DNA of 64,000 nt from Gammaproteobacteria bacterium (GTDB lineage Bacteria; Pseudomonadota; Gammaproteobacteria; S012-40). Made by a program: the position numbers and the translations under genes. The DNA lies in the NCBI GenBank assembly GCA_029881255.1, contig JAOUMY010000001.1, forward strand, positions 558,001 to 622,000, read 5' to 3'. Positions 1 through 64,000 of this stretch are shown here, piece by piece. Below the pieces are notes generated by a model. The model did no database searches and was not told where the DNA came from. It worked only from the letters and a program-made list of their open reading frames with translations. Position 1 is the first letter of the stretch, and every line of letters starts with the position of its first letter.

Positions 1-2489
1 GCGTACCGACCGGTGGCGGCAAAACCTGGCTAGCGGCCAAGTCGGTGTCGGCGATCAATACACACCTTTTGGGAACGGAACACAGCGTCATTTTATGGTT
101 GGTACCCTCCAATGCCATTCGTGAACAGACGCTACGCGCACTCAAGGACAGACACCACCCCTATCACGAGGCGCTAAGAGAAGCCGGCACAGTGACGGTG
201 CTTGATCTGGATGAGGCCAAGAATGTCACCCGCTCCACCCTGGATACCTCGACTACGATCATCGTCACCACGCGTCAGGCCTTTCAGGTGGACAATACCG
301 AGATACGCAAGGTGTATGAATCCAGCGGTGCCTTGATGCACCACTTCGATAGTCTCAGCGGGGAACAGCGCGCCCATCTGGAAAAAGAAGATGGTGTGGT
401 TCCCTATTCGCTTACCAACGTACTGCGCCTACGTAGGCCGTTTGTTATTGTCGATGAAGCCCATAATAGCCGCACCGATCTGTCCTTTGAAACGCTCGCC
501 CGTTTTCAACCTAGTGGCATCATGGAACTAACCGCCACCCCGGACACCAAGACTCATCCCAGCAATGTACTACACAGCGTGTACGCCGCTGAGCTGAAGG
601 GTGAACAGATGATCAAGCTTCCTATTCGGCTGGAAACAGAGCCAGACTGGCAGCGCTGTCTTGCCGATGCAATCGCCCGACGCGAGGAATTAAACAGCAT
701 TGCTACTCAGGAGCAACGTCAGGGTGAAGCCTATCTAAGACCTATTGTTTTGATCCAGGCTCAGGCGCGTCGCAAAGACCTGGAAACCTTGGATGTGGAT
801 ACCGTACGTGAGGAGCTCATTCGCAATCACAATATTCCAGAGGCAGAAATTATCATCGCCACTGGAGATGAGAAAGGACTAGAAAAAATTGAGGTCGAAT
901 ACGAAGAAGGTATATTGTCCGAAAAATGCCCCGTCAAGTTTGTCATAACGCAGCAGGCGCTTGCCGAAGGCTGGGATTGTCCCTTTGCTTATATTCTAGT
1001 GAGCATGGCCGAGGTTCGATCCTCAACCGCAGTCGAGCAATTACTCGGTCGAATACTGCGTCAACCAAATGCAAAACACCGCAAGAATGAAGCACTCAAT
1101 CGCTCGTATGCTTTTGTTGTTTCCCGTGACTTTAATGCAACCGCTGAAGGTTTACGTGATCGACTGGTTGAGGGCGCCGGTTTTGATCGCAAAGAAGCAA
1201 ACGAATTTGTTAATTCTGGCCGGCCTGATCAGGCCGTTTTTGACTTAAATCATCGCCGCGCTGTGGTGCGTCCGGTGGTTGTTATTCTGCCCGAAACACC
1301 CGAGATAAAAAACATACCCAAAGCAACGCGCGACAAACTCAGCTGGGATAAGAAAACGAATACGCTGACCATTAACAAGCCGCTGAGCGAGGACGAGACT
1401 GAGGAAGTAAAGGCAACAGTAAAGCAAGCTTCAACCATAGAGGCAATTGAAACCGCCGCCTATGAAAGCCGAACGACAGCGGTTGAAATCTACCAGACAC
1501 CAGCACAACAGGGCATTCCTTTTCGGGTTCCACAATTCGCCTTAGTGGTCCAGGGTGAACTGGAATTGTTTGAGAACCCCGAACAACTTGATTACCCTTG
1601 GGATGTCACCCTCTATGACGCCCATCCCAATCAGGAAGAACTGGCAAGACTGGACTTGATTAGTAAAGTAGCTAGTGCCGGCGAACTTGATATTGATGAA
1701 AACGTCGGCGCTATGAAAGTCAATTTTTTTCGTGAGATGCAGCGTGATCTCGGCCTTGTCTATACGCCGGAACACTGGGATGAAGTAAGGCTTGCTACCT
1801 GGCTCTGCCGAAATCTTCCTGATCCTACATTGACACACGAGAGCAAACGAGCCTTCGTATTGGCCTGGCTGAACCATTTACTAGAACGTGAAGATATCGA
1901 TCTGGCACGAGCGAATCAGTATAAATTCGAGATTAGGCGCTTATTAGAATCACGAATTAGTACGCACCGCAAGGAGGCCGCGAAGGCCGCCTTCCAACAA
2001 AATTTGTTTTCAGCGGGCGTAGAGGAAAGAGTTTCTGTTAGCGACGAGTATGCGTTTACCTTTGCACCACTTGCCTACGCACCCAGCGCAGACTATGACG
2101 GAGAATACGGACACTATGATTTTCGTCATCACTATTACGGGCGAATTGGTAGTTTTGACTCCAAAGAGGAGTTTGAGTGCGCGGTTTGGCTAGACCAACA
2201 GGCCGAGGCAGGACGGATAAAGTTTTGGGTGCGCAACCTCGTACGTAGAGAAGGATCGTCTTTTTCCTTGCTCAAGGCTGATGGACGTTTTTACCCCGAC
2301 TTTGTTTGCAAATTGCCTAGCGGGGTAGTATTGATCGTAGAATACAAGGGCGCTGACAAATGGGATACACCGAAGGTGAAGATGGATCGAGACATTGGCG
2401 AGCTTTGGGCTAATATGAGCAATGGTCAATGTCGATTTGTTATGGTGAAAAATCGGGACTGGAGTGCGATTAGTGCTGCGTCGCAATAG
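1..2489 (+). CDS. Type III restriction enzyme Res-like helicase-nuclease (5' partial)
   Basis: The reading frame is open from base 3, and the first visible codons encode a Walker A loop (PTGGGKT), so the true start lies upstream of the window. Helicase superfamily 2 motifs follow: a DEAH box (VDEAH near bases 447-465), motif III (LTATPD) and motif VI (QLLGRILRQ near 1041-1068). The C-terminus carries a PD-(D/E)XK nuclease signature: YPDF, then about a dozen residues, then VEYKG (about 2292-2352). This order, ATP-driven translocase then C-terminal nuclease, is that of type III restriction Res subunits and related helicase-nucleases. No methyltransferase (Mod) gene lies downstream; if there is one it must be upstream, outside the window. 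The family is well supported. Whether it restricts DNA as part of a Mod-Res pair is unknown. Confidence 0.8.
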   Translation, partial: VPTGGGKTWLAAKSVSAINTHLLGTEHSVILWLVPSNAIREQTLRALKDRHHPYHEALREAGTVTVLDLDEAKNVTRSTLDTSTTIIVTTRQAFQVDNTEIRKVYESSGALMHHFDSLSGEQRAHLEKEDGVVPYSLTNVLRLRRPFVIVDEAHNSRTDLSFETLARFQPSGIMELTATPDTKTHPSNVLHSVYAAELKGEQMIKLPIRLETEPDWQRCLADAIARREELNSIATQEQRQGEAYLRPIVLIQAQARRKDLETLDVDTVREELIRNHNIPEAEIIIATGDEKGLEKIEVEYEEGILSEKCPVKFVITQQALAEGWDCPFAYILVSMAEVRSSTAVEQLLGRILRQPNAKHRKNEALNRSYAFVVSRDFNATAEGLRDRLVEGAGFDRKEANEFVNSGRPDQAVFDLNHRRAVVRPVVVILPETPEIKNIPKATRDKLSWDKKTNTLTINKPLSEDETEEVKATVKQASTIEAIETAAYESRTTAVEIYQTPAQQGIPFRVPQFALVVQGELELFENPEQLDYPWDVTLYDAHPNQEELARLDLISKVASAGELDIDENVGAMKVNFFREMQRDLGLVYTPEHWDEVRLATWLCRNLPDPTLTHESKRAFVLAWLNHLLEREDIDLARANQYKFEIRRLLESRISTHRKEAAKAAFQQNLFSAGVEERVSVSDEYAFTFAPLAYAPSADYDGEYGHYDFRHHYYGRIGSFDSKEEFECAVWLDQQAEAGRIKFWVRNLVRREGSSFSLLKADGRFYPDFVCKLPSGVVLIVEYKGADKWDTPKVKMDRDIGELWANMSNGQCRFVMVKNRDWSAISAASQ

Positions 2490-2564
2490 GCAAACAAAGA
2501 ACCTTGTTCTCGTTTCATCGGCTTGAAAGCACGAAATCGCAAACTCCGCGGTGGTCAAAATGCC

Positions 2565-2595
2565 AAAGAAAAGCCCGCATCTGCGGGCTTTTCTT
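2565..2595. terminator. Bidirectional intrinsic terminator between res-like gene and thiC
   Basis: An inverted repeat with arms AAGAAAAGCCCGCA and TGCGGGCTTTTCTT gives a GC-rich stem flanked by A and T runs. It can terminate transcription in both directions, fitting the convergent genes on either side. Confidence 0.8.
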
Positions 2596-2600
2596 CAATC

Positions 2601-4668
<2,068 letters not shown>

Positions 4669-4890
4669 AGCGTCGGTGGAGAGTAGCATACTTCTATATA
4701 GGTGCACACCGGCAGGCCAGGGGAAATCAGTCAGTTCATGGTATTGGGGCACGTATTTCCAACAAAAAAATAGTGAAAAAATATCTCAACTTTGGGGAAC
4801 AGATTTTTTCGTGCAGGGTCGAAAAAATTCACGTGGGGTGGAATAAATAATAACCATATACCAAACAACAAACCCAAGGAGCTGCACAAA
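4669..4890. other. Intergenic region with divergent promoters presumed
   Basis: This stretch must hold the promoters of the thiC riboswitch transcript (minus) and of the small lipoprotein gene (plus). No convincing -35/-10 pair could be picked on either strand. An AT-rich segment lies at 4765-4800. Nothing else was recognised. Confidence 0.4.
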
Positions 4891-5451
4891 ATGAATATGA
4901 AACTCATTGTTGGAACGATTGCCCTGACCACGCTTGTTGGCTGCGCTGCACCAGCCAAGGTTAGCCAGATGACATTGAAGGATTCCGATACTTCGACCTA
5001 TATCAAAACCACACCCTTATCCCATCGCATCGTAGTGGACAGCGTTGAAGGCGGAGAAAACGGGGTGAGGAATTTGCGCTTGGCCGAGGTCGGTGATGCT
5101 GAATTCCGTCTAGCCCTGGAGGAGTCACTCGAAAAGGTAGACTTATTGGCAGAGGATTCTTCGGCCCCCTACGCGCTATCGATTAAGATTCTCAATTTTA
5201 AGCGCCCCAATTTTGGACTCACCACCAAGGTGAGTACGACCATCCAATACTCACTCACGCGCAAAGCTGACAAGCACAATCTGTTCGAACGCATCATTAG
5301 CTCTGAACATACCGCCACACTGGGTGACTCCATACTCGGTTTTCAGCGTGTACGCATAGCAACCGCAGGTGCGGTAAGAAACAATATTGAATTCCTCCTT
5401 CAGCAATTGAAGGAACTAAAAGTCGAGCACATGGAAGTCGCACTAAGATAG
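4891..5451 (+). CDS. Small predicted lipoprotein, unknown function
   Basis: 186 residues when started at the ATG at 4891, which has a good AAGGAG ribosome-binding site (4876-4881) nine bases upstream; longer in-frame starts have no such site. The N-terminus is a lipoprotein signal peptide: two lysine-poor charged residues, a hydrophobic stretch and the lipobox LVGC, giving a lipidated cysteine at about residue 17. The mature part is predicted mixed alpha/beta with no recognisable catalytic motif. It is monocistronic, with a hairpin downstream. It has the look of small outer-membrane lipoproteins of unknown function, but I do not recognise a family. Confidence 0.75.
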   Translation: MNMKLIVGTIALTTLVGCAAPAKVSQMTLKDSDTSTYIKTTPLSHRIVVDSVEGGENGVRNLRLAEVGDAEFRLALEESLEKVDLLAEDSSAPYALSIKILNFKRPNFGLTTKVSTTIQYSLTRKADKHNLFERIISSEHTATLGDSILGFQRVRIATAGAVRNNIEFLLQQLKELKVEHMEVALR

Positions 5452-5458
5452 AACCGAT

Positions 5459-5489
5459 ACTGCGGGATCGGCTCAGGCAATCCCGCAGT
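5459..5489 (+). terminator. Probable terminator after lipoprotein gene
   Basis: Ten-base arms ACTGCGGGAT and ATCCCGCAGT enclose an 11-base loop just after the stop codon. The following T-rich tract (TACTTTGG) is weak, so efficiency is uncertain. Confidence 0.5.
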
Positions 5490-5761
5490 TACTTTGGTTA
5501 ATGAGCATGTCATTGCGCCCCACTCTAGTCGCGCTTATTTTCTATTAAAAACAATCGATTAGCGCATACTCAGCAAGGCCTTCATCTCGATAGCCCAATC
5601 AGTCCCTGACAAAATCAAGGACTTACAGAAATGATTAATACCCAGCTTCTACCAGGCAAAAACAGCAGCTTAGGCACGACCTACCTTAGAAATAGTTGCT
5701 ACGATTAATTGTAGGCGGTAACCTTATCCGCCCCGTGAAGTTACGAAATCGAGACCTGACG
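5490..5761. other. Intergenic region before pcm, nothing recognised
   Basis: About 270 bases with no convincing coding potential. A 25-codon ORF at 5631-5708 has no ribosome-binding site or recognisable product. The region presumably carries the pcm-rhodanese-tolC promoter, but no clear -35/-10 pair was found. Confidence 0.4.
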
Positions 5762-6436
5762 ATGAGAATGGAAATGGCCAAGATAGACTTTGATCAAGCA
5801 AGATTTAACATGGTTGAGCAACAGATCCGCACCTGGAACGTGCTCGACATGGAAGTTTTGGAGGTACTGAAATCGGTTCCACGGGAGGGTTACGTCCCCG
5901 ATACCTACCGAGATCTCGCCTATACGGACATGTCTATCCCCATAGGCCACGGTGAGGAAATGCTTCACCCTAAGTATCAGGCTCACATACTTCATGCACT
6001 CAAGCCACAGGCCGGCGATAGCGTGTTACAAGTGGGCGTAGGTACTGGTTATGTATGTGCTTTACTCGCGAAGATGGCCGATCGCGTTTATGGCGTGGAT
6101 GTCGAGCCGGATTTTCTGAAGATTGCATCGCAAAATCTGGCCAAGCAAAACGTCACCAATGTCATTCTTGAGGAAGGCGATGCCTCATGTGGCTGGTCTG
6201 AGCATGGGCCTTATGACGCGATTGCCCTGACTGGCGCGGTCGAAGAAATCAACGATGCCATCAAACAGGAACTTAAAATCGGCGGACGTCTGTTTGCTTT
6301 TGTAGGTAACGCGCCGACCATGCAGGCAGTACTGGTTACCCGTACTGGCGATCATAGCTGGGAAGAAAAGTGTCTGTTCGAATCAGAAATTCCCTCGCTA
6401 CACCATGATCGTCGCCCACCCGAATTCGATTTTTAG
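5762..6436 (+). CDS. pcm: Protein-L-isoaspartate O-methyltransferase family protein
   Basis: SAM-dependent methyltransferase of the PCMT family, whose classical members methylate L-isoaspartyl residues in damaged proteins. The N-terminal block FNMVEQQIRTWNVLD, the middle PIGHGEEMLHP and the SAM-binding glycine loop VLQVGVGTGYVCALLA are visible, with an acidic residue ending strand 2 (YGVDVEPD). The longest ORF begins at 5696, but family homology starts only at MAKIDF, so initiation at 5762 or 5774 is more likely. It heads a three-gene cluster with a rhodanese and a TolC-type outer-membrane protein, an arrangement recurrent in gammaproteobacteria. Canonical Pcm has a PYD-like catalytic region; here the equivalent is PYDAIALTGAVEE, so it may be a divergent paralogue. 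Confidence 0.85.
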   Translation: MRMEMAKIDFDQARFNMVEQQIRTWNVLDMEVLEVLKSVPREGYVPDTYRDLAYTDMSIPIGHGEEMLHPKYQAHILHALKPQAGDSVLQVGVGTGYVCALLAKMADRVYGVDVEPDFLKIASQNLAKQNVTNVILEEGDASCGWSEHGPYDAIALTGAVEEINDAIKQELKIGGRLFAFVGNAPTMQAVLVTRTGDHSWEEKCLFESEIPSLHHDRRPPEFDF

Positions 6437-6441
6437 CCAAG

Positions 6442-6464
6442 GGGAGTGACGATTCACTCCCTTT
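6442..6464 (+). terminator. Hairpin between pcm and rhodanese genes
   Basis: GGGAGTGA and TCACTCCC arms with a CGAT loop, followed by TTTG. It is terminator-like but has only three T residues, and the rhodanese start follows 13 bases later, so it may only attenuate readthrough. Confidence 0.45.
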
Positions 6465-6476
6465 GTACATCCTTCA

Positions 6477-6797
6477 ATGCAGCAATATACCCCCACTCAG
6501 CTACGCGAACTGCTCGACGGCACCGCTACGTCGCCATTTTTACTCGATGTAAGAGAAAGATGGGAGTTCGACACCTGTCACCTGGAAGGAAGTGTGCATA
6601 TCCCAATGGGGGAAATCCCGGCGCGTCTGGATGAAATCCCGACGGATCAGACTGTTGTGGTGATTTGTCACCACGGGGTCCGCAGTATGCGCGTGGCGAT
6701 GTTTCTCCAACACAACGGCTTTGAGGATCTGGTCAACCTGACTGGCGGTGTAGATCGCTGGGCCAGGGATATAGATCCAGATATGGCGGTCTACTAG
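6477..6797 (+). CDS. Rhodanese-like domain protein
   Basis: A single-domain rhodanese of 106 residues. The active-site loop CHHGVRS begins with Cys64, and the upstream LLDVRERWEF and HIPMGEIP blocks match the conserved rhodanese fold. Such proteins carry sulfane sulfur as a cysteine persulfide and pass it to acceptors; the specific acceptor is unknown. It has no signal peptide, so it is likely cytoplasmic. It sits between pcm and tolC and is probably co-transcribed with tolC. Confidence 0.92.
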   Translation: MQQYTPTQLRELLDGTATSPFLLDVRERWEFDTCHLEGSVHIPMGEIPARLDEIPTDQTVVVICHHGVRSMRVAMFLQHNGFEDLVNLTGGVDRWARDIDPDMAVY

Positions 6798-6856
6798 TGT
6801 AATAAAGGCCTTCTCTTACTGAGGTGGTCACTAGCTTTACCTGCTTAAAGAGTAAA

Positions 6857-8200
6857 ATGACAAGACGACTGCGCTCGATACTCCTATTCGTGCTATGGGG
6901 CTTGCCTGCGATATCGCTGGCGGAGGGCCTGCTTGATGTGTTTAATCTGGCTATCGAGAACGACCCTCAGTTGCGCGCCGCCATGGCTAATCGCGATGCG
7001 ATTAAAGAGGCCAAGGCACAGGCCTTTGCAGATTTTCTGCCGTCGGTAAACTCCACTGCATCTGTCACCCAGTACTACCAGGTTTATGATCTTTATTTGG
7101 TGTATTTCGAGAACGGCGCGCCACCTGTCGAGGCCAGTTATGGCTTAAATATGTTCAAGAGCTACCAGGGCTATCTAACGCTACGCCAGCCGGTGTTCGA
7201 CATGGAATTACTGGCGCGGAATAAGACTGCCAACCTGGAGGTAACACGCTCGGTATTAGGCTATCGGATAGCACAACAGGAGTTGATATATCGCGTCATC
7301 GAGCGCTATTTCGAGGTGCTGCAGAAAACGGGTGATCTCAATTTCGCACGCGCAGAAAAAAAGGCGGTCGCCAGACAATTACGTACAACTAAGGCTCGCT
7401 TCGATGCAGGTTTGATCGCCGTCACTGACGTACATGAGGCGCAGGCGCGGCATGATCTTTCAGTGGCACTGGAAATCATGTCTGAAAGCGAACTTGCCCT
7501 GGCGGAGGAAAAAATGCGCGAGGTAACCGGGCAATCGCCAAAGCAACTTTTTCCACTCCGAGAAGAAACACCGCTAGTGCCTCCAACACCGACAAACATT
7601 AATGACTGGGTCAATGCTGCGCGCCTCCAGAACCTACGTATTGCAGAGCAACAACTGAAGGCCGATGTCGCCAATCAGCGTATTAATGAAATCAAGGCAC
7701 GTTATTTTCCGAAATTCGACATCACCGCCAATGGCGGCTACGTCGACTATGGCGGTGCCTATTCGCAGGTGTATAAAGACGCCAATGTCTCACTCAATAT
7801 GAATATGGAACTCTATAAGGGTGGGCGCACGCGATCGGAAATTCGACAGGCACGAAAACAACACGAAAGTGAATCGCATACCCTGGACCAAATCGAGCGT
7901 GAGGTTTTAACCGAAACCCGCAGTGCTTATTTAGGTGTATTGGCGGGCATGAGTTACGTCAAGGCCATTAATCAGGCGACTCAGTCCAGTGGAAAGGCAC
8001 TCGCCGCAACCGAAGCCGGCTTTGATGTGGGAACACGCACCGCGGTACAGGTAATGGATGCGCAAAGAGAGCTGTTCCGCAATCAGCGCGACTATGCCCA
8101 TGCCCGTTATCAATACATACTCAACACACTAAAACTCAAAAAGGCCGTGGGCCTGTTGACCATAGATGATATCGAGCAGATCAATAGCTGGTTGCAATAA
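6857..8200 (+). CDS. tolC: TolC-family outer-membrane efflux protein
   Basis: 447 residues from the ATG at 6857, chosen because it gives a clean signal peptide (MTRRLRS, a hydrophobic core, then SLAEG) and has AAAGAG just upstream; an in-frame GTG at 6824 would add a non-signal extension. The body starts with LLDVFNLAIENDPQLRAAMANRD, the typical TolC first helix, and contains two related long helical repeats (about residues 20-220 and 235-435), the trimeric barrel/periplasmic tunnel design. TolC is the outer-membrane exit duct for type I secretion and RND/MFS efflux. No periplasmic adaptor or inner-membrane transporter gene lies next to it, so it probably serves systems encoded elsewhere. Confidence 0.92.
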   Translation: MTRRLRSILLFVLWGLPAISLAEGLLDVFNLAIENDPQLRAAMANRDAIKEAKAQAFADFLPSVNSTASVTQYYQVYDLYLVYFENGAPPVEASYGLNMFKSYQGYLTLRQPVFDMELLARNKTANLEVTRSVLGYRIAQQELIYRVIERYFEVLQKTGDLNFARAEKKAVARQLRTTKARFDAGLIAVTDVHEAQARHDLSVALEIMSESELALAEEKMREVTGQSPKQLFPLREETPLVPPTPTNINDWVNAARLQNLRIAEQQLKADVANQRINEIKARYFPKFDITANGGYVDYGGAYSQVYKDANVSLNMNMELYKGGRTRSEIRQARKQHESESHTLDQIEREVLTETRSAYLGVLAGMSYVKAINQATQSSGKALAATEAGFDVGTRTAVQVMDAQRELFRNQRDYAHARYQYILNTLKLKKAVGLLTIDDIEQINSWLQ

Positions 8201-8209
8201 CGCTTAATA

Positions 8210-8761
8210 TCAAGGTTCGAAGATTTCGCAGAAATAGTGCAACAGGAAAATATGCGCTTCCTGAATACGCGAGGTGCGTTCACCGGGGACGATCACAGGC
8301 AGGTCGACAATTGGTGCTAGCTCGCCGCCGTCGCGGCCAAGTAAACCAATTGTCGCAATCTTTTGCGACTTGGCCTGGTGCACAGCCTCACGCAGGTTTG
8401 CAGAATTACCAGAAGTGCTGATCACCAGTAATAAATCATTCTGCCGGCCTAGGGATTCCAACTGGCGCGCAAAGATACGCTCATAGCCAAAGTCGTTGGC
8501 AATCGCTGTCAAGGCGGACGAATCGGTAGTCAGGGCAATCGCCGGATAGCCTGGACGCGTTTTTTCAAAACGCCCGGAAAGCTCCGATGCAAAGTGTTGC
8601 GCATCCGCCGCTGAGCCACCGTTGCCGCAGACGAACAGGCTATTGCCCATTTTGAACGTCGCAGCGATTACACGCGCCGCCTGTTCGGCAGGTGATGCCA
8701 GTTCATGGAGAACATTAAAGGTATCCAGGTGTTCGGTCAGGGAGTTTTGAAAAGACTGCAT
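8210..8761 (-). CDS. gmhA: Sedoheptulose-7-phosphate isomerase (GmhA-like SIS protein)
   Basis: 183 residues from MQSFQNSL, whose ATG has an AAGAG site upstream; the longer ORF start is not supported. It is a SIS-domain protein with CGNGGSAADAQHFASELSGRF (about 45-65), the STSGNS phosphosugar loop and IQEAHIFLLH near the C-terminus; Glu60 and His170 align with the catalytic Glu and His of GmhA as I recall them. The enzyme makes D-glycero-D-manno-heptose 7-phosphate for LPS core. A gmhB gene lies at 51.2 kb, supporting a heptose pathway. The replication factor DiaA is a close paralogue and remains an alternative. Confidence 0.82.
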   Translation of the reverse strand: MQSFQNSLTEHLDTFNVLHELASPAEQAARVIAATFKMGNSLFVCGNGGSAADAQHFASELSGRFEKTRPGYPAIALTTDSSALTAIANDFGYERIFARQLESLGRQNDLLLVISTSGNSANLREAVHQAKSQKIATIGLLGRDGGELAPIVDLPVIVPGERTSRIQEAHIFLLHYFCEIFEP

Positions 8762-8814
8762 ACTGGCTCTTGGTTTGTGTGTAAGGGAAAGCGCGGTTAT
8801 TATTCCAAAATTCC

Positions 8815-9783
8815 GTGCATAACGCAGCAAAGTCGAACGAATTTAACAAATCAGTGGATCATCTTTCTTTTTCATTCGCATATCTTGCACCGCGCTACTG
8901 GCTTGTCTGGCTGTGGATAGGCGCGTTACGTAGCCTGGTGGCGCTGCCACAACCAATGCGCATGGCCGCTGGCCGCGCAATCGGGCGGCTGTTACTCAAA
9001 TTCGCGGGCAAGCGGCGGCGTATCGCTGAGCGCAACCTGCACTTATGTTTTCCCGAGGCAGACGCCAAATGGGTGAGTGACATCACACGTGCAAATTTTG
9101 AATCCATGGGCGAAGCCCTGATCGAAACCGGGATGTGCTGGTGGCTAGCCGAACCGAAGTTGATTGCCTTGACTGATATAAAAGGGCTTGAGCACCTGCA
9201 AGCTGCATTGGATAAGGGCAAGGGCGTCATTCTGCTGAGTGCGCACTTTACCTCGCTTGAACTCGGTGTCCGTTTGCTCGACCCATTCACCGAAGCCACT
9301 ATCTACCCGGTATATCAACGTCACAAGAACCCATTGATGGAATACATCATTACCGGCAACCGACTCAAGCATGCCAAAGGCGTATTCTCAAATGACAATG
9401 TCAGGGGCATGATTCGGGCGCTACGAAATAATGGTGTCCTGTGGTACGCGCCGGACCAGAACTATCGCGGGCAATTCAGCGCCATGGTGGATTTCTTCGG
9501 CCATGCCGCGCCGAGCAATACAGCCACTTCGAAACTCGCCCAGGTATCTGGCGCGGCGGTACTCCCTTATATCATTCAACGTCGTGCTGACGGCTTAGGC
9601 TATTGTGTGGAAATCGGTGCAGCCCTGGACAATTTTCCCGGAGAAAGTGCAGAAGTCGACACGCGCCGTTATCACGAAATCATCGAACAGGCGATACGCA
9701 TTACACCCGAACAATATTTGTGGACACACAAACGCTTTAAGCGACGACCGAAAGATTTTGAAGACGTGTATGCGGGAATTTAA
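8815..9783 (+). CDS. lpxL: Lipid A biosynthesis lauroyl/myristoyl-type acyltransferase
   Basis: LpxL/LpxM (HtrB) family, about 310-322 residues. Family landmarks: LAPRYW near residue 25, the catalytic H-x4-E (HFTSLE, His144 to Glu149), WYAPDQNY, and YLWTHKRFK near the end. The enzyme adds secondary acyl chains to Kdo-lipid A at the inner membrane, using the N-terminal hydrophobic segment as anchor. Two GTG starts are possible, 8815 and 8854; the second fits the family N-terminus better. It diverges from gmhA with only about 50 bases between, and both serve LPS. LpxL and LpxM cannot be told apart here. Confidence 0.85.
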   Translation: MHNAAKSNEFNKSVDHLSFSFAYLAPRYWLVWLWIGALRSLVALPQPMRMAAGRAIGRLLLKFAGKRRRIAERNLHLCFPEADAKWVSDITRANFESMGEALIETGMCWWLAEPKLIALTDIKGLEHLQAALDKGKGVILLSAHFTSLELGVRLLDPFTEATIYPVYQRHKNPLMEYIITGNRLKHAKGVFSNDNVRGMIRALRNNGVLWYAPDQNYRGQFSAMVDFFGHAAPSNTATSKLAQVSGAAVLPYIIQRRADGLGYCVEIGAALDNFPGESAEVDTRRYHEIIEQAIRITPEQYLWTHKRFKRRPKDFEDVYAGI

Positions 9784-9806
9784 AGGGGAGTGAGCACTCC
9801 CCTTTA
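9781..9806. terminator. Bidirectional terminator between lpxL-like gene and dsbA
   Basis: TAAAGGGGAGTG and CACTCCCCTTTA form a 12-bp stem with a two-base loop, flanked by A and T residues. It includes the lpxL stop codon and serves two convergent genes. Confidence 0.75.
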
Positions 9807-9814
9807 TCGTAAAA

Positions 9815-10444
9815 CTATTTCTTGGATTCTTTTTCCACCAGGTAATTAATCACATTGATGGTGTTGGCGTTACCGCCGGTGTTGCGGTTTGAAACCCGAT
9901 ATTTACCGTTTACGATAAATGCAGGTACACCATTAATGCCATAACGCCCCGCCAATGCCTTGGAACGGCGGACATAGGTTTCGACGGCAAACGAGCGAAA
10001 AGTTTTGGTGAATTCAATCTTGTCCACGCCATGTTCAGCGAAGAAGTCACGCAATTGTTCGTCGGTATCCAGGTGACGCTTCTCCAGATGGATAGCATTG
10101 AATAAGGGTTGTTGAATCTTGTCTACCACACCTAACAGCTCTGCGGTGTAATAGGCACGCGCATGATTCTCCCAGCCCGGACGAAAAATTGCCGGTGTAC
10201 GCACGAATTCGCTACCTTTGGGCTGCTTTCTCAACCAGCGTTCCACATAGGGCTCCATACGGAAACAGTGAGGACAGCCGTACCAGAACATCTCGCGCAC
10301 TTCGACCTTGTCGCCGGTTGTTGTGGGTTGAGGTGGGTCGATACGCTCGTAATGTACCCCTTCCTCGAATTCTTCCGCGTGCAAACCTATCTGCATACCT
10401 GCAAGCATTGCGGTAGCAACCAGAATCTTGGTCAATTTTCTCAT
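9815..10444 (-). CDS. dsbA: Thiol:disulfide interchange protein DsbA
   Basis: 209 residues with a cleavable signal peptide (MRKLTKILVATAMLAG ... LHAEE). The periplasmic oxidase has the CPHC active site (Cys57-Cys60) within EMFWYGCPHCFRMEP and the cis-proline loop GVPAFIV near residue 175. It introduces disulfide bonds into exported proteins and is re-oxidised by DsbB, whose gene is not in the window. In several gammaproteobacteria dsbA lies in the same neighbourhood as engB and polA, as here. Confidence 0.96.
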   Translation of the reverse strand: MRKLTKILVATAMLAGMQIGLHAEEFEEGVHYERIDPPQPTTTGDKVEVREMFWYGCPHCFRMEPYVERWLRKQPKGSEFVRTPAIFRPGWENHARAYYTAELLGVVDKIQQPLFNAIHLEKRHLDTDEQLRDFFAEHGVDKIEFTKTFRSFAVETYVRRSKALAGRYGINGVPAFIVNGKYRVSNRNTGGNANTINVINYLVEKESKK

Positions 10445-10601
10445 TATTCACCTCCATTTTGGGCCGCCAGCCTAGCCTAATTCGTGGCCCAAGACAAATC
10501 AAAGTTTGATATCATGCGCTACACAAAACGCGGTCTTTCTTTTGACCATGGAACCTAAAATAGTGCGGCAAATATCCGTAAGAAAAAGGGATAACGGCTT
10601 A

Positions 10602-11090
10602 ATGACTTCAGAAAAACTCAATCTCATCGATTTCCTGAACCAGCAGAAACTGTGTCAGTCGCTGACGGTAAAGGAAGTCCAGATCCTGCTCGACTACACC
10701 GAGATCGTCACCTACAAAAAAGGTGACGTGATTGCCGATATCGGGGAAATCGGCGAAGCCCTGTATTTCGTTCTCAAGGGCGAAAGCGGTCTATTCTTCG
10801 ATGAAGGCAGTGGCGAAACCGAAGTTGGCATAATTCACCCAGGCGAATTAATGGGTGAAATGTCGTTTTTCGATATGGAGCCACGCTCGGTAAGGGCGAA
10901 GGCTATGACCAAAGAGACTCAGCTGCTCAAGCTTCCACGTACTATGTATAACCGCTTGCGCGTGGAGCACCCCTATATTGCGGTGAATTTGCTCGAGCAT
11001 GCCATTGTGAGCCTGGATCACCTGTTCCGTCGACTCAGCTCTGATGTAGCGACCTTCTCTAATTACCTCTACGGTAAAGGCAAGAAATAA
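10602..11090 (+). CDS. Cyclic nucleotide-binding domain protein
   Basis: 162 residues from the ATG at 10602, preceded by AAAAAGGG; the ORF extends further upstream without a better start. It is a single cNMP-binding beta-roll (about residues 25-120), with GDVIADIGEIGEALYFVLKGE, then HPGELMGEMSFFDMEPRSVRAKA, which is the phosphate-binding cassette position (GE-x-S-x10-R). There is no helix-turn-helix after the roll, so unlike CRP it is not an obvious transcription factor. It ends five bases before engB, suggesting co-transcription. The ligand and partner are unknown. Confidence 0.8.
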   Translation: MTSEKLNLIDFLNQQKLCQSLTVKEVQILLDYTEIVTYKKGDVIADIGEIGEALYFVLKGESGLFFDEGSGETEVGIIHPGELMGEMSFFDMEPRSVRAKAMTKETQLLKLPRTMYNRLRVEHPYIAVNLLEHAIVSLDHLFRRLSSDVATFSNYLYGKGKK

Positions 11091-11095
11091 GCGCA

Positions 11096-11740
11096 ATGGA
11101 TAGCCCTGTCTCGGCCTTGCTGCGGCGGGCGCATTTCACCATCGCGGTAAACGCCATCAAGCAATTACCGACGGATACAGGTATCGAAATCGGATTTGCC
11201 GGTCGCTCCAACGCCGGCAAATCCAGCGCGATCAATACCATCACCGGCATCAAGTCGCTAGCGCGGACCAGTAAAACACCGGGACGCACCCAGCAGATTA
11301 TTTATTTTGATCTCGATGAGGAACGGCGACTGGTGGATCTGCCGGGCTATGGCTTCGCCAAGGTACCGGAAAAAATCAAAAAACACTGGCAAGGGCTGAT
11401 GGAGGGCTATTTTCAGCGCCGCAAGTCTTTGCACGGCGTGGTGTTAGTCATGGATGTCCGACATCCCCTCAAACCTTTTGATATTCAGATGCTGGAGTGG
11501 TGTAAGGACACCAACACGCCGGTGCAGATTCTACTGACCAAGGCCGACAAGCTCAGCCGGGGCGCGGCAGACAAACAACTCCATGCCACGAAAAAGGCGC
11601 TCAAACAGCAAGGCCTGCTGCTGGGCGAATTGCAATTGTTTTCATCGCTTAGCGGCACCGGCAAAGAACAGGTTATAGAAAAGCTGGAAGAGTGGTTGGC
11701 GCCCACCCCGGCCGTCGATGTAGGGACCGACGACGAATAA
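11096..11740 (+). CDS. engB: Ribosome biogenesis GTPase EngB (YihA/YsxC)
   Basis: 214 residues. G1 GRSNAGKSS (about 36-44), G2 threonines in TSKTPGRTQ, G3 DLPGYG and G4 TKAD are all present and typical of the EngB subfamily of Era-like GTPases, which assist late 50S subunit assembly. It lies immediately downstream of the cNMP-binding protein and is convergent with polA, the same polA-engB junction seen in E. coli and Pseudomonas. Confidence 0.96.
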   Translation: MDSPVSALLRRAHFTIAVNAIKQLPTDTGIEIGFAGRSNAGKSSAINTITGIKSLARTSKTPGRTQQIIYFDLDEERRLVDLPGYGFAKVPEKIKKHWQGLMEGYFQRRKSLHGVVLVMDVRHPLKPFDIQMLEWCKDTNTPVQILLTKADKLSRGAADKQLHATKKALKQQGLLLGELQLFSSLSGTGKEQVIEKLEEWLAPTPAVDVGTDDE

Positions 11741-11755
11741 TTGAATACCCATAAT

Positions 11756-11875
11756 AAGAAACCCCGGCGTAGATTCTACGCCGGGGCTGGGTTCACTCGA
11801 CTCTGGGATATCGAGTTTGTTTAGACCCGCCAAGGGAGGAGTAGCGGGTAAGTAGTGTTGCGCCTACTCGATATC
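11756..11875 (-). ncRNA. Candidate sRNA in the Spot 42/ErsA position (polA-engB gap)
   Basis: A 120-nt minus-strand segment downstream of polA, same direction as polA, convergent with engB. Its 5' GATATCGAGT (11875-11866) can pair with ACTCGATATC (11816-11807). Inside lies a hairpin ACCCGC/GCGGGT (11849-11844 with 11830-11825) whose 13-nt loop contains CUCCUCCC, an anti-Shine-Dalgarno-like sequence. The 3' end is a strong stem (CCCCGGCGTA/TACGCCGGGG) followed by TTTCTT. A sigma-E-like promoter precedes it. Spot 42 of enterics and ErsA of Pseudomonas occupy this locus and orientation. Sequence homology is not shown; the call rests on position, structure and signals. It could instead be a structured polA 3' UTR. 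Confidence 0.6.
11762..11786 (-). terminator. Intrinsic terminator of candidate sRNA / polA transcript
   Basis: Ten-bp GC-rich stem CCCCGGCGTA/TACGCCGGGG with a five-base loop. The T-rich tail (TTTCTTATT) is on the minus strand only, so it serves leftward transcripts rather than engB. Confidence 0.8.
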
Positions 11876-11876
11876 T

Positions 11877-11906
11877 TGAGACACAGGGTCCTGTCGAAAA
11901 GTTTCC
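11877..11906 (-). promoter_or_regulatory. Sigma-E/AlgU-like promoter for candidate sRNA
   Basis: On the minus strand GGAAACTT (11906-11899), a 17-base spacer and TCTCA (11881-11877) resemble the ECF sigma-E pattern GGAACTT-N16/17-TCTGA. The spacer contains a short palindrome ACAGG-AC-CCTGT (11894-11883), which could be an operator. Predicted start near 11872. The -10 match is imperfect. Confidence 0.4.
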
Positions 11907-11978
11907 CGTGGTTTAAAATTATTTTTACTTTTTTAGCAAATATCGAATTATCAATGAGTTAATTTTTATCTTTCAGGT

Positions 11979-14693
11979 CTAATGTGCCTCATCCCAGTTA
12001 TTGCCTATCCCTACATCGACTAAAAGCGGGACTTTGAGCTCGGCCGCAGACTGCATCAGCCCGCGAATTTCGGCTACGGAGGGCTCTAACATCTCCTCGC
12101 GGATTTCAAAAACCAGTTCATCGTGGACCTGCATAATCAAACGAACATCGTCCTTTTGCCCTTGTATCCACTGGTCCACAGCGATCATCGCCTTTTTGAT
12201 AATGTCTGCCGCCGTACCCTGCATCGGCGCATTGATTGCGGTTCGCTCGGCATATTGACGACGCTGGTGATTATTGGCGCGGATATCGGGGAGATAGAGG
12301 CGACGACCGAACAGGGTTTCGACATAGCCGCGGTCCCTGGCCTGGGCGCGAATATTGTCCATATAGGCCTGTACTCCCGGGTATTTGTGGAAATACTGAT
12401 CCATATATTCCTGGGCTTCGTTGCGCTCAATACCCAGCTGTTTGGACAAGCCAAAGGCCGACATACCGTAGATCAAACCGAAGTTAATAGCCTTGGCACT
12501 TCTTCGATGTTCACTGGTGACTTCTTCGAGAGGCACGCCCATTACATCTGCCGCTGTGGCTCGGTGTATGTCCTCGCCTTTCTGAAAGGCCGTAAGCAAC
12601 CCAGGATCATCCGATAGATGCGCCATGATGCGCAATTCGATCTGAGAGTAGTCAGCCGCAACGATGCGATAACCCGGTGAGGCGACGAAGGCCTGACGGA
12701 TTCTGCGCCCTTCCTCGGTCCGAACGGGAATGTTCTGTAGATTTGGGTCTGAAGACGAAAGTCGGCCTGTAGCCGCTACAGCCTGATGATAAGAGGTATG
12801 TACGCGCCCACTACGGCTGTCGATCTGCTGCGGCAGCTTGTCCGTATACGTCGACTTGAGCTTACTGAAGCTGCGATGCTTCAGGATCAGGCTTGGTAAT
12901 TCATATTCGTCGGCGAGCTCCTGCAAAACATCCTCTGCGGTTGATGGCTGCCCTTTCGGCGTTTTACGAACCACCGGTAGACCCATATCCTCAAACAATA
13001 TTTTTTGTAACTGCTTGGGAGAGCCTAGATTGAATTCACCGCCGGCCAGTTTGTAAGCCTCTTGTTCGATACCAGCGATACTGACTTCCAGCTCTCCGCT
13101 TTGCGCCTGGAGTTTGTTAGCATCTACCAACACGCCGGTGCGCTCCATTCTTGCCAGCACCGGTTCGAGGGGAATCTCGATATCGGTATACACAGGGCTG
13201 AGTCCAGGCTCCGCCTGTAATTTAGGCCAAAGTGCGCCATGCAGGCGCAATGTGATATCCGCGTCCTCAGCGGCATAAGGCCCGGCCTCAGCGATATCAA
13301 TCTCATTAAAGGTCTTTTGCTTCGCACCTTTCCCCGCAATGTCTTCGAAGTGGATAGTCTTGTGGCCGAGGTATTTCAGTGCCAGAGAATCCATATCATG
13401 GCGAGTTGCCACACTGTCCAGGACATAGGATTCAAGCATGGTGTCATGGGCAATTCCACGGAGATGGATATCGTAATTCGCCAATACGTTCATATCGTAT
13501 TTGAGGTTCTGACCGAGCTTGGCCCTGGCGGGATTCTCCAGCAATGGTTTTAAAGCATTCAACACGCTTTCTCTGTTTAGTTGCGTAGGCGCGCCTTCAT
13601 AGTCATGAGCCACAGGCACGTACGCGGCGTGAAATGCCTCTGTCGCAAACGAAACACCAACGATTTCGGCCTGCATATAGTCGAGGCTGGTGGTTTCCGT
13701 ATCGAAGGCGAATAGTTCTGCCTGTTCTAAACGTTTCAGCCAGGTGTCAAAGCTTGCCTGGTCGGTGACGATCTCATACTGGCTATCTTGCGCGATGGGT
13801 TTCGCGGTCTTGGGCTGAACATTTACCGTAGGTTTTTCTTCACCGAGTAGTTCACGCAGCCAGGTTTTGAATTCCAGTTCCTTGACCAACTCGACCAGAG
13901 CCTCCTGATCAGGCCCGTTGTATTGAAGATCGTTGATGCCGAAAGGCAACTCCACATCACATTTAATCGTCGCAAGCTGGTAGGAGAGAGGCAGTTGCTC
14001 CAGGGTTGCACGCAGATTTTCACCGACCTTACCTGAGATCTTGTCGGCGTTGTCCATGACACCCTGGAGAGAATCGAATTCACTCAACCATTTCACCGCA
14101 GTCTTCGGACCGCATTTCGGCACACCGGGAATGTTATCCACGGTATCGCCGATCAACGCGAGATAATCGATGATTCGGTTTGGTGGAATACCAAACTTTT
14201 CGACAACACCGTTGGTGTCCAAACGGCTATCGTTCATGGTGTTAATCAAGGTGACATGCTCATTGACCAGCTGCGCCATATCCTTGTCACCCGTAGATAT
14301 GATGGTGTTCAGTTGATGCTCAGTCGCTTGCTGCGCAAGCGTGCCGATGACATCGTCAGCCTCTACACCTTCGATACACAATAGCGGCAATCCCATGGCC
14401 TTTATGACCTTATGAAGCGGCTCGATTTGTGCTTTTAGTTCTTCAGGCATAGGTGGTCGATTAGCCTTGTATTCGGGATACATATCGTTACGAAATGTTT
14501 TGCCCTTGGCGTCGAATACAATAGCGACATCTTCCGGATCGTAGTCGCTAATCAAACGCCTTATCATGTTAGCCACGCCATAGATTGCACCCGTGGGTTG
14601 TCCCTTGGAATTTGTAAACGATGGCATCGCGTGGAAGGCGCGAAATAAATAGGAAGATCCATCAACAAGTATTACCGGTTTTGAATTTGTCAT
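11979..14693 (-). CDS. polA: DNA polymerase I
   Basis: 904 residues, full length. The N-terminal 5'-3' exonuclease (about 1-290) shows LVDGSSYLFRAFHA and GDKDMAQLV. The proofreading 3'-5' exonuclease (about 320-510) keeps its acidic residues in FAFDTETTSLD and YAAEDADITLRLH. The polymerase (about 520-904) has motif A (DYSQIELRIMAHLS), the O-helix block RRSAKAINFGLIYGMS, and motif C (QVHDELVFE). It fills Okazaki gaps and repairs DNA. It is transcribed toward engB, with the candidate sRNA between. Confidence 0.98.
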   Translation of the reverse strand: MTNSKPVILVDGSSYLFRAFHAMPSFTNSKGQPTGAIYGVANMIRRLISDYDPEDVAIVFDAKGKTFRNDMYPEYKANRPPMPEELKAQIEPLHKVIKAMGLPLLCIEGVEADDVIGTLAQQATEHQLNTIISTGDKDMAQLVNEHVTLINTMNDSRLDTNGVVEKFGIPPNRIIDYLALIGDTVDNIPGVPKCGPKTAVKWLSEFDSLQGVMDNADKISGKVGENLRATLEQLPLSYQLATIKCDVELPFGINDLQYNGPDQEALVELVKELEFKTWLRELLGEEKPTVNVQPKTAKPIAQDSQYEIVTDQASFDTWLKRLEQAELFAFDTETTSLDYMQAEIVGVSFATEAFHAAYVPVAHDYEGAPTQLNRESVLNALKPLLENPARAKLGQNLKYDMNVLANYDIHLRGIAHDTMLESYVLDSVATRHDMDSLALKYLGHKTIHFEDIAGKGAKQKTFNEIDIAEAGPYAAEDADITLRLHGALWPKLQAEPGLSPVYTDIEIPLEPVLARMERTGVLVDANKLQAQSGELEVSIAGIEQEAYKLAGGEFNLGSPKQLQKILFEDMGLPVVRKTPKGQPSTAEDVLQELADEYELPSLILKHRSFSKLKSTYTDKLPQQIDSRSGRVHTSYHQAVAATGRLSSSDPNLQNIPVRTEEGRRIRQAFVASPGYRIVAADYSQIELRIMAHLSDDPGLLTAFQKGEDIHRATAADVMGVPLEEVTSEHRRSAKAINFGLIYGMSAFGLSKQLGIERNEAQEYMDQYFHKYPGVQAYMDNIRAQARDRGYVETLFGRRLYLPDIRANNHQRRQYAERTAINAPMQGTAADIIKKAMIAVDQWIQGQKDDVRLIMQVHDELVFEIREEMLEPSVAEIRGLMQSAAELKVPLLVDVGIGNNWDEAH

Positions 14694-14738
14694 GCCTAAA
14701 GTAGTCTAAATATTTGTGTTTGTTTTGAAGGATGATGT

Positions 14739-15464
14739 ATGAACGATATTAAAAAGTCATCGCACCCCAGCTTGAATCCCATCAATGATTCGATGCTTAC
14801 GCGAGAATCATGGAAAATTTTTCAGATCATGGCCGAATTTGTCGAAGGATTTGAACGTCTGGCCAAGACCAGTCCTTCCGTCAGCATCTTCGGTTCGGCC
14901 CGTACACCTGTGAATCACGAGTATTATAAACTCACCGAGGACATTGCACGTGAATTATCCAATGCGGGTTTTAGCGTCGTCAGTGGTGGCGGCCCTGGTA
15001 TCATGGAAGCCGCGAATAAAGGGGCATATGGCGGTAAATCACCAAGCATTGGTTTGAATATTCAATTGCCTTTCGAACAGTCTGGAAACTCTTATCAAGA
15101 TATTTCACTCACATTCCGCCATTTCTTCTCGCGCAAGGTGATGTTCGTCAAACATGCCGCTGCGTATGTTGTAATGCCTGGCGGCTTCGGAACGCTGGAT
15201 GAGCTGGCTGAAATACTCACACTGGTTCAAACCGGTAAGACGCGCAAGATTCCTATCATTCTGGTCAAAGCAGAATTCTGGCAAGGCCTGTTGAAATGGT
15301 TCGAAGAAACATTGATCCCACAGGGCATGATTGACGCAGACGATATGAAGCTTATTCAGATTATCGAGGAACCGAAAAAAATTACCGAGGCTATATTCAA
15401 ACACTATGAACAACACGGTTTTGAGCCTTCTGCGGAAGAAAAAGAAACCATGCTTGATTTGTAG
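14739..15464 (+). CDS. LOG family protein (TIGR00730-type Rossmann-fold)
   Basis: 241 residues. It has the two hallmark motifs GGGPGIMEAANKGA (about 86-99) and PGGFGTLDE (about 147-155) of the LOG/PpnN superfamily, which hydrolyse nucleoside 5'-monophosphates to base plus ribose 5-phosphate. In plants and some bacteria this activates cytokinins; in most bacteria the role is nucleotide turnover. It diverges from polA with only 45 bases between, so the two promoters overlap. Confidence 0.88.
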   Translation: MNDIKKSSHPSLNPINDSMLTRESWKIFQIMAEFVEGFERLAKTSPSVSIFGSARTPVNHEYYKLTEDIARELSNAGFSVVSGGGPGIMEAANKGAYGGKSPSIGLNIQLPFEQSGNSYQDISLTFRHFFSRKVMFVKHAAAYVVMPGGFGTLDELAEILTLVQTGKTRKIPIILVKAEFWQGLLKWFEETLIPQGMIDADDMKLIQIIEEPKKITEAIFKHYEQHGFEPSAEEKETMLDL

Positions 15465-15508
15465 CAAGAAAATAGGCAGCTGGAATTGCGTAGGGTTATA
15501 ATCGCCCT

Positions 15509-15805
15509 ATGAAGACAATAATCGCTTATTCATTTTTGGTATTTTTTTCCGCTTCTGCGTTTGCACAGAGTGAACGGGAAAAATTTGACGAGAATTTCGA
15601 ATCAGAAGTTCGAATCGTTGATACCGCGCCGGGACTAATTGAGGAATACAGCAGTAACGGGCAGGTATTCATGATCAAGATTACACCCAAAAAAGGTCGG
15701 CCGTACTATTTAGTCGATGCAGATGGTGACGGGAACTTGGAATCACACCGCAATGACAATGCGCCGCGCTTGTTGATTCCATCGTGGGTGATATTCAGCT
15801 GGTAG
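15509..15805 (+). CDS. DUF2782 family small secreted protein
   Basis: 98 residues with a signal peptide (MKTIIAYSFLVFFSASAFAQ). The remainder (EVRIVDTAPGLIEEYSSNGQ, then KITPKKGRPYYLVDADGDG and a C-terminal IPSWVIFSW) matches DUF2782, a family often found beside polA in gammaproteobacteria. Function unknown; probably periplasmic. It follows the LOG gene by 44 bases on the same strand and ends at a strong terminator. Confidence 0.82.
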   Translation: MKTIIAYSFLVFFSASAFAQSEREKFDENFESEVRIVDTAPGLIEEYSSNGQVFMIKITPKKGRPYYLVDADGDGNLESHRNDNAPRLLIPSWVIFSW

Positions 15806-15833
15806 GCTTTTCTGAAATTTTCCTGCACAAACA

Positions 15834-15859
15834 AAAAGGCCTGCTTACGCAGGCCTTTT
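15834..15859. terminator. Bidirectional terminator
   Basis: AAAAGGCCTGC and GCAGGCCTTTT form an 11-bp stem with a TTAC loop, with A and T runs on the outside. It separates the DUF2782 gene from the convergent cytochrome c gene. Confidence 0.85.
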
Positions 15860-15886
15860 CGCAAAGGATAAATCCTTTAAGGTTGA

Positions 15887-16225
15887 TTAGTTGGCCAAGC
15901 CAAGAACGAAATCAACCAACTGCTCGATGTCAGCGTCAGCTACACGAGGAGAGTAAGGAGGCATTGGAACGCCCTTGGTAACTTCAGTCCAGTTACCCTT
16001 ACCACCCTTCTTAACCTTTGCTACTAGAGCAGCCTTTGCACCGGCGTCGCCCTTGTAACGCTTGGAAACATCACCCCAAGCAGGACCAACAACTTTCTTG
16101 TCAATTGCGTGACAAGCAGTACAACCACTCTTTTTCGCCAAAGGAGGCATATCCTGAGCTTGTGCCTGAGATACACCAAATACCATTGCAGCAGCGGCAG
16201 CTACACCTAACCACTTTGCCTTCAT
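15887..16225 (-). CDS. Class I cytochrome c (c551/c5-like)
   Basis: 112 residues with a signal peptide (MKAKWLGVAAAAAMVFGVSQAQA). The mature protein of about 88 residues has one haem c site CTACH (Cys35-His39) and a probable axial Met88 in KGVPMPPYSP. Size and motif spacing fit small periplasmic electron carriers of the c551/c552 type that shuttle electrons to terminal oxidases or denitrification enzymes. No partner enzyme adjoins it. A strong ribosome-binding site (AGGGAGGA) precedes the start. Confidence 0.92.
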   Translation of the reverse strand: MKAKWLGVAAAAAMVFGVSQAQAQDMPPLAKKSGCTACHAIDKKVVGPAWGDVSKRYKGDAGAKAALVAKVKKGGKGNWTEVTKGVPMPPYSPRVADADIEQLVDFVLGLAN

Positions 16226-16432
16226 AATTTTCCTCCCTATCTACCAATTTTTCGGAAAACGACCCTTCGGGAATCGTAATGTAATCAGCATTTATTCTGA
16301 CCCATTCGAAGGGAAACCCAACCATGCTTAAGAGCCAAAAGACCATCAAAACATAATGGAAGCCGCTTTTATGCCATGCCTTAGGGAGGGTGTCAAGTTT
16401 ATATCACTTGGCTTTTGTGAAAATTCTAGGGC
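16226..16432. other. Intergenic region upstream of cytochrome c
   Basis: About 200 bases between the cytochrome c start and the terminator of the next minus-strand gene. It contains a short inverted repeat around 16255-16277 (GGAAAACGACC...GGGAATCGT). No promoter pair was confidently assigned, and no coding sequence is seen. Confidence 0.35.
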
Positions 16433-16463
16433 AAAAAAAAGGAAGGGCGCCTGAGCGCCCTTC
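16433..16463 (-). terminator. Strong terminator of the lipoprotein/OM-barrel operon
   Basis: On the minus strand GAAGGGCGC/GCGCCCTTC with a four-base loop is followed by CC and eight T residues. It lies just after the stop of the 562-residue lipoprotein gene. Confidence 0.88.
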
Positions 16464-16490
16464 ATAACTTTTTGAAAGTGTGAGTAATAA

Positions 16491-18179
16491 CTATACCTGT
16501 GTCACAAAGTTTGTCGGTCCTGTACCGTAGTCAACAGTGTAACCAGTGCCATCCTTATTGGTTTTCATGATTACAGGCTGATATATCCCGGTACCAGGCA
16601 CCAGCTCCATATTCATGAGGATGGTATTTTCGTCGATTTGCTCATATGTGGTATCAACGGTGTTTTGGCTGCCGGACGTAAAAGCGGTGTCTCCGCCGAT
16701 TTGGAAATCGACGGTAACTGTTCCGTCATCATGAAAGACGAAACCAAAATTGGTATCGCCACCGGCGGAGATCAGATCTAGCGCCTGGCCCTCTCCTGGA
16801 ATTTCTCTAAACTGGTCATTGAAGGAAACGCGCGCATCGAAATTGATCGACGTCCCATCGACATATACGCCATCTTCAAAAATCCGAATAACTTCCGCTA
16901 CGTCAACCTTCGGTCCGCCGATGTTGGTGAGATAAACAGGGTCAGCGCATGCGGCAATCGCCTGATTTATGATAGCGCGATCGACCAGTTGTGCCGGATT
17001 ATCGCCGAGCAGGGTTTGCTGTGTACGACCCCGCATCAACGTCGCAACAACTTCGATCGCCCGTAAACGCTGAAGAATATAGGTCTCGGCGGAAATCGCT
17101 CCGAGCGCATCATTAAACAAATCATCGATCAAAGCCGGAAGACCATCAAGGCGCCCGACGATTGTATTTACGAGAGTTGTCGTTGGTGCCTCATAGGTGA
17201 TGCCTTTCAAAGCGAGATCATCGCTTACTGCCTGCCATGCATCCGTTACGATTTCGGATGCGTTAGCTTGAAGTACAGCGCTCATGGTTTCCGTACCAAT
17301 CACACGCTTGGCGATCTCTACCTGAACATACGGCATAACGTCATAAGGATACTTTCCACTTTCACCTTTGAAACTATTGTTTGTTTCAGAGTGTAGTAGC
17401 TTTGTGACGACCGCTGCCGGTTTTTGGGCCATCATTGCCATGTGCGCCAAGGCCATACGGTCTGAATCGGAGAGTGTTGAACTACTGGTGTAGTTCATAT
17501 AGTCCTGCTTTAACACATTGGTGTCGGTAAGAGGCTCATTCGCCGGATACACCGATTCATTCTGAGATGCAGCGTGCAACATGGAGCCAACAGGTGTAAC
17601 TGCTTGAGGCTTGGTATAACTTCCAGCGCCTATCGTCACTTCCAGCGTAATAGTGCCTTCAAGCGACTGGCTCGTACTTAGGTCGTAACCATTTGCGACG
17701 CGTAAAGGCGCTTTTGAGACACCGGGTTTAACTTTTAGGCAGTATTGTTCGTCTGCCTTTGCCTCTTCGTAGGCTATGTACTGAGCGGTTGACGTGTAGT
17801 CGATATATTCTTGTGAATCCTTATTCGCCGGTTCACCGTCTGGCTTGCCAGGTACATATCCACCTTTTGCACAGTAATCATAGGGAGCCGTTGTATCGTC
17901 CGACTTATCTGACGGAGTGCCTGCATTATCGATGGTTTTCTTCGGGTTATAACTAAAATAACCATCTTCATCGGTTAAAGCAAAGGGTTCCCAACCATCG
18001 AGCATATTGTTGTTATTTGAATCGAGATAAACATATCCCTGGGCGACAGGTCCATCCACTGCGCGACCGCTGACGAAACTCAGTTCGGTATTACCCGAAT
18101 CCTGTGACTCACCTGAACATGCTGTCAGCACTGAGGAAACAACGGCGGCAAGAACGTAGTATTTGAAATTTGATTTCAT
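16491..18179 (-). CDS. Large lipoprotein with Ca-binding-like loop, unknown function
   Basis: 562 residues. The N-terminus is a lipoprotein signal peptide ending in LTAC (Cys21). Residues about 37-80 form a carboxypeptidase-regulatory/SdrD-B-like segment (GRAVDGPVAQGYVYLD) followed by an EF-hand-like loop DSNNNNMLDGWE and TDEDGYFSY, suggesting calcium binding. A long central helical region (about 210-420) and a beta-rich C-terminal domain (about 430-562) follow. Cysteines at CAKGG and QYCLK may form a disulfide. It starts 18 bases after the OM-barrel gene stop and ends at a strong terminator, so the two form one operon. I recognise no catalytic motif; a surface role is inference. Confidence 0.75.
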   Translation of the reverse strand: MKSNFKYYVLAAVVSSVLTACSGESQDSGNTELSFVSGRAVDGPVAQGYVYLDSNNNNMLDGWEPFALTDEDGYFSYNPKKTIDNAGTPSDKSDDTTAPYDYCAKGGYVPGKPDGEPANKDSQEYIDYTSTAQYIAYEEAKADEQYCLKVKPGVSKAPLRVANGYDLSTSQSLEGTITLEVTIGAGSYTKPQAVTPVGSMLHAASQNESVYPANEPLTDTNVLKQDYMNYTSSSTLSDSDRMALAHMAMMAQKPAAVVTKLLHSETNNSFKGESGKYPYDVMPYVQVEIAKRVIGTETMSAVLQANASEIVTDAWQAVSDDLALKGITYEAPTTTLVNTIVGRLDGLPALIDDLFNDALGAISAETYILQRLRAIEVVATLMRGRTQQTLLGDNPAQLVDRAIINQAIAACADPVYLTNIGGPKVDVAEVIRIFEDGVYVDGTSINFDARVSFNDQFREIPGEGQALDLISAGGDTNFGFVFHDDGTVTVDFQIGGDTAFTSGSQNTVDTTYEQIDENTILMNMELVPGTGIYQPVIMKTNKDGTGYTVDYGTGPTNFVTQV

Positions 18180-18197
18180 CTTATATCTCCTGTTTCC

Positions 18198-19601
18198 TTA
18201 CCAGACGTAGTTCATGCCGAGATTCGCATAAAAGCTTCGACGAGAGAGAGACCGAATCGTAGGATCAATTGTTACTGTGTTTGACCCTGTTTGAATTTGC
18301 TCTGGAAGTTCTACTGTTTCGAACGAGACCGCGACATCAGCGGTTATAAACAACCAGGTGAACCCAGTTGTTAAATAGCCAAGCCCTGAGCCAGCCAAGT
18401 TTTTACGTAAGCCCACTCGAATACCGGGCAACAAAACGTAAGGGGAGGCGTACCCGGTACTAATAGATGCCCATTGGTACGCTTTGCCAACAGGGTCAGA
18501 AACTGAGTTTGTCTCCAGCGCCCCAGCGACAACCCAGTTACGGCTCTTGGAGTAAAGTGCCGCTTCTAAATTGATCTGGGGAATCATGGTGTATTTTTCA
18601 GTGAGATCCAGCTCACCCGCATAGGCTTGTGCCTGATAACAAACGGTGCGTGAATCTGCAGATAGACTGTCTCGCTCGCAATTTACACCGACAGTGTTGT
18701 ATTCGAACGACGGCATGGTGATGTTCTTCAAAGTCGCGCCAAGACGATAATGGTCGGTAATCCACAATGCGCTGGCGTCTAGTCCAAAAGCCCATTGGTA
18801 CGGACTACCGGTTGAATTGGCCTCATCTAGTTGGTCTTGCAGAACCGATTCGGCTTTGTTGATCGAAACTGCCGGCAAAAGCGTCTTGTTTACCAAGCCC
18901 ATATAGAGGGAAGCACGAACACCAGCAAATAATTTTCCTTTGTCGTTGTTCCACACTTGGCGACCATAGCTCAGATTAAAGTCATTTATCTGAGCAATTT
19001 TGGTGTATAGGGCGCTATTGGTATAGAACTTATCCGTGATTCCCGTAATAGGATTAATCAGCGGGTTCGATGCGATAGGAGAATCTAGAAACTTAATCCG
19101 CCCTCTCGCCGTCAAGTTTGCATCTAAAATAACGCTGCCAAATGACTTGTGGGTAATAACCAGTGGAAACATTGGTACGTTTGTTTGTAGGCCAATATTG
19201 ATATCCAGCGCTTCGCTCGCGGTTTCCATTATGTTGTTTGCGGAGGTAAACAAGGTTTCCACTATATCCAGATTGATGTCAGTAACATTGCTACCACCTA
19301 GAAAATTCTGCATCTCATTTTGAACAGAAGTAAATTCGTCCATGATGCCGGTTAATGTGCCAAATGGGCCTACGTCAACACCGACGCCAAATGAACTCCA
19401 GATCCCCATGCCAAAACCACCATTTCCCCAGGCGAGAACACTCGCACCTGTCGCCGGATTATTTGAATAGGACAACAAATCCTGATGCTGCGCGATTTCT
19501 CCCCATGTCAGGTTAGAACCGGCAGGATGGTAGGTTTGTGCCGCCTGAGTAGTGAGGCTGACGGCGCCGAGCATCGTGGCAAGCAGTAGACGTATTTTCA
19601 T
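18198..19601 (-). CDS. Predicted outer-membrane beta-barrel, TraF-like family
   Basis: 467 residues with a Sec signal peptide (MKIRLLLATMLGAVSLTTQA). The mature protein opens with a family-like block (YHPAGSNLTWGEIAQHQDLLSYSNNPA) and is rich in alternating hydrophobic strands and glycine turns (GLDASALWITDHYRLGATLKN, then ARIN-like turns). It ends in a terminal aromatic residue (NLGMNYVW), as expected for BAM-inserted barrels. It resembles chromosomal proteins loosely annotated as conjugal transfer TraF, but no conjugation genes are nearby. It is the first gene of a two-gene operon with the lipoprotein. The barrel call is fairly secure; the family is a guess from memory. Confidence 0.65.
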   Translation of the reverse strand: MKIRLLLATMLGAVSLTTQAAQTYHPAGSNLTWGEIAQHQDLLSYSNNPATGASVLAWGNGGFGMGIWSSFGVGVDVGPFGTLTGIMDEFTSVQNEMQNFLGGSNVTDINLDIVETLFTSANNIMETASEALDINIGLQTNVPMFPLVITHKSFGSVILDANLTARGRIKFLDSPIASNPLINPITGITDKFYTNSALYTKIAQINDFNLSYGRQVWNNDKGKLFAGVRASLYMGLVNKTLLPAVSINKAESVLQDQLDEANSTGSPYQWAFGLDASALWITDHYRLGATLKNITMPSFEYNTVGVNCERDSLSADSRTVCYQAQAYAGELDLTEKYTMIPQINLEAALYSKSRNWVVAGALETNSVSDPVGKAYQWASISTGYASPYVLLPGIRVGLRKNLAGSGLGYLTTGFTWLFITADVAVSFETVELPEQIQTGSNTVTIDPTIRSLSRRSFYANLGMNYVW

Positions 19602-19778
19602 TTCATTCCCTAAATTTTCTGTGGAAGCCGATGGTTAATACTGGATCGATTCTAAAGGATCAATACCCTTTCTCGTCCTAAGTCGGCATACCAGGTAGCT
19701 TCTTTAGACTCGACCACGACAATAATTACCCTCAATATGATACAGTTCGCAATACTAACAAAAACCTGGAGAATTTCG
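19602..19778. other. Divergent promoter region
   Basis: About 177 bases between the OM-barrel operon (minus) and the zinc-ribbon membrane protein (plus). It must contain both promoters, but none could be placed with confidence. Confidence 0.35.
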
Positions 19779-20078
19779 ATGAATAACGCGGCGTGTCCGC
19801 ATTGTGGAAAGGAAACAATTTCACTTTCTCAACGCTTAATAACAGGACATTGGATAGACACCTACTGCAGTGAATGCAGCGGACGCGTTTCAATGAATCC
19901 CATAATTTTATTCGTCATGTATTTTTTATTGCTGTGGGATCTGTTCTTTTTTGGGTTTATGGCTTACGTAGAAAAAAGCATAATTTACTTATCATTAATG
20001 ATTGTCGGCTGGCTCATAATGGAAGTTTTTATTTATTATGTTCCTCTCGTAGCCTTGCGACCGAAGAAGAAAAAGTAG
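19779..20078 (+). CDS. Small zinc-ribbon membrane protein
   Basis: 99 residues from the ATG at 19779, which has CTGGAGAA about eight bases upstream; the ORF runs further 5' without a better start. An N-terminal zinc ribbon (CPHCGKE ... CSECSG, two CxxC pairs about 27 residues apart) is followed by two hydrophobic segments (about 40-62 and 67-90) and a basic tail PKKKK. It is probably an inner-membrane protein with the ribbon in the cytoplasm. It lies ten bases before a PfkB-family kinase gene. Function unknown. Confidence 0.7.
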   Translation: MNNAACPHCGKETISLSQRLITGHWIDTYCSECSGRVSMNPIILFVMYFLLLWDLFFFGFMAYVEKSIIYLSLMIVGWLIMEVFIYYVPLVALRPKKKK

Positions 20079-20088
20079 CAAAACAGGT

Positions 20089-20955
20089 ATGGCGCGTATC
20101 CTTTGCATAGGTAATCTCACCCTGGATATCGTTAACATTGTCGACGGCTATCCGCGTGAAGATGAAGAGAAAAGAGCACTTCAACAACGTCGTGTCAGGG
20201 GTGGAAACGTAGGCAATACCTTAGTCGTGCTTAAACAGTACGGCCATGAATGCCACTGGTGTGGCACATTAGCATCAGATAGCGATGGCAGGTGGATCAA
20301 GGAAGAACTCAATACCCGCGGAATACACACTCGAGAAATTGTCATTCATAACGGGGCCACGCCGGTATCTCACATCATTCTAAACAAACAGAACGGCAGT
20401 CGAACCATCGTACATTATCGGAATCTGCCCGAATTAGCTTCCGAACAAATCGTAGGCTTAGATTTTGCTCAATTCGACTGGCTGCATCTAGAGGCCCGAA
20501 ATTGCATCGAACAATTGCAAATTTTGAAGATGGCTCGCGCTGCGAATCCCGATTTGAAGATTTCAATTGAAGTCGAAAAATTTCGTGACCATATAGAGCG
20601 CTTATTTTCTGAAGCCAATTTCATATTTTTTTCAAAACATTTTTCTCTACAAAAAGGCTTTGATAACGGAAACGAATTGTTTGTGTATGCCAGGGAATTT
20701 AGTAAGGACGCATACATGTCTTGTACCTGGGGAGAATACGGGATCTTCTACAGCGAGCCCTCCTTGGATACGGGAAAAATTGAATCCATAAAAGTGGATG
20801 CAATTACGGACAGCATCGGTGCTGGTGATACTTTTAATGCCGGTGTGATAAACAGTCTTTTAGAAGGTAAGTCGTTCGTCGAGTCAGTAAAGGACGGCAA
20901 TCGCCTGGCGGCGAAAAAGCTTGCGCAATACGGTTTCGACAATCTTGTAAATTAG
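20089..20955 (+). CDS. PfkB-family carbohydrate kinase (ketohexokinase-like)
   Basis: 288 residues. N-terminal glycine block GNLTLDIVNIVDGYPREDEEKRA and the RRVRGGNVGNT motif belong to the ribokinase/PfkB fold. The catalytic signature DSIGAGDTFNAG (about 241-252) contains the base aspartate of GAGD. Closest in feel to ketohexokinase-like members, but the sugar substrate cannot be assigned. It is co-directional with, and ten bases after, the zinc-ribbon membrane protein. Its 3' end overlaps the convergent LON-domain gene by four bases. Confidence 0.88.
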   Translation: MARILCIGNLTLDIVNIVDGYPREDEEKRALQQRRVRGGNVGNTLVVLKQYGHECHWCGTLASDSDGRWIKEELNTRGIHTREIVIHNGATPVSHIILNKQNGSRTIVHYRNLPELASEQIVGLDFAQFDWLHLEARNCIEQLQILKMARAANPDLKISIEVEKFRDHIERLFSEANFIFFSKHFSLQKGFDNGNELFVYAREFSKDAYMSCTWGEYGIFYSEPSLDTGKIESIKVDAITDSIGAGDTFNAGVINSLLEGKSFVESVKDGNRLAAKKLAQYGFDNLVN

Positions 20956-21554
20956 ACGTGAATATCAAGATGATCGAGCACGTCAGTCAAACGTTCCAGG
21001 CGTTGTTCTGGATCATCTAATTGCAGAAAATATTGTTTTTGATAGAGCTTCAGCGGAAGCATTTCCGTCAAGCGATAGCTTACCCACAGTGCATCATCAT
21101 ATCGCTCGGGCAAACCTGAATAAAGATCGGAGTAATTAGACAACGATTCTTTAACAAACTTCATAATATTGGTGTACTCTTCCTTCAATAGAATACCTTT
21201 TCTTTCCGGAAGCAGTTCTACCTCTGCAAGCATTAAGTTATTTGGTTTTACTGTTGAGGAAATAATCTTAAACCGCTGCTCACCGACAACGGTAATGCCA
21301 AGAATCCCATCTCGCCCCATATTCCAATCTTTGATACGGGCGATAGTCCCAATTTCATGTGGATTAGCGGTTGAACCCACTTCATCACCTTCGGCGATCA
21401 GGCATATACCAAAAGCAGAATCCTCTTTCATGCACTTGCTAATCATGTCCAAATAGCGCGGCTCAAAAATTCGAAGGGGTAGTGGACCTTCTGGTAACAG
21501 AACGGTATGCAGCGGAACTACAGGGATTTGAATGCGTTTAAATTCAGTCATCAT
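20952..21554 (-). CDS. LON-substrate-binding-domain protein (stand-alone)
   Basis: 200 residues from the ATG at 21554, which has GGGGAG six bases upstream. It overlaps the end of ubiX by 11 bases, suggesting translational coupling. The sequence is the N-terminal domain of Lon only: IPVVPLHTVLLPEGPLPLRIFEPRYLDM, GTIARIKDW and VVGEQRFKI, with no AAA+ or protease part. Stand-alone LON domains are widespread but poorly understood; substrate recognition or adaptor roles are inferred. It is last in a mpl-ubiX-LON unit. Confidence 0.88.
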   Translation of the reverse strand: MMTEFKRIQIPVVPLHTVLLPEGPLPLRIFEPRYLDMISKCMKEDSAFGICLIAEGDEVGSTANPHEIGTIARIKDWNMGRDGILGITVVGEQRFKIISSTVKPNNLMLAEVELLPERKGILLKEEYTNIMKFVKESLSNYSDLYSGLPERYDDALWVSYRLTEMLPLKLYQKQYFLQLDDPEQRLERLTDVLDHLDIHV

Positions 21555-22164
21555 CACTTGCTCCCCAGCGGGGCGCAAGTGTCTGGTCAATATGAAGTTG
21601 ATCCAGGATTCGAGCGACAACAAAGTCAACCACATCCGCAACGGATTCCGGCTTGTGGTAGAAGCCGGGGCTTGCGGGCAATATAGTCACACCTAGTTTT
21701 GACAGTTTCAGCATATTCTCTAAATGTATTGCGGAGTAGGGCGTTTCTCTCGGCACGAGAATTAACTTTCGGCCTTCCTTTAACATTACGTCAGCGGCTC
21801 GCTCGATCAAGCTACGACTTGCACCGCAGGAAATTGCAGAAAGTGTGCCGGTCGAACAAGGGCACACCACCATAGCGTCGGCCGCATTCGATCCGCTGGC
21901 AACAGGTGACATCCACTGGTCTTTATTGAAAACCTGAATCTGATTTTCTGATGCATTAAAACGTTGTGTGAGTACGTTTGCGACTTCTTTGGCTTGGCTT
22001 GGTAGGTGAATATCCGTTTCAGTTGCAAGGACAACGCGTGCCGGAGAAGAAATGAGAACGTAAATCTGTTTTTTTGACTGAACTAAACACTCTAAAAGAC
22101 GAAGGCCATAAGCTGCACCTGAGGCACCTGTTAACGCTACTGTGATACGTTGGTAATTGTTCAC
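21544..22164 (-). CDS. ubiX: Flavin prenyltransferase UbiX
   Basis: 206 residues, normal family length. TGASGAAYGLRLLE (about 12-25), VVCPCSTGTLSAISCG, and LVPRETPYSAIHLENMLKL are family signatures for FMN and dimethylallyl phosphate binding. UbiX prenylates FMN to the cofactor required by UbiD, which decarboxylates the ubiquinone precursor. It overlaps the mpl stop by four bases (ATGA type). In many gammaproteobacteria ubiX follows mpl, as here. Confidence 0.96.
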   Translation of the reverse strand: MNNYQRITVALTGASGAAYGLRLLECLVQSKKQIYVLISSPARVVLATETDIHLPSQAKEVANVLTQRFNASENQIQVFNKDQWMSPVASGSNAADAMVVCPCSTGTLSAISCGASRSLIERAADVMLKEGRKLILVPRETPYSAIHLENMLKLSKLGVTILPASPGFYHKPESVADVVDFVVARILDQLHIDQTLAPRWGASDDD

Positions 22165-23519
22165 TTATTAAGCGCTTTAAGTATTCGTTCGTGGATATTT
22201 TCAAATCCGCCATTACTCATCACCAGGATGTGGTCACCCAGTTTTCCTGTTGCGGCAATATGCTGAACGATAGATTCCACTTCATCGAAAACTGATCCTC
22301 GATCCCCCAAGCGGTTCACAACCGAACCTAGATTCCAATTGACACCTTTCGGCTGAAACAAAATGATCTCGTCCGCATCTGAAAATGCGTCAGCAAGTGT
22401 TTCCATGTGAACACCCATGCGCATGGTATTCGATCTCGGCTCCAACACCGCCGTAATTTTTTGTGACTTTACTCGTTTGCGCAAGCCTTGAAGAGTCGTA
22501 TTCACCGCAGTAGGATGATGCGCAAAATCATCATATACGCTGATACCTCTCACCGTGCCTCGAAGTTCCATTCGACGTTTGACGTTTACGAAATCAGCAA
22601 AACTTTCGATAGAAACTGCCGCCGGAACACCTGCATGTCTGGCGGCGGCGATCGCAGCCAAGGCATTGCTCACATTGTGTAATCCCATAAGAGACCACTT
22701 CAGTCTGCCTTGAACAGCGCCGTCAAAATAGACGTCAAACTCACTACCATCGTCATTTATGAGTTCTGCGGTCCAGCCATGGCGACCTTCAAGAGAAAAA
22801 TTTTCACGTGGTGACCAAAGACCCATTTCTAGCACTTTATCGATATTGGCATCGTTTTCCGGCGTTATAACGAGTCCGTTTGATGGAATAATCCTCATCA
22901 AATGGTGAAATTGTTTTTGAATTGCGGCAAGGTTTTCAAAAATATCCGCATGGTCGAATTCCAGGTTATTCAGAATCGCTGTGCGAGGTTTGTAATGGAC
23001 AAATTTGGATCTTTTATCAAAAAAAGCGGTGTCATATTCATCCGCCTCTATCACAAAGAAAGGATCATTACCTTTACGCGCAGAGATACCAAAGTTTTCA
23101 GGGACGCCTCCAACCAGAAAGCCGGGGTTTAATTTGGCTGCGTCTAGCAACCAGGCCAGCATACTGCTCGTAGTCGTCTTTCCATGTGTACCGGCGACGG
23201 CCAATACCCAACGTCCTTTTAGTATGTATTCTGCGACAAACTGAGGCCCGGATATATATGGCAGATCTCGATTCAGTATTTCTTCAACAATGGGCAGACC
23301 ACGCCTCATGGCGTTGCCAACTACATATAAATCGGGATTCACACTTATCTGGTCGGCTTCATAACCCTCAATCAGAGCGATGCCGTGTGCTTCTAGTTGC
23401 GTGCTCATCGGCGGATAAACACTGGTATCGGAGCCTGATACCTTAAATCCCATTTCCTTGGCCAGCATAGCGACACCACCCATGAATGTGCCGCAAATAC
23501 CGAGTATATGAATATGCAT
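22161..23519 (-). CDS. mpl: UDP-MurNAc:tripeptide ligase Mpl
   Basis: 452 residues. This murein-recycling ligase joins recycled L-Ala-gamma-D-Glu-mDap tripeptide to UDP-MurNAc. Markers: MHIHILGICGTFMGG at the N-terminus, ATP loop GTHGKTTTSSML (about 113-124), VIEADEYDTAFFDKRSKFVHY and the ligase C-terminal YDDFAHHPTAV. MurC is the close paralogue, but the N-terminal block and length are those of Mpl. It is followed immediately by ubiX. Confidence 0.95.
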   Translation of the reverse strand: MHIHILGICGTFMGGVAMLAKEMGFKVSGSDTSVYPPMSTQLEAHGIALIEGYEADQISVNPDLYVVGNAMRRGLPIVEEILNRDLPYISGPQFVAEYILKGRWVLAVAGTHGKTTTSSMLAWLLDAAKLNPGFLVGGVPENFGISARKGNDPFFVIEADEYDTAFFDKRSKFVHYKPRTAILNNLEFDHADIFENLAAIQKQFHHLMRIIPSNGLVITPENDANIDKVLEMGLWSPRENFSLEGRHGWTAELINDDGSEFDVYFDGAVQGRLKWSLMGLHNVSNALAAIAAARHAGVPAAVSIESFADFVNVKRRMELRGTVRGISVYDDFAHHPTAVNTTLQGLRKRVKSQKITAVLEPRSNTMRMGVHMETLADAFSDADEIILFQPKGVNWNLGSVVNRLGDRGSVFDEVESIVQHIAATGKLGDHILVMSNGGFENIHERILKALNK

Positions 23520-23522
23520 ACG

Positions 23523-24044
23523 CTATCCCAAATTGATGGACATAAGCTTTAAGATACGCAAAGTGATGGCGAATGACATATACATCAGCACCAATGAAAC
23601 ACCGGCTGCAGCATACAGCGGGATGCTTAACGCATGTCTAAAAATGTGGGCAACAATTATCGTTTCCCAAACCACTAGCGCTATCCACGTAATTGAGTAA
23701 AGGATATCGGTATCTTCACCACCTTGGCCAAGTATCAACACAATTGGCAAGGCGATCAATGAAATTAAAACTCCACTACCCGTAAACGCTGTGGTTGTTT
23801 GCACAATTCGCTCCGGGAATTTACGGATCCATAGTGCAAGATTGATGAAGAACATTGCCAGTATCGTCTGAATAAGGGCAATAATTGCCGCAACGATAAT
23901 ACCCTGGCCAATACTTGTTAATAACGCGCCGCTAGTCCAGTAGGCGAAAACTGTTAGATAAAGTACGGTAGTCGATGTTGGTGCATCCTGTGGTGCGGCT
24001 CTGAAAAGACACAAATCCACATAGAATCGAATCCATTTGAACAT
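23523..24044 (-). CDS. Predicted multi-pass membrane protein (Yip1-like), unknown
   Basis: 173 residues with about five hydrophobic segments (roughly 28-45, 50-72, 88-110, 115-135, 145-168). The N-terminal soluble part (MFKWIRFYVDLCLFRAAPQDAP) before the first helix is reminiscent of Yip1/YIP1-domain proteins, which are of unknown function in bacteria. It is separated by three bases from the mpl start and 34 bases from glmS, so it could belong to a glmS-to-mpl run. No catalytic motif. Confidence 0.65.
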   Translation of the reverse strand: MFKWIRFYVDLCLFRAAPQDAPTSTTVLYLTVFAYWTSGALLTSIGQGIIVAAIIALIQTILAMFFINLALWIRKFPERIVQTTTAFTGSGVLISLIALPIVLILGQGGEDTDILYSITWIALVVWETIIVAHIFRHALSIPLYAAAGVSLVLMYMSFAITLRILKLMSINLG

Positions 24045-24078
24045 GGTAGTTTACGCTTGAGGAAATTGGATCGACATC

Positions 24079-25914
24079 TTATTCCACGGTCACAGATTTT
24101 GCGAGGTTTCGCGGCTGATCCACATCGGTGCCTTTCAATACCGCCACGTGATAAGACAACAACTGCAAAGGGATAGTGAATAGAATTGGAGAAACAACCT
24201 CAGAGGCATTTATCACCTTGAAAACCCGGGTATTTTCATCTTCCAACACCTCAGCCGCAGGATCTGCGAAAACGATTAATTGACCGCCGCGTGCCGATAC
24301 TTCTTGAATATTGGATTTCAATTTTTCGACCAGATCGTCGTTTGGAGCAACGGTGATAACTGGCATATCATCATCAACGAGGGCAAGTGGTCCATGTTTT
24401 AATTCACCGGCAGGATAAGCTTCTGCATGAATATATGAAATTTCTTTAAGCTTGAGTGCACCTTCCATTGCAATTGGATACATTACCCCTCTTCCCAGGA
24501 ACAAGGAGTGATGCTTGTCAGCGAAACTTTCAGCCAGAAGTGCGATTTCTGGATCAATCTTGGTTAGCAATTCCTCTATCTGGGCAGGCAAATGGGTTAA
24601 CTCTTGAACAATTTTGGCTTCGGCTGATTCGGTCAAGCCATGACGTTTTCCCAAAACCACCGCAAGCATTAGCAGTGCAGCCAACTGAGTAGTAAATGCC
24701 TTTGTTGAAGCAACACCAACCTCAGGGCCTGCTCTGGTAAGGAAAGTTATGTCAGAGACACGACTCAAAGAACTTTCCGGAACATTGCAAATAGCCAAAG
24801 AGTAGCCGAAACCAAGACGCTTTGCTTCTTCTAGCGCTGCAAGCGTATCTGCTGTTTCACCCGATTGTGAAATAGTGACGACAAGACTGTTTTTTCTCAC
24901 CACCGGGCGGCGATATCGAAATTCGCTGGCTATTTCTACATTACACGGTATGTTAGCGATTGCCTCTAACCAGTATTTTGCCACCATACCGGAGTGGTAG
25001 GATGTCCCGCATGCAATGATTTGTACCGCTTCAACTTTATCAAATATCACTCCAGCGCCCTGACCAAATGTTTCATCCGGAATGCGATGGCCGATAATTC
25101 TACTTTCTATTGTTTCCGCAATTGCACGCGGCTGTTCGTAGATCTCCTTTAACATAAAATGTCTGTAGGGGCCTTTATCTGCAGCGTCAGCTGTCAGATT
25201 GGAAACCTGAATATTTCTTTCAACCGCCGTTCCATTACCATCATAAATTTGTAAATTGTCTTTACTGATTTCGGCAATATCACCATCTTCCAAAAAGATA
25301 AAACGATTCGTGACCGGTAACAGGGCAGCGACGTCTGATGCAATAAAATGTTCTCCGATACCAATCCCTATCACAAGAGGGCTTCCACGCCTTGCAACAA
25401 CCATTTTTTGCGCATCATCTTTATCAACGACAGCTATAGCGAACGCGCCTTTTAGATTGGCAACCGTTTTCTGAACAGCCGCTAACAGTGATTTTGTACT
25501 TTGAATGTGGTGATACACCTCATGAACAATAACTTCAGTATCAGTTTCTGAGGTAAATTCAAAACCGAGTTTTGATTGCGCTTCCCGCAGCTCTTCGTGA
25601 TTTTCGATAATTCCATTATGTACTAATGAAACCTTGTTTCTACAAATATGGGGATGAGCGTTCTTTTGCGTGGGTTTACCGTGCGTCGCCCATCGTGTAT
25701 GTGCTATGCCGAGATGCCCAATCAACGGATTTAATTGAAGATTTTCCTCAAGAACTTTAACCTTCCCGACTTCTCGAGCACGTTTAAGCTCAGACTGTTC
25801 AGTTCTAACGACTAATCCAGCAGAGTCATATCCTCTATACTCAAGGCGCTTTAGGCCTTCAAGAAGAATGGGGACGACATTCCTTTCTGCTACTGCTCCA
25901 ACGATTCCACACAT
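24079..25914 (-). CDS. glmS: Glucosamine-fructose-6-phosphate aminotransferase (isomerizing)
   Basis: 611 residues, full length. The N-terminal class II glutamine amidotransferase begins [12 protein letters not shown] with the catalytic Cys next to Met1, and includes HTRWATHG. Two SIS domains follow (about 290-430 and 460-600) with CGTSYHSG and [11 protein letters not shown], and the C-terminus [11 protein letters not shown] is typical. It makes glucosamine 6-phosphate, the first step to UDP-GlcNAc for murein and lipid A. It follows glmU by eight bases, the usual operon. Confidence 0.98.
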
Positions 25915-25922
25915 ACATAATC

Positions 25923-27296
25923 CTACTTCGATTTTTTAACAGGTCTTTTCCAGCTTGGTACGCTGATTTGTTTGCTGCGACTTAACGTCAGTTCATCTAC
26001 CGGGGCATCCTTGGTAATGGTAGAACCTGCACCAATAGTGGCGCCATTTCCTATCGTAACCGGGGCAACCAATTGGGTATCTGAACCAACAAAAACATCA
26101 TCGCCGATCATCGTCTGGTGCTTGTTCGCGCCGTCATAATTACAGGTAATAGTGCCGGCACCGATATTTACGCGCTTGCCTATGACGGTATCGCCAATAT
26201 ACGACAGGTGATTAACTTTGGAGTTCTCTCCTATAGTCGCTTTTTTTGTCTCTACAAAATTGCCAATTTTTACTTTTGAGGCTAGCGTTGTATCGGGACG
26301 AATTCGTGCATATGGCCCGATTTCACATTCTTCTGCAATAGTGGAGGAATCAACAGAACTGAAAGGGTGAATAATCGTCGAACGTCCTACAGTAACATCC
26401 TTTAGGTGGCAATTAGCGCCGATCCTAACGCCTTCTTCCAAGACGACATCACCTTCGAACAGACAGTTGATATCAATTTCACAATCGCGAGAGACGGTAA
26501 GCGTTCCACGTACGTCGATTCGGGCTGGATCGCGCAATGTCACGCCTTCTTTAAGCAAACTCTTTGCGATAGTGAGCTGAAGATGCCGTTCCAGTTCGGC
26601 CAATTGCTTTTTGTCATTTACACCAAGAATTTCCCAGACAGTTTCAGCAGAAACCGTGGCTACGCCAAACTCTTCAGACACTGCCATAGCAATTATGTCT
26701 GTAAGGTAGTACTCGGCCTGTGCATTATCGTTCGAAATATTATCAAGCCAGTGGCGCAGGCAATGCGATGAAGCGACCAATATGCCGGTGTTAACTTCAT
26801 TAACCTCAAGTTCGGATTCATTTGCGTCTTTTTGTTCAACTATATGTGTAACGTTAAACTCATGATCACGAATTATCCGACCATATCCAGTTGGGTCGTC
26901 AAGCGTGGCGGTTAGTAGAGCGATACTATCATTGTGTGATTTATCGCAGTTCAATAATGCCTGCAAGGTCTCGGTACGTGTTAACGGAACATCACCGTAC
27001 AAAATCATCACTCGGGCATTGTCAGGGATAAGATGCATTGCCTGCATCACCGCGTGACCTGTGCCCAATTGTGTTACTTGCTCAACCCACTCAACACCGG
27101 TCGCGGCAAGGTGCTCTTTAACCGTCTCACCCCCATGGCCGTAGACCACTATCGTCTTCTGGGGGCGCATAGATTGCGCTTTTTCAATAACGTGCAGTAA
27201 CAGCGGCTTATTAGCGAGCGGATGAAGCACTTTAGGAATAGAAGAGCGCATTCTAGTGCCTTTACCAGCGGCAAGAATTACGACATATAGGTCCAT
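25923..27296 (-). CDS. glmU: Bifunctional N-acetylglucosamine-1-P uridyltransferase/GlcN-1-P acetyltransferase
   Basis: 457 residues. The N-terminal uridyltransferase has LAAGKGTRM (about 8-16) and ILYGDVPLT. The C-terminal left-handed beta-helix acetyltransferase shows hexapeptide repeats ([42 protein letters not shown], and [10 protein letters not shown]). It completes UDP-GlcNAc synthesis. It lies just upstream of glmS and downstream of the atp operon, as in E. coli. Confidence 0.98.
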
Positions 27297-27366
27297 GGCA
27301 AACGACGTCCCAAGTTTGGCAATATGCGGCTAATATAGCAGGAAACAGCAAAGGTTTGGAGAACAG

Positions 27367-27396
27367 CTTCCCGAGCACCGAACGGTACCCGGGAAG
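27367..27396 (-). terminator. Terminator of the atp operon
   Basis: Minus strand CTTCCCG ... CGGGAAG with further inner pairing (GGTACCG/CGGTGC) makes a long hairpin 15 bases after the atpC stop. The following T content is low (CTGTTCTCC), so some readthrough into glmU-glmS is possible. Confidence 0.65.
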
Positions 27397-27410
27397 AGTC
27401 TTGAACAAGA

Positions 27411-27836
27411 TTAACGGTGTATATTCTTCTTAAGCTTTTGAATCAGTTGCAATTGGGCAATTGCTTCAGCAAGCTCAGCCTCAGCACGTGCGTAATCCAT
27501 TTCGGCGTGTTTATCTTCCAACGCCTTTTCGGCACGTTCCTTCGCAGCCATTGCCTCCGCTTCATCCAAATCTTTTGCGCGTATGGCTGTATCACTGAGG
27601 ACGGTGACCACATGAGGTTGAATTTCCAGAATACCACCGGAAACATAAACCATATGTTCTTCACCCTCAGGCGTTTTGATGCGAAGTTCACCTGGCTTCA
27701 AAGTCGTCAACAAGGGGGTATGGCGAGCCATAATCCCCACGTCGCCCTGAGAGGCCGGTGCAAAAAGCATCTCCGCGGTGCCGGAATAGATAGACTCTTC
27801 CGCGCTTACCACATCAACATGAAAAGTCAAAGCCAT
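27411..27836 (-). CDS. atpC: F1 ATP synthase epsilon subunit
   Basis: 141 residues. The N-terminal beta-barrel ([33 protein letters not shown]) and the C-terminal helical hairpin ([19 protein letters not shown]) are standard for epsilon, which regulates the rotary motor and links gamma to the c-ring. Last gene of the atp operon. Confidence 0.97.
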
Positions 27837-27855
27837 TAGCTTTTACCTCTGTGGG

Positions 27856-29256
<1,401 letters not shown>

Positions 29257-29288
29257 TTACAAATCCCCTATAAGCTTCAAAATATTCT

Positions 29289-30158
29289 TTACGATACGGC
29301 AGCGGCGCCGCCCACGATCTCGGAAATTTCCTGAGTAATCGCAGCCTGACGGGCCTTGTTGTACACCAGTTGCAACTCTTTGATGAGGCTACCGGCATTG
29401 TCGGAAGCGCTTTTCATAGCAACCATTCGGGCAGCCATTTCACATGCGACATTTTCTACAACGCCCTGATACACCAAAGACTCGATGTAACGTGCCATAA
29501 GATCATCCAAAACATCTTTGGCTTCGGGCTCGTAAATGTAATCCCAGTGATGTTTCAATTCGTCTTCTGGCTTATCAACCTCGATAGGTAACAATTGATC
29601 AACTTGCGGCGTTTGCGTCATGGTATTTACAAATTCATTGCTAACCAGGTACAAACGATCGATTTGACCGTTGTCGTATGCATCAAGCATTACCTTGATG
29701 GCGCCTATCATCTCCGCAATTGCTGGCTTGTCACCGTACTGCGTGAGTTGGGAAATGATATTTCCACCCAGACGGGAAAGAAAAGAAGCACCTTTCTGAC
29801 CAATACAACACAGGCTGACGTCAACACCCTTATCGCGCCATTGCTTCATCGAGGAGATTGTCGCTTTCAACAAGTTGGTGTTTAGACCACCACACAAGCC
29901 GCGATCGGAAGTGACTACGATATAGCCAACTTTCTTTATGTCACGACCACCCTTTAAATAAGGGTGCTTGTATTCTGGATGCGCGTGGGCTAGATGAGCA
30001 ATTACATTGCGGATCTTTTGGGCGTATGGACGAGAAGCCTGCATACGCTTTTGTGCCTTACGCATTTTACTGGCGGCAACCATCTCCATGGCACGAGTGA
30101 TCTTCTGGGTGTTTTTAATACTCCCGATCTGATCTCTAATCTCTTTACCTACTGCCAT
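29289..30158 (-). CDS. atpG: F1 ATP synthase gamma subunit
   Basis: 289 residues. The N-terminal coiled-coil helix ([31 protein letters not shown]), the middle [11 protein letters not shown] block and the C-terminal helix ([30 protein letters not shown]) form the central rotor shaft. Part of the atp operon. Confidence 0.98.
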
Positions 30159-30172
30159 GTCAGTACTCCGGT

Positions 30173-31714
30173 TTAGTAAGCGCTAGTCGCTTTAAAACTT
30201 TCGATGGCGCTGCGCATCTTGCTTGCGATGTCATCGTTGAAGTCTGCAGTTGTGTTGATCTGTTTTACCAGATCCGCTGCATTTGAGCGTATGTGCGAAT
30301 GCATTGCAGATTCAAAATCAACCACTTTTTCAACAGGAACATCGTCCAGATAGCCTTCATTTGCGGCAAACAGAGAAAATGCCATTTCTGCAGTTGTCAG
30401 AGGAGCATATTGCTTCTGTTTCATCAGCTCGGTTACACGCTTACCTCGCTCAAGCTGCTTACGAGTAGCTTCGTCGAGGTCTGATGCAAACTGAGCAAAC
30501 GCTTGAAGTTCACGATACTGAGCAAGGTCAAGACGTATTCCACCACCAAGCTTCTTAATGATCTTGGTTTGGGCTGCGCCACCAACACGCGAAACTGAGA
30601 TACCAGCGTTGATTGCAGGTCGAATACCAGCATTAAACAGGGAAGTCTCTAGGAATATCTGACCATCGGTGATAGAGATTACGTTCGTAGGAACGAAAGC
30701 GGAAACGTCACCAGCCTGAGTTTCGATAATCGGAAGAGCGGTCAATGAACCAGTTTTCCCTTTAACAGCACCGTTAGTGAATTTTTCAACATAGTCAGCA
30801 TTAACGCGCGCAGCGCGCTCAAGCAGACGAGAGTGCAAGTAGAAAACGTCTCCAGGATAAGCTTCACGACCTGGTGGACGACGCAGAAGTAGCGACACCT
30901 GACGATAAGCCCAAGCTTGCTTGGTCAAATCATCATAAATAATAAGAGCATCTTCGCCACGGTCACGGAAGTATTCACCCATTGTGCAACCTGAGTAAGG
31001 AGCTATATATTGCATAGCTGCTGCATCAGATGCAGATGCGGAAACAACCGTGGTGTATTCCATAGCGCCATGTTCTTCCAACTTGCGAACAACGTTTGCA
31101 ATAGAAGAAGCCTTTTGACCGATAGCAACGTAAATACACTTAATGCCTGAATGCTTTTGGTTGATGATAGTATCAACAGCAACAGCCGTTTTACCGGTCT
31201 GGCGGTCACCGATAATCAATTCACGTTGACCACGCCCAATTGGAACCATGGAATCGATAGACTTCAATCCAGTTTCAACTGGCTGATCTACCGATTGACG
31301 TGCGATAACACCGGGAGCAATTTTCTCAATTGGAGAAGTCTCTTTGGCGTCAACAGGGCCCTTACCATCAATTGGGTTACCAAGTGCGTCAACAACACGG
31401 CCAAGCAACTCACGGCCAACGGGAACTTCAAGAATGCGGCCTGTACATTTAACTTTGTTGCCTTCAGAGATGGCTTCATAGTCACCTAAAAGAACGGCAC
31501 CGACTGAGTCGCGTTCAAGGTTTAGTGCCAAACCAAAAATTCCGCCTGGGAATTCTAGCATTTCACCAGCCATCGCGTCGGACAGGCCGTGAATACGTGC
31601 GATACCGTCAGTCAAACTGACAACAGTACCTTCGGTACGAGCTTCTGTAGAAGCTTCGAAACCTTGGATCTTCTTTTTAATAAGATCACTAATTTCTGCA
31701 GGATTTAATTGCAT
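30173..31714 (-). CDS. atpA: F1 ATP synthase alpha subunit
   Basis: 513 residues, exactly the E. coli length. Non-catalytic nucleotide-binding subunit with P-loop [15 protein letters not shown] (about 169-183) and the region [24 protein letters not shown]. The C-terminus is helical. Gap of 14 bases to atpG. Confidence 0.98.
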
Positions 31715-31735
31715 GGGGTATTCCCTCTTAATGCT

Positions 31736-32272
31736 TTAACGAGTCATTTCGGTGGCGAGTTTTTCAAGCTGGCCAGAGATTGATCCGTCGATCACTAAAT
31801 CTCCAGCGCGAATTATCGCGCCACCCAACAACGATTCATCGACGCGATAGCTTAATTCAACATCACGCCCGAGACGCTTTTTCAATGCGTCAGCAAGAGA
31901 CTTTTTCTGTGCGTCGGTAACGTCTTTAGCGGAAACCAATTCAGCCTTGACCGTCTTCTCTTCTTCAGCACGCAGCAGTTCAAAACCTGTAGCGATTTCT
32001 GGAAGAACAGAAAGACGATTGTTGTCGGCCAGAACCTTTACGAAATTCTTTCCTTTGTCGTCGAGCTTGTCACCGGCAACACCGATGAAAATTTCGGCAA
32101 CTTTATCAGAGGAAAAAGTTGGATTTCCGTAAACGCCAGTCATTTCGTCACTTGAAGCAATTGCTGCTAAAACGCTTAGTGCCTCTGTCCATTTTGCAAG
32201 ACGCTTGTCTTCACGCGCGATCTCGAAAACGGCATGAGCATAAGGCCTTGCGATTGTGCTTGCTTCTGCCAT
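31736..32272 (-). CDS. atpH: F1 ATP synthase delta subunit
   Basis: 178 residues. N-terminal helical bundle (ARPYAHAVFEIAREDKRLAKW) and the C-terminal GGAIIRAGDLVIDGSISGQLEKLA that binds subunit b are conserved. It forms the stator cap on F1. Confidence 0.97.
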   Translation of the reverse strand: MAEASTIARPYAHAVFEIAREDKRLAKWTEALSVLAAIASSDEMTGVYGNPTFSSDKVAEIFIGVAGDKLDDKGKNFVKVLADNNRLSVLPEIATGFELLRAEEEKTVKAELVSAKDVTDAQKKSLADALKKRLGRDVELSYRVDESLLGGAIIRAGDLVIDGSISGQLEKLATEMTR

Positions 32273-32283
32273 AGTCGTTTACC

Positions 32284-32754
32284 TCAAATTTTCGCCGCTA
32301 ATTCGTCCAGCACTTTCGCATGTGCTGCAGCATCCACTTCGCGCTTGAGTACTTTGGATGCACCTTGTAGGGCGATTGCTGAAACTTCTTTACGAAGCGT
32401 TTCTTTCGCGCGGTTAACTTCCTGTTCTATCTGTGCGTTGGCGCCGGCGACAATACGATCCGCCTCAGTTTTAGCGTTTTTCTTAGCTTCTTCAACTAAG
32501 TCATTACCACGTTTCTGAGCGTTCGAGACGATTTCGGCAGCTTGTTTCTTGGCATCCGAAAGAACGTCTTTGGCGTGCTTTTCAGCCAATTCTTGTTCTT
32601 TCTTTCCACGTTCTGCCGCGGCTAGGCCCTCAGAAATGCGCTTTTGCCTTGCTTCCATCATAGTCGTCAGGGGCTTCCACAGCACCTTGTTGACAAACAC
32701 AATGAGCAAAACAAACGCGACAATCTGCGCGAGCAGAGTCACTGTAATATTCAT
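32284..32754 (-). CDS. atpF: F0 ATP synthase subunit b
   Basis: 156 residues, the E. coli length. One N-terminal membrane helix ([22 protein letters not shown]) followed by a long charged helix (about 30-150) that dimerises as the peripheral stalk. Confidence 0.97.
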
Positions 32755-32799
32755 TTATTTATCCCCTTAGTCTGGTACATAGAACAATCGGACTGGAAT

Positions 32800-33096
<297 letters not shown>

Positions 33097-33135
33097 TTAC
33101 ACAAATTTAAATTTAAAAACCAAGAATCAAAATCG

Positions 33136-34368
<1,233 letters not shown>

Positions 34369-34372
<4 letters not shown>

Positions 34373-34575
34373 TTTAGATCCGGGTGAGTCAGAAGTTTAT
34401 AGGCCTTCAAAGTACCGCCCAGCAGGCCAAGGAATCCAAAAGACAACAAGAAAATTGGCTTGGTATCCAGCCAGTAGTCGGTGAGAAAACCGAGCAAAAA
34501 CCCAGAGATAGTCATGGAACTCATGATAGTGCCTACACTAATTAGAAGTAGGCCCGGTTTCTCAGGCTGCCCCAT
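34369..34575 (-). CDS. atpZ: AtpZ/AtpR-like small membrane protein
   Basis: 68 residues with two membrane helices (about 9-30 and 40-60) separated by DYWLDTKP, the signature of the ATPase_gene1/AtpZ family; the C-terminus GGTLKAYKLL is also typical. AtpZ proteins associate with AtpI and have been linked to c-ring assembly or Mg/Ca transport. First gene of the atp operon; a sigma-70-type promoter lies just upstream. Confidence 0.8.
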
Positions 34576-34605
34576 ATATTTAGCCCGTACCTAAAAGCGG
34601 GCGCA

Positions 34606-34635
34606 ATTATAGCCTGTAGGGATTGGCAATCGCAA
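34606..34635 (-). promoter_or_regulatory. Sigma-70 promoter of the atp operon
   Basis: Minus strand TTGCGA (34635-34630), an 18-base spacer and a perfect TATAAT (34611-34606), about 30 bases before the atpZ start. Confidence 0.65.
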
Positions 34636-34700
34636 GTCGAAAACCGACGAGAATATTTGGGTTAATAGATATAGTGAATACAATAGATTACGGCGAGAAA

Positions 34701-35585
34701 TTACTTTATATGGTCAAGAATTCCTTCAAGTTCTTCCAGACTGTTATAAAAAATTTCTACCTTACCATTACCCTTATCTTGGTGCGCAAATTTTATTTTT
34801 GCACCAAGGATTTCAGATAGATGGTCCTGAAACTTACGGATGTTTGGGTCATCCTTCTTATCTGCAACTTTTGGTTTCTCTGCTCTATCGAGAATTTTCC
34901 TGACTAATTTCTCAGTTTCCCTCACAGACATACCCTTGGACTGAACAATCTTAGCTGCCTGCAACTGGTCACTGGCCGATAAAGCGAGCAAGGCCCTGGC
35001 ATGACCCATTTCCAAATCACCGTTAGTTAACATCTGTTTTAGTGTATCGCTAAGCGACAAGAGTCGAAGCAAGTTGGTGACAGCAGCACGCGAGCGACCA
35101 ACAGCATCTGCTGCCTGTTGATGAGTCATACTGAATTCATCGATCAGTCTTTGTAGGGCCATCGCCTCTTCAATAGGATTGAGGTCTTCACGCTGAATAT
35201 TTTCAATCAGCGCCATTGCAACAGCAGCTTCATCGGGAATATCCCGAACGATAGCTGGTATCTTATCCAACCCAGCCATTTGTGTTGCACGCCAACGCCG
35301 CTCACCAGCAATAATCTCAAAGCGACCACTTCCAATTGAGCGTACAACTATTGGTTGCACGACGCCTTGCGATTTAATAGAGGCTGCGAGATCTTCCAAA
35401 GATTCCGTGCGCATATCGATACGCGGCTGGTAACGCCCACGTTGAATGAGATCAACTGCAAGTTCGCGTAATTCGCTTCCATCGACATTATCACCAGGCG
35501 AATTAGACTCTGAAGTCATGCGTGCAGGCTTAGCTTGTGCTAGCAATGCGTCTAAACCCCGACCCAAACCTCTTTTCTTGTTCAT
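34701..35585 (-). CDS. parB: Chromosome-partitioning protein ParB
   Basis: 294 residues. The N-terminal CTPase/ParB box (ELAVDLIQRGRYQPR and GERRWRATQMAG), the helix-turn-helix (TNLLRLLSLSD region) that reads parS, and the C-terminal dimerisation domain are present. It loads onto parS sites and spreads; two parS sites lie in recF about 11 kb away. Located next to parA as usual. Confidence 0.97.
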   Translation of the reverse strand: MNKKRGLGRGLDALLAQAKPARMTSESNSPGDNVDGSELRELAVDLIQRGRYQPRIDMRTESLEDLAASIKSQGVVQPIVVRSIGSGRFEIIAGERRWRATQMAGLDKIPAIVRDIPDEAAVAMALIENIQREDLNPIEEAMALQRLIDEFSMTHQQAADAVGRSRAAVTNLLRLLSLSDTLKQMLTNGDLEMGHARALLALSASDQLQAAKIVQSKGMSVRETEKLVRKILDRAEKPKVADKKDDPNIRKFQDHLSEILGAKIKFAHQDKGNGKVEIFYNSLEELEGILDHIK

Positions 35586-35604
35586 CTGGCAATCCTGTTA
35601 TCTT

Positions 35605-36408
35605 TTAATTTTCAGCGACGGCAACGCGCGCGCCAATGCGGCTATCTTCACGCCGTAAAATTTCACCGGCAAGAGCAAGGTAGGCCTGCGCACCCCGTGA
35701 AGCGCGATCATAATTTAGAACCGGCATGCCATGGCTTGGAGCCTCAGCCAAACGCACATTTCGCGGTATGATCGTCCGATAGACTTTATCACCAAAAAAT
35801 TTCACTAGCTGTTCTGTTACTTGCATAGCCAGGTTATTGCGCGGGTCATACATAGTGCGCAACAACCCTTCAATTTCGAGTTCTGGATTATGTACTTCTC
35901 TCACTTTTTCAATCGTCTCGACCAACGCGGATAAACCCTCAAGCGCATAATATTCACACTGCATAGGGATCATAATGGAATTGGCGGCAACCAAGGCATT
36001 CAGTGTCAACATATTTAGAGAAGGTGGACAGTCGATCAACACAAAATCGAAATCACTTTGTACCTCAGCGAGTGCTTTCTTCAGACGTATATCGCGATCC
36101 GGCATATTCAAAAGATGTACTTCGGCGGCGGTTAAATCAGAATTGCTACCCAGTACAAAATAGCCAGAATCTTCTGCATACACAACAGCATTAGCGACCG
36201 GTGTATTTTCGACCAGAACATCGTAAGTACCGAGTTCTATATCTCGCTTATCCAGTCCACTACCCATTGTGGCATTGCCCTGCGGATCGAGATCAACCAG
36301 CAAAATCCTGCGCTTGGTAGCACTCAATGACGCCGCAAGATTGACCGATGTCGTTGTTTTTCCGACTCCGCCCTTCTGATTTGCTACAGCAATTACTCGC
36401 ATGCTCAT
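35605..36408 (-). CDS. parA: Chromosome-partitioning ATPase ParA (Soj)
   Basis: 267 residues. Deviant Walker A KGGVGKTTTSVNLAA (about 11-25), Walker B FVLIDCPPSL and the DNA-binding basic C-terminal region are conserved. It forms gradients on the nucleoid that move ParB-parS complexes. Overlaps no neighbour; rsmG follows 12 bases upstream. Confidence 0.97.
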   Translation of the reverse strand: MSMRVIAVANQKGGVGKTTTSVNLAASLSATKRRILLVDLDPQGNATMGSGLDKRDIELGTYDVLVENTPVANAVVYAEDSGYFVLGSNSDLTAAEVHLLNMPDRDIRLKKALAEVQSDFDFVLIDCPPSLNMLTLNALVAANSIMIPMQCEYYALEGLSALVETIEKVREVHNPELEIEGLLRTMYDPRNNLAMQVTEQLVKFFGDKVYRTIIPRNVRLAEAPSHGMPVLNYDRASRGAQAYLALAGEILRREDSRIGARVAVAEN

Positions 36409-36420
36409 CTATCTCACCAA

Positions 36421-37044
36421 CTAGTTACGCTTGATTTCAACGATACACCGATATTCCTTTTGCGAAGGAATGTTCAATTCGATAATTTTGTGGCTAATAG
36501 GAACGCCAACTTCAGATAGTTCCGCAGCAACTCCAGGGCCCTTCATTAAACTAAGACAGGCAGAAGGCGGCCACACATGATCTAACAATTCTAACGTCGT
36601 GGCAATGTCAGCAAATGCCCTGGATAAGATTTGATCAAATGGTGATTCACAACGCAGGGTTTCGATACGATTATTCATCACGGTGATATTCTTAAGCGAA
36701 AGCTCCAGTTTCACCTGGTTCAGAAAGCGTGTCTTTTTTCCATTGCTGTCTACCAAGGTAAAATGTCGATCTGGAAATGCAATTGCCAAAGGTATACCGG
36801 GTAGACCCGCACCAGTCCCGATGTCGGCAATTTCTCGTCCATATATATATGGAATAAGGGCAAGGCTCTCAACTATATGCCTAACAAGCATGGTTTGGCG
36901 ATCTTTAATCGCTGTCAGATTATATGCCTTGTTCCATTTAAACAGTAAATCCAGGTAGCGCAGCAGAAGTGAGCGCTTATCTTCGCTTAGCTCCAAACCC
37001 AATCCATTAATGTACGATAGAAGGCTATCCGACAAATCGTTCAT
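36421..37044 (-). CDS. rsmG: 16S rRNA (guanine527-N7)-methyltransferase RsmG
   Basis: 207 residues, the E. coli length. The SAM site IADIGTGAGLPGIPLAIAFP (about 69-88) and SRAFADI are conserved. It methylates G527 of 16S rRNA. Classic position between mnmG and parA. Confidence 0.97.
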   Translation of the reverse strand: MNDLSDSLLSYINGLGLELSEDKRSLLLRYLDLLFKWNKAYNLTAIKDRQTMLVRHIVESLALIPYIYGREIADIGTGAGLPGIPLAIAFPDRHFTLVDSNGKKTRFLNQVKLELSLKNITVMNNRIETLRCESPFDQILSRAFADIATTLELLDHVWPPSACLSLMKGPGVAAELSEVGVPISHKIIELNIPSQKEYRCIVEIKRN

Positions 37045-37053
37045 AATAAATGC

Positions 37054-38946
37054 CTAAACGCCAATCGCTCGAGAAGTGGACTGCTTTTTTATATAAACGA
37101 GCAAGAGAGAAATTGCCGCTGGTGTTATACCGGAAATACGACCTGCTTGGGCAATATTCGTTGGTTTAATACGTGATAATTTTTGTTTAATTTCGTTGGA
37201 CAAGCCAGAAATTATTGAATAGTCAAAATCTTCAGGAATAGACATAGATTCCAAACGTTTCGATTTTTCAATGTCCAGCGCCTGTCGATCGATATAACCT
37301 GAATACTTTGCCTGAATATCAATTTGTTCGCGTACTTTTTCGTCATTAATGCCTGGACCAACATTCGGAAATTCCATCAACGCTTCATAATTTACTTCCG
37401 GACGGCGTAGCAATTCTAGTGCATTTGCTTCATGTAGAAGTCGTTTACCTAGAATACGCTCAGCAGTCCCTTCAACGAGTAGCTCTGGTCTTATCCAAAG
37501 ACTCTTCAGGCGTTGCTGCTCCAACGCAATGGAGTCTTGTTTTTCATTAAACAATCGCCATCTGTCTTCGTCCACGAGGCCTAATTCGCGTGCTTTTGTA
37601 GTGAGACGTAAATCTGCGTTATCTTCTCTCAACAAAAGCCGATATTCCGCTCTACTGGTAAACATACGATAGGGTTCTTGCGTACCTTTAGTTATTAAAT
37701 CATCTATGAGCACGCCTATATAGGCTTCTTCACGTCCCGGGGACCATGGCTCAAGATTTCTACAAAAACGACTCGCATTTAGTCCAGCAATCAAACCTTG
37801 TGCACCAGCTTCTTCGTAACCAGTCGTTCCATTAATCTGTCCAGCAAAGAAAAGCCCCTGGATAAATTTAGTTTCCAAAGATGATTTCAGGTCACGAGGG
37901 TCGAAAAAATCATATTCAATGGCGTATCCAGGCCTGAGAATGTGTGCGTTTTCAAAACCACGAATAGATCTCACGAGTGCCAATTGCACATCGAAAGGAA
38001 GACTGGTCGAAATACCATTTGGATAGATCTCCTTTGTAGACAATCCCTCTGGCTCAACAAAAATTTGGTGCGAGTTTTTATCCGCAAAACGCATGACTTT
38101 GTCTTCTACCGACGGGCAATATCGCGGACCCACTCCCTCAATCACACCACTATACATGGGTGATCGATCGATTCCCCCACGGATAATTTCGTGCGTACGT
38201 TCATTCGTTTCGGTGATATAGCAATTGATCTGGGGGGGATGATCCTCTTTACGCCCAATAAAGGAAAAAACTGGTACCGGTGTGTCTCCGGGTTGCGCCT
38301 GCAATTGTGAAAAGTCGATAGTATTGCCATCTAATCTAGGCGGTGTACCCGTCTTTAATCTTTCTACATTAAAAGGAAGATCGCGAAGTCGCTGGGAAAG
38401 AGCATTTGCTGGTGGATCACCAGCGCGACCTCCTTGATATTGGCTCAGTCCAATATGAATTCTGCCTCCCAAGAACGTGCCTACTGTCAGAACGACGGCT
38501 TGCGCGCTGAATTTCAAACCCATCTGGGTAACAACACCTCGTACGGTGCCGTTTTCAACGATCAAATCATCAACAGCTTGCTGAAAAATGGTAAGTCCAG
38601 GCTGATTTTCCAGAGTCGCACGAATTGCATTTTTATAAAGCAATCTATCACATTGTGCGCGGGTAGCGCGTACTGCGGGTCCTTTGCGTGAATTCAAAAT
38701 TCGAAATTGAATTCCCGCTTTATCAGTCGCACGGGCCATTATGCCACCCATGGCATCGATTTCTTTTACAAGGTGGCCCTTTCCAATTCCACCAACTGCC
38801 GGGTTACAGCTCATTTGACCCAAGGTATCTATATTGTGAGTCAATAAAAGCGTTGCCGCACCACTCCGTGCCGCGGCCAAGGCAGCCTCCGTTCCGGCGT
38901 GACCACCACCAACTACTATGACGTCAAATTTATCTGAATGAAACAT
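37054..38946 (-). CDS. mnmG: tRNA uridine 5-carboxymethylaminomethyl modification enzyme MnmG
   Basis: 630 residues. FAD-binding [17 protein letters not shown] (about 12-28) and the conserved [13 protein letters not shown] are present. With MnmE it installs cmnm5 on the wobble uridine of several tRNAs. Upstream neighbour of rsmG, downstream of mnmE. Confidence 0.98.
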
Positions 38947-38990
38947 TTCAACACCTTACGCCAGATTTGGACCGAAAGTGTCCAAACTGC

Positions 38991-40331
38991 CTATTTTCCT
39001 ATACAAAACGAAGAGAAAATCCGCCCTAAAAGATCTTCGTTGTCGAATTCTCCGGTAATCTCATTAAGCGCACCTTGAGTTACCCTTAAGTCTTCTGCCG
39101 CCAGTTCCCCTGCTTTTTGTAAAACACAATGCTCATAGGCAATATCCAGGGATATATTTGCACGTTGCAGTGCATCCAAGTGTCTTCGCCGCGCAAGGAA
39201 AAGACCTTCTGGATTCGAAATCATTCCAATCGATGCTCGGAGGTAACTGGCGAGCAGATCGAGCCCAGCATTCGTTTTCGCGGAGAGCCGCAACGCGTCG
39301 AGTTGCTCGAATCTAAATTGCTCGGGTTTAGAACCACTTTCATCGATCTTGTTAAAAACCAAAGTTACTGGTAAATCGGGGGGAATAGTGCTGATCATGG
39401 TTCGATCGAGATCCGATATTCCTTTTACGTCGTCTATCATGTAGAGAACTCGATCTGCCTTCTCCACTTCCAACCATGCCCGGCGGATGCCTTCTTGTTC
39501 GACTACGTCGCCAACCTCACGTAAACCCGCAGTATCAATAATGTGCAAAGGCAACCCGTCAAGTTGAATATTCTCTCGAAGCACATCTCTGGTTGTGCCA
39601 GCAATATCAGTCACGATTGCGGCTTCCTTGCGTGCAAGCGCATTTAACAAACTGGATTTTCCTGCGTTAGGCTGCCCAAGAATGACCACGGCCATACCTT
39701 CCTTGAGGAAGGACCCCTGACGCGAATTCTCAAGAACAAGCTCCAATTGTTCTTGCAAACGAACAAATTTCGTTCCTAACTCCGCTTCTCCAAGAAAATC
39801 GATTTCCTCTTCTGAAAAGTCTATGGCCGACTCAATGTACAGTCTAAGGGAGATGACCTGTTCAACCAGATCATGGATTGCGGAAGAAAATTCACCCGAT
39901 AGTGATCGTATTGCGGAACGTGCAGCTGAGCTTGACGTCGCGCTGATTAAATCTGCAACAGCTTCAGCCTGGGCCAAATCGATCTTATCGTTGAGAAACG
40001 CTCTTTTTGAAAATTCACCAGGTTCTGCAATGCGAGCCCCCAAACCAACAACGCGTTCAAGCAACATATCGAGAACAACCTGACCACCATGAGCCTGTAA
40101 TTCGAGTACATCTTCACCGGTAAAAGAATTGGGTCCTTTAAAAAGAAGGGCAAGTCCAACATCAATGATGCTATCGTCATCATCTTTAAATGGAAGATAT
40201 TCTGCGAAACGATAGGCCGGGATTTTTCCGAGTACAGATTCGGCAATAGAGAACACCAGAGGACCGGACACACGGATAATGCCTACGCCCCCGTTTCCGG
40301 GTGGCGTAGCCTGAGCCGCTATAGTGTCCAT
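38991..40331 (-). CDS. mnmE: tRNA modification GTPase MnmE
   Basis: 446 residues. N-terminal folate-binding domain, a G-domain inserted in the helical domain with [21 protein letters not shown] and NKID, and the C-terminal CIGK motif with its reactive cysteine. Partner of MnmG. Its start lies two bases after the yidC stop. Confidence 0.98.
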
Positions 40332-40332
40332 T

Positions 40333-42027
40333 TTAGGCCTTCCTTGTTTCCTTCTCTATTTTGTGAGTGATATACCACTGTTGAAGTATCGACAGCAGGT
40401 TATTTACCACCCAGTATAGAACCAGACCGGCAGGGAACAACATGAAAAACAACGTAAATACCAGCGGCATAAACTGCAGAATTTTTTGCTGCAGTGGATC
40501 CATCGATGGGTTCGCGCTTAATTTTTGTTGAAAGTACATGGAAACGCCCATAACGATGGGTAAAACATAGAATGGGTCTTTTGCTGAAAGATCCTGGATC
40601 CAAAGAATAAAGGGAGCCTGTCTCAACTCTACAGATTCCAGAATCATCCAGTAGAGAGAAATAAATACTGGTATCTGAACAAGCATAGGCCAGCACCCAC
40701 TTAAAGGATTTACTTTCTCCTTCTTATAAAGCTCCATTGTGGCCTGACTCATGCGTTGGCGGTCATCACCATAACGATCTCGAATCGCTTGAAACTTCGG
40801 CGCTAGGGCGCGCATATTCGCCATCGAACGATAGCTGGCTTCAGATAATTTGTAGAAAAATACCTTGATCATCAGAGTAAGCATGATAATCGACCAACCC
40901 CAGTTACCGAGAAAACTGTGGAAAAACTCTAGAACCCAGAATAAAGGTTGGGCAAGAAAATGTAATATTCCATAGTCAACTGTGAGCTTAAGGTTTGGCT
41001 CTATTTTTTCCAATCTAGACTGAACTTTTGGCCCAACATAAAGATTATTAATAAAATTTGTATTTGCACCAGGCGCTACTATGGTTTCCGAGGATGTCAT
41101 GCCAACGATAAAACGGTCATCTTTTAATGCGCGCGTATAAAAATGGTTTGCTTCTTCATTAGGTGGAATCCAAGCCGCTACAAAATAGTGCTGCAACATC
41201 GCGCCCCAGCCACCTTTGGTATAGCTCTGATCTGGTTTCCATTCCGCCATCTCATCGAATTCTATTTTTTGGTACGGCTTTTCTACGCTAGAAACAGCTG
41301 CTCCGGTAAATGTATACAAGAGACGTGATTTCCCAGGTTCTTCAAATTTGTTGCGCTGTAATTGGCGATACAAACGACCTTTCCATTCAGCTGCGCTCTG
41401 GTTTTCAATTTTGTGCTCCACGTTAATAAGATAAGAGCCACGAGTGAACGTTAAAATCTTCATTACTCTAATTCCGGACTGAGAAATCCAAGTCAGAGGA
41501 ACTACTAATTCGTTCTTACCGTCTTCCATGCGAAATTCAGACTGTTCGCTTTGAAAAATGGAATGATGATCCGGTGCTTCAGTCGTTGATAAAAGTCCGG
41601 TCTGGGCAATAAATAGCTGTGGCAATGCATCATCCATAAGTGGATAAGCCATCTGCGGCTGATCGAGTGAAATCGGAAACTTCTTCAGAAAAACTTTGCG
41701 TACATCACCGCCACGTGTTTCAAGCTCTAGATCGAAAACATCCGTAGTTACCAAAATGCGCTTACTTGAACCTAAGGCGTTTTGAGTCGCAGTTGCTGGC
41801 TTTTCAGGAGCATCAGGCGTTGACACGGGAGAAACGGGAAGATCTTCCGTTTCGGGAGCAACTGTACTCAACATTTCCTGTGGCGCTGCCGGTACAGATG
41901 ACGCTGAACCAGCTTCCACGATCTGATTGGGCGTCTCAACTGGGTTATATCGTTGGTTCCATGCATCCCACAGAAGCATTACAACCAAACTTAAAGCAAG
42001 AAACAATACTAAACGTTGGGTATCCAT
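40333..42027 (-). CDS. yidC: Membrane protein insertase YidC
   Basis: 564 residues. N-terminal membrane anchor, large periplasmic beta-sandwich (about 90-330), then the conserved five-helix insertase core with [14 protein letters not shown] and a basic C-terminus. It inserts membrane proteins alone or with SecYEG. Confidence 0.97.
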
Positions 42028-42055
42028 AGAAGTCCGCTATTACCTATCATCAAAA

Positions 42056-42304
42056 TCAATTCTTTTGGATTTTTTCCGGAACCGGATCAATTCCGCCTTC
42101 ATGCCAGGGATGACACCGACTTATACGTCTAAAAGCCATCCATCCCCCCCTTAAAATCCCGTATTTCGAGACTGCCTCTTCTGCGTAATGGGAGCACGTT
42201 GGATAGTACCGACAGTTGTTACCCAAAAATGGACTAATAAAGTATCGGTAGACCCAAATTACTCGGGAGAATAGGAATCGCAGTAATCGGCTAATTTTTT
42301 CCAT
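42056..42304 (-). CDS. yidD: Membrane-protein insertion efficiency factor YidD
   Basis: 82 residues of the haemolysin-like YidD family: [23 protein letters not shown] and [17 protein letters not shown] carry the conserved cysteines. It overlaps the end of rnpA by 46 bases, a common arrangement. Confidence 0.95.
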
Positions 42305-42642
42305 AGTCTGGTCAGTTCGTTGGACAATTGTTCATTATCTGACAAGCGCAAATCGTGACGGGCAACAAAAATAACGTCCAATGAACAAAACTGCCACTGA
42401 TTTTTGCGAAAACTTTCTCTCACTACCCGTTTTACTCGATTACGAGACACTGCTTTCGGCAAAGATTTCTTGGAAACCGCCAAACCCAGACGAGAATGAG
42501 ACTGAGAACCACATGCTACAAATAGAGAGAAAAATCGGGAATGAAATTTTTTTGGCTTTCTGAAAACGTGTTGAAATTCTGCAGATGACAAAAGACGCGC
42601 CGAGCGGGGAAATCGTTGATTGTTTCCGTCCACTTCCTTCAT
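42259..42642 (-). CDS. rnpA: Ribonuclease P protein component
   Basis: 127 residues from [11 protein letters not shown] at 42642; the ORF extends 13 codons further, but the shorter start fits the family. [10 protein letters not shown] and the RNR motif ([14 protein letters not shown]) are characteristic. It assists the RNA component in maturing tRNA 5' ends. Confidence 0.96.
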
Positions 42643-42707
42643 AACACCTGCGAGAATTGGGTTACCCGGCACAGCCTGCAAAAAACACAGGATGTGCCTG
42701 ATATGAC

Positions 42708-42842
42708 TTAGACAGTCAGACGATGTCTACCCTTCGCACGTCTGGCGCTCAGAACACGACGGCCATTTTTAGTTGCCATACGTGCACGAAAACCGTGAGT
42801 ACGTTTGCGTTTCAAAACGCTAGGTTGAAAAGTTCTTTTCAT
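42708..42842 (-). CDS. rpmH: Ribosomal protein bL34
   Basis: 44 residues read directly from the minus strand, starting [18 protein letters not shown] and ending in GRHRLTV before TAA at 42708. It is the standard L34. It leads the rpmH-rnpA-yidD-yidC transcript. Confidence 0.98.
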
Positions 42843-42885
42843 GTCCCGGGACCACTCGAAATTTAGCGAAAAAGAAAAGGCGCAA

Positions 42886-42913
42886 AGAGTAGCATAGGTC
42901 GTAATTTTGTCAA
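42886..42913 (-). promoter_or_regulatory. Promoter of the rpmH operon
   Basis: Minus strand TTGACA (42913-42908), 16-base spacer, TACTCT (42891-42886), about 45 bases upstream of rpmH. Confidence 0.55.
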
Positions 42914-43011
42914 TAAATAATTAGAAAAATCACCCTAAATAAAGCGGTAGCATCTATACCGAGAGGCCGCTAAACTGTTTCGTCTCAAAAAAACCCTTCT
43001 GGTAGTAATTA

Positions 43012-44415
43012 GTGCAAAATAATCTATGGAATCAATGCCTTGAAAGGCTGGCGGGCGAGTTAACCTCGCAACAGTACAATACCTGGATACGCCCCTTGAC
43101 CGCAGAGGATGGAGACAAGGAGTTAAAATTGTTAGCTCCCAATCGGTTTGTAATGGACTGGGTTTCCAAGCGTTTTCTAGGCAAAATCCAAGAAATTTGT
43201 CGGGATCTTAAAAAGGGAACAGAAGTTAGCCTACACATCAGCAGCAATGAAACACAGATAAATAATACAGAAACAGCGACTGAAAAACAGTCCGTTATTG
43301 TTGTAAAACCTCGTCCAACGGTCAAGAGGTTTGAAAAGAAAGAAGGCGAGGGTGATAGAACCAGGAGACGCGAAGACGCGCCAAACATCGTGCGTCATGC
43401 CACCCTCAACGGTGGATTTACGTTTGCTAATTTCGTCGAGGGAAAATCCAATCAGTTAGCACGGGCCGCATCATTTCAGGTCGCTGAAAATCCTGGGGGT
43501 GCTTACAATCCATTGTTCATTTATGGCGGTGTTGGATTAGGGAAAACACATCTAATGCATGCCATAGGCAATCATATACTGGCAAACAATCCCAGAGCGA
43601 AGGGAGCATATCTCCATTCGGAGAAATTTGTTCAGGATATGGTTAAGGCCTTACAGCACAACGCAATAAGTCAGTTTAAAAATTATTACCGTTCACTCAA
43701 CGTACTGTTAATCGATGACATACAATTTTTTGCGGGAAAAGAACGTTCCCAAGAAGAATTCTTTCACACCTTCAACGAACTTCTAGAAGGCCAACAACAA
43801 ATCGTTTTGACCTGCGATCGCTATCCAAAAGAGGTCGACGGCCTTGAAGAGAGGTTAAAGTCTCGCTTTGGTTGGGGCTTGACCGTAGCCATAGAACCGC
43901 CAGATTTTGAAACTCGGGTCGCGATACTGCTAAGCAAAGGGCAACAACTAGAGGCCGACATACCAGACGAAGTCGCCTATTTCATGGCAAAAAAACTTAG
44001 GTCAAATGTTCGTGAACTTGAAGGTGCGTTACGAAGAGTCGTTGCTAACTCGCGTTTTACGGGTAGCCCAATAACACTCGATTTTACACGCGAAGCACTT
44101 AGGGACTTGCTTGCCCTACAAGATAAACTTGTCACTATCGAGAACATTCAAAAAACTGTGAGCGACTATTACAAACTGCGAGTGGCCGATCTTCTATCAA
44201 AGAAAAGAAGTCGATCCGTCGCGCGACCGAGACAGATTGCCATGTCATTAGCCAAGGAATTGACTAATCATAGCCTACCAGAGATCGGTAATGCATTTGG
44301 TGGACGAGATCATACGACGGTGTTACATGCCTGCAAGAAGGTGAAAGAGTTAAGAGTCAGCGACTCAAAACTTGAGGAGGACTTTAATAACCTTGTGCGT
44401 ATCCTGAGCACATAG
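43012..44415 (+). CDS. dnaA: Chromosomal replication initiator DnaA
   Basis: 467 residues, GTG start at 43012 ([13 protein letters not shown] aligned with the family). AAA+ Walker [16 protein letters not shown] (about 172-186), Walker [12 protein letters not shown], and the C-terminal DNA-binding signature [15 protein letters not shown]. It opens oriC, which lies immediately downstream. Confidence 0.98.
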
Positions 44416-44427
44416 TTGTTAGCAAGC

Positions 44428-44436
44428 TGTGGATAA
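44428..44436 (-). promoter_or_regulatory. DnaA box, perfect
   Basis: TGTGGATAA on the plus strand, the reverse complement of TTATCCACA. Confidence 0.85.
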
Positions 44437-44462
44437 CAAGGAACAAAACGAAACGCGTTAAT

Positions 44463-44471
44463 TTATCGACA
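44463..44471 (+). promoter_or_regulatory. DnaA box, one mismatch
   Basis: TTATCGACA, differing from TTATCCACA at one base; lies three bases before the perfect box. Confidence 0.55.
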
Positions 44472-44473
44472 CT

Positions 44474-44482
44474 TTATCCACA
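44474..44482 (+). promoter_or_regulatory. DnaA box, perfect
   Basis: TTATCCACA on the plus strand, opposite in orientation to the box at 44428. Confidence 0.85.
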
Positions 44483-44638
44483 GTTTGCTGATAGAATACA
44501 AAGCCGTTTTACACGCTGAATAAGTCTAGTAAACTATTGATCAGGAATGGGAAATTGAGAGTTATACAGTTTTGGCTTTGGGTTAATAATAATAAATAAT
44601 AAAATTAATTAATTTATATATATATTTAGGTTCAGAGC

Positions 44639-45739
44639 ATGATATTCAAAACGCAAAGAGAAAACATACTTAAACCTTTACAACTCGTCAGTGGCGTTGT
44701 CGAAAAAAGGCAGACTATGCCTATTTTGGCAAATGTATTACTCAACTTAGGTCCAGATGGTTTACGCATCACGGCGACAGATTTGGAAATGGAAGTCAGA
44801 GCTAAATCAGACATCCAAGTCGAATCATCTTTTTCAACAACCGTACCCGTCAGAAAATTACAGGACACGATTAAAACTCTTCCAGAGGAATCTGAAATCT
44901 CATTTGAGATAAGTGGTGAAAAGGCTTTGCTAAAAAGCGGTAGAACAAAGTTCACACTGACAACCATGCCAGCTGAGAACTTTCCGGTAATAGAAACCAA
45001 AAACCAGATTTTTAGGTTTTCACTTCCGCAGTCAAAACTGAAGCAGCTCATAGATAAAACACAGTTTGCAATGGCATTACAGGATGTTCGTTATTATCTA
45101 AATGGGCTTCTTTTTGAACTACAGGGACACACGATAACTGCAGTAGCCACCGACGGACATAGACTTGCGATGTGTCAAGAAGAAGCGGATATCCAGGCAG
45201 TAGAGAAGATTAGCGTTATAGTTCCTCGTAAGGCGGTCATGGAATTATCTAGACTTTTGGAGGATTGTGAGGAACTGGCAGAAGTCGTTATAGGCGAAAA
45301 CTACATTAAAACTGAACTCAAAGATGTGTCTTTCACCTCTAAATTGATCGATGGTCAGTATCCGAACTATCAAGCGGTGATACCAAGAGAAGGTGAAACG
45401 CAAATGATAGGAAATCGAAGTGATCTAAGGCAATGTTTGATCCGCACCTCTATCTTGTCTAACGAAAAATATCGCGGTATTCGAATTCAATTATCGGAAA
45501 ATAAACTTAGAGCCTTAGCAAACAATCCGGAGCAGGAAGAGGCAGAAGATGAAATAGAAGTCGATTATAACGGCACAGAGATGGAAATTGGCTTCAATGT
45601 AAACTATTTGTTAGACGCAATCACAGCCATAGCGGACGAACAAGTGAAGATAAGTTTTGCGGATGGAAATGGCAGTGCTTTGATTACTGCAACTGGCAAA
45701 CAAAACTGTATTTATGTCGTGATGCCAATGCGTATTTAG
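44639..45739 (+). CDS. dnaN: DNA polymerase III beta sliding clamp
   Basis: 366 residues, the E. coli length. The three clamp domains and the C-terminal IYVVMPMRI are conserved. It tethers the replicative polymerase. Begins right after the AT-rich origin block; recF starts one base after its stop. Confidence 0.98.
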   Translation: MIFKTQRENILKPLQLVSGVVEKRQTMPILANVLLNLGPDGLRITATDLEMEVRAKSDIQVESSFSTTVPVRKLQDTIKTLPEESEISFEISGEKALLKSGRTKFTLTTMPAENFPVIETKNQIFRFSLPQSKLKQLIDKTQFAMALQDVRYYLNGLLFELQGHTITAVATDGHRLAMCQEEADIQAVEKISVIVPRKAVMELSRLLEDCEELAEVVIGENYIKTELKDVSFTSKLIDGQYPNYQAVIPREGETQMIGNRSDLRQCLIRTSILSNEKYRGIRIQLSENKLRALANNPEQEEAEDEIEVDYNGTEMEIGFNVNYLLDAITAIADEQVKISFADGNGSALITATGKQNCIYVVMPMRI

Positions 45740-45740
45740 T

Positions 45741-49243
<3,503 letters not shown>

Positions 49244-49250
49244 ACCTAAA

Positions 49251-49280
49251 AAAACCCCGGTCTTCGATACCGGGGTTTTA
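49251..49280. terminator. Bidirectional terminator between gyrB and fbp
   Basis: AAAACCCCGGT and ACCGGGGTTTT form an 11-bp stem with a seven-base loop containing TTCG, with A and T runs outside. Serves convergent genes. Confidence 0.88.
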
Positions 49281-49285
49281 TCTAT

Positions 49286-50290
49286 TTATTTGTGGTAGGA
49301 AACTACACGTTCGACTTCGTTTTTTGAACCCAATATAACAGGTACTCTTTGATGGATGTCGTTTGGCGCGATTTCCATAATTCGCTCAGTACCGGTACTA
49401 CTTGCCCCACCTGCTTGTTCTACGATAAAGGACATGGGGTTGGCTTCATACATGAGGCGTAATTTTCCAGGCTTCGTTGGATCCTTAATGTCTTTCGGAT
49501 ACATAAAGATTCCGCCTCTAGTCAATATACGGTAAACCTCTGCTACCATCGACGCTACCCAACGCATATTGAAGTCTTTATCGCGACTTCCTGTTTTGCC
49601 GGCTATACACTCTTCTATATACCGTTGAACTGGTGGCTCCCAAAAGCGTTGGTTTGACATATTTATTGCGAATTCTTTGGTGTCCGCAGGTATTTTCATA
49701 TTTGGGTGTGTAAGAATGAATTCCCCAGTGTGCGGTTGAAGTGTAAAGCCATTTACGCCATTTCCTGTCGTGAACACGAGCATTGTTGATGGTCCATATA
49801 GACAAAATCCACCAAATACCTGTTTTGTACCGGGAATCAAATAATCATCCTTGGTAGGATTTGTTATCCCGTCCGGACACTTAGTGATCGATATTATCGA
49901 ACCAACCGTGAGATTGACATCAATGTTTGATGAACCATCCAATGGGTCAAAATACATTAGATATTTGCCCTTTGGAAATTCACTTGGGATCTGATAAACA
50001 TCATCCTCTTCCTCAGAAGCCATCCCAGCAAGGTGTCCGCCCCACTGCGTCGAGGTAATAAACATTTCGTTGGACATGACGTCGAGTTTCTTTTGAGTCT
50101 CGCCCTGTACATTTTCGCTTCCGGCTGTGCCCAATACGCCAAATAATGCGCCGTGATTGACAGACTCGTGAATCTTACGACATGCGGTTGTCACGTTAAG
50201 TATAAGATCGACTAAGTCGCTATCGAGATTCTGGCCGTTTCTTTGTTCATTCTTAAGAAAGCGAACCAGATTAATCTGAGTATCCATCAT
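49286..50290 (-). CDS. fbp: Fructose-1,6-bisphosphatase class I
   Basis: 334 residues. The metal-binding motif [17 protein letters not shown] (about 106-122) and the [20 protein letters not shown] block are typical. It performs the irreversible step of gluconeogenesis, and of the Calvin cycle where present; no other Calvin gene is in the window. Single-gene unit. Confidence 0.96.
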
Positions 50291-50376
50291 TTTTTCCTTC
50301 TATAAATTTAATCTATTTGGTCAAAGATTGGCGCGCATTTTAGCAGAGGTTTTTAGATTTACCGAATTTGAAACGA

Positions 50377-51126
50377 TTACCGAACTTTTTGTTCGATTTG
50401 TTTTATTGGCAGTAAGCCAGGATTGGTGATCTGTTCCATTTGGCCTTCTATCCAAGTTTCAACTAAGTTATTGATTTCTTCAGGTGATTTTCCTTCAGGA
50501 TAAATTGCTTCACCGATTATCATTTTCACGGTACCCGGTTTGATTAGAAAAGAACCTTTTGCCCAATATTCGCCGGCATTGTGGGCTACTGGAATAATTG
50601 GTGCCTTGGTAGCCTCGGCGAGCCGGGCGCCCCCAAGCTTATATTTTCCTTTCTTGCCAGCTGGGATTCGCGTACCTTCTGGAAAAATAACTATCCACAG
50701 ATTGTCTCGCAGCCTTTCCTTACCTTGTTCTATTATCTGCTGCATTGCCGCTTTACGAGTGCTGCGATTAATAGCAATTGGTTCCAATTGAGCCAATCCC
50801 CAGCCAAAAAATGGAACGTGTAGCAGTTGCTTTTTCAATATCCAAACATGATGTGGAAAAACTTTTTGTAGCGCATAAGTTTCCCAGGTCGACTGATGTT
50901 TGGCCATGATGATTGATGCCTTATCATGTAGATTCTCTTTTCCAATTACCTCCATATCTAATCCTGCTAAATACTTTAATGCGAGCATGTTGGAATACGC
51001 ATACCCGAGTATGTACGTAAAACGAAATTTTAGAGGCATAAAGAAAAAGAGTGCGCCGGTTAATCCAAAAAAGATCGCGCTTATCATTTGATAAAATTGA
51101 TAAAGGGTTGATCGCAGAAAAATCAT
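50377..51126 (-). CDS. plsC: 1-acyl-sn-glycerol-3-phosphate acyltransferase
   Basis: 249 residues. The acyltransferase motif HQSTWE (H-x4-E; His about 77) and the block FPEGTRIPAGKKGKYK are the PlsC signatures. N-terminal hydrophobic segment anchors it to the inner membrane. It makes phosphatidic acid from lysophosphatidate. It follows gmhB, as in the conserved glyQ-glyS-gmhB-plsC cluster. Confidence 0.93.
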   Translation of the reverse strand: MIFLRSTLYQFYQMISAIFFGLTGALFFFMPLKFRFTYILGYAYSNMLALKYLAGLDMEVIGKENLHDKASIIMAKHQSTWETYALQKVFPHHVWILKKQLLHVPFFGWGLAQLEPIAINRSTRKAAMQQIIEQGKERLRDNLWIVIFPEGTRIPAGKKGKYKLGGARLAEATKAPIIPVAHNAGEYWAKGSFLIKPGTVKMIIGEAIYPEGKSPEEINNLVETWIEGQMEQITNPGLLPIKQIEQKVR

Positions 51127-51168
51127 CTGTTATGTCTTCTTGATTCTAAGTTGTTTGAGTCAGCGATT

Positions 51169-51720
51169 TTATACTGCATTAGCGATTATCGCATCAACTG
51201 CGTGTTCCAGATCTTTGAAGACGGGAATATTTTCTTTTATTGATGAGACCTTTGGTGAAGAAGCCTTACCTTTTCCTGTTAGGACTAAAATAGGTTTAGC
51301 ATGACATTGAAATGCCGCTGCCAAATCCCGTGGAGAGTCTCCAACAACAGGAATATTGTTAAGTTCTACGCCAAAATATTCTGAGATGCGTTTATATAAC
51401 AAGGTATGCGGTTTTCGGCAGTCACAACGATCGCTATCGATATGTGGACAGAAAAATAACCCATCAATATGACAACCATTAGCCAGAAGATAGCGCGACA
51501 ATTTATTGTGCATAAATGAAAGCGTTCGCGTAGAAAAATACTTTCTTCTAATTCCTGACTGATTTGTCGCGACGGCCACTAGAAATCCGTTCTTCTTTAA
51601 CCTGGAAATTGCCTCGATACTACCAGTGATTGGCACCCACTCTGATTCATTCTTAATATATTCGTCCGAATCCTGATTAATGACGCCATCTCTATCAAGA
51701 ATTACTAGCCTTCTATTCAT
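51169..51720 (-). CDS. gmhB: D-glycero-D-manno-heptose-1,7-bisphosphate 7-phosphatase
   Basis: 183 residues from MNRRLVILDRDG at 51720; the ORF extends upstream over the preceding gene. HAD-superfamily catalytic DRDGVIN (Asp9 and Asp11), TNQSG, the zinc-binding CPHIDSDRCDCRKP, and GDSPRDL are conserved. It provides heptose 1-phosphate for LPS core, together with GmhA. Its start overlaps the stop of the lipoprotein gene by eight bases. Confidence 0.93.
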   Translation of the reverse strand: MNRRLVILDRDGVINQDSDEYIKNESEWVPITGSIEAISRLKKNGFLVAVATNQSGIRRKYFSTRTLSFMHNKLSRYLLANGCHIDGLFFCPHIDSDRCDCRKPHTLLYKRISEYFGVELNNIPVVGDSPRDLAAAFQCHAKPILVLTGKGKASSPKVSSIKENIPVFKDLEHAVDAIIANAV

Positions 51721-53062
51721 AGATATTTCTTTTATACCGCATTGAAAAGACGATTGTGAGAAAAATAAATATTCCAATGAGATCAAAGGCACTTTGTCTT
51801 GGTGCGAGTAATATTTCTGCTCTCGATGCTTTACACTTCTCACATATGGGCCCGACAAATCGTCCGATAAATTCGGGTCGGTTTGTGCTGTCAATGAGTA
51901 CCTCTTGTTCTGTTTCCAATTTGACACCGATCAAATCGGTCTTGATTTTTGACAAATACGTTCCGGCACCAACATTCGCGCCAATATATTTTACAACGTA
52001 GATAGTATTGGTTTCAGACACGAAATGCACTGCCAAAGGCTGTATGGTAAATACGTACTGCGCGTCTACAGCTGTTCCAAGTGTATAGTATTTCTGCTTA
52101 GCGTCATTGGATAGATTGATCTCTACCAGTTGACTTGGCGTCTCTGAACTCGGTGGCAAATATCCGAATGGATCTTCGACTGCGGTGCTTGCAATGAATA
52201 AAGAATCAAAATCTTTTGCATAACTAAGTCCAAGAGGTCCCTTACTATGATCTAAAGTGATTGTTTGTTGTAGTTCTAATTGGCTGCTAGCATAAGTAAG
52301 AATAGATACAGTATTTATCTTTCTATTGCTGACAAACACGCGATAATTTCTTGGATCAATTGTTATTCCTATACTTCCAACATTCTTTAGTGAAACTTCG
52401 TTCACTATTGCCTGAAAGCCAGTATTGTTGGCATTGATCATACTGATGCCAGAGTCTATTGTTTTTCCATCTGAGTCAATTTTCGGCCCAGTTGAGAATA
52501 TGAAATTTCCTATGGAGTCGATTGCTCCGCTGTTATAGTCCACTGGAATCAGATCAACTTCCCCGCTTGGTAATCCTTCATCATCTAGTTGTACTTTTGT
52601 GACTCCTCCGTTATGCGTGACATATAGAGAATTTGTGAGTTGATGATATATAAGCCCAGACGGCTGCTCACCAATTTCAGATATTTTTGCCTCGGGAAGA
52701 TCTTTGTTAATCGTAGAATCGATTACCATTACGTCACCTGGGCGATCAATATATCTCTCCGTGACATAAACCTTTGTGCCGTCGCTATTGATGGCTACGC
52801 TGGTAGGGTTAACGGCAAATATAGTGTCAACTAACTCCATAGTCTGTGTGTCGACTACTTTGATGGCGCCATCTTGACGCAAGATAGGAATGTAGGCGTA
52901 GCGGGTAGGTGATTCAATATATGAATCCAAGTTATCAGAATTAGGGATCGTACAACCCGAGGAAATAAGCGTAGTTAAGCACAATAAGACTAAGCCTACG
53001 CATTTTGAAGCCGATAAGAATTGGGAACTTATCTGCATTTCTTCCCATCCACATGATTTCAT
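51713..53062 (-). CDS. Beta-propeller-like lipoprotein with C-terminal hydrophobic tail
   Basis: About 449 residues from the ATG at 53062 (GGAAAAAGAG upstream); an ATG at 53038 is an alternative. A lipoprotein signal peptide ends in LISSGC. The body has repeated YVTN/SMP-30-like blades (AVNPTSVAINSDGTKVYVTERY, TIDPRNYRVFVSNRKINTVSIL). Near the end come CEKC and a single hydrophobic segment (FDLIGIFIFLTIVFSM) followed by basic RYKR, like a C-terminal sorting tail. Having both a lipobox and such a tail is unusual. It sits between glyS and gmhB, interrupting a cluster that is usually contiguous. Function unknown. Confidence 0.75.
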   Translation of the reverse strand: MKSCGWEEMQISSQFLSASKCVGLVLLCLTTLISSGCTIPNSDNLDSYIESPTRYAYIPILRQDGAIKVVDTQTMELVDTIFAVNPTSVAINSDGTKVYVTERYIDRPGDVMVIDSTINKDLPEAKISEIGEQPSGLIYHQLTNSLYVTHNGGVTKVQLDDEGLPSGEVDLIPVDYNSGAIDSIGNFIFSTGPKIDSDGKTIDSGISMINANNTGFQAIVNEVSLKNVGSIGITIDPRNYRVFVSNRKINTVSILTYASSQLELQQTITLDHSKGPLGLSYAKDFDSLFIASTAVEDPFGYLPPSSETPSQLVEINLSNDAKQKYYTLGTAVDAQYVFTIQPLAVHFVSETNTIYVVKYIGANVGAGTYLSKIKTDLIGVKLETEQEVLIDSTNRPEFIGRFVGPICEKCKASRAEILLAPRQSAFDLIGIFIFLTIVFSMRYKRNIYE

Positions 53063-53154
53063 TGACTCTTTTTCCTGCACAAGGAGCTACACCATCGCGC
53101 AGTTTCTATTTATTTACAAATAACTTATTGAAAGCAATAAAGAGTCTAATTTAT

Positions 53155-55233
53155 CTATCTGATCTGAAGCTTGCCTATGTCTGCGACCTGATTAAAAAGC
53201 TGATTAATACTCGCTATTAGAGTTAATCTATTATTTCTCAGAGCCTTGTCTTCACTATTGACCATAACGGAATCGAAAAATTCGTCTACCGTAGTCCTCA
53301 GTCCGGATAAGATTTCCAAGCATCTGCTGTATTCTTCGTTCTCCAAGGCTAGATTGGTGTCAGGTTGAATGTCCTGAATACACTTGTATAGTTCACCTTC
53401 AGCCTTTTCTTGAAACAATTTCGTATCAAGCTTCCCGAGTGATAACTGAATGGTTTCGGATTTCTTTAAAATGTTGCTGATGCGTTTATTGGCAGCGGCC
53501 AAACTCTCCGCAGCTGGATTTCTCTTAAATTCTTGTACCGCCATAATTCGTTTGCTGATATCACTTGGGCTGAATATGTCGATACTAATTACAGATTCAA
53601 ATACGTCTACTTCATAACCCTTTTCAGCGAAGTAGCCACGCATGCGCTCATTGATAAAAATTAATACCTCTTGCGCGGTATGTTTTAATAAAAGTTTGGA
53701 CGGATACCCCGCCTCTGCCGCTTCTAACAGTTCATACAAATTGATGTTCTTGTTGTGTTCGACAAGTATACGAATCACACCTAATGCCGCGCGGCGCAAA
53801 CCGAAAGGATCTTTGTCACCGGTGGGACTTTGTCCTATGCCAAATATTCCTATTAAAGTGTCTACTTTTTCTGCGATTGACAAAATTTGCCCTGCCGAGG
53901 ATGTAGGCAGGGAATCTCCTGCAAACCTGGGCTTGTATTGTTCATCAATAGCGAGGGCAACTTCATCGTGTTCTTTTGCCGCAAGAGCATAATAACGGCC
54001 CATCGTACCCTGTAGCTCAGGGAACTCGCCGACCATACCAGTTACGAGATCACACTTAGCCAAATATGCTGCGCGACTAGGTATGCGAGAATCTTCGCCA
54101 AATTGACTTGCAATAAATTCTGCCAATCGTACAACTCGGCGAGTTTTATCGGCCAAACTACCTAGTTGATGTTGGAAAACGATATCCTCAAGGCGTGAAA
54201 AATAACCCTCGAGTGGTGTTGCTTTGTCCTGCTTCCAAAAAAACTCGGCGTCAGAAAGTCGTGGACGTATTACACGCTCATTTCCCGTTCTAACTGACTG
54301 AATATTGCTGCTCTCTATATTCGATATAGTTATGAAATAAGGCTGTAAATGCCCGTTTTTATTAACGTGAAAATACTTCTGATGATTCTTCATTGCAGAT
54401 ATAAGTGCTTCCTGAGGTATGTCGAGAAAATCCGTATCAAATTTTCCTACAACCGGTGCCGGCCACTCAACCAATCCAGTAACCTCGTCGAGCAAACTCT
54501 CGTCTATAACAGCAACGCAACCAATGTTATTAGCCGCCTCTTCAATTAAACTCCTAATTGTATTTTTCCGCGTGGCATAGTCCGCGAAAACTTTTCCTTC
54601 GCCAGCCAACAAATTTACGTAACTATCCGGTTGAGGAATGGTTATGGGTTCTGGATGATGGAAACGATGGCCAAAGGTGGTGTTCGAAGACCTATGTCCG
54701 AATAAAGAACAATCAACGACACTATCGCCAAACATCACAACTAACCACTTAACGGGACGAACGAAATCATGTGTGTGACTTCCCCAGCGCATTCTTTTTG
54801 GAACCGGTAGTCTATTTAACGCTTGCTGAATGATGAGTGGTATTAACTCATTTGTAGGTAAGCCAGGCTCAAGCTTCTTAAATACCAACCAACTCCCTTT
54901 ATCTGTTTCTAGTTTTTCGAGTTCATCTACGCTACAACCACAAGATCGCGCAAAACCCTCTGCTGCCGGAGTAGGACAACCATCCTCCTTAAATGCGGCT
55001 AATAAAGCTGGGCCACGTCTTTCGACAAATTTGTCAGCCTGTTGTACGGATAGAGATTTTACATATATCGCGAGTCTTCTTGGTGTGGCATAACCTTGGC
55101 TTAGTTCAAATGCCAGTTCGGCTTTGCCTAAACCATCGATAAAGTCTTGATGAAACGCATCAGACAATCTCTTTAATGCTTTCGGTGGTAGTTCTTCGGT
55201 ACCGATTTCTACAAGTAAATCTTTCGTATTCAT
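53155..55233 (-). CDS. glyS: Glycyl-tRNA synthetase beta subunit
   Basis: 692 residues, normal length. [18 protein letters not shown] at the N-terminus, and an HD-like and anticodon-binding C-terminal half. With GlyQ it forms the alpha2beta2 enzyme. Its start overlaps the glyQ stop by four bases. Confidence 0.98.
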
Positions 55234-56156
55234 TTGGATGTATGTCCGTGTAACATTGGAAATCCAAGAGATTCGCGATTGTCATAGTAAGATTGCGCGA
55301 CCGCTTTTGCTAAGGTTCTCACACGCGCAATAAATCTGGCGCGTTCAGTGACTGATATTGCGTGTCTAGCATCTAACAAGTTAAACGTGTGCGATGCTTT
55401 CAACACCATCTCATACGCTGGCAACGGTAGGCCATCTTCGATAAGTGCATGACTTTGCGTCTCACATGTATCAAACCAATTAAATAATGAAATGACGTCG
55501 GCTTTCTCAAAATTATAAGTAGACATTTCCACTTCGTTCTGATGATAAACGTCGCCGTATCTGATTTTTCCTAATGGACCATCGGCCCACACGAGATCGA
55601 AAACACTGGTCACATCCTGTATATACATGGCCAACCGTTCTAGCCCGTAGGTAATTTCCCCTGTTACAGGTTTGCAATCCAAGCCGCCCACCTGTTGAAA
55701 ATACGTAAATTGGGTAACTTCCATTCCATTTAGCCAAACTTCCCAGCCTAATCCCCAGGCGCCTAAGGTGGGTGATTCCCAGTCGTCCTCTACAAAGCGT
55801 ATGTCATGTTCCAAAGGGTCAAATCCCAACATACGTAAAGAATTGAGATAAAGATCCTGAATGTCATCGGGAGAGGGCTTTAACACAACCTGAAATTGAT
55901 AATAATGCTGAAGTCGATTAGGGTTCTCGCCGTATCTACCATCGGTGGGCCTTCTTGAGGGCTGAACATAGGCTGCTGCCCATGGCTCGGGCCCGATTGA
56001 ACGCAAGAAGGTAGCAGGATGAAAAGTGCCGGCGCCCACTTCCATGTCGAAAGGTTGAACCACGACGCACCCTTGCTGCGCCCAATAGTGTTGCAGACTC
56101 AGGATTAATCCCTGGAAGGTGTTGATATCAAAATCAGATTTTCTCATTTCTCTCAA
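55230..56156 (-). CDS. glyQ: Glycyl-tRNA synthetase alpha subunit
   Basis: 308 residues. Class II synthetase motifs: [39 protein letters not shown] and the ERLAMYIQ block. First gene of the glyQ-glyS-lipoprotein-gmhB-plsC run. Confidence 0.98.
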
Positions 56157-56390
56157 TTGTTTCAGATAAAAATGGGCTTAAGTATACAGACTGGTGTACA
56201 AAAAATATATGAGCCTGGGGCGAATACCAATAGGTTTCATGATGTTAAAATTTACGAGGATTTACTTATATCTGAACAGTGAATTCCTTTGCGGATTCAA
56301 AGTTAAAACGCTGATTTTAAGCTTATTTTTCTAAAGACTTTACGCTACAAAGCCGACATTAAAATGTATATGTTTTGTTGCAGGTATGTA
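56157..56390. other. Divergent intergenic region, glyQ/unknown gene
   Basis: An AT-rich stretch that must drive glyQ leftward and the unknown gene rightward. A TATACT hexamer lies at 56176-56181 on the minus strand, without a matching -35. No RNA gene (no T-box-like glycine tRNA leader was recognised). Confidence 0.35.
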
Positions 56391-56969
56391 ATGTCCAGAC
56401 TTTACCTCGAACCTACGGTTACCGCGCATTGGCACTCTTTAGTCTTGGAAGCTGAGCAAAAATGCGATTGCCAGCTATCAGATGAACTTGAAAGCTATCT
56501 TGTCTTTCTGTTGATGCGATTTGCGGATAGGACAGATATAGCTAACTCTATAATGGCATTGGAATACCTTAAAAGCATGAAAAATTGGGGTAAATTGCGG
56601 CAAGATGGTCTACGAGATGTTGGAGATCGTTGCCTTTTGTTTTCTGGCTTGTATCCTCAAAGAGCGAAGCGGAAAAGGGTAAAAATTAGCTATTTTGTCG
56701 ACTTGGGGAGAAGCGCCTATGGGCAGCTGAGTGAGACTTGTTGCCAAACCTCTGGTCGTGTCTACAAAGACCTAGCCATAGCTTTTGTAACCTTGATGGA
56801 TATCCTTCTTGCCATCCGTGAACTAAGCTTGGATGTGCCGCTTTTAACCCCACTTGAAGCACTGGAGTTGTGGCAGGATACAGGTAGTAAACGTGCGTTG
56901 AAGGCAGCAAACTCAATTTCCGACGACGGCATATTGATTCTTGGGACTGATTCTAAGTCCTCTCACTAA
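56391..56969 (+). CDS. Conserved-looking hypothetical protein
   Basis: 192 residues from the ATG at 56391 (CAGG upstream); the ORF opens 9 codons earlier. Mostly helical, with no signal peptide or membrane segment. Blocks such as RLYLEPTVTAHWHSLVLEAE and SELESYLVFLLMRFADRTD suggest a globular cytoplasmic protein. I do not recognise a named family. It is not in an obvious operon; the PP-loop gene starts 93 bases downstream. Confidence 0.65.
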   Translation: MSRLYLEPTVTAHWHSLVLEAEQKCDCQLSDELESYLVFLLMRFADRTDIANSIMALEYLKSMKNWGKLRQDGLRDVGDRCLLFSGLYPQRAKRKRVKISYFVDLGRSAYGQLSETCCQTSGRVYKDLAIAFVTLMDILLAIRELSLDVPLLTPLEALELWQDTGSKRALKAANSISDDGILILGTDSKSSH

Positions 56970-57062
56970 ATACTATTGTTTTTCACCAATTGATACCTTC
57001 TCTTTAGCGTGATTCTGCTAAAATCACCGTCCGTTTTAAGCTATATCTATATCAACTATCTT

Positions 57063-58100
57063 ATGTCTACAAAACGAAAGGCAATTGCCCTGATCTCAGG
57101 TGGTCTCGACTCAATGCTTGCGGCTAAAGTGGTTCAAGACCTAGGTGTTCATGTCGAAGGTATCAATTTTTTTACCGGTTTTTGTGTAGAAGGACATACA
57201 CATGCCATACGTAAAAAAGACAAGCCCAAGCGCAATAACGCCCTGTGGGTGGCGGAGCAATTAGGGATTAAATTACATATTGTCGACGTTGTAGAACCCT
57301 ATAAAGATGTTTTGCTGAACCCAAAACATGGGTATGGCCAAAATATGAATCCGTGTCTGGATTGCAAATCGTTTATGGTGGGACAGGCGGTAAAATGGAT
57401 TAAAGAAAACAATTTTGATTTTATTGTTACAGGAGAGGTAGTAGGACAACGGCCAATGTCACAACGTCGCGATACGATGCCTGTTGTAGCTAGAGAATCT
57501 GGAGCGAACGATCTACTCTTACGTCCCTTGTGCGCAAAAATTCTACCTCCAACTTTGCCGGAACGTGAGGGATGGGTCGACAGAGATAAACTTCTGGCCT
57601 TTAATGGCCGATCTCGCAAACCGCAAATCGCTCTCGCAAATAGCCTTGGTTTTACTGAATTCGCTCAACCTGCCGGTGGCTGTTGTTTTCTTACCGATCC
57701 AAATTATTCAAAACGTCTTGTGGATCTTTGGCATGGACGTCACGATCGTGATTACGAGCTTGATGACGTGATGTTGCTAAAAGTGGGCAGGCATATCAGG
57801 CCCAATGATAATTTCAAAATGATTGTGGGAAGGGAAGAGGGTGAAAACAATTTCCTTGAAGGGTATCGAAAACAATTTATCCATATGCGAACGCCGGATC
57901 ATAGCGGGCCCCTCGTACTGTTAGACGGAAACCCGAGCGCAGACGATATTGAGCTAGCGGCGAGGATCACAGCAAGGTTTGGAAAAGGAAAATCATTGCC
58001 ATTGGTAAAAGTGGAAATAGGTGAATTATCCGGGGTGAAAAAACTTATCGAGGTCAAGCCAATTTCACCGTCAGAGATGCCGGAGGATTGGACGCTATGA
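57063..58100 (+). CDS. PP-loop ATPase, probable tRNA thiolation-type enzyme with NFACT-R-like C-terminus
   Basis: 345 residues from the ATG at 57063. The PP-loop SGGLDSMLAAKVV (about 12-24) adenylates tRNA bases in ThiI, MnmA and TtcA enzymes. A CLDC pair (NPCLDCKSF, near residue 100) and GGCCFLTD could carry sulfur. The C-terminal part (LKVGRHIRPNDNFKMIVGREEGEN) resembles the NFACT-R (DUF814) module known from PP-loop proteins. It is translationally coupled (ATGA) to a TusA-family sulfur carrier, which strengthens a sulfur-transfer role. The target is not known; annotations in databases for such proteins are inconsistent. Confidence 0.72.
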   Translation: MSTKRKAIALISGGLDSMLAAKVVQDLGVHVEGINFFTGFCVEGHTHAIRKKDKPKRNNALWVAEQLGIKLHIVDVVEPYKDVLLNPKHGYGQNMNPCLDCKSFMVGQAVKWIKENNFDFIVTGEVVGQRPMSQRRDTMPVVARESGANDLLLRPLCAKILPPTLPEREGWVDRDKLLAFNGRSRKPQIALANSLGFTEFAQPAGGCCFLTDPNYSKRLVDLWHGRHDRDYELDDVMLLKVGRHIRPNDNFKMIVGREEGENNFLEGYRKQFIHMRTPDHSGPLVLLDGNPSADDIELAARITARFGKGKSLPLVKVEIGELSGVKKLIEVKPISPSEMPEDWTL

Positions 58101-58330
58101 GTCACTACGAGTTAGATGCCCGTCGTCTGCTTTGCCCTTTACCTGTGATTCGAACTCAAAACAAAATTAAGACACTTTCGGTTGGTGACCAACTATTGGT
58201 GATTTGCACCGATCCTGGGGCTGAGAACGATATTCCTGCCTGGTGCCGCATCAATGGACACAAACTTGTATCCATTGATCACGAAGATCGGGAACTCAAA
58301 ATCTTGATCGAGGTTTCAAACGTTGACTAA
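58097..58330 (+). CDS. TusA-family sulfur carrier
   Basis: 77 residues. Contains CPLPVIRTQ (Cys about 14), the persulfide site of TusA/SirA/YeeD proteins. Starts at ATG overlapping the PP-loop gene stop. Most likely passes sulfur to its PP-loop neighbour. Confidence 0.88.
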   Translation: MSHYELDARRLLCPLPVIRTQNKIKTLSVGDQLLVICTDPGAENDIPAWCRINGHKLVSIDHEDRELKILIEVSNVD

Positions 58331-59483
58331 CGCACCGACAGATGATGGATTGAAAACGAGACATGCTGTTATTAAAAAAGTAACAGTTGTCGGTGCGATC
58401 GTTAATGCAGCGCTGTCCGTCATCAAAATCTTCATGGGATATATTGCCAACTCGCAAGCCCTAATTGCAGATGGGATGCACTCATTGGCCGACCTGATAA
58501 GTGATGGCGTTGTTTTGTGGGCTTCTAAACACAGTACTCGTGAAGCCGATAGTGAGCACCCTTATGGGCATGGCCGAATAGAAACACTGGTAAGTGTCTT
58601 ACTTGGAGCGTTTCTTATTTTTGTCGCGATAGGGTTAATGGTAGACGCTGCGGTTTCGCTAACAGAAGAGGGAATTCTCAGTCAACCAGAGCTACTTGCC
58701 CTGTTCGCAGCTATGTTCTCTATTTTTGCCAACGAGTGGTTGTTTCATTACACCAGATCGGCGGCCAAGCGAATTCATTCTAATATATTACATGCAAACG
58801 CGTGGCACCACCGGTCCGATGCCATCTCATCCATCATCGCTCTGGTGGGGATAGGCGGAACCATGTTGGGCTTCCCCTATCTGGATGCGATAGCTGCAAT
58901 CGGCGTGAGCCTGCTTATAGCCAAAGTTGGGTGGGATATCGCATGGCGTTCATTACAGGAATTGATAGACACAGGACTTGATAAGGGTAAGGTTGACGAA
59001 ATCGAAAAAACGATTCTGAATGTTGATGGGGTGAAAGAGGTTCATATGTTGAGGACCCGGCTTCATGGAGGCCAAGCGTTCGTTGATGTGCATATACAAA
59101 TAGACAACCCACGTATTAGTGTTTCGGAAGGTCACCATATAAGTACTGTCGTTCAAAACAAACTCCTGCAGGAGGTTTCGGAAGTTAACGACGTTGTCGT
59201 TCATATAGACCCGGAAAACGACGAGACATCTGCACCAAGTGAGGGCTTGCCTTTAAGAAATAAGGTGCAAAAGAAGCTGCAACTGTATTGGAAAGATTTA
59301 GAGCTCGGTAAAAAAATTAAGCGTATTACCTTGCATTACTTAGATGGTAAGATTCAGGTCGATGTTGAATTGCCACTGGACCTCATTAGCTCCGCGGTTC
59401 CACCGGGGAAAATAAAAGAAGACCTGGCAAAACTTTGTGAAAACGATCCCGATATTGCAGGAATAAAGGTTCTGTTTAGCTGA
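58323..59483 (+). CDS. Cation diffusion facilitator (CDF) transporter
   Basis: 386 residues, TTG start at 58323, overlapping the TusA-like gene by eight bases. Six membrane helices with metal-binding HSLADLISD (helix II) and HHRSDAISS (helix V), and HPYGHGRIETL. FieF/ZitB-like exporters move Zn or Fe out of the cytoplasm. There is a long C-terminal extension beyond the usual cytoplasmic dimer domain (about 300-386, including KIKRITLHYLDGKIQVDVELP), perhaps a second such domain. The metal is not assigned. Confidence 0.9.
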   Translation: MTNAPTDDGLKTRHAVIKKVTVVGAIVNAALSVIKIFMGYIANSQALIADGMHSLADLISDGVVLWASKHSTREADSEHPYGHGRIETLVSVLLGAFLIFVAIGLMVDAAVSLTEEGILSQPELLALFAAMFSIFANEWLFHYTRSAAKRIHSNILHANAWHHRSDAISSIIALVGIGGTMLGFPYLDAIAAIGVSLLIAKVGWDIAWRSLQELIDTGLDKGKVDEIEKTILNVDGVKEVHMLRTRLHGGQAFVDVHIQIDNPRISVSEGHHISTVVQNKLLQEVSEVNDVVVHIDPENDETSAPSEGLPLRNKVQKKLQLYWKDLELGKKIKRITLHYLDGKIQVDVELPLDLISSAVPPGKIKEDLAKLCENDPDIAGIKVLFS

Positions 59484-59485
59484 GC

Positions 59486-59500
59486 GCACCTTTTTGGTGC
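59486..59500. promoter_or_regulatory. NtrC enhancer site 1 upstream of glnA
   Basis: GCACCTTTTTGGTGC, close to the NtrC consensus GCACCAAAATGGTGC. About 128 bases upstream of the predicted glnA start. The same palindrome followed by TTTA could also act as a terminator for the CDF gene. Confidence 0.7.
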
Positions 59501-59516
59501 TTTACTATACAGGACC

Positions 59517-59531
59517 GCACCAATTTGGGGC
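59517..59531. promoter_or_regulatory. NtrC enhancer site 2 upstream of glnA
   Basis: GCACCAATTTGGGGC, one arm mismatch to the NtrC consensus, about 31 bases downstream of site 1. E. coli glnA has an analogous pair. Confidence 0.55.
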
Positions 59532-59595
59532 TGTTTGCATTGTGCATCTTCGGCCTGCCGGTCCTAACTTTTTGATAAAACGGCACAAAAACTCG

Positions 59596-59610
59596 TGGCA
59601 TACATTATGC
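59596..59610 (+). promoter_or_regulatory. Sigma-54 (-24/-12) promoter of glnA
   Basis: TGGCATACATTATGC: GG and GC separated by exactly ten bases, as in the consensus TGGCACG-N4-TTGCW. Predicted start near 59621. Confidence 0.75.
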
Positions 59611-59676
59611 TGAGAGCGTCCTAGTATTTACATATCGCACCCTATTCGGGGGCACATTATATTTTGGAGGATTGAA

Positions 59677-61083
59677 ATGGCGTCCAATGTTTTAGAGTTG
59701 ATAAAAAAACACGAAGTGAAGTTTCTTGATGTTCGCTTTACTGATACGCGCGGAAAAGAACAGCACCTGACATTCCCATCTACCATGATCAATGAAGATC
59801 AACTAGCCGAAGGTTTTATGTTTGATGGTTCATCAATTGCTGGTTGGAAAGGGATTAACGAATCAGACATGATTCTTCGTCCAGACGAATCAACAGCTGT
59901 TTTGGATCCTTTTTCTGAGGATGTAACTCTGATTATCCGCTGTGATATCGTCGAGCCTTCGACAATGCAAGGTTATGAGCGTGATCCGCGTTCTGTTGCA
60001 AGACGTGCAGAAGAATATTTGAAATCGACTGGGATCGGTGATACCGCATTTTTTGGTCCAGAGCCAGAGTTTTTTATTCTAGATGACGTGCGTTGGGGCT
60101 CGGACATGAGTGGCTCTTTCTGTAAGATCGATTCTGCTGAAGCAGATTGGAACTCAGAAAAAGTTTTTGAAGATGGCAACATGGGACATCGTCCTTCGGT
60201 TAAGGGCGGCTACTTTCCTGTTCCACCGGTTGACTCACTTTATGACATTCGTTGCGCTATGGTTGCGGCGATGCAGGAGATGGGTTTGGAAGTGGAGGTT
60301 CACCATCACGAAGTTGCCACTGCTGGTCAGTGTGAAATCGGTGTCAAATTCAACACGCTGATCAAGAAAGCTGACGAAGTCCAGTTGTTGAAATACTGTG
60401 TCCACAATGTCGCCCATGCTTATGGTAAAACAGCCACTTTTATGCCCAAGCCTATGGTTGGTGATAATGGCAGTGGTATGCACGTCCACCAGTCAATTTC
60501 CAAAGACGGTAAGAATTTGTTCTCTGGTGATCTATATGGTGGTTTGTCAGAAACAGCGCTGTTCTATATCGGCGGAATCATCAAACATGCGAAAGCGCTT
60601 AACGCTTTTACAAACGGTTCAACCAATAGCTATAAGCGCTTGGTTCCAGGATTCGAGGCTCCAGTTATGTTGGCCTACTCTGCACGTAACCGTTCTGCTT
60701 CAATCCGCATTCCGTACGTACAAAACCCTAAGGCTCGTCGTATCGAAGTTCGTTTCCCTGACCCGTCTGCAAATCCATATCTTGCCTTCGCTGCAATGCT
60801 GATGGCTGGTCTTGACGGGATTCAAAACAAGATTCATCCTGGCGATGCAATGGACAAGGATCTATACGATCTTCCGCCTGAGGAAGAAGCGAAGATCCCA
60901 CAGGTTTGTTACTCACTGGATGGAGCGTTGGATGCATTGGACAAAGATCGTGAGTTCCTCACTCGCGGCGGAGTGTTCACCGATGACATGATCGACGCGT
61001 ATATTGCGTTGAAGATGGGTGAAGTAACTCGCATTCGCATGACGACTCATCCTATTGAGTTTGATATGTATTACAGCGTGTAA
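59677..61083 (+). CDS. glnA: Glutamine synthetase type I
   Basis: 468 residues. GS-I beta with [20 protein letters not shown], and the adenylylation-site context LYDLPPEE (Tyr about 397). A GGAGG site lies nine bases before the ATG. It assimilates ammonia, under sigma-54/NtrC control as judged by the upstream sites, and shares its neighbourhood with ntrB-ntrC. Confidence 0.98.
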
Positions 61084-61097
61084 TTGTTGTTTAAATC

Positions 61098-61127
61098 AAA
61101 CGCCCCTTTTCAGGGGCGTTTTTTTTT
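61098..61127 (+). terminator. Terminator of glnA
   Basis: AACGCCCCT/AGGGGCGTT stem with TTTC loop, followed by nine T residues. Strong rightward signal. Confidence 0.9.
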
Positions 61128-61164
61128 GCCTATTATATGGTCTGTGTTTTGAAAGGATTAATAT

Positions 61165-61707
61165 ATGCGTCTTTTTCTTCTTACTCTCATTTTTATGTGG
61201 TGTACCGCAGTTTGGGCGGAAGTATACCGATTTGTTGATGATGAAGGCGTTGTTCACTACTCAGATTCTAAAAAGGAAGGTGCTGAAAAAATCACGATCG
61301 ATAAATACACACCCAAAAACCCATCTTCTCAACTCAAACCAAAGCTTCAAGATCAAAAAACAAAAGAGGTTCCACCAAAACCTACAGGTGAGCCTGGATT
61401 TCCTGGATATAGTAAATTCGAATTAACGTCGCCCAAAGATGATGAAGTCGTACGAAGTAATAGTGGTGAGCTTAATGTTAGGCTGACGTTGACGCCGAGC
61501 CTATTTTTTCGCAAGGGACATAAAATTGAACTCTATATGGACTCAAAAAAGGTGTTTTCTGGCAGCACTACGGTCATTCCTTTGAAAAATGTAGATCGAG
61601 GAACCCATAGTTTGCGAGCTGAAATCATTGATCCCGCTAATGGAAATGTTCTAGCAACAACACCGCTCATTTCTTTTCACTTGAAACGCTTTTCTGCCCT
61701 GTTTTAG
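61165..61707 (+). CDS. DUF4124 domain protein
   Basis: 180 residues with a signal peptide (MRLFLLTLIFMWCTAVWA). Immediately after it EVYRFVDDEGVVHYSDSKKEGA is the DUF4124 motif. The rest contains a proline-rich linker (about 60-80) and a beta-rich domain (about 85-175). Periplasmic, function unknown. It is often found between glnA and ntrB in gammaproteobacteria. It has its own ribosome-binding site (AAAGGA). Confidence 0.85.
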   Translation: MRLFLLTLIFMWCTAVWAEVYRFVDDEGVVHYSDSKKEGAEKITIDKYTPKNPSSQLKPKLQDQKTKEVPPKPTGEPGFPGYSKFELTSPKDDEVVRSNSGELNVRLTLTPSLFFRKGHKIELYMDSKKVFSGSTTVIPLKNVDRGTHSLRAEIIDPANGNVLATTPLISFHLKRFSALF

Positions 61708-61734
61708 ATCGGTTATGTTTCCCGTTTGAATATG

Positions 61735-61751
61735 TGCACTATTGTGGTGCA
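61735..61751. promoter_or_regulatory. NtrC-type palindrome upstream of ntrB
   Basis: TGCACTATTGTGGTGCA has perfect five-base arms TGCAC/GTGCA with a seven-base centre, matching the NtrC consensus arms. About 127 bases upstream of the predicted ntrB start of transcription. Confidence 0.6.
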
Positions 61752-61843
61752 TAATAATTTTGTGTTAGTTTTCCTCTCATTTTCAACCGCCCGTATCTCA
61801 TTGGTTTTATTGCATATTTCAATATGTTTGTGAATTATTGAGT

Positions 61844-61859
61844 TGGTCAAATATTTGCT
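61844..61859 (+). promoter_or_regulatory. Candidate sigma-54 (-24/-12) promoter of ntrB
   Basis: TGGTCAAATATTTGCT has GG and GC ten bases apart and TTGCT at the -12 element. It lies about 30 bases before the ntrB start codon. Confidence 0.55.
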
Positions 61860-61890
61860 ATCTATCCTGTAACAGTTTGGGGCTTTGGTT

Positions 61891-62967
61891 TTGCATTACT
61901 CACCAGTAAATATTTTAGAGAATCTTGAAACAGCTGTGCTGCTCGTCAACGCCTCGGGGATGATTCAGTACATGAATTCAAGTGCTCAATCACTGTTTAG
62001 CACAAGTTTGAGACAGGCCGAGGGGCAGTCTATTTCTACCTTGTTTTTGCGCGCGGAACACCTTGTTAATGCTTTGAACAAGACAGTAACCGAGTCTTCA
62101 TGTTTTACCGAAAGAGGGGTTGAAATCACATTGTCAAACCCAGTCAAAAGGATACGTGTTGATTGCACATTTTCACCCTTTTCCGACGAGCACTTCAGGT
62201 CGTCTGCTTTAATCGAAATGAGACGAGTCGACCGAATGCTAAGGATTGAGAGGGAAGAGCGACGACTCGCGCAGCAAAATGCAGTGAAACAACTCGTTCG
62301 TGGCCTAGCGCATGAAGTGAAGAATCCCTTAGGAGGACTGCGAGGTGCGGCGCAACTTCTAGAGCGAGAGTTAGAAAGCGCAGATTTAAAAGAATTTACG
62401 GATATTATTATTGGTGAGGCAGATCGCTTACAGCAATTAGTTGATGACATGCTGGGACCGAATCAGCTTCCACGTAGGGCGAAAGTTAATATTCACCAGG
62501 TATTAGAAAGAGTGCGAAATCTGGTGGAGATCGAATTCGGAAACCAAACTCGCTTTGTTCGTGATTATGATCCCAGTATTCCGGAAATCACTGCAGACAA
62601 AGATCGACTTATTCAGGCCGTTCTGAATGTAGTGCGTAATGCTGTGCAGGCTATCAATGAAGCCGGTCGCGTAATAATTAAAACTAGGACTCTGCGTAAA
62701 TTTACGCTCGGTAATCACTGCTTTCGTTTGGTACTAAAAATCGAAATTCGGGATAACGGCCCTGGTATTCCAGAAGATATTGCCGATCAAATTTTCTATC
62801 CCATGGTGACAAGTAAAGTGACAGGTTCAGGATTGGGACTTGCTATTACACAAACCATCGTTGGGCAACATGATGGCTTGATTGAATGCGTTAGTGAACC
62901 AGGGGACACTACTTTTACAATTTTACTGCCTTTTAGTGATGCCGATTTGTCTACGAACGGCGAATAA
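61891..62967 (+). CDS. ntrB: Nitrogen regulation sensor kinase NtrB (GlnL)
   Basis: 358 residues if started at the TTG at 61891, which has GGGGC seven bases upstream; a TTG at 61885 is an alternative. No ATG precedes the conserved body. A PAS domain (about 8-110), then HisKA with GLAHEVKNPLGGLRGAAQLL (phospho-His), and HATPase with NVVRNAVQAI, RDNGPGIPED and TGSGLGLAITQ. It phosphorylates NtrC when nitrogen is short. Confidence 0.95.
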   Translation: MHYSPVNILENLETAVLLVNASGMIQYMNSSAQSLFSTSLRQAEGQSISTLFLRAEHLVNALNKTVTESSCFTERGVEITLSNPVKRIRVDCTFSPFSDEHFRSSALIEMRRVDRMLRIEREERRLAQQNAVKQLVRGLAHEVKNPLGGLRGAAQLLERELESADLKEFTDIIIGEADRLQQLVDDMLGPNQLPRRAKVNIHQVLERVRNLVEIEFGNQTRFVRDYDPSIPEITADKDRLIQAVLNVVRNAVQAINEAGRVIIKTRTLRKFTLGNHCFRLVLKIEIRDNGPGIPEDIADQIFYPMVTSKVTGSGLGLAITQTIVGQHDGLIECVSEPGDTTFTILLPFSDADLSTNGE

Positions 62968-62985
62968 CAGTTATAGGTAACAACA

Positions 62986-64000
62986 ATGGGAAATAATGAC
63001 CTTGTTTGGGTAATTGACGATGACCGGTCCATACGTTGGGTATTGGAAAGGGCTTTGCGGCAAGCTGGCTTCGATGTGGAATGTTTCGAAAGCGCGACCA
63101 CCATCATACAACGTCTCCAGGGTAAGCGACCGTCAGCCATTTTATCCGATATTAGAATGCCGGGCATCGACGGACTAGTATTGCTCGACAAGGTGGTTAA
63201 TGAATTTCCGGAAATTCCTGTAATTATAATGACCGCACACTCTGATTTAGATAGTGCTTTATCAGCATATGGTGGAGGCGCGTTTGAATATTTGCCCAAA
63301 CCATTTGATGTTGATGAAGCAGTTGATTTGGTTAGGCGTGCGGTTGAACACAATAAAGACTCCAAATTGACTTTCTCATCAGACGAAAGTATTTCGAACA
63401 CCGAAATAGTCGGTGAAGCGCCTGCTATGCAGGAAGTCTTTCGCGCGATAGGGCGCTTATCACGTTCCAACATTACCGTTTTAATAAACGGTGAATCCGG
63501 AACTGGAAAAGAGTTGGTAGCCAACGCGTTGCATCGCCACAGTCCGCGTTCAGAATTTCCCTTTATTGCGATAAATACAGCTGCCATACCTCGAGACTTG
63601 CTTGAGTCGGAATTGTTCGGGCACGAAAAAGGCGCATTTACCGGAGCTCAAGCGATGCGGCGTGGTCGTTTCGAACAGGCAAATGGTGGTACGCTCTTTC
63701 TGGATGAAATAGGAGATATGCCTGCAGAACTTCAAACTCGTCTGCTCAGGGTATTAGCGTCAGGAGAGTTTTACCGTGTCGGTGGTCATGAGCCGGTAAA
63801 GGTCGATGTACGGATTATTGCTGCGACGCACCAGAACCTCGAAAAATTAGTTGCAAAAGGCCAGTTTCGCGAAGATCTTTTTCACCGTTTGAATGTCATT
63901 CGTATTCATATACCGTCTCTACGAGAGCGGAGGGAAGATATTCCAACTTTGATGCGGTTCTTTTTGAGTCGAGCCTCGAAAGAACTCAATGTTGAACCGA
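62986..64000 (+). CDS. ntrC: Nitrogen regulation response regulator NtrC (3' partial)
   Basis: The frame is open to the window end; about 338 residues visible. Receiver domain with VIDDDRSIRWVL, phospho-acceptor Asp in ILSDIRMPG, MTAHSDLD and KPFDVDEA. Then sigma-54 AAA+ domain: Walker A GESGTGKELVA, ESELFGHEKGAFTGA (GAFTGA loop), Walker B GGTLFLDEIGDM, and FREDLFHRLNV. The C-terminal HTH is outside the window. Starts 19 bases after ntrB. It would bind the palindromes upstream of glnA and ntrB. Confidence 0.97.
   Translation, partial: MGNNDLVWVIDDDRSIRWVLERALRQAGFDVECFESATTIIQRLQGKRPSAILSDIRMPGIDGLVLLDKVVNEFPEIPVIIMTAHSDLDSALSAYGGGAFEYLPKPFDVDEAVDLVRRAVEHNKDSKLTFSSDESISNTEIVGEAPAMQEVFRAIGRLSRSNITVLINGESGTGKELVANALHRHSPRSEFPFIAINTAAIPRDLLESELFGHEKGAFTGAQAMRRGRFEQANGGTLFLDEIGDMPAELQTRLLRVLASGEFYRVGGHEPVKVDVRIIAATHQNLEKLVAKGQFREDLFHRLNVIRIHIPSLRERREDIPTLMRFFLSRASKELNVEP

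Follow-up and report, generated by a model that had tools for sequence, protein, structure and literature searches.

Small RNAs (sRNAs) encoded downstream of polA, or carrying C-rich hairpin loops, have been described in several separate bacterial groups. sX13 represses translation through C-rich loops that act on G-rich motifs near start codons in an Hfq-independent manner; it was reported as confined to Xanthomonadaceae, and the same paper raised the question of similarly acting sRNAs at polA in other bacteria (PMC3771888). Anti-hemB is a 105-nt transcript, established by RACE and Northern blotting and reported to be Hfq-bound (PMC5688073). ErsA, located between polA and engB, is strictly sigma-22 dependent in P. 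aeruginosa (PMC7565897, PMC8575079). In the open-access literature, sRNAs downstream of polA are covered by the sX13 paper and by papers that each deal with one family, Spot 42 or ErsA; no paper joining sX13, ErsA, Spot 42 and anti-hemB was found there, and earlier recognition elsewhere is possible. The new element of the present study is the merging of anti-hemB and sX13, each formerly described as confined to one bacterial group.

The locus analyzed here lies in a 64,000-nt stretch of a gammaproteobacterial genome (the window), in which a 238-nt gap separates the open reading frames (ORFs) of the convergent genes polA and engB. An earlier note, made from the sequence alone, had proposed an sRNA in this gap in the slot and orientation of Spot 42 and ErsA, a placement supported by the polA/engB arrangement. 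We consider it likely that the window RNA is a trans-acting sRNA with its own ECF promoter, that it is a diverged representative of an old polA–engB family including anti-hemB and sX13, and that its C-rich loops block ribosome-binding sites under envelope stress. The features on which this reading is built are listed in Table 1.

Table 1. Features of the candidate sRNA and its flanking genes in the window
Feature	Position	Strand	Basis
engB (yihA), convergent downstream neighbor	11096..11740	plus	ORF; conserved
Predicted sRNA transcript, about 118–122 nt	11754..11875	minus	promoter to terminator; fold
Intrinsic terminator with U-rich tail	11754..11788	minus	sequence, fold, helix in relatives
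Hairpin H3 (ACTCGATATCCCAGAGTCGAGT), loop with CCC	11795..11816	minus	pair probability about 0.98
Hairpin H2, anti-Shine-Dalgarno loop	11825..11849	minus	fold; compensatory change in relatives
9-nt apical loop CUCCUCCCU of H2	11833..11841	minus	unpaired probability 0.99–1.0
5' hairpin H1 (GAGTAGGCGCAACACTACTT)	11850..11869	minus	pair probabilities 0.87–0.99
-10-like element TCTCA	11877..11881	minus	17 nt from -35
-35-like element GAAACTT, sigma-E/AlgU type	11899..11905	minus	sequence; motif in relatives
polA, upstream same-strand neighbor	11979..14693	minus	ORF; conserved

The window region folds better than 200 of 200 shuffled sequences (z = -4.9), and the ensemble of the 122-nt predicted transcript consists of four hairpins in the order H1–H2–H3–terminator (-51.1 kcal/mol). 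H1 is near-identical in loci L034, L037, L039 and L060. The terminator with a T-tail described in the earlier note is evident in the sequence as a perfect GC helix followed by the tail UUUCUUAUU on the minus strand, while the plus strand has no T-run at this position. The hairpin presenting CUCCUCCCU at its apex was likewise recovered as H2, with a loop of 9 nt when the inner pairs (U-G and A-U) are counted, rather than the 13 nt first given. The proposed closing pair between the 5' and 3' segments, GATATCGAGT and ACTCGATATC, fared differently: the two are complementary in sequence, but their pairing probability is about 0.02 in the 122-nt fold. H3, a conserved and covarying hairpin absent from the earlier note, uses the 3' arm of this pair as its own 5' arm, and the 5' arm of the pair overlaps H1, a hairpin conserved in the family. 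The closing helix of 10 bp was accordingly rejected, at -44.5 kcal/mol against -49.0 kcal/mol for the four hairpins. A small coding ORF was also discarded, as inspection by eye found no ATG in the predicted transcript until its very end.

To place the window RNA among its relatives, polA–engB gaps were collected from other genomes of the window's order, together with the polA loci of public genomes. Two MAFFT alignments (A1 and A2) placed the loop wrongly and gave way to a third (A3). In nearly all gaps of the order, a GAACTTT-like sequence is accompanied by two hairpins, one with CCUCCC and the other with CCC in its loop, and by a terminator. Direct DNA similarity of the gap was near chance, apart from short stretches of H2/H3 matched in two members of the family and one irrelevant plasmid match. 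A covariance model covering H2, H3 and the terminator (R1) was built from eight seeds including the window sequence; its match to the window itself (11753–11848, 92.4 bits) is thus that of a seed. Across 575 kb, R1 located the element downstream of polA at many loci, in some cases in tandem, and almost nowhere else.

At E <= 0.001, R1 matched 91 of 274 Gammaproteobacteria genomes, nearly always once per genome. The RNA, which the earlier note took to be lineage-specific, is therefore found in a third of the sampled Gammaproteobacteria. This spread answers the question raised in the sX13 paper, since at least a third of these genomes carry a related RNA, in most cases in the polA slot and under a sigma-E-type promoter. 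The matches represent 96 distinct loci, of which 70 adjoin polA and/or engB and 66 have the orientation seen in the window. Both neighbors are arranged as in the window, polA preceding the RNA on its strand and engB converging on it from downstream, at 34 of the 96 loci; the same arrangement involves engB only at 19 and polA only at 11. Two loci overlap the end of engB, four show other arrangements, and 26 have neither gene.

Among these 26, several have a gene of cytochrome c4-like or nuclease-like type as neighbor, and the promoter is retained in most. At L132, L141, L148, L151, L160, L169, L170, L171, L175–L177, L184, L202 and L210, the sRNA has a sigma-E-type promoter but neither polA nor engB nearby, the copy at L171 lying between rimO-like and hslV-like genes. 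Such promoter-bearing copies are relocated or extra copies. The matches at L219 and L222–L226 are probable false positives because they have neither the promoter nor polA or engB nearby. Multiple copies also occur: two each in L062, L063, L066, L142, L150, L163, L185 and L206, three in L051, four in L194, and five in tandem after polA in one metagenome-assembled genome (L058:5837–7214), where four carry a GAACTT-N16-TCTTA promoter.

The distribution bears on the possibility that the RNA acts on its convergent neighbor, by overlapping engB read-through mRNA in antisense or by transcriptional interference, rather than in trans. Convergence with engB, often at 10–50 nt from its end, would fit such a role. 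Copies with no engB nearby nevertheless retain both loop and promoter, the conserved part is the apical loop rather than sequence complementary to engB, and sX13 acts in trans (PMC3771888). We regard a role confined to engB as highly improbable.

The structure was assessed on 94 matches at polA/engB loci, using an alignment fitted to the model, which favors the structure, though the margin is large: 93.0% of cells were paired compared with 71.9% after shuffling, and double-change cells numbered 457 compared with 118 +/- 14 in shuffled and at most 93 in slid versions. Compensatory changes in the stems, whose lack across relatives would have spoken against the proposed sRNA according to the earlier note, were found at 22 of 23 pairs and in all three helices. 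They affect all seven modelled pairs of H2, and all seven pairs of H3 covary; the terminator helix has 91% paired cells. RNAalifold predicts the same helices from the same alignment. Loop content is conserved as well. The anti-Shine-Dalgarno motif noted earlier is present in H2 and persists among relatives, with CCUCC in 73 of 94 H2 loops compared with 23% of shuffled loops, and CCC occurs in 84 of 94 H3 loops. The terminator loop contains CCC or CUCC in 77 of 94 matches, the window being an exception.

The sigma-E-like promoter that had been placed directly upstream of the RNA is indeed present on the minus strand as GAAACTT-N17-TCTCA, with transcription expected to start at about 11870–11875. 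Upstream regions of 110 nt, unused in model building, were scanned for GAACTT-N15-18-TC[TA][TAG]A, with a maximum score of 11. A score of at least 10 was obtained for 67% of 127 copies, compared with 1.7% of dinucleotide shuffles; the spacing is 16 in 87 of 106, and the motif mostly lies 50–60 nt before H2. A sigma-E-type promoter is thus conserved about 55 nt upstream in most copies. The window's own version (AAACTT-N17-TCTCA at -56) scores 9 of 11, a value reached by 20% of shuffles, and is weak evidence when taken alone; its credibility derives from its fixed position in relatives, most of which have GAACTT or GAAACTT at the same distance. The window's genome encodes one RpoE/AlgU-type sigma factor (331.7 bits, above the curated cut-off).

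Because the window promoter is at the weaker end of the range and no terminator is present in the sequence between polA and the promoter, read-through or 3'-UTR processing is possible. Taken further, the element, lying directly downstream of polA, could be no more than the structured terminator or 3'-UTR in which polA ends, perhaps released as an RNA by processing, with neither a promoter nor a trans function of its own. A mere terminator, however, needs neither a conserved loop nor covariation in H2 and H3, and the promoter is conserved at a fixed distance. Moreover, the promoter is intact at many copies that have only engB as a neighbor or lie elsewhere, and in the L058 tandem array most copies have their own. 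These observations make a polA 3' end an unlikely explanation.

No Rfam family matched the window at its gathering threshold. Under relaxed thresholds, the best match was anti-hemB (RF02837), which scored 37.9 bits on the minus strand over H2 and the terminator and for which this locus was the sole match in the 4.97-Mb genome (E = 5.3e-7). By the Rfam rule, the window RNA is not a member of RF02837, because its score falls below the gathering threshold of 49.5, although the E-value speaks for homology. Anti-hemB, also described as Burkholderia RNA 7 and as ncS04 of B. cenocepacia, shares the H2 hairpin with its CUCCUCCCU-type loop and the type of terminator, and its model also finds the same polA/engB loci in other genomes, some above threshold. 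Adjacency to hemB is not shared: in the window's genome, hemB is on another contig, and no R1 locus lies beside it. The Burkholderia-type anti-hemB locus (L229), 1.45 kb from hemB, has neither H3 nor the GAACTT promoter.

sX13 (RF02232) resembles the window RNA in its position directly downstream of polA and in two of its C-rich loops. It has three stems with such loops, whereas the terminator loop of the window RNA is not C-rich, and its loops read CCCC or CCCCC, compared with CUCCUCCC in the window RNA. At E 0.001 the sX13 model found nothing in the genome of the window; across the 274 genomes it identified two loci above threshold, both after polA, and gave sub-threshold scores at five R1-family loci. 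Unlike the window RNA, the true sX13 loci (L320 and L321) have no sigma-E-type GAACTT promoter. Since this promoter is absent from L320, L321 and L229, these lineages seem to have rewired the regulation of the RNA.

A second model (R2) was built from the 94 matches, excluding the above-threshold sX13 loci and the Burkholderia-type locus. It nonetheless scored 39.6 and 34.2 bits on the two sX13 loci and 42.0 bits on the Burkholderia-type anti-hemB locus. When R2 was run on 373 kb of other loci, almost everything that it matched at E <= 0.05 lay just after polA; these E-values are rough because calibration was short. The region after polA was also inspected in 40 genomes lacking an R1 match. Anti-hemB was recognized in nine of them (one just above threshold, the others below), a sub-threshold sX13 match in one (where R1 reached 39.7 bits with filters off) and ErsA in one (121 bits); some had nothing recognizable there. 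The polA-slot family is conserved in structure, loop, position and promoter, and it cross-matches the anti-hemB and sX13 models. Judging by these sequence models, we take sX13 and anti-hemB to be homologous to the window RNA and probably of one family with it. This would join two separately named families and would supply a model for annotating RNAs that Rfam thresholds miss.

The closest known relatives are thus anti-hemB and sX13 rather than Spot 42 and ErsA, the kin named in the earlier note. Rfam covariance searches for Spot_42 (RF00021) and for ErsA (Pseudomon-1, RF01719) gave no match in the window, and the Spot_42 model matched none of the 274 genomes; it did locate Spot 42 downstream of polA in E. 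coli, Aliivibrio and Neiella, in the same slot and orientation as the window RNA. ErsA likewise shares slot and orientation, and has a promoter of the same type (GAACTT-N17-TCATA). R2 gave a marginal 26.6 bits on ErsA and 18.9 bits on E. coli spf, placed exactly on that gene. The latter score is tantalizing, but R2 had no match at the Spot 42 loci of Aliivibrio and Neiella, and Spot 42 homology was set aside as a candidate. Given that the model matches are marginal or unconvincing, the link to ErsA and Spot 42 is one of position, plus promoter for ErsA. Common descent with ErsA is possible on these scores, and kinship with Spot 42 is not convincingly indicated.

The shared slot and orientation, the promoter type common with ErsA and the R2 scores could also be taken to mean that the window RNA is a true Spot 42 or ErsA orthologue, acting mainly through a U-rich single-stranded region and Hfq. 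Besides the missing Rfam matches and the Spot 42 loci not matched by R2, such an orthologue is hard to reconcile with the window RNA itself: ErsA targets are reported to be bound through a U-rich unstructured domain, whereas the window RNA has no long U-rich single-stranded region. Spot 42 is under CRP-cAMP control and has an annotated coding sequence, spfP, in spf, for neither of which a counterpart was seen. We therefore view orthology to either RNA as improbable. A broader scenario, which we advance tentatively and think somewhat doubtful, would derive anti-hemB, sX13, ErsA and Spot 42 from one ancestor in the polA–engB slot, with sigma-E control and C-rich loops ancestral, and ErsA and Spot 42 remodelled with new control and targeting.

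Anti-Shine-Dalgarno hairpin loops are also found in alpha-r14/SmelA075, alpha-proteobacterial RNAs with CCUCCUCCC loops (PMC3927594). These have several identical loops and other synteny, with no sign of common descent with the window RNA; the weak ar14 match in the window (22.7 bits) is far below its threshold of 58.8.

In the window RNA, a promoter resembling that of ErsA occurs together with loops like those of sX13 and anti-hemB. For it we infer transcription, sigma-E dependence, target pairing and repression, as follows. An ECF (sigma-E/AlgU)-type promoter and a terminator, both belonging to the RNA itself, would delimit a stand-alone sRNA of about 120 nt that is read in the same direction as polA and that sigma-E induces under envelope stress. 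The C-rich apical loops of this sRNA, chiefly CUCCUCCCU in H2, would pair with G-rich ribosome-binding regions and so block translation; by analogy with sX13, masking of ribosome sites is the most likely mode of action. Such a mechanism would tie anti-Shine-Dalgarno RNAs to the envelope-stress response. The perfect 9-mer complement of the loop, AGGGAGGAG, occurs at 12 sites in the window's genome compared with 17 for the reversed control, and a possible start codon follows only two of the 12. The exact complement thus points to no clear target, as it is not enriched and seldom precedes a possible start codon.

Further variation was observed in and around the polA slot. Four RNAs located after polA (L281, L282, L284 and L294) have the same promoter and C-rich hairpins and match no Rfam family; they are outlying members of the polA slot. 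In L185 (2003–2272 and 3790–4148), two tandem anti-hemB copies, both above threshold, are separated from the tmRNA gene by about 1.5 kb. In L286 (126–213 and 662–746), an above-threshold anti-hemB match after polA is accompanied by a c-di-GMP-I riboswitch about 450 nt away. Finally, one unit (L035:2116–2230) contains two successive hairpins with CUCCCUCCCUU loops, which resembles a duplication of the anti-Shine-Dalgarno hairpin.
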